NCBI GenBank assembly: GCA_902798545.1
Contig: CADBWQ010000018.1
Coordinates: 1 to 45,958, forward strand
Direction of reading: 5' to 3'
Length of the DNA stretch: 45,958 bases
Source: Oscillospiraceae bacterium
GTDB taxonomy: Bacteria; Bacillota; Clostridia; Oscillospirales; Oscillospiraceae
Below are positions 1 through 45,958 of this stretch, piece by piece. Position 1 is the stretch's first letter. Every line of letters starts with the position of its first letter. The notes under the pieces are model-generated. The model was not told the DNA's origin, did not search any database, and worked only from the letters and a program-made list of their open reading frames with translations. Both the position numbers and the translations under genes were made by a program.

Positions 1-117
1 CTGCTCGGAATTGATTTTGCTCTTAATCGTAGTATCGGCAACCATTTTGCCGTTTTCGTCCAGAATAACCGCCTTGGTGTAGGTAGAGCCTACATCACAA
101 CCACCGAAATATTTCAT
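1..117 (-). CDS. 2-hydroxyacyl-CoA dehydratase activator (HgdC/BadF-type ATPase), N-terminal part only
   Basis: Only the first 39 codons lie in the window; the gene runs off the left edge. The visible start reads MKYFGGCDVGSTYTKAVILD, the phosphate-1 motif of the ASKHA ATPase fold as found in activators of 2-hydroxyacyl-CoA dehydratases and benzoyl-CoA reductases (BadF/BadG/BcrA/BcrD family). Such activators are homodimers with one [4Fe-4S] cluster that use ATP to push a low-potential electron into the dehydratase. The ATG is preceded by GGAGG at a 9-base spacing. It is the fourth gene of the operon, just after the two dehydratase-type subunits, which supports the assignment. The cluster cysteines lie outside the window and cannot be checked. 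Confidence 0.85.
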   Translation of the reverse strand, partial: MKYFGGCDVGSTYTKAVILDENGKMVADTTIKSKINSEQ

Positions 118-149
118 TATTTATTATCCTCCAATAATAGTATTGTTTA

Positions 150-1937
150 TTACATGCAGACTTCGTCTTCAAACTCTACCAGGGACGGGTCAACTGGCTC
201 TGCGCGCATGACGGTGCGCATGTACTCGTTGACCTTGTCGCGCATGGTACGGCGGGAGACAGTACGCGGATCCATCAGGTCGTGTTCGACCCAGATCAGG
301 TCGTAGCCACGCTGACGGCCCTGCTCATCCAGAAGCCCCTGAACGGTCGCCATGTTCTTGCAGGCGACATTCTGGTACATGATGACAAGCTTGGCGTTCC
401 AAGCTTCACACTGGCGCCAGCACTCATCGACGACGTTCTGGTAGCCGCCGTTGGTGTGGCGACGCATGACCATGCGCTCATACAGGCGGGCCAGGTCGCG
501 CAGTGCCTCTTCCTTGTCCTCGGTCTCGAGATGCTTGGTGTAGTTCAGGGACTCCATTTCAACCAGGACATCAATGCCCCAGCAGTTGGCAAGCCAGTTG
601 GAGAAGTTGGCGTAGTAGTGGGCCGGACAGGACCAGACCAGTGCGCGGTACTTCATCTTTCTCTCCGGCCAGGCAGTCTCACCGTTTTCGTAGGCCCTCA
701 TCAGTATATTGTTCATTTTCTGCATCGCAGGCAGGACACGCGGATCGATACCGCCGTCCATCTCATAGTTCCACTTGCGGAAGAGCTCATAGCTCGGTCC
801 GATGAACTGCGGGCGTGAAGATTTGTTAATCTCCCATTTCTGAAGCTCAAGGTCGGTCTCCTGGTTGAAGCGCTTCATACACTCGAAGTAGTGGTCCCAG
901 TTCCACTTGGCTCCGGTAGCATCCTCGATGGCTTTGATGCAGGCCTTGATGTCGTCGGCCCCCATCTGTACGGTCTCTTCATCCATGTAACGCACCGGGA
1001 AGCAGAGGTGGAAGACCGGGATGTTCGGAAAGCGGCGGGAGAAGTATGAGCTCGCCATGGTTGATCCGTCGCATGGCATGGAGGAGGAAATGAACAGGGA
1101 GCCCATATCCGGCAGTGCGTCAATAACAAGGGCGCCGCATTCGGAGGACGGAACCGGGCATGTGTCGGAGGGCAGGCCGTAGCTCTCGACCGCATCGATG
1201 TACGGAATGCAAACCAGCTGGTCGATCTCGGAGACCAGGAACATGGGCAGCAGCTGGTGCGGGATCGCCAGCAAATCCGGGAAGCCGGCAGCGATCTGGC
1301 CCATGGTCATCTCGTCGAAGGTAAAGAGCATCTTGTTGAGTTCGGTGCTGTTACCGTTTTTGCGATCTGCCTTGGAGAGAAAGACCAGGTTTTCTGCAAC
1401 ATACCGGAAGATCTCGTAGGTTGCGGCATGGCTCATACGCAGATTTGAACCACGCAGCCCAAGGATATTCTTGTCCATGAAACCGTGGCAGCAGAAGTAG
1501 GAGATCATCCATCGGTACCAAAGCGCACTGTTCATGGCGGGGATCAGATCTTTGGAGAAAGTCATGAGGAGCATGCCCCACATTCTCGCCCATTCATAGA
1601 AGTCATAGGCTGTATCCTTCACACCTCGCCATTCGCGGCGGACAGTGGCCATGGCACCCTTGCGGTAGAGCCGACCAAGACTGCGCTCTCCGTTGACTAC
1701 ACGGTCCCACTTTTCGCTGTTGTCAAGAGCCATGAAGTCCTTATACTCGCCCTTGATGCGTTCGCCGTCGGCCTTCAGTATCTCGACAATGCCTTCGCCA
1801 AATCCTTTCCAGTCGGTCTTCTTCAGCATGTTGCCAAAGATGCCCATGACTTCCTTCAGGTTTTCACCCTGTTTTTTCCATTCGATATTGTCTTTGGCTT
1901 TCCAGAATTTTGGATTGGGGTATTGCACCTTTGCCAT
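150..1937 (-). CDS. 2-hydroxyacyl-CoA dehydratase / benzoyl-CoA reductase-type subunit (large, 595 aa)
   Basis: Long member of the HGD-D family (2-hydroxyglutaryl-CoA dehydratase D-component; also BcrB/BcrC). These proteins carry a [4Fe-4S] cluster held by cysteines and form a heterodimer that eliminates water from 2-hydroxyacyl-CoA through a ketyl radical, or reduces an aromatic acyl-CoA. Candidate cluster cysteines lie near residues 287 (MPCDGS), 437 (SCPAHYY) and 526 (VACKNM). At 595 residues it is longer than most subunits (about 380-480), with an extra charged N-terminal region of roughly 100 residues. Its ATG shares one base with the stop of the preceding subunit gene (TAATG), so the two are probably translationally coupled. 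The substrate cannot be named, because no CoA-transferase or acyl-CoA dehydrogenase is in view. Confidence 0.82.
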   Translation of the reverse strand: MAKVQYPNPKFWKAKDNIEWKKQGENLKEVMGIFGNMLKKTDWKGFGEGIVEILKADGERIKGEYKDFMALDNSEKWDRVVNGERSLGRLYRKGAMATVRREWRGVKDTAYDFYEWARMWGMLLMTFSKDLIPAMNSALWYRWMISYFCCHGFMDKNILGLRGSNLRMSHAATYEIFRYVAENLVFLSKADRKNGNSTELNKMLFTFDEMTMGQIAAGFPDLLAIPHQLLPMFLVSEIDQLVCIPYIDAVESYGLPSDTCPVPSSECGALVIDALPDMGSLFISSSMPCDGSTMASSYFSRRFPNIPVFHLCFPVRYMDEETVQMGADDIKACIKAIEDATGAKWNWDHYFECMKRFNQETDLELQKWEINKSSRPQFIGPSYELFRKWNYEMDGGIDPRVLPAMQKMNNILMRAYENGETAWPERKMKYRALVWSCPAHYYANFSNWLANCWGIDVLVEMESLNYTKHLETEDKEEALRDLARLYERMVMRRHTNGGYQNVVDECWRQCEAWNAKLVIMYQNVACKNMATVQGLLDEQGRQRGYDLIWVEHDLMDPRTVSRRTMRDKVNEYMRTVMRAEPVDPSLVEFEDEVCM

Positions 1938-3142
1938 TATGCTTTGCCCTCCTCTTTATGAATGCGCTTAATTTCAAGCGACTCGACAAATGCCTGTACA
2001 CGGGTCCGGAGCTGGCCGGAATTGCCGTTGTTGTACAGTCTGTCGATGGAGAGAACCGGCCAGCCATACTCATCGTGCATGATATGGCTGACGAGTGCGC
2101 GCTCAAAGCCCCAGTAGTCGCAGTACTTCATCTGTTCATAGATAATACCTTCAGCGCCAAACTCCTTGGCCAGGCGGTCTGACGTCTCACGCCGCTGGAG
2201 GACCTTCTCGTCTGAGATATAGCGGGCGCACTCAGAGACCTCCATATAGTGGCGGCATATCTGGGTCAGGGCGTCCTCGTCATCGTTGAGCTCGATCACC
2301 TCGCGGCCTGGCGTGGAGCCAAAGCAATAGCGGTCGGAAACGACCAAAGCACCACAGCCCTCGATCAGCTTGGTAAGGTTCGGATCGTCGATTTCGGAAC
2401 CGACAATGGCTACTCTGGCGCGGTACGGGTTCTTTTTATCAGGTTTTCTCTTCTTAAGCTCTTCCAAAGTTTCCTGCAGATAGGGCAGGATCTCGCTCTT
2501 TGGACAGACATAGGTGACGAGGTTCAGAACATGGAACTCATAGCCCGTGATCACAGGGTTCTTTGCCTTGCGCATCTCGCGGATCTCAGAGATAATCTTA
2601 CACACCTCGTTGTGCTCTTCCACGGCTTTGCGGATCGCTGAATCAGAGGTATCAACACCGAAGACCTCCTGCAGACGGTCCAGCACACGGACGCGCATCT
2701 GCCGACGATAGCCTTCCACTGTGTAGTCCGTAATCTTGAAAGGCATATCACAATGGGTCACGAAGAAATCCGGCTTATCGTTGACCCTCAGGATCTCAAA
2801 GTGCTCCATCGAGCGGTTCATCATCGAACATGCATCCACACCGATCAACGCATCCAGGAACTGATACCCGCCTTCGATGGCGCGCTCCAGCAGAGCGCGT
2901 GCAAATTCACAGGTATAGTTGGACATATAGTAGGTTGCGATGTCGATGGAGCCGGTATTGGGAGCGCGGAGCCTGGTTGAGAAGCAACGGTCGACATTCA
3001 GCAGAACCTCCGGAATATGAAAGCAGGTATAGCCTAGGCAGATTCCGCCGTCCCCTTTCTTCTTCTCCACCAACTCGTTGTCCGCATTCTCAAGCAGACG
3101 CTCAAAGTAGATCAGATGTTTTAGATCTTTCAAATGATACAC
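1937..3142 (-). CDS. 2-hydroxyacyl-CoA dehydratase / benzoyl-CoA reductase-type subunit (401 aa)
   Basis: Second HGD-D family subunit, of typical length. The N-terminal half has the family-like segment GYTCFHIPEVLL (Cys40 approx.), followed by DACSMMNRS (Cys105) and, near the C-terminus, MKYCDYWGFE (Cys341). This three-cysteine pattern is expected for the [4Fe-4S] cluster of HgdB/BcrC-type proteins. It would pair with the 595-residue subunit encoded immediately downstream. The gene begins 8 bases after the CooC-like ATPase stop, so the four genes read as one transcript. Whether the pair is a dehydratase, a reductase or one of the uncharacterised family members is open. Confidence 0.85.
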   Translation of the reverse strand: MYHLKDLKHLIYFERLLENADNELVEKKKGDGGICLGYTCFHIPEVLLNVDRCFSTRLRAPNTGSIDIATYYMSNYTCEFARALLERAIEGGYQFLDALIGVDACSMMNRSMEHFEILRVNDKPDFFVTHCDMPFKITDYTVEGYRRQMRVRVLDRLQEVFGVDTSDSAIRKAVEEHNEVCKIISEIREMRKAKNPVITGYEFHVLNLVTYVCPKSEILPYLQETLEELKKRKPDKKNPYRARVAIVGSEIDDPNLTKLIEGCGALVVSDRYCFGSTPGREVIELNDDEDALTQICRHYMEVSECARYISDEKVLQRRETSDRLAKEFGAEGIIYEQMKYCDYWGFERALVSHIMHDEYGWPVLSIDRLYNNGNSGQLRTRVQAFVESLEIKRIHKEEGKA

Positions 3143-3150
3143 CTCTTCTT

Positions 3151-3915
3151 TTAAAGAATTTCCATTTTCTGGAGTGCTTCCCTTACTCCCCGAAGCATCA
3201 TGGAATCTTCAGGCAATTCCAGAATGCTTCCTCCCTTGATGTCATTCTCGGCAAAGGCCGCGTCCGCCGGAATATCGGCGAGAATCTCCACACCGGGAAC
3301 TACCATCAGCTTTACAAGTTCAGGATTCGTCACGCGGTTGATGATTGCACCGACGCGCTCATAGGCGATCAGTTCGTCCGCGACACTCTTGATGGTTGAG
3401 ATCACCTGTCCTCCCTTTTTGCTTTGGTCCGTGATCAGGAGAAGATGCGTAACCTTCTCCATGACTCGGCGCTGGATCTGCTCAATGCCCGCTTCCCCGT
3501 CGATTACGACAAAATCAAAACTGCTTGCAAGGAGCCCAATCACTTCCTTCAGGTAGGAATTGACCTTGCAATAGCATCCGGAACTCTCCGGGCGGCCGAT
3601 CGCCAGAAAGGCAAATCCTGGCATTTCAACCAGCGCGTCAAATATACGAAAACGGGCTTCACTGAGAAGCTCAAGCGCTTCTCTCGTCTCTCCGTTTTCA
3701 ACACTGTCTACAATGCTCATGCGGATATCGTCCAATGTGAGCTTAACATCCACGCCAAGAGCAACGGACAGACCGACAGCCGGATCGGCATCAATGGCAA
3801 GGATCTTCCTGTCCGGGAACATCTCTGTGAGAAGTCTGACGATACAGGCACAGATCGATGTCTTGCCTACACCGCCTTTGCCGGCAACCGTAATAATCTT
3901 GGCCTTGTTCTCCAT
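3151..3915 (-). CDS. CooC-like MinD/ParA-family ATPase (putative metal-centre maturation factor)
   Basis: A P-loop ATPase of the SIMIBI class with the deviant Walker A GKGGVGKTS (residues 12-20) including the signature lysine, a DADPA motif near residue 43 and VVIDGEAGIE near 137-145. A CxC motif (CYC, residues 114-116) is present. In CooC1, the nickel-insertion ATPase of carbon monoxide dehydrogenase, an equivalent CxC pair binds metal at the dimer interface, so this is a true CooC-type rather than a cell-division MinD. I start at the ATG at 3915, which has AGGGG eight bases upstream; a GTG at 3924 would add three residues. It is the first gene of the dehydratase operon, and no CO dehydrogenase gene is visible. 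An accessory role in maturing or energising the Fe-S enzyme is inference. Confidence 0.82.
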   Translation of the reverse strand: MENKAKIITVAGKGGVGKTSICACIVRLLTEMFPDRKILAIDADPAVGLSVALGVDVKLTLDDIRMSIVDSVENGETREALELLSEARFRIFDALVEMPGFAFLAIGRPESSGCYCKVNSYLKEVIGLLASSFDFVVIDGEAGIEQIQRRVMEKVTHLLLITDQSKKGGQVISTIKSVADELIAYERVGAIINRVTNPELVKLMVVPGVEILADIPADAAFAENDIKGGSILELPEDSMMLRGVREALQKMEIL

Positions 3916-4016
3916 ATTCGTCACCCCTGTCCAGATGTGAAGCAGGCTACGTCCGGCAAGCCGTCTGCAGTAAAGCGCATATATACATACTACTTCACTC
4001 TAAATATATCGTTCGT

Positions 4017-4045
4017 ATTTTAACACATGCAGGGGAAACACGCAA
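4017..4045 (-). promoter_or_regulatory. Sigma-A-type promoter of the dehydratase operon
   Basis: On the minus strand TTGCGT (4040-4045) and TAAAAT (4017-4022) are 17 bases apart, about 100 bases upstream of the CooC-like ATPase start. The surroundings are strongly AT-rich, unlike the genes. Read by eye from consensus only. Confidence 0.5.
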
Positions 4046-4134
4046 GATGTACATAACAAAAATGAAATAACGCTATTTTTTCGTGCAATTTGCAAAACAG
4101 GTGGCATCGTTTAGACATCAAAAAATGTCTGTAC

Positions 4135-4177
4135 AAAAAATCTGGCATCCAGAATGAACTGCATTCCAGATGCCAGA
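4135..4177 (-). terminator. Rho-independent terminator after glmM
   Basis: On the minus strand a long hairpin (outer arms TCTGGCATC and GATGCCAGA, inner arms GAATG and CATTC, with a 2-base internal mismatch) is followed directly by six T. It lies about 65 bases past the glmM stop and before the promoter of the dehydratase operon. Confidence 0.85.
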
Positions 4178-4197
4178 AAAGCTGCACAATAAAACTC

Positions 4198-4227
4198 AAA
4201 AAATTTTTGTTTGTTTTACCAAACAAA
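4198..4227 (-). terminator. AT-rich hairpin directly after glmM, possible first terminator
   Basis: On the minus strand an 8-bp stem (TTTGTTTG with CAAACAAA, 6-base loop) is followed by AA and six T, beginning about 15 bases after the glmM stop. The stem is all A/T apart from one G/C position per half-turn, so it is weak; the GC-richer hairpin further on is probably the main terminator. Confidence 0.45.
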
Positions 4228-4240
4228 CTTGCAGCATGTT

Positions 4241-5587
4241 TTATGCGAGATGTCCCTTTGCCTTGATCACATCAATCACCTGATCCACGTAGTTCTCACA
4301 GATCTCATCCGTTTCCGCTTCGACCATTACGCGTATTACCGGTTCGGTGCCTGACTCACGGACAAGAATCCGTCCCGTATCCCCCAATGCATCGGCAACC
4401 GTTTTTACCGCAGCCTGTACATCTGGATCATTTTGAGCTTCGGGTTTGCTCTTAACTCTGACATTTTTGAGTACCTGCGGATAGAACACCACAGGAGCAG
4501 CGAGCTCACTCATCGGCTTTTCTTTCGCCAACATGACTTCCATCAGTTTCAGGCTCGTCAGAATACCGTCACCGGTGGTCTCGTACTTCAGGAAGATCGT
4601 ATGACCGCTCTGTTCACCGCCGATACGATTGCCTGTCTGAACCATATTCTCGTAGACATACTTGTCTCCGACCTTTGTCTTTTCATATTCGATACCGGCC
4701 TTGTCCAGAGCTTTGTATAGACCGAAGTTGGACATAACGGTCGTGACTACTTTATTGTTAAGTAGCTTTCCTCGCTCCTTCATGTACAGACCGTAGATAT
4801 ACAGAGTGTGGTCGCCAGTGATGATGTTCCCCTTTTCGTCGACCGCGAGACAGCGGTCCGCATCTCCGTCATAGGCAAATCCAATATCCAGGCCATTGTC
4901 TACCACGAACTTTTGCAGATGCTCAATGTGGGTGCTGCCGCAGTCAGTATTAATGTTGAAGCCATCCGGGTCGGCGTTTATCACATAGGTTTTGGCGCCA
5001 AGCGCATCAAAGACACCTTTGGCGATCTGCCAGGCAGCACCGTTTGCGCAGTCCAGACCTACCCTGACATCCTTGAAGCTGTACTTAGACATGGAAATCA
5101 GGTGGCCGATGTATCGGTTGCGACCAGCCACATAGTCCACTGTCCGCCCGATGTTTTCTCTCTCTGCAACCGGGATCTCAATCTTGCCATCAATGTAGTC
5201 CTCAACCTTGAGAATCGTCTCCTCGTCCATTTTCTCGCCGTTGCCGTTGAGCAGCTTGATCCCGTTGTCATAATAGGGGTTGTGGGACGCGGAAATCATG
5301 ATACCGCAGTCGAAATCATCCACGCGGGTAATATATGCGACAGAAGGAGTCGTTGTCACATGCATGATGTAAGCGTCGGCGCCGCTGGCCATCAGGCCTG
5401 TGCAAAGGGCATACTCAAACATATAGGAGGAGCGGCGTGTATCTTTTCCGATGACAACTTTCGCCTTTTTTCCCTGATTCACGCCATAATACCAACCGAG
5501 AAAACGACCGATTGCAATCGCATGTTCAAATGTCAGATTTTTATTGGCCTCTCCGCGGAAGCCGTCTGTACCGAAATACTTCCCCAT
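4241..5587 (-). CDS. glmM: Phosphoglucosamine mutase GlmM
   Basis: Interconverts glucosamine-6-phosphate and glucosamine-1-phosphate on the cytoplasmic route to UDP-GlcNAc. The start MGKYFGTDGFRGEAN is the GlmM hallmark. The phosphoserine loop SASHNP is at about residues 99-104 (Ser101), the metal loop DGDADR near 240, the sugar loop GEQSGH near 325 and the phosphate-binding ESGTEPVIRVMVE near the C-terminus. The 448 residues match the family. I start at 5587, not at the further upstream ATG, because AAGGAGG lies at a good distance and the homology begins there. The upstream gene ends one base before this ATG, so both are on one transcript, which starts with a glmS-type ribozyme. Confidence 0.95.
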   Translation of the reverse strand: MGKYFGTDGFRGEANKNLTFEHAIAIGRFLGWYYGVNQGKKAKVVIGKDTRRSSYMFEYALCTGLMASGADAYIMHVTTTPSVAYITRVDDFDCGIMISASHNPYYDNGIKLLNGNGEKMDEETILKVEDYIDGKIEIPVAERENIGRTVDYVAGRNRYIGHLISMSKYSFKDVRVGLDCANGAAWQIAKGVFDALGAKTYVINADPDGFNINTDCGSTHIEHLQKFVVDNGLDIGFAYDGDADRCLAVDEKGNIITGDHTLYIYGLYMKERGKLLNNKVVTTVMSNFGLYKALDKAGIEYEKTKVGDKYVYENMVQTGNRIGGEQSGHTIFLKYETTGDGILTSLKLMEVMLAKEKPMSELAAPVVFYPQVLKNVRVKSKPEAQNDPDVQAAVKTVADALGDTGRILVRESGTEPVIRVMVEAETDEICENYVDQVIDVIKAKGHLA

Positions 5588-5588
5588 C

Positions 5589-6251
5589 TTATCTTTCCTC
5601 CTTGTGAATGATCTCGCCGTTGTCTTTCCAGATGCTGTTCTCAGGAACAACGCCCCTTACACAGGAGGTTGGATAGACATTACTGTGACGGCCGATAACG
5701 GTTCCGGGGTTGCAGACGGCATTGCAGCCCACTTCGACATAGTCTCCGAGCATAGCGCCGAATTTTTTGATCCCCGTTGTGAGCTGTTCCATGCCGTTAT
5801 GAACGACAACCAGCTTTTTATCACTCTTTACATTGGAGGTGATGCTTCCTGCGCCCATATGGCTGTAATACCCGAGAATACTGTCACCGACGTAATTGTA
5901 ATGCGGTGTCTGAACATGATCAAAAAGGATCACATTCTTCAATTCGACACTGTTACCGACTACACAGTCAGCACCGACAAGAGCGGATCCCCGGATGAAA
6001 GCACAGTGACGAACCTCTGAATTCGGTCCGATGATACACGGTGCGCCGAGATAAGCAGACGGAAATACTTTTGCCGTCTTATGGACCCAAACCTGTGGAG
6101 CGCGCTCTTCATATCCGTCATCAAGTGCAGGTCCAAGCTGTAGGATCAATTCTTTGATGCCGCTGAGCGCCTCCCAGGGATAAATGAACTGCCGCAGATA
6201 ATCTGCCGCCAGCGTGTGTTCGAGATCAAAGAGATCCGTAATCGTATACAT
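5589..6251 (-). CDS. Left-handed beta-helix protein, UDP-GlcNAc pyrophosphorylase-related
   Basis: 220 residues with hexapeptide-repeat (left-handed parallel beta-helix) sequence from about residue 60 onward, including APCIIGPN, HCAFIRGSALVG, NSVELKNVILFD and MGAGSITSNVKSDK. This resembles the C-terminal acetyltransferase half of GlmU, without the nucleotidyltransferase half. Clostridial homologues are often annotated as UDP-N-acetylglucosamine pyrophosphorylase, which the fold does not justify, since no GxGTRM uridylyl loop is present. An acyl- or acetyltransfer role on a GlcN-phosphate would fit the pairing with glmM but is inference. The start at 6251 has AGAAGGAG upstream; it ends one base before glmM. 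Confidence 0.82.
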   Translation of the reverse strand: MYTITDLFDLEHTLAADYLRQFIYPWEALSGIKELILQLGPALDDGYEERAPQVWVHKTAKVFPSAYLGAPCIIGPNSEVRHCAFIRGSALVGADCVVGNSVELKNVILFDHVQTPHYNYVGDSILGYYSHMGAGSITSNVKSDKKLVVVHNGMEQLTTGIKKFGAMLGDYVEVGCNAVCNPGTVIGRHSNVYPTSCVRGVVPENSIWKDNGEIIHKEER

Positions 6252-6301
6252 AAATGGCTCTCCTTCTGCGAGTTTTCTTCCCGCTAAACTGTTTATTATC
6301 C

Positions 6302-6441
6302 ATACAGTGACAAGAGAACCTCTGTTGCGGTTCTGATTCCGCTTTTTGCTTTCTCTCTGACGACACACTCATGCCGTGGCAGCATCCGCCGAGTCCTTCG
6401 ATCACTGCCAATCCTCGTCACCCGTTCACGGGCCTGGCGCT
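6302..6441 (-). ncRNA. glmS-type self-cleaving ribozyme/riboswitch (GlcN6P-responsive)
   Basis: Read on the minus strand. The conserved 5' segment A|GCGCC puts the predicted cleavage between 6441 and 6440. Then come GACGAGG (6413-6419), the P3 arms GGCAG (6405-6409) and CUGCC (6378-6382) enclosing AUCGA, and the invariant UCGGCGGAUG (6383-6392). A P4 hairpin ACGGCA/UGUCGU (6372-6377 with 6360-6365) follows, then an A-rich 3' domain with a GCGG/CCGC hairpin. Order and spacing match the glmS ribozyme core known from Bacillus and Thermoanaerobacter. The RNA starts from a strong promoter about 45 bases upstream of the cleavage site and ends about 50 bases before the ATG of the beta-helix gene. 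It was identified by eye; a covariance search would settle it. Confidence 0.92.
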
Positions 6442-6480
6442 AACAGTTCCTTCGGTCCTTCTGCCCGAAACGGAAACTGT
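6442..6480 (-). other. Leader hairpin just upstream of the ribozyme cleavage site
   Basis: On the minus strand ACAGUUUCC pairs with GGAACUGU (one bulge) and an inner UUCGG pairs with CCGAA. This makes a long hairpin ending two bases before the predicted scissile bond. It would be released on cleavage. Its role is unknown. Confidence 0.6.
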
Positions 6481-6494
6481 TTTAACGGTTTTGT

Positions 6495-6524
6495 ATTATA
6501 TAACGCATAACTTCACCGCGTCAA
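6495..6524 (-). promoter_or_regulatory. Promoter of the ribozyme-glmM operon
   Basis: On the minus strand TTGACG (6519-6524) and a perfect TATAAT (6495-6500) are separated by 18 bases. The start site would be near 6488, so the ribozyme has its own promoter, independent of polC read-through. Confidence 0.75.
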
Positions 6525-6579
6525 TCACAATTCCATGAACTTTCTATCCTGTTTTGCTTTTGAACAGTGAAGTTTTATG

Positions 6580-6602
6580 CTGCCCGGAAGCAAACCGGCA
6601 GT
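6580..6602 (-). terminator. GC-rich hairpin downstream of polC (weak terminator candidate)
   Basis: On the minus strand CTGCCGG pairs with CCGGGCAG (one bulge) about 50 bases after the polC stop. It is followed by CATAAAACTTC, not by a proper T-run, so intrinsic termination here is doubtful. Confidence 0.3.
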
Positions 6603-6650
6603 CGAAAAAACGCTCTTCTTTCTCAGTTCCAGCTGTTATCTCATTATCCG

Positions 6651-9600
6651 TTACCAGGAGTCAAAAAGGGAGACCTGGCTGGAATCCGGGAGATCGCCGA
6701 AAGCGCCCAATTCCTTCAACGCCTCGATGTGAGCCGTCGAGACCTTTGGGCAGGCATTCGCCACTTCGGAGATTGAGACGAAACGTTTCCCCTCCCCCCT
6801 GACGCGTGCGAGATCCAGGGCGGCGCTCTCCCCCAGTCCGCCGATGCTCACGAAGGGAGGGCGGATGCGGCCGTCGTCGGTCAGGAGGAATTTCATCGCG
6901 TCGCTCTCATACAGATCGATGGGTGCGAAGGTGAAGCCGCGCATGTTGAACTCATACACCGCCTCCAGCGTCACCAGCAGATCCTCCTCATTGGCGGTCA
7001 GACTGGGTGCACGGCGCAGCTCGTTGATCTTCCGGCGCACGGACTCCGTTCCGCCGCACATCATGCGGGCGTCAAAGCCGCCCTTCTGGCTTCTCCGGTA
7101 GAAATACGCCGAGTAGAAGGCCAGGGGTTCGTGCACCTTGAACCAGGCGATGCGAAAGGCCATCATGACGTAGGCCACCGCGTGCGCCTTCGGGAACAGA
7201 TAGGCAATCTTTCTGGCGGACTCGATCCACCAGGACGGAACGCCCATGTCCTTCATCTGCTGCTCCGCATCGCCGGGGAAGCTGCCCGACTTCTTCACCT
7301 TCCCCTTTCGCACGGCCTCCATGGTCTTGAAGGCCAGGGAGGGCTCCATGCCTTTGGAGATCAGGTAGATCATGATGTCGTCGCGGCAGCCGATCGTCTC
7401 GTCGACCGTGGCAGTCCCGCTGACGATCAGGTCGTGGATGTTGCCGGCCCACACGTCGGTGCCGTGGGAGAAGCCGGAGAGACGCACCAGGGTGTCAAAG
7501 CAGTCCGGCTTGGTGTCGACGAGCATCTGGCGCGTGAAGTTCGTGCCGAACTCGGGGACGCCGATGGTGCCGGTCTTCCCGATGATGGGGTCCTCGTCCG
7601 GGAGGCCCAGCGCCGACGGGGACGTGAAGATGCTCATCGTCTCGGGGTCGGAGAGGGAGATCTCCTTGGCATCGACACCGGTCATGTCCTCCATCATGCG
7701 GATCATGGTCGGGTCATCGTGGCCAAGCTCGTCCAGCTTGAGGAGGTTGGCCTCCATGCAGTGGTACTCGAAGTGCGTCGTGATGATGTCGGAGTTCGGG
7801 TCGTCGGCGGGGTGCTGGACCGGGCAGAAGTCGGTCACGTCCATGTCCTGGGGCACGACGACGAGCCCGCCGGGGTGCTGGCCTGTGGTGCGCTTGACGC
7901 CCACGAGGCCCTGGGCGAGCCGGTTCTCCTCGGCGTGGGTGGTCTGGATGCCGCGCTCCTCGAGATACTTCTTCACATAGCCGAAGGCGGTCTTCTCGGC
8001 GAGCGTGCCGATCGTGCCGGCGCGGAAGACGTGGTCGGAGCCGAAGAGCACCTCGGTGTACTTGTGGGCCTTGGCCTGGTACTCGCCGGAGAAGTTCAGG
8101 TCGATATCCGGGGTCTTCTCGTTGCCGGGGAAGCCGAGGAAGGTCTCGAAGGGGATGTCAAAGCCGTCGCGGCGCATGGGTTTCCGGCAGAAGGGGCAGT
8201 CCTTCCCGGGCATGTCCGCGCCGCAACCGTAGTGGCGAGGCTCGGCGGAACCGTCTGGGGCCTCCTCCGCGGGGAGCTGCTGCCCGGCAGCGCCGTCCCA
8301 GCGGATGCCAAGCGTCGGGAACTCGGTATAGCGGCAGTCGGAGCAGACGTAGTGCGGCGGGAGGGAGTTGACCTCGGTGATGCCGGACATGAAGGCCACC
8401 ATGGACGAGCCCACGCTGCCGCGGCTGCCGACCAGGTAGCCGTGTTCGAGCGAGTTCTGGACCAGCTTCTGGGCCGACATGTAGATCACGTCGTAGTTGT
8501 GGTCGAGGATGGTTTTGAGCTCGGTGTCCACGCGCTCGCGCACCAGGGGCGGCGGGTTTTCGCCGTAGATGCGGTGCATCTTGTCGTAGACCAGGTCCTT
8601 GAGCTGCTGGGCGGAGTTCTCGATCCGCGGGGGGAACAGGTCACGGGGCAGCAGTTCGATCTCCTCCACCCTGTCGGCGATGGCCCGGGTGTTGGTCACG
8701 ACCACCTCGTAGGCGGTCTCCTTCCCCAGGTACTCGAACTCTTTGAGCATCTCGTCGGTGGTGCGGAAGTAGATCGGGCACGGCCGGTCCGCGTCGGAGA
8801 ACTTCTTCGCCGCCTGGAGGATGCGGCGGTACTGCTCGTCCTCGGGGTCGAGGAAGTGGACGTCCGAGGCCGCCACCACGGGTTTCGACATGCTGCGCCC
8901 GAGCTCGAGGATGCGGCGGTTGAAGTCCTGGAGGACCTGGACGGAGCTCACGCGGCCGTCGTCCACGAGGAAGCCGTTGTTCGCGATGGGCTGGATCTCC
9001 AGGTAGTCGTAGAGCGAGGCGATCCGCCGCAGCGTGGCGTCGTTCTCGCCGCGCATGACGGCGCCGTAGAGCTCACCCATGCCGCAGGCGGAGCCCACGA
9101 GGATACCCTCGCGGTGCTGGAGCAGGAGGCTCTTCGGGATGCGCGGGGTCTTGTAGAAGTACTTCAGGTACGACTGGGAGATCATCTCGTAGAGGTTCTT
9201 CAGCCCCGTGCGGTTGAGCACCAGGAGGATCATGTGCCAGGTCTTCGACGTGTCGGTGCGGCGCAGGGAGCTGTGGATGGACTCGATGTCGTCCAGGGTC
9301 CGGGCGCCCCGGGTGCGGAGCTCGGGGAGGAACTTGTCCATGATCCGGGCGACCACCATGGCGTCGTCCGAGGCGCGGTGGTGGTTGAACTTCGGCAGGT
9401 CCAGCCGGTTCGAGACGATGTCCAGCTTGAAGCGCTTCAGGTCCGGGAGCAGGTCCTGGCTCAGGGCCAGGGTGTCCAGGAACACCGGGTCGAAGCGCAG
9501 GCCGTGGCGCCGGGCCGTGGCCTTCATGAAGCCGGTGTCGAAGGAGGCGTTGTGCGCCACGAGGGGACGCCCCGCGGCAAAGGCGATGAAGGCCTCGAGC

Positions 9601-10718
9601 GCGACCTTCTCGTCCGGGGCGGCGGCGACGTCCGCATCCCGGATGCCCGTGAGCTCGGTGATCTCAGGCGGGATGGGGATGCCGGGGTTTACAAAAGTGT
9701 TGAACTCGGCAATGACCTCCGGCCCGCGGAACAGCACCGCGCCGATCTCCGTCATGCGGTCGGTCTGCGCGTTCAGGCCGGTGGTCTCGATGTCGAAGGC
9801 GATATACTCCGTGTCCAGGGGGAGGTCGGAACGGCCGTGCACCGCGGTGTTGCCGTCCATGTCGTTGTAATAGTAGGCCTCCAGACCGTAGATGATCTTC
9901 ACCCCGGCGTCCTTCCCCGCCTTCCACATGTCCGGGAAGGCCTGGGCCACACCATGGTCCGTCACCGCGATCGCGGGCATCCCCCAGTACGCCGCACGCT
10001 TCACCACCGCCTTCGGATCCGTCAGCGCGTCCATCGCCGAGAAGCGCGTGTGCAGGTGCAGCTCCACACGCTTCTCCTTCGCGTTGTCCGGCCGCACCGT
10101 CTTCTTCGTCTTCACGATGTTGCGTGGGTCTATGACCATGTCGTCATCAAACTTGGACCAGTTCACCTGGCCCTGGATCAGGAGGCAGTCGTGCTCCTTG
10201 ATTCGCTCGAGGATACTCTGGTCGTCTTCGGCGCGGAGATAATGCGTTACCCGGATGGAGCTGGTCTTGTCGGTGATGTCAAAGGAGAGAATCGCGGCAC
10301 CGCGCTTCGCCAGTTCCCGGGATGTCACGGAGATGACCTCACCCTGTACGGTGACACGGCCGGATTCCAGTGTGACAGTGTTCAACGGGACGGGACTCTG
10401 TCGGATAGACCGGCCCATGAGGACATCCCCCGGGGAAACATGTCCGGTCTCGGCCGGGAGAGTGACAGTATTCGTAGTAGGCGGATAATCCGGGTTCAGT
10501 GTCACTGTGTTCAAACCATAGTCACGGCGCAGCCGTTCAGTCAGGTCATGCAGGTCCACCGGGGAGGGCATGGCCGCAAACCGTGCCGAGACACTAAGGC
10601 TGCGCTCGGCCGTGTTCACAAGGACCTCGGTCACCCAAGCCTTCTCCAGCCCGCCCGCTGCGCTCTGCAGCGGGGCACAGCCAGGGAAGACCGTGAGGAA
10701 TGGGGTATGGTCAGCCAT
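6651..10718 (-). CDS. polC: DNA polymerase III PolC-type alpha subunit
   Basis: Replicative polymerase of Gram-positive bacteria with built-in 3'-5' proofreading. Domains in order: a short divergent N-terminal region (1-125), OB fold (about 125-205), split PHP domain starting with ELHLHTRFSAMD (219-230), DnaQ-type exonuclease with DIETTG (309), HNASFD (389) and HRASDD (447), cysteine-rich zinc region with CSDC and CPFC near 790-845, and the polymerase core with TPDIDLNFSGE near 868. At 1355 residues it is somewhat shorter than the usual 1430-1440, mostly at the N-terminus. The ATG at 10718 has GGAGGAG upstream and overlaps the ispG stop by 8 bases. The middle of the gene is clearly richer in GC than both ends and than its neighbours. 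Confidence 0.95.
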   Translation of the reverse strand: MADHTPFLTVFPGCAPLQSAAGGLEKAWVTEVLVNTAERSLSVSARFAAMPSPVDLHDLTERLRRDYGLNTVTLNPDYPPTTNTVTLPAETGHVSPGDVLMGRSIRQSPVPLNTVTLESGRVTVQGEVISVTSRELAKRGAAILSFDITDKTSSIRVTHYLRAEDDQSILERIKEHDCLLIQGQVNWSKFDDDMVIDPRNIVKTKKTVRPDNAKEKRVELHLHTRFSAMDALTDPKAVVKRAAYWGMPAIAVTDHGVAQAFPDMWKAGKDAGVKIIYGLEAYYYNDMDGNTAVHGRSDLPLDTEYIAFDIETTGLNAQTDRMTEIGAVLFRGPEVIAEFNTFVNPGIPIPPEITELTGIRDADVAAAPDEKVALEAFIAFAAGRPLVAHNASFDTGFMKATARRHGLRFDPVFLDTLALSQDLLPDLKRFKLDIVSNRLDLPKFNHHRASDDAMVVARIMDKFLPELRTRGARTLDDIESIHSSLRRTDTSKTWHMILLVLNRTGLKNLYEMISQSYLKYFYKTPRIPKSLLLQHREGILVGSACGMGELYGAVMRGENDATLRRIASLYDYLEIQPIANNGFLVDDGRVSSVQVLQDFNRRILELGRSMSKPVVAASDVHFLDPEDEQYRRILQAAKKFSDADRPCPIYFRTTDEMLKEFEYLGKETAYEVVVTNTRAIADRVEEIELLPRDLFPPRIENSAQQLKDLVYDKMHRIYGENPPPLVRERVDTELKTILDHNYDVIYMSAQKLVQNSLEHGYLVGSRGSVGSSMVAFMSGITEVNSLPPHYVCSDCRYTEFPTLGIRWDGAAGQQLPAEEAPDGSAEPRHYGCGADMPGKDCPFCRKPMRRDGFDIPFETFLGFPGNEKTPDIDLNFSGEYQAKAHKYTEVLFGSDHVFRAGTIGTLAEKTAFGYVKKYLEERGIQTTHAEENRLAQGLVGVKRTTGQHPGGLVVVPQDMDVTDFCPVQHPADDPNSDIITTHFEYHCMEANLLKLDELGHDDPTMIRMMEDMTGVDAKEISLSDPETMSIFTSPSALGLPDEDPIIGKTGTIGVPEFGTNFTRQMLVDTKPDCFDTLVRLSGFSHGTDVWAGNIHDLIVSGTATVDETIGCRDDIMIYLISKGMEPSLAFKTMEAVRKGKVKKSGSFPGDAEQQMKDMGVPSWWIESARKIAYLFPKAHAVAYVMMAFRIAWFKVHEPLAFYSAYFYRRSQKGGFDARMMCGGTESVRRKINELRRAPSLTANEEDLLVTLEAVYEFNMRGFTFAPIDLYESDAMKFLLTDDGRIRPPFVSIGGLGESAALDLARVRGEGKRFVSISEVANACPKVSTAHIEALKELGAFGDLPDSSQVSLFDSW

Positions 10719-11775
10719 GCAGAGACTCCTCCGAGGCAATGAGGTCCATAAGTCGCTCCAGCAGTTCATCATAGGGGTAGGTGCCCAGGACCTCCCCTTT
10801 CTTAAAGAGCAGGCCCTTGTCTCGGCCTCCGGCGATACCGTAGTCCGCTTCCCGCGCCTCGCCCGGACCGTTTACCACACAGCCCATGACCGCCACGGTG
10901 ATGTCCCGGTTCAGGTCGCGCACATGCTCTTCTACCCGGGTTGCAAGGGAGATGAGATCAATTTCCGTGCGGCCGCAGGTCGGGCACGAGACAAATTTCA
11001 CTCCACCCGTGCGGACGCCCGCAGCTTTCAGAATAGCGATCCCGGCAGTCACTTCGCGCACAGGGTCTGCGGTAAGTGATACGCGGATAGTATTGCCGAT
11101 CCCCTCCATGAGGAGCGTACCGATTCCGACTGCCGACTGGATCGTCCCGTTATACTCCGTCCCCGTTTCCGTCACCCCGAGGTGAAGCGGGAACGGAAAG
11201 GTCTCCGCCGCAAGACGGTATGCCGCCACGGTAAGCGGGACGGTGGAAGACTTCAGAGAAAGGCAGATATCCTCGAAGTCGTTTTGCAGCAGCAGATTCA
11301 CGTGGCTCCGGGCGCTCTCGACCATTGCCTCCGGGCAGGGATGTCCATATTTCTCCAGAAGGCGCTTCTCCAAAGAACCTGCATTCACTCCGATCCGAAT
11401 CGGGATACGGCGAGCACGGCATGCGTCAGCAACAGCCTTTACGTTTTCTGGCCCGCCGATATTGCCCGGATTGATTCTGATCTTATCAATACCGCGTTCG
11501 GCACACAGCAGCGCCAGACGGTAGTCAAAGTGGATATCCGCCACCAGGGGAACATCAACCTGCTCCCTGATCTTGTCGATGGAGAGAGCGGAACGCTCAT
11601 CCGGAACAGCAATACGCACAATATCCGCACCTGCTGCACGCATGGCGCGGATCTGGCGGACGGTGGCTTCCACGTCCCAGGTTTTTGTATTGCACATGGT
11701 CTGGACAGAGACAGGGGCGTCTCCGCCTATCGTAATGCCGCCGACAACGATTCGGCGGGTTTCGGTTCTTGTCAT
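10711..11775 (-). CDS. ispG: 4-hydroxy-3-methylbut-2-enyl diphosphate synthase (flavodoxin/ferredoxin-dependent)
   Basis: [4Fe-4S] enzyme of the non-mevalonate (MEP) isoprenoid pathway; converts MEcPP to HMBPP. The TIM-barrel start MTRTETRRIVVGGITIGG and the C-terminal cluster-binding segments SCPTCGRTEIDL (near 262-273) and MGCVVNGPGEA (near 297) carry the three ligand cysteines. The 354 residues fit the compact bacterial form. GGAGG precedes the ATG. It sits between rseP and polC, a classic clostridial order, and its last codons overlap polC, implying coupled translation. Another MEP enzyme, dxr, is two genes upstream on the same transcript. Confidence 0.95.
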   Translation of the reverse strand: MTRTETRRIVVGGITIGGDAPVSVQTMCNTKTWDVEATVRQIRAMRAAGADIVRIAVPDERSALSIDKIREQVDVPLVADIHFDYRLALLCAERGIDKIRINPGNIGGPENVKAVADACRARRIPIRIGVNAGSLEKRLLEKYGHPCPEAMVESARSHVNLLLQNDFEDICLSLKSSTVPLTVAAYRLAAETFPFPLHLGVTETGTEYNGTIQSAVGIGTLLMEGIGNTIRVSLTADPVREVTAGIAILKAAGVRTGGVKFVSCPTCGRTEIDLISLATRVEEHVRDLNRDITVAVMGCVVNGPGEAREADYGIAGGRDKGLLFKKGEVLGTYPYDELLERLMDLIASEESLHG

Positions 11776-11803
11776 AGCTTACCTCCGAAGAATCCTGTAG
11801 TGT

Positions 11804-12859
11804 TCAGTGAAACAGCTTGAGGACGTCGTTAAACATGATGACCGCCATCAGAGCCAGCAGAAGGGCCATTCCTCCGGCGTGGATCCAGGATTCATACTTT
11901 GGGTCCAGTCTGCGGCGCGAGACGGCTTCAATAAGCATCGTCACGATCAGCAGAAAGATGCGTCCACCGTCGAGCGCCGGAATGGGCAGCATGTTCATAA
12001 TCGCGAGATTGATGGCAATGAACGCACCAAGATAAAGAATATTGTAAAGCGCATCGGTAGTTGACGCCGCGCTCTCCCCTGTCTCCGCCATCAAGTCGAC
12101 GATTCCGACCGGTCCGGACATATCCTTGAGTCCCACCTCGCCGTGGATCAACTGGCTCAGGCCCATCCAGACCATCCGCCCGAACTCCATGGCAGTATCC
12201 CAGCTGTAGCGAATCTTCACAGGAAAAGTAGCTTCCTCATAGCCGAAATTGAAGCCGTAGAGCTCTCTCTCCTGCCCTTCATAGAGCTGCGGCGTCATGG
12301 CGAAGTCATTCAGCACGACACGCCTGCCGTCACGCAGGAGCACGAGATCATAGATACCGTTCCCCTGGTGCAGAAAATCGCTGACATCATAATACTGGTA
12401 GATCCGGTGACCGTTGACCTTCACAAAGCGGTCCCCCACCTGCAGTCCTTCCGCGCTCTCATAGGGGCAGCCGTCCACAAAGCTCTCAATCGTCGGGGAA
12501 ACAAAGGCAGCTGCACCGAGATAAAGGCAGAAGATCACGATCAGGCCGAGAAGGAAGTTGTTGAACGATCCGGCACAGAGGATCAGGATCCGCTTCCACC
12601 AGGGCTGGACCACAAATGCACGCGGGTCTCCGGAATCCTCCTCTTCGCCTTCCATGGCACAGTAGCCGCCGAGAGGCACCGCCCGCAGGGCATAGAGCGT
12701 CTCTCCGCGCTGCTTCTTCCAGATGGCCGGTCCCATACCGACGGAAAACTCGTTGACCTTAACACCGCAGAGCTTGGCCACCGAGAAGTGGCCGAACTCA
12801 TGTACGGCGATCAAGAGACCGAAAATCAGAATTGCGAACAGAACATAGATCAATGACAT
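11804..12859 (-). CDS. rseP: Site-2 protease family zinc metalloprotease RseP
   Basis: Membrane-embedded protease that cuts transmembrane substrates such as anti-sigma factors and leftover signal peptides. The zinc motif HEFGH (residues 20-24) lies in the first membrane helix. A PDZ domain occupies roughly residues 110-190, with QVGDRFVKVNGHRI in its core. The second active-site motif NMLPIPALDGGR is near residue 297, followed by closing membrane helices. The length of 351 is close to typical. It begins 6 bases after the dxr stop, with AGGAG twelve bases upstream of the ATG. Confidence 0.94.
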   Translation of the reverse strand: MSLIYVLFAILIFGLLIAVHEFGHFSVAKLCGVKVNEFSVGMGPAIWKKQRGETLYALRAVPLGGYCAMEGEEEDSGDPRAFVVQPWWKRILILCAGSFNNFLLGLIVIFCLYLGAAAFVSPTIESFVDGCPYESAEGLQVGDRFVKVNGHRIYQYYDVSDFLHQGNGIYDLVLLRDGRRVVLNDFAMTPQLYEGQERELYGFNFGYEEATFPVKIRYSWDTAMEFGRMVWMGLSQLIHGEVGLKDMSGPVGIVDLMAETGESAASTTDALYNILYLGAFIAINLAIMNMLPIPALDGGRIFLLIVTMLIEAVSRRRLDPKYESWIHAGGMALLLALMAVIMFNDVLKLFH

Positions 12860-12865
12860 ACGGGG

Positions 12866-14014
12866 TTACACTCCTGTGGTTTCGTGTACAAACTGACGTG
12901 CTTCCGCATCCGCGGCGAGAATGGTTTCCAGATCAGACGCGTCATCGTCGGCGAGCTTTTCCACCGCCGCAGCCGCGAGGTCATAGATCCGGTTAAAGCC
13001 CAGCTTCTCCTTCAGGAAGAGATGGACCGCTTCTTCATTGGCCGCGCTCATCACGCATCCTGCGGTGCCGCCCCGGCGGGCACAGTCGATGGCAAGCCGG
13101 AGGCAGGGGAAATTCTCCAGATCCGGCGCTTCAAAGGTCAGGCCCTGCAGGCTTGTGAAGTCAAGCCGATCGAACATGGACGGAAGGCGCTCAGGATACG
13201 TAAGCGCGAGCTGTATTGGAAGGCCCATGTCAGGGACGCCCATCTGAGCGATGACCGTGCCGTCGATGAGCTCGACCATGGAGTGGATCACGCTCTGTGG
13301 ATGAATAACAACCTGAATATCGTCCGGTGTTACGCCGAAGAGGCGCATGGCTTCGATAAATTCAAGCCCCTTGTTCATGAGCGTGGCACTGTCGACCGAG
13401 ATTTTCGCGCCCATATTCCAGCGCGGGTGCTTCACTGCCTGGGCAGGCGTGATATTCTCGAGGGTGCCGCGTTTCTGTCCGCGGAAGGGGCCGCCGGAAC
13501 AGGTCAGAAGAATCTTCTTCAGCTCTCCGGGGCCGCGCCCCATCAGGCACTGGAAGATGGCAGAATGCTCCGAGTCGACAGGAATGATTTCGGCGCCGGT
13601 CTCCCCGGCGCGCCGCATGACAATCTCGCCTGCGCAGACCAGGGTCTCTTTATTCGCCAAAGCAATACGCTTCTTTGCCTCGATGGCGGCGAGAGTCGGT
13701 TTCAGCCCCACAGCGCCGGACACAGCAGTCACAACACAGTCGATGCTGTCCAGCGTAGCTGCTTCCAGAAGTCCGTCCATGCCGCTTCCGACACGGATGT
13801 CCGTATCCGCCAGTGCGACCTTCAACTCTCTCGCGGCCGTCTCGTCATATACCGCGACGAACTCCGGACGAAACCGGCGTGCCTGCTCTTCAAGGCGGTC
13901 AATCTGGCGGTTCGCGGTCAGTGCGGCAACGCGGATTCCGGTGTACTCGGCGACCGCGGCGGTCTGCCTTCCGATGGACCCCGTGCAGCCCAGAATAGAA
14001 ATTGCTTTCACCAT
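12866..14014 (-). CDS. dxr: 1-deoxy-D-xylulose 5-phosphate reductoisomerase
   Basis: First committed step of the MEP pathway: rearranges and reduces DXP to MEP with NADPH and a divalent metal. The NADPH loop GCTGSIGRQ is at residues 9-17. The metal/substrate region contains PVDSEHSAIFQCL near residues 147-159, and the HPRWNMGAKISVDSATLMNKG segment family-members share begins near 208. At 382 residues it is full length. The start at 14014 is where family similarity begins; AAAGGAG is 13 bases upstream, a slightly long spacing. The usual neighbour cdsA is absent: the uppS stop is only 22 bases upstream. Confidence 0.95.
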   Translation of the reverse strand: MVKAISILGCTGSIGRQTAAVAEYTGIRVAALTANRQIDRLEEQARRFRPEFVAVYDETAARELKVALADTDIRVGSGMDGLLEAATLDSIDCVVTAVSGAVGLKPTLAAIEAKKRIALANKETLVCAGEIVMRRAGETGAEIIPVDSEHSAIFQCLMGRGPGELKKILLTCSGGPFRGQKRGTLENITPAQAVKHPRWNMGAKISVDSATLMNKGLEFIEAMRLFGVTPDDIQVVIHPQSVIHSMVELIDGTVIAQMGVPDMGLPIQLALTYPERLPSMFDRLDFTSLQGLTFEAPDLENFPCLRLAIDCARRGGTAGCVMSAANEEAVHLFLKEKLGFNRIYDLAAAAVEKLADDDASDLETILAADAEARQFVHETTGV

Positions 14015-14036
14015 AATGATTCGATAACTCCTTTGT

Positions 14037-14771
14037 TCAGACCTTGACTCCGCCGTAGCGGCGGTCCCGCTGCCGGAACACCGCAATCGCCTTATCCAGC
14101 TCTTCGGTTGTAAAATCTGGCCACAGGACGTCGGTAAAGTAGAATTCGGAATAGGCGCACTGCCAAAGCAGGAAATTGGAGATCCGCTGTTCTCCACCCG
14201 GACGGATCAGCAGATCCGGATCCGGGACACCGGAGGAGTAGAGATAATCAGAAAAGAGTTCTTCCGTTAATTCCCTGTCGGTCTTCCCTTCTGCGAGATC
14301 CCGGGCATAGTGTTGCGCTGCCTGCACAATATCCGCGCGGCCACCGTAGTTGAGGCAGATGTTCGCCTGAAAGCCGTCAATGCGCTTTGCAATTTCGTTG
14401 GTTCGAGCGACCAGCGCCTGCAGCTCCGGTGAGAGCCCCTCAACATCGCCAAAAACCCGCATCTTCATCCCATCGCGCTCCATGGTGTCAATAGCCTCGT
14501 GCAGGTACTTGTTCAGCAGGCGCATAAGCGTCTTCACCTCATCAGAGGGGCGCTTCCAGTTCTCGGTGGAAAAGGCGTAGACTGTCAGATAGTCCACCCC
14601 AATGTCACGGCAGTAGAGGGCGATCTTCCGGAAATTCTCGGCCCCCACGGCATGTCCGGCGGTACGCGGCAGTCCGCGCTTCTTCGCCCAACGACCGTTT
14701 CCGTCAAGGATAATCGCAATATGGCGGGGGACATACTCCCCCGCCGGTAACTTTGTCTGTTTCACAGGCAT
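14037..14771 (-). CDS. uppS: Isoprenyl transferase (undecaprenyl diphosphate synthase)
   Basis: Cis-prenyltransferase that extends farnesyl diphosphate with IPP to undecaprenyl diphosphate, the lipid carrier for peptidoglycan and other wall polymers. The diagnostic IILDGNGRWAKKRGLPR is near residues 20-36, with catalytic Asp23. YAFSTENWKRP follows near residue 69, and the IPP-binding RPGGEQRISNFLLWQCAYSE comes later. The 244 residues match the family. The ATG shares one base with the frr stop (ATGA), a coupling arrangement. Dxr follows after 22 bases. Confidence 0.95.
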   Translation of the reverse strand: MPVKQTKLPAGEYVPRHIAIILDGNGRWAKKRGLPRTAGHAVGAENFRKIALYCRDIGVDYLTVYAFSTENWKRPSDEVKTLMRLLNKYLHEAIDTMERDGMKMRVFGDVEGLSPELQALVARTNEIAKRIDGFQANICLNYGGRADIVQAAQHYARDLAEGKTDRELTEELFSDYLYSSGVPDPDLLIRPGGEQRISNFLLWQCAYSEFYFTDVLWPDFTTEELDKAIAVFRQRDRRYGGVKV

Positions 14772-15322
14772 CAGATCTCCGTCAGCTCTTTTTCTTTCTT
14801 CTCGGTGATTTTGTCGATCTCCTTGATATAGTCATCCGTAAGCTTCTGGATGTCTTTTTCCGCGATCTTGTAGTCGTCTTCAGTCATGTCGGACGACTTC
14901 TGCTGCTTCTTGAACTTCTCAATCGCATCGCGGCGGATGTTGCGGATGGCAACCTTGCTCTCTTCTCCGTACTTGCGGGTCTGCTTGGCGAGGTCCTTAC
15001 GGCGTTCCTCAGTCAACGGCGGGAAGACCAGGCGGATCGCGCGGCCGTCGTTCTGCGGGTTGATACCCAGATCGGAGGCTAGGATGGCGCGCTCGATTCC
15101 TTTCAGCAGAGAGCTGTCCCAGGGCTGGATCATCAGAGAGCGGGGATCTGGCGTGGCAATCGTCGCAACCTGCTGGATCGGGGTCGGTACGCCGTAATAG
15201 TCAACCTGGATCTGATCCAGGACCGCGGCATTGGCTCTGCCGGCGCGTATCGTGGCGAGCTGGGTATTCAGCGCGTCGCAGGTTTTCTTCATCTTGTTTT
15301 CAAATTCTGGATAATCTGACAT
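14771..15322 (-). CDS. frr: Ribosome recycling factor
   Basis: Splits post-termination ribosomes together with EF-G. At 183 residues it is full length (usually about 185). Family segments include ATIRAGRANAAVLDQIQVDY, GIERAILASDLGINP and the helical C-terminal bundle rich in Lys and Glu ending KELTEI. I start at MSDYPEFENKMKK (15322), which has AGGAGG nine bases upstream; longer readings upstream have no family similarity. It follows pyrH after about 95 bases and precedes uppS with a 1-base overlap. Confidence 0.96.
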   Translation of the reverse strand: MSDYPEFENKMKKTCDALNTQLATIRAGRANAAVLDQIQVDYYGVPTPIQQVATIATPDPRSLMIQPWDSSLLKGIERAILASDLGINPQNDGRAIRLVFPPLTEERRKDLAKQTRKYGEESKVAIRNIRRDAIEKFKKQQKSSDMTEDDYKIAEKDIQKLTDDYIKEIDKITEKKEKELTEI

Positions 15323-15416
15323 TTTTATTCCTCCTGTAGCAATTATATGAACAAATAATTGAGCACACGTGTTAAGGATCCGGAAACAATCGGCAGATGA
15401 ACGGTAAAAGACAAGC

Positions 15417-16127
15417 TCAGCGTACAAAGGTGCCGATCTTTTCTCCGTCCAGTACCCGTAGGATATTCTCCGGATCAGCCAGTGCAAACACAATAACCGG
15501 AAGGTTGTTGTCCATGGCGAGGCTCGTGGCTGTGGAGTCCATCACCTGCAGGCGCAGGCGGAGCACTTCTGTATATGCGATCTCATCGAATTTAACAGCC
15601 GTCGGCTCCTTCCGCGGATCGGCGCTGTAGACGCCGTCGATATTCTTGGCAAGCAGGATCGCATCCGCACCGATCTCCGCTGCGCGCAAGACCGCAGCCG
15701 TATCAGTGGAGAAGAATGGATGGCCCGTACCACAACCGAAGAGAACAACCTTTCCGCTCTCGAGATATTCAACGGCCTTCTTTACGTCGTGGCGCTCACC
15801 GACGCCCTGAATGTCCACAGCGGTCATCACCCGGGCGTCCACACCACACTGACGAAAGACATCCGCAACCGCCAGACAGTTCATAGCTGTCGCCAGCATG
15901 CCCATCCGGTCCGCGCTGACGCGCTCTACCTTTCCGGCACCGTCCTTCACACCGCGCCAGAAGTTTCCGCCGCCAATAACAATACCGATCTGGGCACCCA
16001 GTTCCAGACTCTTCTTCACACTCTCACAGACGGAGGAAACAAAGCCGAAGTCAAAGCCGGTCCCCTTTTCACCGCTGAGAGCTTCACCGCTGATCTTGAT
16101 CAGAACTCTTTTATATTTCAGACTCAT
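15417..16127 (-). CDS. pyrH: UMP kinase
   Basis: Phosphorylates UMP to UDP; hexameric member of the amino-acid-kinase fold, unrelated to eukaryotic UMP kinases. Key motifs: KISGEALSG (11-19), VIGGGNFWRG near 50-59, ADRMGMLATAMN near 72-83 and GTGHPFFSTDTAAVLRA near 130-146. The 236 residues are standard. It is the first gene of the pyrH-frr-uppS-dxr-rseP-ispG-polC series, with a promoter about 50 bases upstream of the ATG. Confidence 0.96.
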   Translation of the reverse strand: MSLKYKRVLIKISGEALSGEKGTGFDFGFVSSVCESVKKSLELGAQIGIVIGGGNFWRGVKDGAGKVERVSADRMGMLATAMNCLAVADVFRQCGVDARVMTAVDIQGVGERHDVKKAVEYLESGKVVLFGCGTGHPFFSTDTAAVLRAAEIGADAILLAKNIDGVYSADPRKEPTAVKFDEIAYTEVLRLRLQVMDSTATSLAMDNNLPVIVFALADPENILRVLDGEKIGTFVR

Positions 16128-16174
16128 AGTATAATTAATCCTTTCATCAGGTTGAATGCTTCTCGTTCCCGGTT

Positions 16175-16203
16175 AGTTTATCACAAGAGGCCTCTCTTGA
16201 CAA
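16175..16203 (-). promoter_or_regulatory. Promoter of the pyrH operon
   Basis: On the minus strand TTGTCA (16198-16203) and TAAACT (16175-16180) are 17 bases apart, about 50 bases before pyrH. By consensus only. Confidence 0.5.
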
Positions 16204-16302
16204 TCGTTAATTTCATATGGAAAATAACAGAAAAATGACAAGGCGTCTGCCTATTATTTTTATTTTTTTAAGAAATGTTAAGAGTTTTTTTGTATTTAGC
16301 CC

Positions 16303-16330
16303 TTGTCAATTCCAATATTTATGTTATAAT
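16303..16330 (+). promoter_or_regulatory. Promoter of the 58-residue protein gene
   Basis: TTGTCA (16303-16308) and a perfect TATAAT (16325-16330) are 16 bases apart in an AT-rich stretch, about 130 bases before the start codon. The long leader between has no obvious structured RNA that I recognise. Confidence 0.6.
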
Positions 16331-16460
16331 GGTTACAATCGGTGACATAATATCGTTATTTGCAACTTCATTTTTCTTTTTTCGAATCATTTCGAATACA
16401 GTGTGGTGATAACGAATGAGCCAAAACGAGACAATGAATCCAGAAGGAGGTATGGATACG

Positions 16461-16637
16461 ATGAATCTGAGAGATGAAGCCATGAAGCGCGGTGTCCCAA
16501 TGATCGGAAGCCCTTATCGCCGCCACGATCTTGAGCCTAATCACCTTTATGAGATTTACATGGACGAATATGACAACGAGTTTATTATCCGTCGCGGAAT
16601 CCTGACCATTGTCTCAGGTGACGGACGGGTCTACTGA
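16461..16637 (+). CDS. Small uncharacterised protein (58 aa)
   Basis: I do not recognise this family. The product is 58 residues, charged, with no signal peptide or membrane segment, rich in Tyr/Asp/Glu in the middle (HLYEIYMDEYDNEF) and ending IVSGDGRVY. I start at 16461 because AAGGAGG (16444-16450) sits exactly 10 bases upstream; an in-frame ATG at 16416 would add 15 residues but has no good ribosome site. The gene has its own promoter and a strong terminator, and it stands alone between two divergent operons, so it is likely real and expressed as a single-gene unit. Confidence 0.75.
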   Translation: MNLRDEAMKRGVPMIGSPYRRHDLEPNHLYEIYMDEYDNEFIIRRGILTIVSGDGRVY

Positions 16638-16699
16638 ACCACGCGGACGGAATCTGTCACTCGCTCCCCTGTCACTCCTTAGTTCACATAATCATGCAT

Positions 16700-16746
16700 A
16701 ACCAGGCAGCGCCTCATCATCTCGGTGGGGTGCTGTCTGGTTTTTC
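16700..16746 (+). terminator. Rho-independent terminator after the 58-residue gene
   Basis: Long hairpin with outer arms ACCAGGCAGC and GTGCTGTCTGGT-like (G-U tolerated), followed by TTTTT at 16741-16745. It lies 65 bases past the stop. Confidence 0.85.
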
Positions 16747-16780
16747 GTTATTTTTGACAAGTTTGCTCTTGGAATTTTGT

Positions 16781-16811
16781 TGCATTCAATCATGACAAGT
16801 GATTGATTGCA
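16781..16811. promoter_or_regulatory. Inverted repeat, candidate operator of the redox operon
   Basis: Left arm TGCATTCAATCA (16781-16792) and right arm TGATTGATTGCA (16800-16811) are reverse complements with one mismatch, separated by seven bases. The right arm overlaps the -35 element of the promoter at 16803-16831. This geometry suits a dimeric repressor or activator. No regulator gene is adjacent. Confidence 0.6.
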
Positions 16812-16831
16812 CATTCCGGCTATGTTAAAAT
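16803..16831 (+). promoter_or_regulatory. Promoter of the flavin/Fe-S redox operon
   Basis: TTGATT (16803-16808) and TAAAAT (16826-16831) are 17 bases apart. An alternative -10, TATAAT at 16832-16837, would pair with TTGCAC at a long 19-base spacing. Either choice keeps the inverted repeat on or beside the -35. Confidence 0.5.
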
Positions 16832-16888
16832 TATAATAAGCAGGTATAGGTACCAAAAAACGAAAAGAACCTGACAAAGGAGGAGATT

Positions 16889-18439
16889 ATGCAGAAATAC
16901 GATGTCATCGTCATCGGCGCCGGCAACGGAGGGCTGTCGGCGGCAACCTATCTGGCAACGGCCGGTAAGAAAGTGCTTGTGTTGGAAAAGCACAATCTGC
17001 CCGGCGGCTGCGCCACAAGTTTCCGTCGTGGCAATTATGAATTTGAAGCGACGCTCCATGAGCTCTGCCAGATGGGCGACGGAAAAGAAGGACGTCCCCG
17101 CGGTGCGGTTCGAAAACTCCTGGAGGACACCTACAAGCTGGATGTGGAATGGTGTGCAGCCCATGAATCATTTGCTTCGGTTGCAACAGATCCGGATGGT
17201 TTCAACGTCTCCATGCCCGCAGGGGTCCAGGCATTTATCGACGAAATGGAGCGACAGGTACCTGGCAGCCGGGAATCCATGACAACCGTGCTTGAGTTGG
17301 GGAGAATGCTTCACGACGGTGTTGACTGGCTGGCCGCCCATAACAACGAGCCATCTCCCCCGGCCAAGGTGGAGATGCTGCTGAAGTACTATGACCTGAT
17401 GCGCGTTGTGCCGGTCTCAACGGAAGAAATGCTGGACCGGATCGGGGTACCGGAGAAAGCAAAACGGATCTTCGAGTCATACTGGACTTATGTTTCGGCC
17501 GATTCCACCAACATGAGCTTTGCCGTTTACACCTATATGACCTATGTGTATTTGACACACCTGCCCTGGTTTGCCAGGAACCGTAGCCATGAGATCTCCA
17601 TGGCCTTTGATGCCCGTATCCGGGAACTGGGCGGAGATGTGTGGTATAACGCGGAGGTCAGCCGGATTGCCATTAAGGACAACAGCGTACATGGTGTCGA
17701 ACTGAAGACCGGTGAGTATATCCCGTGTGAATGGGTCATCTCAAATCTGATGCCGCATGTGGTCTTCGACCGGATGGTTGACCATGAGAAGATCCCGGAA
17801 CGCAATCTGAAGATGATGAACGCGCAGAAACTTGCCCAGGCCGCATTCACAGTCTATCTCGGTCTGGACGCATCCGCGGAAGAGCTTGGCCTGAAGAATT
17901 ACGATACCTTCATGCGCCATACACCGGACAACCGCAAGCAGTATCTCTCCTCTGACCGCATTGAGACCCACCGCGACATCACCTGCACCGTCCTGACGAA
18001 TGCATTGCCGGATGCCGCCGGGAAGAACCGTGCATTTCTCCAGTTTTCCAAATTCTATACCGGCGACGCTTTTGAGCAGATCACCGAGGAAGCGTATTTT
18101 AAAGTAAAGGACCGCATTGCCCGTGACTGTGTGGAACGCTATGAGGAAGTGACCAGATGCAGACTTCAGGGGCATATTGAGGAAATCGTCGTCGCTTCTC
18201 CCATGACCTGGGCCCGCTATCTCGGTACGCCGAAGGGCGATGTCTATGGCTATGAACCTGCCGGTTGGGACGGCATGTTCCCCCGTGTCCAGAGCGGGCA
18301 CCACGAGGACTATACAATCCGCGGCCTGCGCTTTGCCGGAGGTCACGGCACCCAGATGGATGGCTATTCTCAGGCTTATCTGTCCGGTGCAGAGCAGGCA
18401 AGATACATGCTTCTGGACATGAAGAAGGAGGGCAAGTAA
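16889..18439 (+). CDS. FAD-dependent oxidoreductase of the phytoene desaturase/CrtI-like family
   Basis: 516 residues with an N-terminal dinucleotide-binding motif VIGAGNGGLSAATYLA (8-23), an acidic ribose-binding residue in VLEKHNLPGGCATSF and a C-terminal FAD-contacting GLRFAGGHGTQMDGYSQAYLSG of the type that closes CrtI-like and carotenoid-isomerase-like flavoproteins. AAAGGAGG precedes the ATG. No carotenoid genes are nearby, so a desaturase or isomerase role on carotenoids is not supported. The ferredoxin-reductase-like partner starts one base after its stop, suggesting the two form an electron-transfer pair acting on an unknown substrate in the cytoplasm. Confidence 0.82.
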   Translation: MQKYDVIVIGAGNGGLSAATYLATAGKKVLVLEKHNLPGGCATSFRRGNYEFEATLHELCQMGDGKEGRPRGAVRKLLEDTYKLDVEWCAAHESFASVATDPDGFNVSMPAGVQAFIDEMERQVPGSRESMTTVLELGRMLHDGVDWLAAHNNEPSPPAKVEMLLKYYDLMRVVPVSTEEMLDRIGVPEKAKRIFESYWTYVSADSTNMSFAVYTYMTYVYLTHLPWFARNRSHEISMAFDARIRELGGDVWYNAEVSRIAIKDNSVHGVELKTGEYIPCEWVISNLMPHVVFDRMVDHEKIPERNLKMMNAQKLAQAAFTVYLGLDASAEELGLKNYDTFMRHTPDNRKQYLSSDRIETHRDITCTVLTNALPDAAGKNRAFLQFSKFYTGDAFEQITEEAYFKVKDRIARDCVERYEEVTRCRLQGHIEEIVVASPMTWARYLGTPKGDVYGYEPAGWDGMFPRVQSGHHEDYTIRGLRFAGGHGTQMDGYSQAYLSGAEQARYMLLDMKKEGK

Positions 18440-18440
18440 G

Positions 18441-19667
18441 ATGGCGAAGTATCAGTATGACAAAAAGGCTCTGAAAGGTCTGACGCCGTTTCCGTTCCTG
18501 GGAGAAGTGAAAACCAGGACCGCCGCCATTGAGGCCGCACCCGCAACGCTCCCCAGGTCCATTTACAACCCGAACATTCTTGCGGCGCGCCTCCATCCGT
18601 CGGTACAGCACTGTATCATCCGGAAGATTACGGATCACGGGGACGCAAAAAGCTACACGCTGATCCCGGATACCGCAAAAGGAACCACGGAGATGGCCTA
18701 TTTTCGGGCCAGTCAGTATGTTTCCGTCGCATTGAATATCAATGGCGCGCTGGTTCACAAGCCCTATACCATCCGTTCCAACCCGAAGGATGCGCTGGGA
18801 ACAGAGAATACCAGCTACACCCTCACCATCAAGCGTACCATTCCGGCCTATGCCTCCGCATATATCCTCGACACCTGGAAAGAGGGTGACCCGGTAGATA
18901 TCTCAGGCCCTCTCGGTGATTTCTATTATCAGGATCTGCGCGACGCCCGACAGGTGATTGCAATCGCGGGCGGTTCCGGAATTACGCCGTTCTATTCCAT
19001 GGCCGCCGCCATAGCGGATGGCATCGAGGATTTCTGTATGACCATTCTTTACGGCTCCCGAACAGCAGCCGGCATCTTGCTGAAGGAAGAGATTGAAGCG
19101 CTTGCGGAAAAGAGCGGCGGCAAGGTAAAAGTGGTCCACGTACTGTCAGAGGAAGATAAGGAGGGATATGAGCACGGCTTTATCACTGCCGAGCTGATCC
19201 GGAAATATGCACCGGAGGGCGAATATTCGGTCTTCATGTGCGGGCCGAAGGCCATGTATGTCTTCGGAGAGGAGCAGTGCAGGAAACTTGGCCTTCCCAA
19301 ACGCCTGTATCGCATGGAGATGTCCGGTGACTATATGGGGGTTGTAAACAATCCGGATTATCCAAAAGATCAGATCGGAAAGAGTTATTCGCTGACCGTC
19401 GATATCCGCGGAGAAAAAACAGTGATTCCCTGCAAGGCAGATGAGAGTCTTCTGTGGGCAATGGAGCGTGCGGGAATCAAAGCACCGGCGCACTGCCGCA
19501 GCGGTGAGTGCGGCTGGTGCCACTCACGCCTTGTGAAAGGAAATGTCTATATTCCCAGGGAGGCAGACGGACGGCGTCTGGGTGACATCAAGTTCAACTG
19601 GATCCACCCCTGTGTCAGTTTTCCCCTCGGCGATACAGAGCTCTGCGTTTTCCCAACTGCCGAGTGA
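18441..19667 (+). CDS. Ferredoxin-NAD(P) reductase-like protein with C-terminal 2Fe-2S ferredoxin domain
   Basis: 408 residues. FNR-type FAD domain with KPYTIRSNP near 110, NAD(P) domain with AIAGGSGITPFYSMAAA near 174 and FMCGPKAMYVFG near 265, then a plant-type 2Fe-2S domain from about 310 with CRSGECGWC near 352-360 and a fourth cysteine in HPCVSF near 391. The architecture matches reductase components that pass electrons from NAD(P)H through FAD and 2Fe-2S to a partner (as in vanillate O-demethylase or phthalate dioxygenase reductases). The first 70 residues are unusual and not clearly assigned. It starts with TAAGATG coupling to the CrtI-like gene, the probable partner. Confidence 0.85.
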   Translation: MAKYQYDKKALKGLTPFPFLGEVKTRTAAIEAAPATLPRSIYNPNILAARLHPSVQHCIIRKITDHGDAKSYTLIPDTAKGTTEMAYFRASQYVSVALNINGALVHKPYTIRSNPKDALGTENTSYTLTIKRTIPAYASAYILDTWKEGDPVDISGPLGDFYYQDLRDARQVIAIAGGSGITPFYSMAAAIADGIEDFCMTILYGSRTAAGILLKEEIEALAEKSGGKVKVVHVLSEEDKEGYEHGFITAELIRKYAPEGEYSVFMCGPKAMYVFGEEQCRKLGLPKRLYRMEMSGDYMGVVNNPDYPKDQIGKSYSLTVDIRGEKTVIPCKADESLLWAMERAGIKAPAHCRSGECGWCHSRLVKGNVYIPREADGRRLGDIKFNWIHPCVSFPLGDTELCVFPTAE

Positions 19668-19700
19668 TATCCGGCTCAAAAGCCATAACGACCTGACGCA

Positions 19701-19733
19701 AAAGAGGCTGCCTCAGATGAGACAGCCTCTTTC
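19701..19733 (+). terminator. Terminator after the redox operon
   Basis: Near-perfect hairpin, arms AAGAGGCTGCCTCA and TGAGACAGCCTCTT, followed by TTCCC. The T-run is short, but it lies between convergent genes and could act in both directions. Confidence 0.65.
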
Positions 19734-19771
19734 CCTGTCAGGACGCGGGAAAAGTGTGCGGTAACACCGCA

Positions 19772-19907
19772 TCAATACGCATAGCCGAGAATGGCGCCCT
19801 TGATCCATCCCTGAACCGGAGCGTTGATCTCGGCCCAGTTGCGTCCGTCCGCATAAGCGAACCTTCCCGTCGCATTCATGAATAAACGTAACATCGGAGC
19901 GTACTGA
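19772..19907 (-). pseudogene. C-terminal remnant of an SH3-like (bacterial SH3b) domain gene
   Basis: On the minus strand the frame closing at 19772 reads YAPMLRLFMNATGRFAYADG, then about twenty further residues including NWAEI and GWIKGAILGYAY, then a stop. This looks like the second half of an SH3b domain, including the typical closing Gly-Trp-(I/V) segment. An in-frame stop just upstream (19919-19921) and the end of the kinase gene leave no room for the rest of the gene. A 40-codon reading from the ATG at 19894 is possible but has no evident ribosome site. The best reading is a gene end left behind by a deletion. Confidence 0.55.
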
Positions 19908-21065
19908 TCAGACCCGAATCAGGCCCTCCAGGGTTCTGAGCAAAACCTCCGGCTCCACGGGTTTGGTCAAGTGCGCATTCAACCCGGCCTGCATGCTGCG
20001 CTGAACGTCCTCATCAAAGGCATTGGCCGTCAGGGCGATAATCGGGATGGTCTTTGCATCTTCTCTGTCCATCGCCCGAATAATCCTGGTTGCCTCCAGA
20101 CCATCCATCTCCGGCATTCGCATATCCATTAAGACAGCATCGTAATACCCGGACGCGTGCCCGGCAAACATTTCAGTGGCAATTCGCCCATTTTCTGCAT
20201 GCTCCACCTCAATCTCGCGCATCGAGAGCACCATCATCATGATCTCCGCATTCACAGCCATATCCTCTGCCAGTAGCACACGGCGCCCCTTCAGGTCTGC
20301 CGTCTCACGTTCCAGGCGTATATTCTTTTTCTTAAAGGCCTCCCGAAACTCATCCATTACCATTCCGGCGAAAAGCGGCTTGGCAACAAAAGTATCAACA
20401 CCGGCATCCATGGCTTCTTCAGCAATGTCCTCCCAACTGTAGGAGGTCAGGATGATGATCGGTGTTTCATATCCGACTATCTTCCGAATCTGCCTTGTCG
20501 TTTCTACACCGTCCAGTTCAGGCATCCGCCAGTCCACCAGAATCAGATTATAGGGCTCCCGCCGGAGATGACGGAGCTTTACCATCTCAATGCCATCAAA
20601 ACCAGAAAGCGCCTTCTCGCAACGTATTCCGACCTGGCCAAGAACGATTTGCGCATGTTCACACGCGACTGGATCATCATCGATAACCAGAACACACATG
20701 TCGTCCGGATGCACCATATTGTCTTCCTCAACCGCAGATGCCCGGTCTGAATCAAGCAAAGTCACAGTGACAGTGAAGGTTGTGCCTTTCCCCTTTTCAC
20801 TTTCTACCTCAATATAGCCGTTCATCATCTCGACAATGCTTTTTGTGATGGGCATTCCCAGACCTGTGCTGCCGAACTTGCTTGTGGCGGAAGAATCCTC
20901 CTGTGAGAACGCATCAAAGAGCCTTGGCAGATACTCTTCACTCATACCGATGCCGGTATCCCTGAAGGTAAAGCGAAGAGTGGTTTTTCCATCAAACTGC
21001 GCAACCTTTTCGATCAAAAAAGAAACCGTTCCCCCCCTCCGGAGTGAATTTGACCGAATTGCCAA
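19908..21065 (-). pseudogene. Hybrid sensor histidine kinase, C-terminal part after the frameshift (half HATPase, two receiver domains)
   Basis: Begins, in homology terms, at GGTVSF near 21036 and continues the ATPase domain with FRDTGIGMSEEYLPRLFDAF and FGSTGLGMPITKSIVEMMNG (the G1/G2 boxes). Two receiver domains follow: one with VIDDDP and LVDWRMPELDG, the second with LLAEDMAVN and LMDMRMPEMDG, each with an acceptor Asp. The ATG at 21065 lies in a frame that is not kinase-like until the G7 tract, so this part is not expected to be made on its own as a useful protein. It belongs to the same gene as the N-terminal part encoded up to 23304. Confidence 0.85.
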
Positions 21066-23304
21066 GGATGTTAATCATCACCTGCCGCAGCTTCATGTCG
21101 TCGCCGATATAATAGTCCCGCACGCCTCCGCTCATCCGGCAGTCATAGGTCAGGCCCTTTTCCCGGCACTGGCCACTGATGATCGTATTTACCTGTTCCA
21201 GCACCTTGGCGAAGGAGAACTCCTCACTCTTGATCGTCATGCGCCCAGATTCAATGCGACTCATATCCAGAATATCGTTAATGATACTAAGCAGGTGGTT
21301 GGCGGATGTGCCGATCTTGGCCAAGTACTCCTTCACCTTCTCACTGGCCGAGGGTTCATTCATCGCAATATTGTTCAGGCCGATAATCGCGTTCATCGGT
21401 GTACGAATCTCATGGCTCATATTGGACAGAAAAGCCGTTTTTGCTTTGCTGGCTTCCTTTGCTGCGGCAAGTGCTTCGGCCAGTGCATGATTCTTTGCCA
21501 TGGATTCTCGCATTTCCGCATCAATCACAGTGAATCCCACACCAACCTTGTGGACGGTATTATCATCACGTTCTCCAGGATGACGGACACCTGCCATGCG
21601 TAGCATCTCATAGTATTCCACGCCGTTTCTTCTTGCCAGGTAGCGATATGCAATGATAGATTCTTTCTCCAAAGCATGTCTGACATGCTCAGGATCGATA
21701 AAGCGAAAGAATTCCTCTCTGTATTCCTGGTCAACATATCGTTCGCAGTACTCAATGAACCGTGTATGATAGGGAAAATGAACACCAACGGGGGTCTGGT
21801 CCGGATCATTCGTGTCCGCCCGATAGCAAACAGCATCATCCGCGTCGACATCGACATGGTAAACACTCCGATAGTCAGACGCCAAGGCAGTAATCATGCT
21901 GTCCAGTTCCTTCTGACGATTTTCCTGAGCAAGCAACTGCTCATGCAAAGCAAGTTTCTCTTCAAGCTCCTGCCGTTTTGCCCGCGCTTCCGCTTCTGCA
22001 GTCTTTACCCGGGTCATTTCTGTAACGTCCACACACATGCCCAGCAGGCACAGGCGGCCGGAGGGTTCCCGAAAAGTGATTTTGGTTGTCTGCAGGTTGC
22101 GGAGAATTGCTCCCGTAGCATCCGGCACATCTTCGAAAAAGATGTAGGCCTTGTCCATGGATACAGCCTTGAGATCATCTTCTACGAAATGATCCGCTGT
22201 AGCCTTATCAAAAATCTCATGATCTGTCAGACCGACGACTTCCTCAGGTTTTGTTTTCCCGGCATATTCCGCAAAAGCCTGGTTGCAGGCAAGATATTTG
22301 CCGGTTGCGATTTCCTTGGAAAAACTCATGGCCGGCATATTGGTCAGCAGTGAGGAGACAGAACCCATCAGTTCTGCCAGCCTTGCCGCAGACTGAACCT
22401 CTTCATTTAGCCGGCGGTTTTCTTCCCTGGCCTTTTTCGCATCTTCAAGTGCCTTTTGATATGCACGGCCCTGCCGGACTTCATCGTCTACATCCTTAAA
22501 GCCCATCATGACGCCGATTTTTCCCCCGGGCATATGGATTTTGCCAAAGTCAATCCGGTAATGCCGCGGGCCGGAATCCAGCGCGCGAATGAAGTTGACC
22601 GAAAACCTGTCTCTGGTCTCAAATCTTTTCAGAATATAGGGAAGGCCCATCTCCTCCTGCATTCGCTCCCTGTCTTCCTCTGCAACCATGGTATTTACGT
22701 ACTCCGTCTTGGTATCGGAATACCGTTGATGGCTCAGTGCGTTGCGGATGGCCTCCTCATGCGTCTTGTCCATGTCCGTATGATATAGCGACATCTGCTC
22801 AGTGACTACATCATCGATCAGGTACACGGTATTATAGGCCGTAGTCAGCGTGGAAATAACGGCGTCCCTCGTTGCTGTGTCCGTTTCCTGCTGGAGCTTT
22901 TTTTCAGTAATGTCGGAAATGAATACAACGTAGATGCCTCCGTAAGTCTTGGTGTCTGCATAATGCCCATAGTCATCCACCCAGCCAATCGAGCCATCCT
23001 TCCGAACAATCCGGTACTCGGCGTAATCCATCTGATCTTCGCTGGAACTGATCTGATGCACGATGGAGGAACTGATTCTGTCATAGTCTTCCGGATAAAC
23101 CATTCCCCGGAACGTGTATCCGGTCAGGTTTTTAAATTCCTCCAAGCTTCCACATCCATAGATGCTGAATACAGCCTTATTGGCATAAATGAGTTCTTCC
23201 GGCGCATCCGACCTGTAAATGAAGAATCCCCCGGGCATATGTCCGCCAATTTCTTCGATGATGGGCAATGTATTCTCATTCAGCTCAAACGATCTTCTTC
23301 CCAT
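20992..23304 (-). CDS. Hybrid sensor histidine kinase, N-terminal part (PAS domains, HisKA, truncated HATPase)
   Basis: 770 residues from the ATG at 23304, chosen because GGGAGG sits nine bases upstream. Several PAS-like modules come first: about residues 20-140, ending VVFISDITEKKLQQE; about 160-280; about 330-440, ending CVDVTEMTRV; and about 475-600. A coiled linker then leads to the HisKA box AFLSNMSHEIRTPMNAIIG with the phospho-acceptor His, and the N-box KLRQVMINILGNSVKFTPEGG. After the G7 tract (21031-21037) the frame goes out of register and stops. One G fewer restores a single gene down to 19908. No membrane segment is seen, so it is a cytoplasmic sensor. As read, the ATPase domain is incomplete and the kinase inactive. 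Confidence 0.88.
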   Translation of the reverse strand: MGRRSFELNENTLPIIEEIGGHMPGGFFIYRSDAPEELIYANKAVFSIYGCGSLEEFKNLTGYTFRGMVYPEDYDRISSSIVHQISSSEDQMDYAEYRIVRKDGSIGWVDDYGHYADTKTYGGIYVVFISDITEKKLQQETDTATRDAVISTLTTAYNTVYLIDDVVTEQMSLYHTDMDKTHEEAIRNALSHQRYSDTKTEYVNTMVAEEDRERMQEEMGLPYILKRFETRDRFSVNFIRALDSGPRHYRIDFGKIHMPGGKIGVMMGFKDVDDEVRQGRAYQKALEDAKKAREENRRLNEEVQSAARLAELMGSVSSLLTNMPAMSFSKEIATGKYLACNQAFAEYAGKTKPEEVVGLTDHEIFDKATADHFVEDDLKAVSMDKAYIFFEDVPDATGAILRNLQTTKITFREPSGRLCLLGMCVDVTEMTRVKTAEAEARAKRQELEEKLALHEQLLAQENRQKELDSMITALASDYRSVYHVDVDADDAVCYRADTNDPDQTPVGVHFPYHTRFIEYCERYVDQEYREEFFRFIDPEHVRHALEKESIIAYRYLARRNGVEYYEMLRMAGVRHPGERDDNTVHKVGVGFTVIDAEMRESMAKNHALAEALAAAKEASKAKTAFLSNMSHEIRTPMNAIIGLNNIAMNEPSASEKVKEYLAKIGTSANHLLSIINDILDMSRIESGRMTIKSEEFSFAKVLEQVNTIISGQCREKGLTYDCRMSGGVRDYYIGDDMKLRQVMINILGNSVKFTPEGGNGFFFDRKGCAV

Positions 23305-23473
23305 GCCTGATAACCTCCCATAGAGAGCATAATGACGAGTATTGATCAAAGCAAGTACCGCTGTGTCCTTTTGTACTCAGAATAGCAGCCGTGACATACC
23401 AAGCATAAGATAATATTTTTCCTCAGCGTGAGAATCTTCTTCCGCATACCACAGCGAGCGCACCGATACCAGA

Positions 23474-24427
23474 TCAACTCAGAAATCGGAAAATACGGTC
23501 CCAATACTGGCTTAGGATCTCTGAGTCAGTCATGTAGAGCTCATGTTTCATATTTGGTACCCGGAAGAATTCACAGTCTTTCACCCGGGAGACGAACAGG
23601 TTCTGAGAGGCGTTCTTTACCACATGGTCCTCACCGGCCTGGCAGAGCAGAACTGGAATCCGGATGCGGGATGTCCAGAACTTTGAAGTCACACGGGCAC
23701 AGGCTTTGACTGCCTCCATCCCCCATCGGATGGAGGGAGCCCTGGTCTGAAGCGTTTTATCCCCTTCTCTTTTCCTGTAATAATAATGATACCGTACCTC
23801 AGAAGAATCACAGCTCTCTTCAAAATTAGCAGGCTCAAACTCCGTCACAGGATTGAGGGGTTCTGAGGCCTTTCCTCCCCTGCCTTTGATAGCCGCGCCG
23901 ACATACATGACAGGGACAGGGATTTTTCCGAAGCTAAGGCCGAGCATTGGGGAGGACAGAACAGCCTTATCAAACAGCTTCGGGTAGCGTTCGATCACCC
24001 AGGCGCCGATGCAGCCGCCCATCGAATGGCAGTAGAGATAGATCGGCAGTTTCTTTGCCGCGGGCTTCACCCGCTTTTTAGTCAGGTGTACCAGGTCCAG
24101 CACATAGTCGCGGAAGCGATCGGCATGGACGACATAGGGGTTTTCGTTCAGGCGATAGGAACGGCCATGCCCATGATGGTCCATTCCCCAGACTTCATAT
24201 CCCGCTTTCAGCATATAATAGATAGATTCCGAAAACTTCTGGACCGACTCGGTAAACCCGTGGCTGATCACAATAACGCCCCTGGGCTGAAAGACTTTGA
24301 AGTGCTCATAATAAATTGGCTGTCCTTCCACTCTGGTATCGAAGCCGCACTCGCGTCTTTCAGCCAGATAGGGCTCAACAACGGTTTTCATCCGCTCTTC
24401 ATAGTTCTTTTCCGTGATATACTGCAT
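23474..24427 (-). CDS. Alpha/beta hydrolase (serine aminopeptidase S33 / monoacylglycerol lipase-like)
   Basis: 317 residues with the oxyanion region VIVISHGFTESVQKF, WGMDHHGHGRS, a nucleophile elbow CHSMGG (the usual first Gly is Cys), an acid-residue segment CQAGEDHVV and the catalytic His in MKHELYM near the C-terminus. This is the layout of lysophospholipase/monoglyceride-lipase-like enzymes (COG2267). No signal peptide, so probably cytosolic. I start at 24427, with AGGAG eight bases upstream. It has its own promoter and is divergent from the repeat lipoprotein. The natural substrate cannot be told. Confidence 0.85.
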   Translation of the reverse strand: MQYITEKNYEERMKTVVEPYLAERRECGFDTRVEGQPIYYEHFKVFQPRGVIVISHGFTESVQKFSESIYYMLKAGYEVWGMDHHGHGRSYRLNENPYVVHADRFRDYVLDLVHLTKKRVKPAAKKLPIYLYCHSMGGCIGAWVIERYPKLFDKAVLSSPMLGLSFGKIPVPVMYVGAAIKGRGGKASEPLNPVTEFEPANFEESCDSSEVRYHYYYRKREGDKTLQTRAPSIRWGMEAVKACARVTSKFWTSRIRIPVLLCQAGEDHVVKNASQNLFVSRVKDCEFFRVPNMKHELYMTDSEILSQYWDRIFRFLS

Positions 24428-24473
24428 GGTGGCTCTCCTCGCATTCATTGCTGTCGATGCTGTATTTTCTGAT

Positions 24474-24502
24474 ATTATAGTTCAAACGGCCTCCGGTCAC
24501 AA
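24474..24502 (-). promoter_or_regulatory. Promoter of the alpha/beta hydrolase gene
   Basis: On the minus strand TTGTGA (24497-24502) and a perfect TATAAT (24474-24479) are 17 bases apart, about 45 bases before the start codon. Confidence 0.65.
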
Positions 24503-24533
24503 GCATTTTGTTTTTTAAAACTTGTTTTCTCTC

Positions 24534-24562
24534 TTGCCCTGTAAGAAAGGAAATGATATAAT
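24534..24562 (+). promoter_or_regulatory. Promoter of the repeat lipoprotein gene
   Basis: TTGCCC (24534-24539) and TATAAT (24557-24562) are 17 bases apart, about 80 bases before the start codon. It is back-to-back with the hydrolase promoter, leaving about 30 bases between the two -35 elements. Confidence 0.6.
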
Positions 24563-24641
24563 ACTTTTAATTGTATGGTCATGTCAGAGAGTTATACAAG
24601 ATATAGTATCTGATATGTACCTTTCGGAAGGGGTAAAAGAC

Positions 24642-27227
24642 ATGAAGAAAAAGCTGACTGTGGTGCTTTGCCTGGTTCTGGCGCTTCTTCTGCTGACGGG
24701 ATGCGCGTCGCAGACCATCTCGAAGGCAAAGGCCGCTTATGAAAGCGGAGACTATCAGACCGTTGTGGATCTGCTGCAGGATCTCAAGAGCTCCAAGCCT
24801 GAAGTGGCGGAACTTCTGAGAAATGCGAAGATCCATCTCGCGTTCGACGCAGGTGACTACCAGCAGGTTGTCGACCTGATCGGAGATGCCGATGTGCAGG
24901 ATGCGGACATTGCGTCCCTGCTCAAAAATGCCAAAACTGCGCTGGAAGAAGAAGCTGCCGCGGAGGCTGCGAAAGCCGCGGAAGAGGCACTTCTCGCTGA
25001 GGCGCAGGCCGCTTTTGACAACGGCGAATTTGAGAAGGTTGTAACGCTGCTGGGTGATCAGGGCATCGAAAACGAGGCCTTTGCCTCTCTGGTGAAGGAT
25101 GCGCAGGCTGCCATCAAGGAAGCCGAGGCGCAGAAGGCGCTTGAGGCAAAGGTTGCCGAGGCGCAGAAGGCTTACGACGCGGGCGACTATCAGACGGTTG
25201 TCGACCTGATCAATGATTCCGGTATGGAGAGCGAAGAGCTCACGGGTCTCGCTGACCGCGCGAAGGCTGCGCTGCAGGAAGAGGCCGAAGCCGCGAAAGC
25301 CGCGGAGGAGGCCCTCATTGTCGAAGTACAGGCAGCTTTTGACGCCGGGGATTACGAGAAGGTGGTCGAGATTCTGGGCGAACAGCCTGTTGATAATGAA
25401 GCCGTCGCTGCTCTGCTGAAGGATGCAGAGGCCGCCATCGAAGAAGCAGCCAAGGCCGAAGATGCCGAAAAAGCAGCTGCGGAGGAAACTGCGAGAGCTG
25501 CAGCGGAAGCCGCAGCCGAAGAGGCAGCCAAGGCCGAAGAAACGGCAAGGGCAGCCGAAGAGGCGGCCAAGGCTGAAGAAGCAAAACTTGCAGAGGAAGC
25601 CGCTGCCATTGAGGCGAAACTCGCCGAAGTTCAAAGCGCCTATGACAGCGGTGATTATCAAGCCGTTGTCGAGATGGCCAATGCAGCGACCGTGGAGAGT
25701 GAAGAGATCGCCGCACTGGCGGTCCTCGCGCAGACCGCGCTGGACGAAGAGGCCGCTGCGGCCGAAGCCGCGGCCGCTCTTGAGGCAAAACTCGCGGAAG
25801 TCAAGACCGCCCTCGACGCTGAAGACTATAATCAGGTCATCGCGCTGGTGAAAGAAGCCGACATCGAATCCGACGAACTCACCCAGCTGGCCGCCGAGGC
25901 CCAGACTGCCCTCGATGAAATCGCCCTACGGGAAGCCAAGCTCACCGAAGTCAAGGCCGCTTTTGATGAAGAAGACTACGAGAAGGTCGTCGAGCTGGTA
26001 AAAGGGACCGACATCGAGTCCGATGAACTCACTCAGCTGGCTGCCGAAGCCCAGACTGCCCTCGACGAAATCGCCGCACGGGAAGCCAAGCTCGCCGAAG
26101 TCAAGGCCGCTTTTGATGGAGAAGACTACGAGAAGGTTGTCGAGCTGGTGAGCAACAGCGATATCGAATCCGTGGAGCTCACAGAGCTGGCGGCCGAAGC
26201 CCAGACCCGTCTCGCTGAGATCGCCGCCCACGAGGCATGGCTCGCCGAGATCAAAGCCGCCTATGAAGACGAGGACTATGCCAAGGTCGTTGAGCTGGTC
26301 GGGGACGGAGTTCCCGACGAAGCAGAAGTCTCCACCATGCTTTCGGATTCACGGATTCAGGTTGCCTACCAGAACGGCGACTACGCTGAAGTCGTCGAGC
26401 TGATGGCCGAGTACGACGGCAAAGATTCCAGTGATATCTATACGAACTCGATCCGCGAAGTTGCCAGGGAAGCGATCTTCGCCACCGGCGACGACAGATA
26501 TATCCAGTTTCCGGAGGAGAGCAGTTACCTGAGTACGTTCAAGACCAGGTATATCGTGCATCTGGACTATGACTGGTGGGTGTTCAAGATCTTCGATGAC
26601 GTTGACGACGCCCTGGAGCAGCAGCGCGCCTGTGGCCCCTGCGTCCCAGTCGAGCGATATCCGCGCACAGACGGCGGGCACACGATGCCCTGGGCCTATG
26701 AGGGCACTGAAGTCACGGTCCTTGCAGAGCAGAACGACATGTCCCTGATCCTGTACCTCTCCAGCGAGAACAAACAGCGCTGCGGCTGGGTACAGAACCG
26801 TTTCCTGGTGGACTCCTTCCCAAGCAGGCAGGTGACCATCGGTGAACCAAGATTCACAGACGTCAACACAGTCCGGGACATTGGGATGAACTGGTCCAAA
26901 AAAGGCTTTCTGACCACACAGCAAAATTACTCCGTACTCTCCGAGACCGTTGAAAACTGCGTCGGGTTCACGCTGGATTACCAGCTCATTGCAGAAAACA
27001 CGGACAAATGGAACTGCATTTTCGGGCCGCGCAGCATCTATGTCAATGACGGCAGCGACTGGATCAAGGTCGGCACCTTTGACTATCCGACCCAGGGCAC
27101 CGTTAAGGTCACGGTCAATCTGGATGAGCCGATCGACATCGTCGCCATCGGCACAATCGCTGAAGTTGGAATGCCCAATGTGTTCTACTTCCGCCAGTAC
27201 GCCACCGAATACCAGGTTCTCGGTTAA
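24642..27227 (+). CDS. Lipoprotein with eleven TPR-like repeats and an SH3-like C-terminal region
   Basis: 861 residues. The start at 24642 gives a lipoprotein signal peptide with lipobox LLTGC (Cys21), so the protein should be anchored outside the cytoplasmic membrane. Residues about 25-640 hold eleven copies of a helix-turn unit of the form AAYxxGDYxxVVxLL followed by an acidic helix, separated by Ala/Glu/Lys-rich linkers that look coiled-coil. Units 7-9 are nearly identical 50-residue blocks. The C-terminal third is different: Trp/Tyr-rich, with an SH3b-like stretch (YEGTEVTVLAEQN to CGWVQNRFLVDSFP) and a beta-rich end. I do not recognise a named family. A scaffold or wall-facing binding role is inference. 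It has its own promoter and terminator. Confidence 0.85.
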   Translation: MKKKLTVVLCLVLALLLLTGCASQTISKAKAAYESGDYQTVVDLLQDLKSSKPEVAELLRNAKIHLAFDAGDYQQVVDLIGDADVQDADIASLLKNAKTALEEEAAAEAAKAAEEALLAEAQAAFDNGEFEKVVTLLGDQGIENEAFASLVKDAQAAIKEAEAQKALEAKVAEAQKAYDAGDYQTVVDLINDSGMESEELTGLADRAKAALQEEAEAAKAAEEALIVEVQAAFDAGDYEKVVEILGEQPVDNEAVAALLKDAEAAIEEAAKAEDAEKAAAEETARAAAEAAAEEAAKAEETARAAEEAAKAEEAKLAEEAAAIEAKLAEVQSAYDSGDYQAVVEMANAATVESEEIAALAVLAQTALDEEAAAAEAAAALEAKLAEVKTALDAEDYNQVIALVKEADIESDELTQLAAEAQTALDEIALREAKLTEVKAAFDEEDYEKVVELVKGTDIESDELTQLAAEAQTALDEIAAREAKLAEVKAAFDGEDYEKVVELVSNSDIESVELTELAAEAQTRLAEIAAHEAWLAEIKAAYEDEDYAKVVELVGDGVPDEAEVSTMLSDSRIQVAYQNGDYAEVVELMAEYDGKDSSDIYTNSIREVAREAIFATGDDRYIQFPEESSYLSTFKTRYIVHLDYDWWVFKIFDDVDDALEQQRACGPCVPVERYPRTDGGHTMPWAYEGTEVTVLAEQNDMSLILYLSSENKQRCGWVQNRFLVDSFPSRQVTIGEPRFTDVNTVRDIGMNWSKKGFLTTQQNYSVLSETVENCVGFTLDYQLIAENTDKWNCIFGPRSIYVNDGSDWIKVGTFDYPTQGTVKVTVNLDEPIDIVAIGTIAEVGMPNVFYFRQYATEYQVLG
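25785..26234 (+). repeat. Three tandem 150-bp repeats inside the lipoprotein gene
   Basis: Units at 25785-25934, 25935-26084 and 26085-26234 each encode 50 residues starting A-K-L-(A/T)-E-V-K and ending E-I-A-x-(R/H)-E. Units two and three are nearly identical over their first 80 bases. A fourth, diverged unit starts at 26235. The high DNA identity implies recent duplication or ongoing unequal exchange, in contrast to the diverged units near the N-terminus. Confidence 0.88.
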
Positions 27228-27293
27228 GCGTTTCCTTAACAATCGCATCTGACCGGAGAAAAGCCTGGTCCGATACAGTTGCCCATAACAGCA

Positions 27294-27322
27294 AATCCAC
27301 CCGCCAAGCGGGTGGATTTTTT
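27294..27322 (+). terminator. Rho-independent terminator after the lipoprotein gene
   Basis: Perfect 11-bp stem, arms AATCCACCCGC and GCGGGTGGATT, loop CAA, followed by a run of T. The stem is almost the same as the one at 31466-31494. Confidence 0.92.
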
Positions 27323-27370
27323 ATATGTAGCCATATTTCCTGTTGTCGCTGTCTGTACCTGTACCTGCGG

Positions 27371-29161
27371 TTAACGGAGCGCTGCCGAGGTCGCCTCTTC
27401 TTCATACTGCCGCGTGTAGAGGCGGTGGTACATTCCCCTCCTTGCCATCAATTCTTCATGTCTTCCCTGCTCCACGATCTTTCCCTGATGCACGACCAGG
27501 ATCAGATCCGCATTGCGCACAGTGGAAAGGCGGTGGGCAATCACAATGGAGGTCCTGCCCCGGATCATCGTTTCCATGGCGGTTTGGATCTTCTGTTCCG
27601 TTACGGTATCAACAGAAGCCGTTGCTTCATCAAGGATCAGAATTCTGGGTTTGGCAAGAATTGCGCGCGCAAAGGAGATCAGCTGCTTCTCACCGGTAGA
27701 GAGCAGATCCCCGCCCTCTCCGACATCAGTCTCCAACCCGTCCGGCAACCGTGCAACCATGTCAGACGCTGAAACCAGCTTAAGCGCTTCATCAATTTCC
27801 TCCTCCGTGGCATCCGGGTTGCCGTAGGTCAGATTCTCGCGGATGCTGCCGGAGAAAAGATGCGGCGTCTGAAGCACACAGGCGATGGAAGAGCGAAGCC
27901 AGAGCTGGGACCGCTCGCGGACGTCTCTGCCGTCAACACAGATTCTACCGGTTGTGGGTTCATAAAACCGGCAGATCAGATTCGCCAGGGTCGATTTTCC
28001 AGCACCGGTCTCGCCAACGACGGCGAGATTCGTACCAAAAGGAATCTTGAGACTGAAATGCTCCAGTACCGTTTCCTCACCATCAGGATAGTGAAAGCTC
28101 ACATCCTCAAAGGAAATATCTCCGTACAGAGGTTCCCAGTTCTCCTGTCTGGGAGAGAAGCTGTCCCCGTATTTTTCCTCAACTGCCGGCGTATCTGTAA
28201 CGTCAGAGACGGTATTGAGCAGTTTCATGAGACGCTCGATATTGACGCGTGCAGTGATCAGATCGCTCACTGCGTCGACGACCCAGCGCACCGGTTCCAT
28301 GAGACCAAGCGCATAGGACATGAAAAGTGAAAACGTCCCGATCTGTTCCTTTGCAATCGTCCCGCCGCGCCAGAGCACCAGTGCCAGTGCCAGTGAGGAG
28401 GAAAAGCTCATCGTGACGGCGAACATTCCACGGTACCTGGCACCGGTAATGCTTCTGCGCCGCATGGCCTCGGTATCCGCCCTGAAACGGCGTTCAAGCT
28501 TCTCTTCGAGGACCAGGGACTTGATCGTCCGGGCGCCCATGATACCCTCGTTGAAATCGCCGGTGATAACAGCGTTTTTCTCCCGGATATCATGATTGAT
28601 CGCAACGAGCTTCTTCTCAAAGAGCGCATACAGCAACGCCGCCACCGGTAGAACCGACGTCACCAGCACAGCGAGACGGGCATTGATGGAGAACATGACG
28701 ATCACAGCGCCAATGATATACCCGAGCTGCCAGACGCTGTTGAGAAGGGTCCAGGACACCAGCGCACCGATTTTGGAGGAGTCGCTCATGATACGGGAGT
28801 GAATGTATCCGACACTGTTCCGGTTGAAGTAGGAGAATGAGAGAGTCTGGATGTGGGCAAAGGCGGCGTTGCGCAAATCCATGTCCACACCAACCTCGAC
28901 CTTCATCCCCCAGAAGCAGGAGATATAGTTGAAGAAGGCGGCAATTAGAATGGTGGCAAGATAGATTCCGACAAAGGTGGGAAGTGTCCGCAGATTCCCC
29001 TCCCCGACAAAACGGTTCAGTGCATAACGCTGGAAAACCGGCACGGCGATGTCGATCAGGCTCCCGAGGGCACTGAAAATAATAATACCGATCAGCTCGC
29101 TGCGATAGCGCTTCAGGAACGGAAACAGATTCGGGATTCCGAAAAAGCGTGTCCTCCTCAT
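27371..29161 (-). CDS. ABC exporter half-transporter A (heterodimer partner with intact Walker B glutamate)
   Basis: 596 residues: a six-helix exporter membrane domain (about 1-330) fused to an ATPase domain (about 345-585). Walker A is GETGAGKST; Walker B ends ILILDEATASVD with the catalytic Glu. The signature is LSTGEKQL in place of the canonical LSGGQ. This deviation belongs to the non-hydrolysing site of heterodimeric exporters such as BmrC/BmrD and TM287/288. The start overlaps the end of the partner gene by 4 bases (ATGA). The transported compound is unknown; drug or lipid efflux is typical. Confidence 0.92.
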   Translation of the reverse strand: MRRTRFFGIPNLFPFLKRYRSELIGIIIFSALGSLIDIAVPVFQRYALNRFVGEGNLRTLPTFVGIYLATILIAAFFNYISCFWGMKVEVGVDMDLRNAAFAHIQTLSFSYFNRNSVGYIHSRIMSDSSKIGALVSWTLLNSVWQLGYIIGAVIVMFSINARLAVLVTSVLPVAALLYALFEKKLVAINHDIREKNAVITGDFNEGIMGARTIKSLVLEEKLERRFRADTEAMRRRSITGARYRGMFAVTMSFSSSLALALVLWRGGTIAKEQIGTFSLFMSYALGLMEPVRWVVDAVSDLITARVNIERLMKLLNTVSDVTDTPAVEEKYGDSFSPRQENWEPLYGDISFEDVSFHYPDGEETVLEHFSLKIPFGTNLAVVGETGAGKSTLANLICRFYEPTTGRICVDGRDVRERSQLWLRSSIACVLQTPHLFSGSIRENLTYGNPDATEEEIDEALKLVSASDMVARLPDGLETDVGEGGDLLSTGEKQLISFARAILAKPRILILDEATASVDTVTEQKIQTAMETMIRGRTSIVIAHRLSTVRNADLILVVHQGKIVEQGRHEELMARRGMYHRLYTRQYEEEATSAALR

Positions 29162-30954
29162 ACCGCTTCCTCCTGAATCTCACAGATCCGCTGGTAGAGG
29201 CCGCCAGCCCGGCTGAGCTGATCATGGGTCCCCTGTTCCGCAATCCGACCGTCATCCAGAACGAGGATTCGGTCCGCGTTCTTCAAACTGTTGATCCGAT
29301 GGGAGATCAGAATGACTGTGGCGTTTCGGAAGCTGTCGCGGAGGCCGGCACGGATCCGGGCATCAGTCTCGCTGTCGACAGCTGAGAGGGAATCGTCAAA
29401 TACCATGATCGGAGCTTTCTGCATGAGAGCCCTCGCAATGGCAGTACGCTGCTTCTGGCCGCCGGAAAGAGTGACACCGCGCTCGCCGACCAAGGTATCA
29501 AAGCCCTTGGGGAATGCATCCACCGTCTCTTCCAGTGCCGCAACCCTGGCCGCGGCACGAATCTCCTCTTCTGTTGCATCATCCCGCGTGATGGCGATAT
29601 TCCCACGGATACTGTCGGAAAAGAGGAAGGGCTCCTGAAGGACCACGGACATGTGGCTTCTGAGCCAGGCAGTATCGATCTCACGCAGGTCCACGCCGCC
29701 AATGGAGATACGCCCCCTGCCCGGCTCCAGTTCATAGAGTTTGGACATCAGAAGAACCAGCGTGCTCTTCCCACTGCCGGTACCGCCGAGAATTCCAAGT
29801 GTGGAGCCACCCTTCACGGTGAAGGAGATATTCCGGAGCAGTTCTTTTCCCTCCTCATAGGAGAAGCGAACATTTTCAAAAACAATATCTCCGCTGAGTT
29901 CCGGGGTCAGTCGGCTTCCCCGGTCGGTCTCCTCTTCTGAGGTCATGATGTAGGCGATGCGGTCAATCGAGACACCGGCCTTACTCATCTCGGAGATCAT
30001 TCTGCCAAGCGTCCGTACCGGCCAGGTCATCAGTGCGCAGTAAGACAGGAAAGCGATATAGGCACCGGCCGTCATTTCGCCGCGGAGGCAGAAGACCGCG
30101 CCATAACAGACGGTCAGGAGGATCTGGGTTCCGGACAGGATGTCCCCGACGCTCCAGTATGTCGCCATCGGAACCGCGAGCTTCATCCAGAGGCCGGTAT
30201 AATAGGCGTTCTGTTTCTCAAAGCGGTCCCGTTCCGCACGCTCGTGCCCAAAAGCGCGTACCACGCGAACTCCGGCCAGGTTCTCTTGGGCCATGGTAGA
30301 GAGGATGCCCTCATTCTCATCACAGTCCAGAAAAGCTACACCGACGCGGTGGTGGAACCAGATCGAATAGGCGACAATGACCGGTACCGGTGCCAGGGCG
30401 ATCATGGCCAGACGAGCATTCATTGAGAACATGAATCCAATGGAGAAACCCAACAGAATCACGATACGCAGAATGCCCGTCATCTGTTCAGAGATGAAAC
30501 TGTTCAGGGTCTCGAGATCCGAGGTGCAGCGCTGGATCATGTCTCCGGTCCGGTGGTGCATATGCCAGGCAAAGGGCAGGCGCGCAATGTGCCCGAACAG
30601 GCTGTCCCGGACTGTTTTCACCATACGCTCGGAGGCCGCCGTGTTCGCCACACGGAAGCCGTACTGGGCCAGAGCCTTAATGAGCGCCACGAGGATCAGC
30701 GCCAGCGCGAAGATCCAAATCCGCTCTCCCAGTGCAGCAAATCCGCCCATACGCTCCGCGAGGGTCCGAACCCACGCGGGCAGACGTGAGGCGTCCGCAC
30801 CGCCCAAAGCCTGATCCACCGCAACACGAACGATCTGCGGCATGAGCATGTCACAGATCGCAGACAAAGCAGAAGCCAGCATGCTGAGCAGGAAAAGCGC
30901 CTTGCTGCCCTTCAGGAAGCGGAGCAGAAGGCGGGTATGATTCTTACGTGCCAT
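29158..30954 (-). CDS. ABC exporter half-transporter B (heterodimer partner with degenerate Walker B)
   Basis: 598 residues, six-helix membrane domain then ATPase domain. Walker A GGTGSGKST and signature LSGGQKQR are canonical, but the Walker B segment ends IMVFDDSLSAVD, with Asp where the catalytic Glu should be. Together with the LSTGE signature of the partner encoded downstream, this places both defects in the same composite ATP site, leaving the other site fully consensus. GGAGGAG precedes the ATG. It follows the Nudix gene with an 11-base overlap, so the three genes are co-transcribed. Confidence 0.93.
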   Translation of the reverse strand: MARKNHTRLLLRFLKGSKALFLLSMLASALSAICDMLMPQIVRVAVDQALGGADASRLPAWVRTLAERMGGFAALGERIWIFALALILVALIKALAQYGFRVANTAASERMVKTVRDSLFGHIARLPFAWHMHHRTGDMIQRCTSDLETLNSFISEQMTGILRIVILLGFSIGFMFSMNARLAMIALAPVPVIVAYSIWFHHRVGVAFLDCDENEGILSTMAQENLAGVRVVRAFGHERAERDRFEKQNAYYTGLWMKLAVPMATYWSVGDILSGTQILLTVCYGAVFCLRGEMTAGAYIAFLSYCALMTWPVRTLGRMISEMSKAGVSIDRIAYIMTSEEETDRGSRLTPELSGDIVFENVRFSYEEGKELLRNISFTVKGGSTLGILGGTGSGKSTLVLLMSKLYELEPGRGRISIGGVDLREIDTAWLRSHMSVVLQEPFLFSDSIRGNIAITRDDATEEEIRAAARVAALEETVDAFPKGFDTLVGERGVTLSGGQKQRTAIARALMQKAPIMVFDDSLSAVDSETDARIRAGLRDSFRNATVILISHRINSLKNADRILVLDDGRIAEQGTHDQLSRAGGLYQRICEIQEEAV

Positions 30955-31447
30955 GGATCTTTAAATCTCCTCCGTTCAGAACGGCAGCAGTCAGCGTCTC
31001 CCCCCGGTAACAGAGCTTCAGGGAGAAGAAGGGGGCACCACTCTCCATCAGATCCAGGAAGATATGGTCACCGGACCAGAGTTCCTTCTTCCGGAGTTCT
31101 GTCTTCGGAAGCCATTCCAGGGTGCCCTCGTCACAGTCCCTACACAGGTTGCCCCGGAAGAGGTCAGCGTGGAAGAGGTGCATATACTCTGTTCCCCATT
31201 CATCGGAGACAAATGTCACGATTCCGCAGTAGCGCCAGTGTTCCAGCCGCAGGCCGGTCTCTTCCCGGACTTCCCGCAGGAGACAGTCCTCCGGACTCTC
31301 CCCTTCTTCAAATTTACCGCCTATGCCCACCCACTTGTCGTGATTGAGATCGTTCTCTTTCCGAACTCGATGGAGCATCAGGTACTTTCCATCCTGCTCG
31401 ATATAGCACAGGGTCGTATTTCTCATGTTGAGTTTTGAATGTGCCAT
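30944..31447 (-). CDS. Nudix hydrolase (MutT-like)
   Basis: 167 residues with a full Nudix box: GGKFEEGE, then the REVREETG core near residues 56-63, matching GX5EX7REUXEEXGU. It hydrolyses a nucleoside diphosphate linked to another moiety, perhaps 8-oxo-dGTP, to judge from the close similarity of length and box position to clostridial 8-oxo-dGTP diphosphatases. I start at 31447 (MAHSKLNMRN), five bases after GGGAG; a start at MRNTTLCYIE is possible. The gene lies between the Clp terminator and the ABC exporter and overlaps the exporter gene, though no functional link is obvious. Confidence 0.9.
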   Translation of the reverse strand: MAHSKLNMRNTTLCYIEQDGKYLMLHRVRKENDLNHDKWVGIGGKFEEGESPEDCLLREVREETGLRLEHWRYCGIVTFVSDEWGTEYMHLFHADLFRGNLCRDCDEGTLEWLPKTELRKKELWSGDHIFLDLMESGAPFFSLKLCYRGETLTAAVLNGGDLKIHGT

Positions 31448-31465
31448 GCTTTCTCCCTTTTTCAG

Positions 31466-31494
31466 AAAATCCACCCGCAGTACGGGTGGATTTT
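31466..31494 (-). terminator. Terminator after the Clp ATPase gene
   Basis: Hairpin with arms AAAATCCACCCG and CGGGTGGATTTT and a 5-base loop, 13 bases past the Clp stop on the minus strand. The stem itself provides the T-run. It lies just ahead of the Nudix ribosome-binding site. Confidence 0.75.
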
Positions 31495-31506
31495 CATCTT
31501 TTCTTC

Positions 31507-33903
31507 TCAATTCGTCTCGCAGCGGATTCCATCCTCTTCAGCGTGGAGCGCAACCGCATCCAGTCGGTTGCCGCGGGCCTCCACGATACGGGCGGCCACA
31601 GTGTCTTCGACTTCCTTCTGGATGAGGCGGCGGAGATTCCGCGCACCGTAGACGGTGGAGTAGCCCTTTTTCACAAGGTATTGAGGCACCGTCTCGTCCC
31701 AGGTGAGGTCAATGCCGCGGGCCTGCATCACATCGCGCACCTCACTGAGCATGAGAACAGCGATGTCCGCAAAGTTCTCTTCCGTCAGGGCGTTGAAGCA
31801 GACGATCTCGTCCACGCGATTGAGGAACTCCGGACGCAGGAACTCTCCAAGGGCTTTCAGGGCCCGCTCGCGGGACATGTCCTGGGTTGTGCCGCCGAAG
31901 CCGACGTGGGTGGTCTTCGTATTGCTGCCGGCGTTGGTGGTCATGATGATGATCGTGTTTTCAAAGTTCACCGTACGTCCCTGGGCGTCCGTGATCCTTC
32001 CGTCATCCAGAATCTGAAGCAGGATGTTCATGACATCGGGGTGGGCCTTTTCGATCTCGTCAAAGAGTACGACGGAATAGGGCTTGCGTCGAATCTTCTC
32101 GGTCAGTTGACCGGCCTCGTCATAGCCGACATATCCGGGAGGCGAGCCGATGATGCGGGAGACGGAGAACTTCTCCATGAACTCGGACATATCGAGCCGG
32201 ATCAGGCTCTCGGGGCTGTCGAACATGTCGGCGGCAAGACGCTTGACCAGTTCGGTTTTGCCGACGCCGGAACCGCCGACAAAGATGAAGCTCACCGGCT
32301 TGCGCTTTACCTTCAGGCCGACTCTGCCGCGGCGAATGGCAGCACACACAGCGTTCACCGCCTCGTCCTGGCCAACAATGTGCTCTTTCAGGCGGGCATC
32401 CAGTCCGGCAAGACGCTCCAGCTCGTCCTCTTTCACGGAGGAGGCGGGAATCTTGGTCCAGAGCTCGATGATGCGGGCGAGGTTGTCCATGGAGAGACGG
32501 GGCTTTCCCTTCTCCTTCAGCTCCTGCAGCTCCTGGTCGAGGCGGAGCTCCTTGCTGCGGAGTTCCGCAATCCGGGCGTAGCGTTCTTCGGCCAGAGTCG
32601 GGCTGTCGCTCTCGCTGCGGCGGGCGTTATCCGACAGGAGCGCATCCGCTTCAAAGCGGATGTTCTCCAGCTCGCGTTCGACGAACATACGGCGATTGAT
32701 GTCGGGGTCCTTGAGGTTCACATCCGAACAGGCCTCGTCCAGCAGGTCGATGGCCTTGTCGGGCAGAAAGCGGTCGGTGATATAGCGTTCGCTCATTGTG
32801 ACCGCCTTGGCGCACATCTCATCCGGGATCTCCACACCGTGATAATCCTCATAGTAATGGGCAATTCCCTTTAAAATGGCAATGCTGTCATCAATGGATG
32901 GTTCCGTGACAGTGACAGGCTGGAAGCGCCGCTCCAGGGCGGAATCCTTCTCAATGTGCTTGCGGTACTCTGCAAAGGTGGTGGCACCGATAACCTGGAT
33001 CTCTCCACGGGAGAGCGCGGGTTTGAGGATGTTGGCGGCGTTCATGCTGCCCTCTGCATCCCCTGCGCCGACAATGGTGTGCACCTCGTCAATGACGAGA
33101 ATGATGTTCCCCTGCTTGCGGATCTCTTCGATCAGGCCCTTCATGCGGCTCTCAAACTGACCGCGGAACTGGGTTCCTGCTACCAGCGAGGTAAGATCCA
33201 GCAGAAAGACCTGCTTATTCTGCAGCTTGTACGGTACATTCCCCGTGGCAATACGCTGGGCAAGACCCTCGGCAATGGCGGTCTTTCCTACGCCAGGCTC
33301 ACCGATGAGGCAGGGGTTGTTTTTCTGACGCCGGTTCAGGATCTGGATCACGCGTTCAAGTTCCTCATCTCTCCCGATCATGGCGTCCAGTTCGCCCGCA
33401 CGTGCACGCGCCGTCAAGTCGATGCAATAGTTGTCCAGAAACTTGCGCTTGCCATTTTTTCCCGACGCCGCAGCCTGTGCGCTGCGCTGCCATGGGGCAC
33501 CCGTTCCCGGACGGTCTGGGCCTCTTCCCTTTTCTCTATCGCTGTCAGAAGAGGCTGGCTGTCCCTGTGGAGCGTTTCCATTTGGGCGAAAAGCGTCCAG
33601 CAGTTTTCCGAAAAACGGGAATGTCGCCGTCTTGCCGTCCTCATCGCTGTCGCCGCTGTCGTCAGCGTCGACCCCCATCAGTTCCTCTACGCCGTTCAGG
33701 GCATTCATCATCTCGCCCGAAAGGTTTTCGAGGTCCTCGTCGGAGATGCCCATCTTCGTCAGGATATCATCCACGGGCTTGATGTGGAGCTCACGGGCGC
33801 ACTTGAGACAGAGTCCCTCGCTCTTTGTCTGGCTGCCCTCTATTTTGGTGATGAATACAACCGCAGGGTTTTTACCGCAGCGGGAGCAGATACTTGCTTG
33901 CAT
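31507..33903 (-). CDS. ClpE/ClpC-type AAA+ unfoldase with N-terminal zinc finger
   Basis: 798 residues with two AAA+ modules. The N-terminus has a four-cysteine zinc finger (Cys6, Cys9, Cys32, Cys35) as in ClpE and McsA, and no Clp-N repeat domain as in ClpC. A low-complexity acidic/Gly-Pro linker (about 75-150) follows. Then come the first ATPase module (Walker A GEPGVGKT near 215; IDEVHTIVGAG), a short coiled middle domain (about 425-480) and the second module (GGSGVGKT near 545; VLFDEIEKAHPDV). A VGF loop in HVGFGG near 665 is the expected ClpP-docking site, so it should feed substrates to ClpP. No ctsR or mcsB is adjacent. AGAGG precedes the ATG. Confidence 0.9.
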   Translation of the reverse strand: MQASICSRCGKNPAVVFITKIEGSQTKSEGLCLKCARELHIKPVDDILTKMGISDEDLENLSGEMMNALNGVEELMGVDADDSGDSDEDGKTATFPFFGKLLDAFRPNGNAPQGQPASSDSDREKGRGPDRPGTGAPWQRSAQAAASGKNGKRKFLDNYCIDLTARARAGELDAMIGRDEELERVIQILNRRQKNNPCLIGEPGVGKTAIAEGLAQRIATGNVPYKLQNKQVFLLDLTSLVAGTQFRGQFESRMKGLIEEIRKQGNIILVIDEVHTIVGAGDAEGSMNAANILKPALSRGEIQVIGATTFAEYRKHIEKDSALERRFQPVTVTEPSIDDSIAILKGIAHYYEDYHGVEIPDEMCAKAVTMSERYITDRFLPDKAIDLLDEACSDVNLKDPDINRRMFVERELENIRFEADALLSDNARRSESDSPTLAEERYARIAELRSKELRLDQELQELKEKGKPRLSMDNLARIIELWTKIPASSVKEDELERLAGLDARLKEHIVGQDEAVNAVCAAIRRGRVGLKVKRKPVSFIFVGGSGVGKTELVKRLAADMFDSPESLIRLDMSEFMEKFSVSRIIGSPPGYVGYDEAGQLTEKIRRKPYSVVLFDEIEKAHPDVMNILLQILDDGRITDAQGRTVNFENTIIIMTTNAGSNTKTTHVGFGGTTQDMSRERALKALGEFLRPEFLNRVDEIVCFNALTEENFADIAVLMLSEVRDVMQARGIDLTWDETVPQYLVKKGYSTVYGARNLRRLIQKEVEDTVAARIVEARGNRLDAVALHAEEDGIRCETN

Positions 33904-33936
33904 TGTTACCTCTCAGGAAGAAGAATATAGTCAGAA

Positions 33937-34656
33937 TTACAGAAGTCCGTTGGTCAGGAAGCGGAAGGTCAGGAAGAACCGGGCCAGAAGGGTGTTATCC
34001 AACGTGTCCCGTCCCAGGAGCAATCCGAGGAAGCTCAGCAGCCAGCACAGCAGCACACAGTATAGAAAGCCCTTCACGAAGCCGATCAATGCACCGCCGA
34101 GTTCATCCAGGAGTTGGAGACTGTCAGGCAGGCGGAAGACCAGATTCACCAGACTGCTGATCGCGATCAGCAGGATCAGAATCAGGAGGAAACAGAGTGT
34201 CAGCCCCATGACGTAGGTGATCGCGTCACAGAGGATCTGGACTACGGCATCCGTCATGTCCGTATCGGTCTGGTCGGAATAGCGGACCGCACGCTCAGCA
34301 AGTTCCTCCGCCCTCAGATCAGAAAAGCCCGCCTGTTCAATGCAGAAAAAAGCATAGTCATAACGCAGCGAACTGTCAGACGCAAGGACATCTTCCAGAG
34401 ACAGATCCGTCGAGCCGTAACCCATCTCATCCAGAACGGTGTCTCTGGTTCTCTGTGAGTCGATATAGCCGTCGACGAAGGGTTCAAGGACCGGAATGGC
34501 CTCATAGGCGTAGTTAGAAGAGATCGTACTCCCTGCAAGCAGCGCAATTATGATCGCCAGAATACCGGCGAACCCCCCAACCAGGCCTGATTTGTATCCG
34601 TTCCAGATACAGAGAGCCATGATCAGAAGCAAAACGAGATCAATAATAATTCTCAT
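33937..34656 (-). CDS. CvpA family membrane protein
   Basis: 239 residues. The N-terminal half has two membrane helices (about 3-20 and 26-48) in the CvpA arrangement around NGYKSGLVGGFAG. A soluble acidic insert (about 50-140) and two further helices (about 143-170 and 190-215) follow. CvpA proteins are linked to colicin V export in E. coli and to envelope stress tolerance; the biochemical role is unknown. The ribosome site is weak (GGTGA). It lies between truA and the Clp gene on the same strand, with a 33-base gap to Clp. Confidence 0.8.
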   Translation of the reverse strand: MRIIIDLVLLLIMALCIWNGYKSGLVGGFAGILAIIIALLAGSTISSNYAYEAIPVLEPFVDGYIDSQRTRDTVLDEMGYGSTDLSLEDVLASDSSLRYDYAFFCIEQAGFSDLRAEELAERAVRYSDQTDTDMTDAVVQILCDAITYVMGLTLCFLLILILLIAISSLVNLVFRLPDSLQLLDELGGALIGFVKGFLYCVLLCWLLSFLGLLLGRDTLDNTLLARFFLTFRFLTNGLL

Positions 34657-34702
34657 ACAGCGTCACCAAATTCATAATAGTCCGCATACTCAGCCATTCA
34701 TG

Positions 34703-35470
34703 TCAGTCGCAGAACTCAAACTCCGGATACCAGATATGATTAAGATACAGGCCATGCGGCGGCATAGTTGGGCCGGTCAGGCGCCGGTCGCCTTTATCCA
34801 GAAGCGCGGGAATATCCTCCGGTTTCAGTTTGCCATAGGCTGCATAGACCATCGTTCCCACTATCGCGCGGCACATGTTATACAGGAAGCCGTCAGCACA
34901 GATTGCGATGGTAATCAGGGGCCCGGCATCTTCAACCCGACAATGAAAGATCGTTCGCACCGTGGTGCGGGTCTCAGTGCCGACAGAGCGGACCGCGCGA
35001 AAATCATGTGTTCCCTCAAAGGCAGCTGCCGCCTGACGCATCATGTTCAGATCCAGGTTCTGGGGGTAGAAGCAGACACGATGTTCCTGAAACGGATCGC
35101 GGATCGGCGCATTCCAGATGCGGTAGATATACTCTTTCCGTATGCAGGAGCCGATGGCATTGAAGCCCGGCTCCCCTTCCGCGGCGGAAAAAACCGAGAT
35201 GTCGTGGGGCAGCCTCGCATTCACCGCAAAGGGGATGCGGTCCACGGGGATCGTGCAGTCGGTACGGAAGTTTGCACAGTAATGACGCGCGTGAACGCCG
35301 GCATCCGTTCTGCCGCAACCGACACATCTCACAGGGTGACCGCAGATCTGAACAAGCGCCTGCTCCAGCGTCTCCTGGACCGTGCGGTCCTTTTTCTGGG
35401 TCTGCCAGCCATGATAGGCACTGCCATCATAGGCGAGGTGCAGAATAATATTTCTTTCCAGTCTATCCAT
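34703..35470 (-). CDS. truA: tRNA pseudouridine(38-40) synthase TruA
   Basis: Makes pseudouridine at positions 38-40 in the anticodon arm of many tRNAs. 255 residues, with the early AYDGSAYHGWQTQ (13-25) and the catalytic-Asp segment GCGRTDAGVHA (51-61, Asp56), plus FLYNMCRAIVGTMV near 190, all typical. It follows ecfT after 5 bases, an arrangement common in Bacillota where the EcfA-EcfA-EcfT module precedes truA. The ribosome site is poor, which suggests coupling to ecfT. Confidence 0.95.
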   Translation of the reverse strand: MDRLERNIILHLAYDGSAYHGWQTQKKDRTVQETLEQALVQICGHPVRCVGCGRTDAGVHARHYCANFRTDCTIPVDRIPFAVNARLPHDISVFSAAEGEPGFNAIGSCIRKEYIYRIWNAPIRDPFQEHRVCFYPQNLDLNMMRQAAAAFEGTHDFRAVRSVGTETRTTVRTIFHCRVEDAGPLITIAICADGFLYNMCRAIVGTMVYAAYGKLKPEDIPALLDKGDRRLTGPTMPPHGLYLNHIWYPEFEFCD

Positions 35471-35475
35471 GCTTT

Positions 35476-36273
35476 TCAGAGTCCATAGTGTTTCAGCACA
35501 AAGATCCCAGCCACCAGGAGCAAGCCCAGAAACAGCGCGACAAAATCAATGCCGGTGAAATGCAGCTGCTTCAGACGCGTCCGACCTTCTCCGCCATGAT
35601 AGCAGCGGCTCTCCATGGCCACGGCCAGCTCGTCGGCGCGTCGAAACGCGGATACAAACAGGGGGACCAGAATGGGCAGGAGCGCCTTGGCGCGCTCGAT
35701 GAGATTGCCGGTCTCAAAGTCGGCACCGCGGGCCTTTTGGGCTGACATGATTTTGTCCGTCTCCTCGATAAGAGTCGGAATGAAACGGAGCGCCATGCTC
35801 ATCATCAGGGTCATCTCGTGGACGGGCACATGCAGCTTCTTCAGCGGATTCATAAGCCGTTCCAATCCGTCGGTAAGAGCCATGGGACTTGTCGTATAGG
35901 TCAACAGGAAGGTCCCTGTGATCAGAAGTGTGATACGCAGCATCATCTTAACGGAACGTTCGATTCCCTCCCAGGTGATGATCCAGCCCTCGCGAATCGG
36001 GGTCCCCTGGGTGTAGAACAGGTTCAGCAGAGCGGTCAGCGCAATGATGAACATCATAGGTTTCAAGCCTTTGAAAATGTTCTTCAGGCTGATATGAGAG
36101 ATCGCCATGGAAAGCAATGTCACCGCAATCATCACTCCATTGGCAGCCCAGCCTTTCGCATTGAAGAGCGCAATGATATAGAGCAGAACGAAAATGAGCT
36201 TCGTACGCGGATCCAGACGGTGGATAACCGTATTGCCTGGGAAATACTGGCCAAGAGTGATGTCTTTCAGCAT
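35476..36273 (-). CDS. ecfT: ECF transporter transmembrane subunit EcfT
   Basis: Membrane coupling protein of the energy-coupling factor module that takes up vitamins and metals with exchangeable S-components. 265 residues, start LGQYFPGNTVIHRLDPRTK typical of EcfT, several membrane helices, and the two cytoplasmic coupling motifs with Ala-Arg-Gly cores: AQKARGAD and the later SAFRRADELAVAMESRCY. The ATG overlaps the stop of the second ATPase gene by 7 bases. No S-component gene is nearby, so this is a shared (group II) module. Confidence 0.95.
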   Translation of the reverse strand: MLKDITLGQYFPGNTVIHRLDPRTKLIFVLLYIIALFNAKGWAANGVMIAVTLLSMAISHISLKNIFKGLKPMMFIIALTALLNLFYTQGTPIREGWIITWEGIERSVKMMLRITLLITGTFLLTYTTSPMALTDGLERLMNPLKKLHVPVHEMTLMMSMALRFIPTLIEETDKIMSAQKARGADFETGNLIERAKALLPILVPLFVSAFRRADELAVAMESRCYHGGEGRTRLKQLHFTGIDFVALFLGLLLVAGIFVLKHYGL

Positions 36274-37127
36274 GCCGGCACCGCCCCCGCTCTCCGCACC
36301 GCATTCAGAAGCTGCTCATGGGTGTAAATCGCTCCTTCCAGCGGGATTCCACGTCTCCGAAGCGCCTCCGCCAGTTCAGCTGCCATCGGAACATCCAGGC
36401 CGATCTCAGACAGCTCCGCGGTGCGGGCGAAAACTTTCTCAGGGCTACCGTCCATCCAGACAGTCCCTTCGGAGAAGACGATGAGCCTCTCGGCGTAGCG
36501 GGCTGCGTCATCCATATTATGGCTGACGATCATGACGGTGGCGCCGCTCTTCTCCCGATAGGCACGGATATTCTCCATAATTGTACGGCTGCCCGCCGGG
36601 TCCAGCCCGGCTGTCGGCTCATCAAGGATCAGAATCTCCGGGCGCATGGCAATTACGCCGGCAATTGCAATACGGCGCTTTTGGCCGCCGGAGAGCTCCA
36701 GCGGGGACCGATCAAACAGGCTCACATCCACCCCGGTAAAACCAGCGGCCTCCCGTACGCGGTCCTCAATCTCGTCTTTCGGGAGTTTCATGTTCTTAGG
36801 CCCATAAGCGATATCCGCGGCAACCGTCTCTTCAAAGAGCTGGTACTCCGGATATTGAAACACCAAACCGACCCGGCGCTTGATATCACGGCGGGTGTAT
36901 TTGTCCTTATTGATGTCTTCACCGTCGATCTTCACCAGGCCGGAAGTCGGCTGTAGCAGCGCATTGAGATGCTGAACAAAAGTCGATTTTCCAGACCCGG
37001 TATGCCCGAGGAGGCAGATGCTCTCCCCTTGGGTGATCGTGAGATTAACATCGCGGATTGCAGTTTTCTGAAATGGAGTGCCCACACTGTAAGTGTGGGT
37101 CAGATTTTCAACACTTAAGACTGCCAT
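36267..37127 (-). CDS. ecfA2: ECF transporter ATPase EcfA2
   Basis: ATP-binding subunit of the ECF module. 286 residues; Walker A GHTGSGKST (41-49), Q-loop in VFQYPEYQLF, signature LSGGQKRR, Walker B ILDEPTAGLDP. The early TYSVGTPFQKTAI insertion before Walker A is typical of EcfA2 as opposed to EcfA1. GGAGG is a few bases upstream of the ATG, inside the end of the preceding gene, which overlaps by 13 bases. Forms the ATPase heterodimer with EcfA1. Confidence 0.94.
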   Translation of the reverse strand: MAVLSVENLTHTYSVGTPFQKTAIRDVNLTITQGESICLLGHTGSGKSTFVQHLNALLQPTSGLVKIDGEDINKDKYTRRDIKRRVGLVFQYPEYQLFEETVAADIAYGPKNMKLPKDEIEDRVREAAGFTGVDVSLFDRSPLELSGGQKRRIAIAGVIAMRPEILILDEPTAGLDPAGSRTIMENIRAYREKSGATVMIVSHNMDDAARYAERLIVFSEGTVWMDGSPEKVFARTAELSEIGLDVPMAAELAEALRRRGIPLEGAIYTHEQLLNAVRRAGAVPAC

Positions 37128-37972
37128 ACTGCCCTCCGCCTGAGGATCGCAGTGGCGATCTCTTCCGCACAGGCTTCGGCCTGAAGCGCACTGTATGACA
37201 AGTCATAGCCGTCTTCGTTTAGGTCATGAATCATACGCACCGTTTCCGGCACGTCCAGGCCCTCCCGCTCCATCTCGTCGATGTGGGAGAAGATCTCTGC
37301 CGGTGACCCGTCGGCGGCAATTCCGCCGTTCGACATGACGATCAGGCGATCGGCGTGAATGCATTCGTCCATATGATGGGTAATCAGAATAACCGTAATA
37401 CCCCTATCCCGGCAGAGACGCTCAATGGTGGAGATGACTTCCTTTCTCCCCTGGGGATCCAGCATCGCAGTGGGCTCGTCCAGAACGATCAGCTCCGGCT
37501 GCATGGCAAGGACCCCGGCAATGGCGACACGCTGTTTTTGCCCACCGGAGAGCAGATGCGGGGCGTGCAAGCGATATTCATACATGCCCACCTGACGAAG
37601 GGCATCATCCACCCTCTGTCGGATCTCTTCAGACGGGACCCCGAGATTCTCCGGAGCAAAGGCAACGTCCTCCTCAACAACATTCGCAACGATCTGGTTG
37701 TCGGGGTTCTGAAAAACCATCCCAACGGTATGGCGGATGTCAAGAAGCTTCTCCTCATCGGTGGTGGGAAGCCCGGAAACACGCACGGTTCCTTCGGTTG
37801 GAAGCAGGATTCCGTTCATGTGCTTTGCCAGGGTCGACTTTCCGGAGCCGTTGTGGCCGAGAACCGCAGTGAAGCTCCCTTTTTCAAAAGAAAGGCAGAT
37901 ATCGCACAGGATATTCTCTGTCGCTTCCGGGTAACGAAAGAAAACATGATCAAATTCAACAATCGCAGCCAC
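37115..37972 (-). CDS. ecfA1: ECF transporter ATPase EcfA1
   Basis: First gene of the ECF module. 285 residues; Walker A GHNGSGKST, VFQNPDNQIVANVVEEDVAF typical of EcfA1, signature LSGGQKQR, Walker B IVLDEPTAMLDP. The start codon is GTG at 37972, with AGGAG six bases upstream; there is no better ATG. It pairs with EcfA2 and binds EcfT. The promoter probably lies in the 145-base gap towards the tRNA cluster, but I see no strong consensus on the minus strand. Confidence 0.94.
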   Translation of the reverse strand: MAAIVEFDHVFFRYPEATENILCDICLSFEKGSFTAVLGHNGSGKSTLAKHMNGILLPTEGTVRVSGLPTTDEEKLLDIRHTVGMVFQNPDNQIVANVVEEDVAFAPENLGVPSEEIRQRVDDALRQVGMYEYRLHAPHLLSGGQKQRVAIAGVLAMQPELIVLDEPTAMLDPQGRKEVISTIERLCRDRGITVILITHHMDECIHADRLIVMSNGGIAADGSPAEIFSHIDEMEREGLDVPETVRMIHDLNEDGYDLSYSALQAEACAEEIATAILRRRAVWQS

Positions 37973-38072
37973 AGCGTTCTCCTACAAAATCTGTTTAAAC
38001 TGTGTTATTTTATCATTTATCGTTCCTTAGGTCAATAAGCTTTCTTTTGAAAAAAGAGTCTCAAAAAAAGAG

Positions 38073-38101
38073 TTGACAAATCAACCCAAATCAGTTATTA
38101 T
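38073..38101 (+). promoter_or_regulatory. Promoter of the tRNA cluster
   Basis: A perfect TTGACA (38073-38078) and TATTAT (38096-38101) are 17 bases apart, ending 16 bases before the first tRNA. A strong promoter of this kind is expected for stable RNA. Confidence 0.85.
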
Positions 38102-38117
38102 ACATAAGCTGTCGCGC

Positions 38118-38194
38118 GGGAGCATAGCTCAGCTGGTTAGAGCACCTGCCTTACAAGCAGGGGGTCACTGGTTCGAGTCCAGTTGTTCCCACCA
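38118..38194 (+). tRNA. tRNA-Val (anticodon TAC)
   Basis: Full cloverleaf with acceptor stem GGGAGCA/TGTTCCC, anticodon stem CCTGC/GCAGG and loop CTTACAA giving anticodon TAC, T-loop TTCGAGT and encoded CCA. First gene of the cluster. Confidence 0.96.
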
Positions 38195-38205
38195 ATTATT
38201 TACAT

Positions 38206-38280
<75 letters not shown>

Positions 38281-38281
<1 letters not shown>

Positions 38282-38300
38282 CCCCTTTTCTTAAAGGGGT
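38281..38300 (+). other. Perfect hairpin between tRNA-Phe and tRNA-Gly
   Basis: ACCCCTTT pairs with AAAGGGGT around a TCTT loop, beginning at the last base of the tRNA-Phe CCA. There is no T-run, so it is probably a processing or spacer structure, not a terminator. Confidence 0.5.
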
Positions 38301-38305
38301 TTCAT

Positions 38306-38381
38306 GCGGGCATAGCTCATCCGGTAGAGCGCCACCTTGCCAAGGTGGAGGTAGCGAGTTCGAGCCTCGTTGCCCGCTCCA
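38306..38381 (+). tRNA. tRNA-Gly (anticodon GCC)
   Basis: Acceptor stem GCGGGCA/TGCCCGC, anticodon stem CCACC/GGTGG with loop TTGCCAA giving GCC, T-loop TTCGAGC, discriminator T and encoded CCA. Confidence 0.96.
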
Positions 38382-38385
38382 AATG

Positions 38386-38408
38386 TCTTGCGGGGATAAC
38401 CCGCAAGA
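38386..38408 (+). other. Perfect hairpin between tRNA-Gly and tRNA-Cys
   Basis: TCTTGCGGG pairs with CCCGCAAGA around a 5-base loop. Only a TT follows, so it is not a convincing terminator; as with the other spacer hairpin, a role in transcript processing is possible. Confidence 0.5.
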
Positions 38409-38415
38409 TTCATAT

Positions 38416-38490
38416 GGCGCCATAGCCAAGTGGTAAGGCAGCGGACTGCAAATCCGCGATTCCCCGGTTCAAGTCCGGGTGGCGCCTCCA
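38416..38490 (+). tRNA. tRNA-Cys (anticodon GCA)
   Basis: Acceptor stem GGCGCCA/TGGCGCC, anticodon stem GCGGA/TCCGC with loop CTGCAAA giving GCA, T-loop TTCAAGT, discriminator T and encoded CCA. Last gene of the cluster. Confidence 0.96.
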
Positions 38491-38525
38491 GAACAGGTGC
38501 GCGATGCGCATCTGTTTTTATTTTT
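38491..38525 (+). terminator. Terminator of the tRNA cluster
   Basis: AACAGGTGCGC pairs with GCGCATCTGTT (one G-U type position) around GAT and runs into TTTTTATTTTT. It starts directly after the tRNA-Cys CCA. Confidence 0.9.
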
Positions 38526-38589
38526 CGCTTGCTTCCTGGCATCACCTGTGCTACCTTATGATTATCCCTGTGAAAGTGAGGTCCTGTTC

Positions 38590-40146
38590 ATGCAGGAACA
38601 TAATCTGTCTCTCACAGAACGGTTGTCCGACCGTCTCCTGCAATGGCTTTGGGAGAGCCGGTTGCCCTTCTTTTCGTCGCTGATCTTCGGTCTGATCGCA
38701 CATATGTTCATGCTCACAAACAAGCTCCCCAACCACGATGACGTCGCCTATCTCTTCGATAAGGGTGAGACCGTGCTGTCCGGGCGTTGGGGTTTGGAGC
38801 TTCTGCGTTATGTGATTCCCGACTACTCCATGCCATGGCTGCACGGGATCGTGAGTATTCTTCTTCTCGCCGTCTCGATCTGTACAATCGTGCAGCTGTT
38901 TGAGATCCGCAGCCGGCTCGGACAGATCCTTCTGTCCGGCCTGATCATCTGTTTTCCCTCTCAGGTCGGCACCTTTTGTTATATGTATACCAGCAGCAGC
39001 TATGCGCTTGCCTTTCTGCTGAGTGTCCTGGCTGTAAAAGAGGCTGTCGGAAGCCGCTGGCCTCACTGGCTTGCCGCTGTGCTGTTCATCATTCTCGCCT
39101 GCAGCATCTATCAGGCGTACTTCACCATTACGGCAAGTCTGCTGGTGCTTCTTGTGATCAGGGAACTTCTGATTCACGGCAGTGAGAATTATACGCAATC
39201 GGCACTAAAGAAAGGGCTTCTGTTCATCGGTATCCTGCTAGTGGGATACGAAGCCTACCGCCTGTCGATTTCCCTGTCCCTGGCGATCATCGGCGGTGAG
39301 GTCAACCAGTATTCCAACGAGGCACAGGAGATGGCGCCGGACTTTCCTGCCGGGATCCTCGTTGCCTATCGCTTCTTCATATTCAATCTTACTTCGCGAT
39401 ACAACATGATCATCGTCTCCCGGAGCTCCAGAGCGCTCCACTTTATCTGTCTGGGCCTTGCAGGCATCGGTCTGGTTGTAAGCCAGATCCGCGCCAGGAA
39501 TCTTAAGAGCACACTGCTTCTGGTGTTCAGCCTCATCATGCTGCCACTGAGCATTTGCTGCCTGTATATCGTGTTCTACTGGAACACCATCCACACCCTG
39601 GTTCTGTATTCGTATTTCTCGCTGTACATTCTGGCTGTGATGGGGGTGGAAGTACTTCCAGAGTCTGCAGTCCGTGGGTGCAGAGACCTTCTCTATGTTG
39701 CTTTTACGGTGATTCTGGGCATCAACATCTGCTTTGCCAACCGAAGCTATTTAAAGCTGTTTCTCGAATATGAGAATGCCTATTCCCTTGCGACAACCCT
39801 GGTCACACAGGTTCGGTCCCTGCCGGGGTATGAGCCGACAGACCAGGTAGTCATCTATCCGACGGCCGGAAATGCATTGGAATTTGCGCCGGAATTTGGT
39901 TCCGAAGAAGAACAGAAGCACGATCTGATGGGCATTCAGTTTCAGCTTATGACAGGCTATACAGAAGAAGAGTTCATCCGCCGCTTTGCCGGTGCGGAGC
40001 TGAATATCGTCAGCCATGAGCAGGCGCTGCATGAAATCACGGACAGAGACTTTGAGCGGATGCCGGAATACCCTGCAGAAGGTTCCGTCAAACGGATCGA
40101 AGACGGACTGATCTTCGTGAAGTTTCCGCCGACAATCTATAACTGA
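38590..40146 (+). CDS. GtrII-like membrane glucosyltransferase-domain protein
   Basis: 518 residues with about ten to twelve hydrophobic helices between residues 20 and 420 and a soluble C-terminal domain of about 100 residues. The early loop LTNKLPNHDDVAYLFDKGET with an Asp-Asp pair, followed by GRWGLELLRY, is the pattern I associate with the GtrII/glucosyl-transferase domain family (polyprenyl-phosphate-sugar-dependent modification of surface polysaccharides). The donor, acceptor and reaction are not shown by the sequence. I start at 38590, with a GTGAGG ribosome site. It stands alone on the plus strand between the tRNA cluster and ybaB and has its own terminator. Confidence 0.75.
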   Translation: MQEHNLSLTERLSDRLLQWLWESRLPFFSSLIFGLIAHMFMLTNKLPNHDDVAYLFDKGETVLSGRWGLELLRYVIPDYSMPWLHGIVSILLLAVSICTIVQLFEIRSRLGQILLSGLIICFPSQVGTFCYMYTSSSYALAFLLSVLAVKEAVGSRWPHWLAAVLFIILACSIYQAYFTITASLLVLLVIRELLIHGSENYTQSALKKGLLFIGILLVGYEAYRLSISLSLAIIGGEVNQYSNEAQEMAPDFPAGILVAYRFFIFNLTSRYNMIIVSRSSRALHFICLGLAGIGLVVSQIRARNLKSTLLLVFSLIMLPLSICCLYIVFYWNTIHTLVLYSYFSLYILAVMGVEVLPESAVRGCRDLLYVAFTVILGINICFANRSYLKLFLEYENAYSLATTLVTQVRSLPGYEPTDQVVIYPTAGNALEFAPEFGSEEEQKHDLMGIQFQLMTGYTEEEFIRRFAGAELNIVSHEQALHEITDRDFERMPEYPAEGSVKRIEDGLIFVKFPPTIYN

Positions 40147-40177
40147 GATACAGTATCAAAGCCTTCAGCTCATAGCT

Positions 40178-40213
40178 AGAGCCCCTGCTTCGTAGCAGGG
40201 GCTCTCGTTTTCC
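40178..40213 (+). terminator. Terminator between convergent GtrII-like gene and ybaB
   Basis: Perfect 11-bp stem, AGAGCCCCTGC with GCAGGGGCTCT, loop TTCGTA, followed by CGTTTT. It lies 32 bases after the GtrII-like stop and about 40 bases past the ybaB stop, so it can serve both genes. Confidence 0.85.
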
Positions 40214-40251
40214 ATTCGTCGGCAGGGACTTTCGGTCCCGGAAAACCAGAA

Positions 40252-40596
40252 TCAAAACAGGCCCGGGAAACCACCGAGACCGCCCTGGAGTCTGGACATG
40301 GATTCGCTGGTCTTATCATCCGCCGCTTTCAGCGCACCATTCACCGCAGTGAGGACCAGATCCTGGAGCATTTCAACATCATCCGGATCCACAACCTCAG
40401 GGTCAATTGTAATCTCCTTGAATTCACGGGTTCCGGTGATCACTGCCTTGACAGCACCACCGCCTGCAGTAAACTCAAAGTCCGTGGACTCCAGTTCCTG
40501 CTGCATCTTCATGAACTCCTGCTGCATTTTCTGCGCCTGTCTCATCATATTCGCCTGATTGCCGGGCAAGCCCCCGCGAAAACCGCCTTTTGCCAT
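40252..40596 (-). CDS. YbaB/EbfC family nucleoid-associated protein
   Basis: 114 residues, full length. Gly-rich N-terminus MAKGGFRGGLPG followed by the Met/Gln-rich helix NMMRQAQKMQQEFMKMQQEL and the family core FEFTAGGGAVKAVITGTRE and ITIDPEVVDPDDVEMLQDLV. Dimeric DNA-binding protein, often next to dnaX and recR. AAGGAGG precedes the ATG. Here recR does not follow; transcription of this minus-strand pair ends at the shared terminator. Confidence 0.93.
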   Translation of the reverse strand: MAKGGFRGGLPGNQANMMRQAQKMQQEFMKMQQELESTDFEFTAGGGAVKAVITGTREFKEITIDPEVVDPDDVEMLQDLVLTAVNGALKAADDKTSESMSRLQGGLGGFPGLF

Positions 40597-40653
40597 ATTG
40601 TCTACCTCCTTGCCGTATTACATGACTATTATACTTATGAAAAGTGAAATGAT

Positions 40654-42360
40654 TTATGAGATGAAAGTAACTTCCTTAAACTGTTTCAGTTCATTGAGAT
40701 CACGGAGACCTTTCTGATCTCTGTTGAGTTCCGTAAACCTCACCGCCGCGGGAAAGCCCAGCACCTTCTCCGCCTCTGCCGCGAACGTATTTCGGACTTC
40801 AGGTTTTTTCAGACGATCAAGCAGGAAACCGGGAACAGCCTCCAGTACAAGATCCCGGTTCTGCAGTGAGACACGGAATCGGTCCGGGTCTTCCACCGCA
40901 AAACGCAGCTCCATCGGAAGCTTATTTCGCACCTGTGACAGAATGGTCCGCTCCTGCGCGGCAGTGTCGTCAGCGACAGGTTCTGCTGCAGATGGTGCAG
41001 GTTCTTCCGTTATTTCCGCGGGTGTCGGTTCTTCCGCCGTGAATGCTGCCGCCGTTTTCGGTTCGGCCGCTGAAGGCGGAACAACCTGTACAGAAGCATA
41101 AACCGGTGTTCTTACGGGTTCTTCCGGAGACTCCTCTGCAAAGACGACGGGCTCTTCCGGGGTATCAGCCTGCGAAACCGGCGCCTGCGGTCGCCCTGCC
41201 GCAGATGCTGCGGAAATACCGTTCTTCACCTGTTCCTCAAGGCGGGATACACGCGCTCTGAGTGCAAGGGTGCTGTCAGAAGTCCGACTGTCACAGAGGC
41301 TCACAATACAGATCTCGGCAAGCGTTCGTGGGTTGCGGACCTGACGGATCCGGATCAACGCATCCTGCAGGGTGTCTGCGCAGTACAGGAGTTCTTCCTT
41401 TGTCATTTCAGATGCAAAAGAATCCAGTACACTGCGCTCATAGTTGCCGGAAATCAGTTCCGCCGCACCGGCAGGTGCAGCCTTCACGATCAGAAGGTCT
41501 CGAATCAGTCCGTTAAGCTCCCCCAGGAACGATGCAGGCTCCTTACCGTCCAGCCAGATTTTCTGGAACCTCATCAGTGCTTCGCTGATGTTGTGCGTCA
41601 GAACAGCTCTCAGCAGCTCCGTAAGATTCCGGTTTCCGGCCAGACCCATCGTCTCATAGACAGTCTCGGTCATAATATGCGGGTGGGCAGAACACTGGTC
41701 AAGAATACTCAGTGCATCACGAACTCCACCTTCCGCCAGGCGGCCGATCTGAAGTGCCGCATCTTCATCCAGCTGCAGGTTTTCACGCGCTGCGATCTCC
41801 CGAAGATAGGCAGCAAGCCGATCCGTCGGGATTCGGCGGAAGCTGTGCCGCTGGCAGCGGGACAGGATCGTGGCAGGAACCTTCTGCAACTCTGTTGTCG
41901 CCAGAATGAACATCAGATGAGGGGGCGGTTCTTCAATAATCTTCAGCAATGCATTGAAAGCCGCCAGTGAGAGCATATGAACTTCATCGATGATATACAC
42001 GCGCTTCTTCGCAGCGGCGGGTGAAAAGACCGCCTCCTCGCGAAGATCACGAACGTTATCCACACCGGTGTTGGACGCTGCGTCCAATTCCACAATATCC
42101 AGAATGCTGCCGTCATCAATGCCCCGGCAGGACCGGCAGTTGTTGCAGGGGTTGCCGTTTACAGGGTGTTCACAGTTCACAGCCTTGGCAAGGATTCTTG
42201 CGCAGGTCGTTTTCCCCGTTCCGCGAGTACCGATGAAGATGTAGGCGTGGGAGAGATGCCCGGTACGAACCTGGGTCTTCAGGGTTTCGGTGATATGCTC
42301 CTGTCCAATGACGTCATCAAAAACTTTCGGACGCCACTTCCGATACAGAGCCTGATACAT
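40654..42360 (-). CDS. dnaX: DNA polymerase III subunits gamma and tau
   Basis: Clamp-loader ATPase. 568 residues from MYQALYRKWRPKVFDDVIGQ, with Walker A GTRGTGKTT near 46-54, a four-cysteine zinc module (CEHPVNGNPCNNCRSC) near 64-79, Walker B IIDEVHMLS near 119 and the sensor segment ATTELQKVPATILSRCQ. Domain III is followed by a Pro/Glu/Ala-rich linker (about 400-470) and a short C-terminal domain that contacts the polymerase in other species. The start at 42360 has GGGAGGAG upstream. The SRP RNA gene lies directly upstream on the same strand, as in Bacillus. Confidence 0.94.
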   Translation of the reverse strand: MYQALYRKWRPKVFDDVIGQEHITETLKTQVRTGHLSHAYIFIGTRGTGKTTCARILAKAVNCEHPVNGNPCNNCRSCRGIDDGSILDIVELDAASNTGVDNVRDLREEAVFSPAAAKKRVYIIDEVHMLSLAAFNALLKIIEEPPPHLMFILATTELQKVPATILSRCQRHSFRRIPTDRLAAYLREIAARENLQLDEDAALQIGRLAEGGVRDALSILDQCSAHPHIMTETVYETMGLAGNRNLTELLRAVLTHNISEALMRFQKIWLDGKEPASFLGELNGLIRDLLIVKAAPAGAAELISGNYERSVLDSFASEMTKEELLYCADTLQDALIRIRQVRNPRTLAEICIVSLCDSRTSDSTLALRARVSRLEEQVKNGISAASAAGRPQAPVSQADTPEEPVVFAEESPEEPVRTPVYASVQVVPPSAAEPKTAAAFTAEEPTPAEITEEPAPSAAEPVADDTAAQERTILSQVRNKLPMELRFAVEDPDRFRVSLQNRDLVLEAVPGFLLDRLKKPEVRNTFAAEAEKVLGFPAAVRFTELNRDQKGLRDLNELKQFKEVTFIS

Positions 42361-42386
42361 TCTCCTCCCCCCTGATAAACAGAATG

Positions 42387-42684
42387 GTGGCTCTTGACAA
42401 GACTGCACACCCTTCTTCGGAACCACCTTCATGTCCGTTACGCCGGCAGCCGGCTCAAACCCGGCTCCCCCGCGGCACACGAAAAGCACCGCTTAATGCT
42501 GCTCGGTTCCCCGCCTGACATGGTTCACGGGTTTCCGTTGCGCAGGACCGGATCGTCAACGCTGCTTACCGGGGTCAGACAACACAAAAGCAGACCTCAG
42601 TCGGGAATTCACCCCTGCTGTAGCGGATTGCAGGTTACAGGGCACCGCTAGCTCCCCGGCTAGTGCAGCCTTGTCAAAAGCCAC
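42387..42684 (-). ncRNA. ffs: Signal recognition particle RNA, large (Alu-containing) bacterial type
   Basis: About 298 bases on the minus strand. The 5' GTGGCTTTTGACAAG and 3' CTTGTCAAGAGCCAC ends pair to close the long rod. The Alu part shows GGGGAGCTAGCGGTGCCCTG and CAGCAGGGGTGAATTCCC-like strings, as in Bacillus scRNA. The S domain has the Ffh-binding hairpin GTCAGGCGG, tetraloop GGAA, CCGAGCAGC (about 42490-42525). It precedes dnaX, the same neighbourhood as in B. subtilis. The exact ends are estimated from pairing. Confidence 0.94.
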
Positions 42685-42691
42685 GACAGTT

Positions 42692-42720
42692 ATAATACAC
42701 CATTTTTCAGTTCTATGCAA
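42692..42720 (-). promoter_or_regulatory. Promoter of the SRP RNA gene
   Basis: On the minus strand TTGCAT (42715-42720) and TATTAT (42692-42697) are 17 bases apart; the expected start fits the 5' end of the RNA near 42685. It probably also drives dnaX-ybaB, since no separate terminator is evident between the RNA and dnaX. Confidence 0.7.
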
Positions 42721-42728
42721 TATTTTTC

Positions 42729-42756
42729 TTTACTTTTCGAAAATTTGTGTTATAAT
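42729..42756 (+). promoter_or_regulatory. Promoter of tRNA-Ala
   Basis: A perfect TATAAT (42751-42756) with TTTACT (42729-42734) 16 bases upstream. The tRNA starts 21 bases after the -10. It is back-to-back with the SRP RNA promoter, with fewer than 10 bases between the two -35 elements. Confidence 0.65.
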
Positions 42757-42777
42757 AGCATAGCTTTGAGGGAAAAT

Positions 42778-42854
42778 GGGCTTGTAGCTCAGCTGGGAGA
42801 GCGCACGGTTCGCATCCGTGAGGTTCGAGGGTTCGATCCCCTTCAAGTCCACCA
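42778..42854 (+). tRNA. tRNA-Ala (anticodon CGC)
   Basis: Acceptor stem GGGCTTG/CAAGTCC includes the G3-U70 pair that marks alanine tRNAs. Anticodon stem CACGG/CCGTG with loop TTCGCAT gives CGC; T-loop TTCGATC; encoded CCA. It reads the GCG codon only, which fits a fairly GC-rich genome. Confidence 0.93.
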
Positions 42855-42856
42855 TG

Positions 42857-42897
42857 AAAAGGCCTTGAAATGTTATCATTTCAAGGCCTTTTTTTTT
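42857..42897 (+). terminator. Terminator of tRNA-Ala
   Basis: AAAAGGCCTTGAAATG pairs with CATTTCAAGGCCTTTT-type arm (loop TTATC) and runs into nine T. It begins within three bases of the tRNA CCA. Confidence 0.93.
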
Positions 42898-43129
42898 AAT
42901 CTATTCACCTTCCGCAGATATATGTTCTTCTCCATTCTCTTTTCTGCCTGCTGGGTAAAAACTCAGTAAAGCTGAATCGGTTGACATAATATAGAAAAGC
43001 ACAGCGTCAGGCCATATGATGCCGTTAACTCAGCCTGCTCGGTCTGCTGTTTTGTGCTGATTGCGGATTGCGTCATCTGGTATTGGTCACGGTGAAATCA
43101 GAATTACACGTATAAAGGGGAATGCTTTC
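42898..43129. other. Gene-free stretch
   Basis: 232 bases of moderately AT-rich DNA between the tRNA-Ala terminator and the acetyltransferase gene. The longest minus-strand reading is 36 codons, without a convincing ribosome site. I see no RNA element or repeat in it. Confidence 0.5.
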
Positions 43130-43879
43130 CTATTTCATTTTCACCGCTTCAGTTTCCACCCAGGCAGGCCTGAATCCGCTGTTGAGAGCGATATTCTGCG
43201 ATTGAACATTTGCCGCCGCAGTCCCATAGAAGGGAATGTCTCCCCTCTCGATGATCTTATTCTTAAGAAGAGTCACAAGATAGGAGCCAATTCCCCTTGA
43301 ACGGTATTCCGGAAGTACATCAATTCCGATCTGCTGCCAGTGTGGCGCATCCTCCGAGCAGCCCGCCATCCCCATGATGATTTCCCCGTCGGTCGCGATG
43401 ACAGCGATCCTATCTGGGCGAGCAGGACAGGGTCCCGGATATGCAATAGCGTTTGAAAATAGCGGATTCCCATAGAAGGCCTTGATTTCGCCGTCATAAA
43501 ACCATTTCACCTGGCAGCACTCCTCAGCCTCAACATTGCGGCAGGGCAGGAACATGTGATGTGTCGGCGCTATCTGATACCCATATTCTTTCAACCCTTC
43601 ATCCAGTTTCGTGAGATTATCCACTTCGAATAAACGGTGCCCCTCTACATTTCTGATCAGGTCGCTCAGAAATCCGTGCAGGCATTCGTCCGCCATGATC
43701 ACAGTATTTCTGCCAGTCGTCGCCATCTCCATAAAAGGTTTGCCGGGGCTGTAACTCCTTCTTCCCTCACACAGCGCAGAGACTGTGACGATGTTCTCCT
43801 TCGCCTGAAAATCTGTCGGGGTACAGTTGTAATCAATGGACAACTGTCGCAGAAGCATTTTGTAATACTCCCTGTACAT
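43130..43879 (-). CDS. GNAT family N-acetyltransferase
   Basis: 249 residues. The C-terminal half is a GNAT domain: MGMAGCSEDAPHWQQIGIDV, then motif A with YRSRGIGSYLVTLLKNKI, the acetyl-CoA pyrophosphate loop, then NVQSQNIALNSGFRPAW. The N-terminal half has a second, degenerate GNAT-like fold with a FEVDNLTKLDEGLKEYGY segment. Substrate unknown. AGAAGGA lies a few bases upstream of the ATG. It lies in an AT-richer accessory stretch, and the preceding gene on the same strand ends 46 bases before its start. Confidence 0.85.
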   Translation of the reverse strand: MYREYYKMLLRQLSIDYNCTPTDFQAKENIVTVSALCEGRRSYSPGKPFMEMATTGRNTVIMADECLHGFLSDLIRNVEGHRLFEVDNLTKLDEGLKEYGYQIAPTHHMFLPCRNVEAEECCQVKWFYDGEIKAFYGNPLFSNAIAYPGPCPARPDRIAVIATDGEIIMGMAGCSEDAPHWQQIGIDVLPEYRSRGIGSYLVTLLKNKIIERGDIPFYGTAAANVQSQNIALNSGFRPAWVETEAVKMK

Positions 43880-43925
43880 GATCCTTCTCCCTGTTTTTCG
43901 AAAATACGGATATGCATTAAAATTA

Positions 43926-44597
43926 TTATCTGGAGCCTTCTATGCAAATACAAGCTTCTTTCATTTTTACTGGATGCCGGATCACAGTCCTTAATTTCTC
44001 TGGCGCAACTTTTCGTGCATCGCTCAGATAGATTTCATGATGCTTGCGTTTATCCGTGATGTCCAATTCATAACCTTCCTTCTCCATGAACTCGTGCATC
44101 AGCTGTACAGTTGCAGGTTCATCATCGTATGCTCCGATATGCATACACTGGACGCATAATCCTTCTTCGACTGTCAGGAACTCAACCTTAGAAAAATCCT
44201 GCTTTTTCTTTTTCGTTGCTTCGTCCACTGCCCACTTGAAATCATCCTTTTTTACAAAATCAGGAAGACGAATTACGGAAATCCACCGGAAATCTTCCTT
44301 GTGAGTATAATCAATTTCATCCACCGAATGCCGCTCACTCTGCCACCAGAATCCCTCCAGTGGCGGAACAACATAATCGAAGTACCCTTCAATCCGATGG
44401 TCGCCCTTCTTGCTCATTTTGATTGTGAAGGCAATTCCATACAGCAATCCGATAGACTGTTTGTATTCCCCGTTCTCCCGATTTGGATCTCCGCTTCCCC
44501 GCACAGCGATATAATTCATACCTGGCACCATCACAATTCCGGGCTTGTTCTTCGGCATGTAAAACTCTTTATATTCCTTCTTGAAATCAAATGCCAT
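43926..44597 (-). CDS. GyrI-like small-molecule-binding domain protein
   Basis: 223 residues, no DNA-binding domain. Segments GIVMVPGMNYIAVRGSGDPN, then IGLLYGIAFTIKMSKKG and a long loop with Trp-Trp (EGFWWQSE), belong to the GyrI/SOUL-like fold of stand-alone proteins in the COG4832 group. A ligand or hydrolase role has been proposed for relatives, but nothing specific is shown here. The start at 44597 has GGGAGG upstream. Lys/Glu-rich and lower in GC than the core genes, in keeping with the accessory stretch around it. Confidence 0.8.
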   Translation of the reverse strand: MAFDFKKEYKEFYMPKNKPGIVMVPGMNYIAVRGSGDPNRENGEYKQSIGLLYGIAFTIKMSKKGDHRIEGYFDYVVPPLEGFWWQSERHSVDEIDYTHKEDFRWISVIRLPDFVKKDDFKWAVDEATKKKKQDFSKVEFLTVEEGLCVQCMHIGAYDDEPATVQLMHEFMEKEGYELDITDKRKHHEIYLSDARKVAPEKLRTVIRHPVKMKEACICIEGSR

Positions 44598-44621
44598 TGC
44601 GCTGCCTCCCCTCATTCTTCA

Positions 44622-45026
44622 TTATGCTTTGTTCTCCCTGTAAATTGTAGTCATTTTCTGCACCAAAAGCGCAGTTTTCTTCCTTGCTTCTTTCGCCTCA
44701 AGCAAGTTTCCAAACGCATAATCCAGGTAACCAGATTCTCAATGTCCATATAATCTACGGTAAAAAGAAGCCTGTCATCTGCAGTATGGTCTTCTCCATC
44801 TGTTACTCAGCCTCAGTAGCCCTTATCGCTCCAAGGCAGTGTATCCTTACGACACAGTTTCCGTCGGTTTCTGATATCTGTCGCAGCTGCTCCAGATAGG
44901 GCCTGATGCCTGTATTTTTGCAGAATCATGATTCAGAAGAGAGGTAACATAGGAGATGCTCTCTTTCCACTTCTCTTTTTTCTTCGTAAGTGCTCCAAGC
45001 TCTTTATAAATCTCTGCTTCGGTCAT
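44622..45026 (-). pseudogene. Broken HEAT-repeat protein gene (internal deletion and frameshifts)
   Basis: On the minus strand the ATG at 45026 opens MTEAEIYKELGALTKKKEKW and then SLLNHDSAKIQA, a HEAT-repeat-type N-terminus. The frame then leaves register; a different frame gives RPYLEQLRQISETDGNCVVR and HCLGAIRATEAE before a stop, which reads as the last HEAT repeats of the same kind of protein. Further on are more gene-like pieces in two frames: DDRLLFTVDYMDIEN, then SGYLDYAFGNLLEAKEARKK to the stop at 44622. The middle of the gene appears deleted, and at least two further frameshifts follow. No intact product is possible. Confidence 0.75.
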
Positions 45027-45050
45027 TTCAACGGCCCCTCAGACTGGAAT

Positions 45051-45752
45051 TTAGTGTTGCTTACTCTGTCGTACCTTTAATGTCCTTAAATATGCCTTTT
45101 GTTCATCGGTAATCCTATAGCTTTCAATACTTTTCTGGATAGCCTTGTTATGCACCCACTCGTCCAACCGTTTATCTTCCAGGTATGGTAAAACCAGTTC
45201 ATACTGCTTTGCCAGAGCGGTTGCAAAATACCAGGCGATCATCATATTGACGTAATACTTCTCACTTTTGAGCTTTGCGACCAACTCAGGATAAACTGGA
45301 TCAAAATCATCATCCAGGAAGTGCTCCATCAGCATACCCACTCCAAATCTCACGGTATACGTCTTTTCAGAATCAATCCACTCTTTGATGTGCGTAAGAA
45401 GTACATCTTTGTGCTTCTTGAAGATCTTCGGAGACATCTGATCGCACGTAGCCCAGTTATCTACATAAGGCAGGAATGTCTCCAGGTTCTCCATGCATTC
45501 ATTCAGATCTTTTATCCGGGAAATGATAAAAGCCTGCAGCTGGTTTTCTTCAAAATACTGATGCGGCAGCTCTTCAAGAAAGTCTTTATAATCCCCGGCT
45601 TTCAAAATATCTATTGCCATACGCTTAAGCTCCGGGGTTCTCACTCCAATGACGGACTCCGGATTGATGGTCGGGATTATCTTTATCTGCATATCACGGT
45701 ACTTCAGATCCTGAAGATCATATAATTTTCTGTACAGATCCGCTTTATTCAT
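45051..45752 (-). CDS. AlkD-like DNA alkylation repair protein (HEAT-like repeats)
   Basis: 233 residues, all-helical, with the AlkD family segments VIGVRTPELKRMA near 33, PHQYFEENQLQAFII near 62, FLPYVDNWATCDQMSPKIF near 93 (Trp-Ala-Thr-Cys-Asp is typical) and NMMIAWYFATAL near 168. AlkD-type enzymes excise bulky or cationic N3/N7-alkylated bases without flipping them; many relatives of this subgroup are uncharacterised. I start at 45752, with AGGAG nine bases upstream. The HEAT-type pseudogene lies 24 bases downstream. Confidence 0.88.
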   Translation of the reverse strand: MNKADLYRKLYDLQDLKYRDMQIKIIPTINPESVIGVRTPELKRMAIDILKAGDYKDFLEELPHQYFEENQLQAFIISRIKDLNECMENLETFLPYVDNWATCDQMSPKIFKKHKDVLLTHIKEWIDSEKTYTVRFGVGMLMEHFLDDDFDPVYPELVAKLKSEKYYVNMMIAWYFATALAKQYELVLPYLEDKRLDEWVHNKAIQKSIESYRITDEQKAYLRTLKVRQSKQH

Positions 45753-45849
45753 TCCCTGCCGCTCCTTCGCATTCTCCAGCCCCAATGCCGTCTTTAATCC
45801 GATAGTAATCCTGCATCTTCACATTGAGTTTCACTTGCCTCGTTATTTA

Positions 45850-45958
45850 TTACTGTACGACCGTTCCGTTCCTGACTGCATCGGCAAAGGCTAAGATGCT
45901 TTCTGATTTCATGATAGCAAGTCCTTGTCTTTCATCGCCAAGTACCACCAACTGATCT
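45850..45958 (-). CDS. C-terminal end of an unidentified protein (cut by the window edge)
   Basis: On the minus strand the last 35 codons of a gene are visible, starting DQLVVLGDERQGLAIMKSE and ending RNGTVVQ with two stop codons in a row. The composition looks coding, but I do not recognise the family. It precedes the AlkD-like gene by about 100 bases on the same strand. Confidence 0.45.
   Translation of the reverse strand, partial: DQLVVLGDERQGLAIMKSESILAFADAVRNGTVVQ

Follow-up and report, generated by a model that had tools for sequence, protein, structure and literature searches.

The window analysed here, a 45,958-nucleotide contig (C18) of an Oscillospiraceae bacterium, carries a genuine, full-length member of the known glmS ribozyme class. 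This ribozyme is part of a regulon of nagB, glmM and a left-handed beta-helix protein gene (LbH) that recurs in gut and rumen Clostridia. Among ribozymes that employ a metabolite cofactor, the glmS ribozyme serves as the standard case, and it has been treated both as a one-gene device and as a target for drugs. A 2011 survey by McCown is said to have counted 463 glmS ribozymes, all but two of them within glmS mRNAs. The RNA class is already known; no description of its nagB/LbH/glmM context turned up in the searchable literature. Searchable titles and abstract openings contained no glmS ribozyme on nagB or glmM; subscription papers lay mostly outside this search, and such a case may be in print.

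A full-length glmS ribozyme in the window

The whole window was compared with Rfam by cmscan. The preliminary description had proposed a glmS-type ribozyme on the minus strand and named an Infernal comparison with RF00234 as its check. The match found is significant and full-length, covers positions 1-167 of the 167 in the model with an E value of 2.4e-13, and scores well above the gathering threshold (Table 1). On the minus strand, the scissile A is predicted at base 6441 and G1 at base 6440; the cleavage site at 6441/6440 given earlier agrees with this reading. The promoter described upstream of the ribozyme was also recovered, as a sigma-70-type site. It is the top one of six such sites in 3900-6650, where shuffled sequences give a mean of 3.6, and the consensus match alone is no proof of promoter function.

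Covariation was scored over 38 sequences of the nagB/LbH/glmM ribozyme subfamily. RNAalifold predicted 31 pairs, 15 of them with changes on both sides, from the same alignment on which the covariation was scored, and covarying helices as expected of a glmS ribozyme were found in these 31 pairs. Paired cells made up 97.7% of the total, compared with 32.9-47.0% when the partners were slid. Cells with changes on both sides numbered 125 versus 37.2 in shuffles, and none of 500 shuffles reached this value. The count of pairs with double changes was a weaker signal (15 versus 12.5, reached by 26 of 500 shuffles). AGCGCC, ACGAGG and TCGA were invariant in all 38 sequences; we take them to be the scissile A and the conserved core residues of the glmS ribozyme. 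A covariance model, R1, was built on these 38 sequences, and the window element, itself one of the training sequences, scored 152.7 bits with it.

Table 1 Features of the ribozyme-headed operon in the window.
Feature	Position	Strand	Evidence
glmS-class ribozyme (RF00234)	6302..6452	-	66.9 bits, gathering 37; covariation over 38 relatives
Promoter-like site, sigma-70 type, TTGACG-18-TATAAT	6495..6524	-	Consensus scan, 11/12 matches
AAGGAG, likely LbH ribosome-binding site	6260..6265	-	Read off the sequence
LbH, left-handed beta-helix (hexapeptide) protein, 220 aa	5589..6251	-	PF00132, 42.6 bits
glmM, phosphoglucosamine mutase, 448 aa	4241..5587	-	TIGR01455, 544.9 bits; equivalog cutoff 447.55
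Terminator-like hairpin ending the LbH-glmM operon	4141..4177	-	16 pairs, then TTTTTT

Genes behind the window ribozyme

The downstream genes had been described as a beta-helix protein and glmM, and the protein family matches identify them as such (PF00132 for LbH, TIGR01455 for glmM). The C-terminal part of LbH matched TIGR03992 at 137.5 bits, short of the cutoff of 292.1. LbH matched the GlmU family TIGR01173 at 49.6 bits (cutoff 366.85) over the C-terminal half only, which does not place it among whole GlmU proteins. The best solved relatives are PDB 2ggo and 5z09, with E values of about 1e-21. The similarity of LbH is to the acetyltransferase half of archaeal GlmU, and no match to the uridyltransferase half of GlmU was found. 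These similarities point to LbH as a probable stand-alone GlcN-1-P acetyltransferase.

The gene next to the ribozyme is LbH, followed by glmM, and not glmS, the context that is typical of the class without defining it. As had been noted, the window holds no glmS; the only full-length glmS match of this genome lies on another contig (C29:28978-30840). The exact order ribozyme-LbH-glmM without nagB was found, among the loci examined, in the window genome only. Flanking synteny was compared for clues to when the window operon lost nagB, and the window polC was present in no other genome's locus. Past the operon terminator, positions 150-3924 encode two proteins like the D component of 2-hydroxyglutaryl-CoA dehydratase and a ParA/MinD-like ATPase.

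Another ribozyme upstream of nagB on contig C6

When the fetched nagB region of the genome was run through cmscan, a second glmS ribozyme was found at C6:23830-23978, directly upstream of nagB, with 52.5 bits. The gene most commonly found behind this ribozyme subfamily, nagB, is thus absent from the window operon and present behind the C6 copy. Its product, glucosamine-6-phosphate deaminase, scored 372.4 bits with TIGR00502, above the equivalog cutoff of 236.9. The C6 NagB has NMDEY, GVDGH and AFNEP in common with 7lqm, and these are presumably active-site stretches with a catalytic role. The C18 and C6 ribozymes are 83.5% identical across their aligned part. The glmS region on C29 showed no RF00234 match even at E values up to 5, and no R1 match.

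The C6 copy rules out the assumption of one ribozyme per genome. The initial genome search had given a single RF00234 match in this genome, and cmscan of the nagB region added the second. Because the first-pass search misses some copies, the ribozyme counts of the family scan below are lower bounds. The preliminary description had left a choice between a new member of the glucosamine-6-phosphate (GlcN6P) regulon and a relocated or duplicated element. Each is right in part: the genome has two copies, on C18 and C6, and the regulon is recurrent.

Recurrence of the nagB/LbH/glmM regulon

RF00234 matches were found in 45 of 300 genomes of the window's family, 44 of them above the cutoff. Listing the gene behind each match in related genomes, a further check proposed at the outset, gave glmS as the next gene in 34 of the 45 genomes and nagB, LbH or glmM in 11. 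R1 matched 55 of 400 family genomes and split them into 15 at 125 bits or more and 40 at 89.4 bits or less. All 15 high-scoring genomes have a ribozyme directly before nagB (the G379 nagB is incomplete); nine of them had contributed to R1 training, while G131, G306, G322, G325, G353 and G379 lay outside it.

With the window genome's nagB, the best 80 of 557 related loci were fetched. They come mostly from metagenome assemblies of the gut and rumen that carry the titles Lachnospiraceae, Oscillospiraceae, Ruminococcaceae, Erysipelotrichaceae, Clostridiales or Eubacterium. R1 matched 56 of these 80 loci at 103-158 bits, 28 within its training set and 28 outside. The other 24 had no R1 match, two of them with fewer than 250 bases before nagB; RF00234 was found in none of the 13 R1-negative loci that were also scanned with Rfam. 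Three cultured isolates carry the ribozyme by the Rfam model, namely NK3B98 (73.3 bits), NK3D112 (63.3 bits) and YRB3002 (59.2 bits). A one-off relocation is ruled out by the like regulon in 56 of 80 nagB loci and 11 of 45 ribozyme genomes.

In the G131 ribozyme (L062:3148-3356), the CGGCGGATGCTGCCACGGC stretch is followed by a long insertion, with the core intact. Because of this insertion, it scored only 33.6 bits in Rfam, below the cutoff; with R1, whose training did not include G131, it scored 138 bits. The intact core and the R1 score rule out a chance match, and Rfam may undercount ribozymes that bear such insertions. One further genome, G223 (L006; contigs C99 and C155), carries a pair of glmS genes, and the ribozyme on one of them scores 89.4 bits with R1, the highest among the glmS-linked ones. 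This ribozyme is a possible link between the glmS-linked and the nagB-linked subfamilies.

Gene order behind the ribozyme

The ribozyme was always at the operon head in the 56 loci, while the order of nagB, LbH and glmM varied. The first gene was nagB in 36, LbH in 18 and glmM in 2. The orders were nagB-LbH-glmM (22), LbH-nagB-glmM (14), LbH-glmM-nagB (3) and others (10), and seven loci had nagB without LbH or glmM nearby. As these loci were picked by nagB, they are uninformative on how frequently members of the subfamily precede glmS, a question better judged from the family scan. In some nagB loci glmS was seen close by: upstream of the ribozyme in L094, L095 and L106, about 1.1 kb past glmM in L120 and L124, and directly before nagB in L079, L096 and L104, which have no ribozyme match.

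In genome G036, an RF00234 match of 48.2 bits, which reaches only 17.7 bits with R1, precedes glmM-LbH and a distant nagB, whose product is 34% identical and under the nagB cutoff. G036 shows no RF00234 match around its glmS, and the ribozyme lies on glmS in the same-genus genomes G125, G236 and G274. G036 looks like an independent move of the ribozyme to a glmM-LbH-nagB group.

The ribozyme-linked NagB subfamily

The neighbourhood of nagB differed between the two groups of loci, some of which were shortened. No nagA was found within 2.5 kb of any of the 66 ribozyme-linked nagB genes, and 53 of the 66 were near glmM or LbH. Among 22 conventional nagB genes, 13 had nagA as a neighbour. The NagB proteins of other family genomes (L190-L211) were 39-43% identical to the ribozyme-linked query NagB.

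A NagB tree was made by a quick method with midpoint rooting from 98 thinned rows. All 47 ribozyme rows used fell in one fully supported branch, which separates them from 13 of the 14 nagA-linked rows; the tree is no proof of a single origin of the ribozyme. The outermost rows of this branch (G109, G264, G224 and G268) have no ribozyme match. In G264 (L055), which belongs to the window's genus, a nagB of the ribozyme subfamily without a ribozyme match adjoins nagA. The branching would be compatible with acquisition of the ribozyme within this NagB subfamily, with G264 as a possible state before the gain.

At the genome level, nagA was above the cutoff in 6 of the 15 ribozyme-nagB genomes, the window genome among them, versus 15 of 18 genomes with a ribozyme on glmS and a nagB (p=0.014); five of the nine ribozyme-nagB genomes without nagA are only 82-86% complete.

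Presence or loss of glmS

The glmS gene is kept in 11 of the 15 ribozyme-nagB genomes, including the window's genome, and the genome-wide R1 scan found no second ribozyme on glmS in these 11. It was not found in G004, G131, G306 and G090 (the last 65% complete). This loss was not enriched, at 4 of 15 versus 50 of 385 other family genomes at E 1e-30 (p=0.13) and 4 of 15 versus 75 of 385 when the curated cutoff was applied (p=0.51). A strong association of the ribozyme with glmS loss is thus unsupported. In G004 (94% complete) and G131 (100%), neither glmS nor nagA was found, and therefore NagB amination or glucosamine uptake remain for these two. In isolate NK3B98, glmS was not above the cutoff and nagA was present.

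NagB was above the cutoff in 24 of 26 genomes without a glmS above its cutoff, taken from among the matches listed plus G131, G306 and NK3B98, versus 9 of 23 glmS-bearing genomes (p=1.4e-4), a non-random control set of 20 picked by hand in list order and three from the genus to which the window belongs. Of the 26, four (G002, G030, G054 and G368) hold short glmS pieces and are perhaps not truly glmS-less; excluding them, nagB was present in 21 of 22. A nagA search covered 23 genomes, made up of 20 glmS-less ones and three isolates, two of which have glmS. This gene was above the cutoff in 18 of the 23, NK3B98 included. The reading that NagB replaces GlmS in general is weakened by this result, because genomes with nagA may salvage GlcNAc.

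In G400 (NK3D112), a 61-aa open frame at C6:136933-137094 aligns first with glmS residues 1-35 and next with residues 587-607. It looks like a glmS copy minus its middle, and a full-length glmS is also present in G400.

Proposed mechanism and alternatives

On balance we lean towards the ribozyme as a GlcN6P-triggered OFF switch on an operon for UDP-GlcNAc synthesis, with a NagB able to run in the aminating direction. We infer that a ribozyme leader of this regulon would cleave itself in response to plentiful GlcN6P, and that the mRNA with the cleaved leader would then be degraded. Its decay would leave less NagB, presumed to run Fru6P + NH3 to GlcN6P, and less LbH and GlmM, which would pass GlcN6P towards UDP-GlcNAc if LbH has the predicted substrate. 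The C18 copy would switch LbH-glmM and the C6 copy would do likewise for nagB. High rumen ammonia would favour amination by NagB. Since the enzymes of the LbH-glmM operon would consume GlcN6P, its repression by GlcN6P would not be plain product feedback. In B. subtilis, cleavage of the glmS ribozyme leads to degradation of the mRNA by RNase, as stated in the accessible text of PMC7525490.

Several points favour the aminating direction. A GlcN6P-sensing OFF switch suits an enzyme that makes GlcN6P better than one that removes it, none of the ribozyme-linked nagB genes is near nagA, nagA is rarer in the ribozyme-nagB genomes than in those with the ribozyme on glmS and a nagB, and G004 and G131 have no detected glmS or nagA. 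It is weakened by the retention of glmS in most ribozyme-nagB genomes and its unenriched loss, by the nagA of six of these 15 genomes and of the glmS-less isolate NK3B98, by the 24 of 80 nagB loci that R1 does not match, and by the Akkermansia NagB described below. That in a group of gut and rumen Clostridia an ammonia-using NagB replaced or joined GlmS, and the ribozyme followed the activity and not the gene, including where glmS was not found, is a tentative proposal that we hold at somewhat less than even confidence.

It is unlikely, though of some weight, that NagB is catabolic, that amino sugars come from outside, and that the ribozyme trims these enzymes for another reason, such as sparing GlcN6P. 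A precedent is Akkermansia muciniphila, which has no GlmS and a NagB unable to form GlcN6P and which needs GlcNAc, according to the accessible part of PMC5902328. Many glmS-less family genomes have nagA and a conventional nagB, as the nagA search showed. Against a catabolic NagB stand the lack of nagA near the ribozyme-linked genes and the two glmS-less ribozyme-nagB genomes without nagA. Moreover, a GlcN6P-sensing OFF switch would stop a degrading enzyme just when its substrate is abundant.

The ribozyme could also limit LbH, GlmM and NagB so as to steady the amino-sugar pool whichever way NagB runs, with GlmS free of RNA control. This reading, which we regard as improbable, is consistent with the 11 glmS-bearing genomes that lack a second match on glmS and with a window ribozyme that governs LbH-glmM only; it gives no account of the glmS-less ribozyme-nagB genomes G004, G131, G306 and NK3B98. 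An ON switch is more doubtful still. Cleavage would remove an inhibitory leader or free the ribosome-binding site, and GlcN6P would induce the operon, which would fit a catabolic NagB and a GlcN6P-consuming GlmM; the B. subtilis decay route speaks against it, and no obvious inhibitory element was seen in the window leader when read by eye. That the window ribozyme is a decayed or chance copy without function, as its nagB-less arrangement in a single genome might suggest, is very hard to reconcile with its intact core and score, the two copies in the genome, the compensatory changes and the recurrence across genomes.

Relation to known systems and significance

The RF00234 ribozymes of B. subtilis and C. 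difficile share with the window element the class score, the scissile A/G, the core and the P1-P4 pairing. Unlike them, the ribozyme here heads nagB/LbH/glmM operons and occurs twice in the window genome. NagB is reportedly an alternative route to amino sugars in E. coli mutants, as described by Vogler in 1989. The title of that work, as cited in the accessible parts of PMC4562711 and PMC6386517, refers to amino-sugar synthesis by a catabolic isomerase. The E. coli route is a mutant situation, whereas here it is possibly natural and under ribozyme control. C. difficile has a single glmS ribozyme, upstream of glmS, according to the accessible part of PMC11477304. Akkermansia muciniphila is alike in being a glmS-less genome with nagB; a ribozyme on nagB goes unmentioned in the accessible part of PMC5902328.

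A sizeable nagB/LbH/glmM subfamily would show that the glmS ribozyme can spread to the rest of the pathway, and it would offer a natural test of NagB as the cell's GlcN6P synthase. Species without glmS that keep nagB under a GlcN6P-sensing OFF switch would be otherwise hard to explain. The cultured isolates NK3B98, NK3D112 and YRB3002 carry the arrangement, which makes the question directly testable. Some related gut and rumen bacteria may make glucosamine-6-phosphate by another enzyme.
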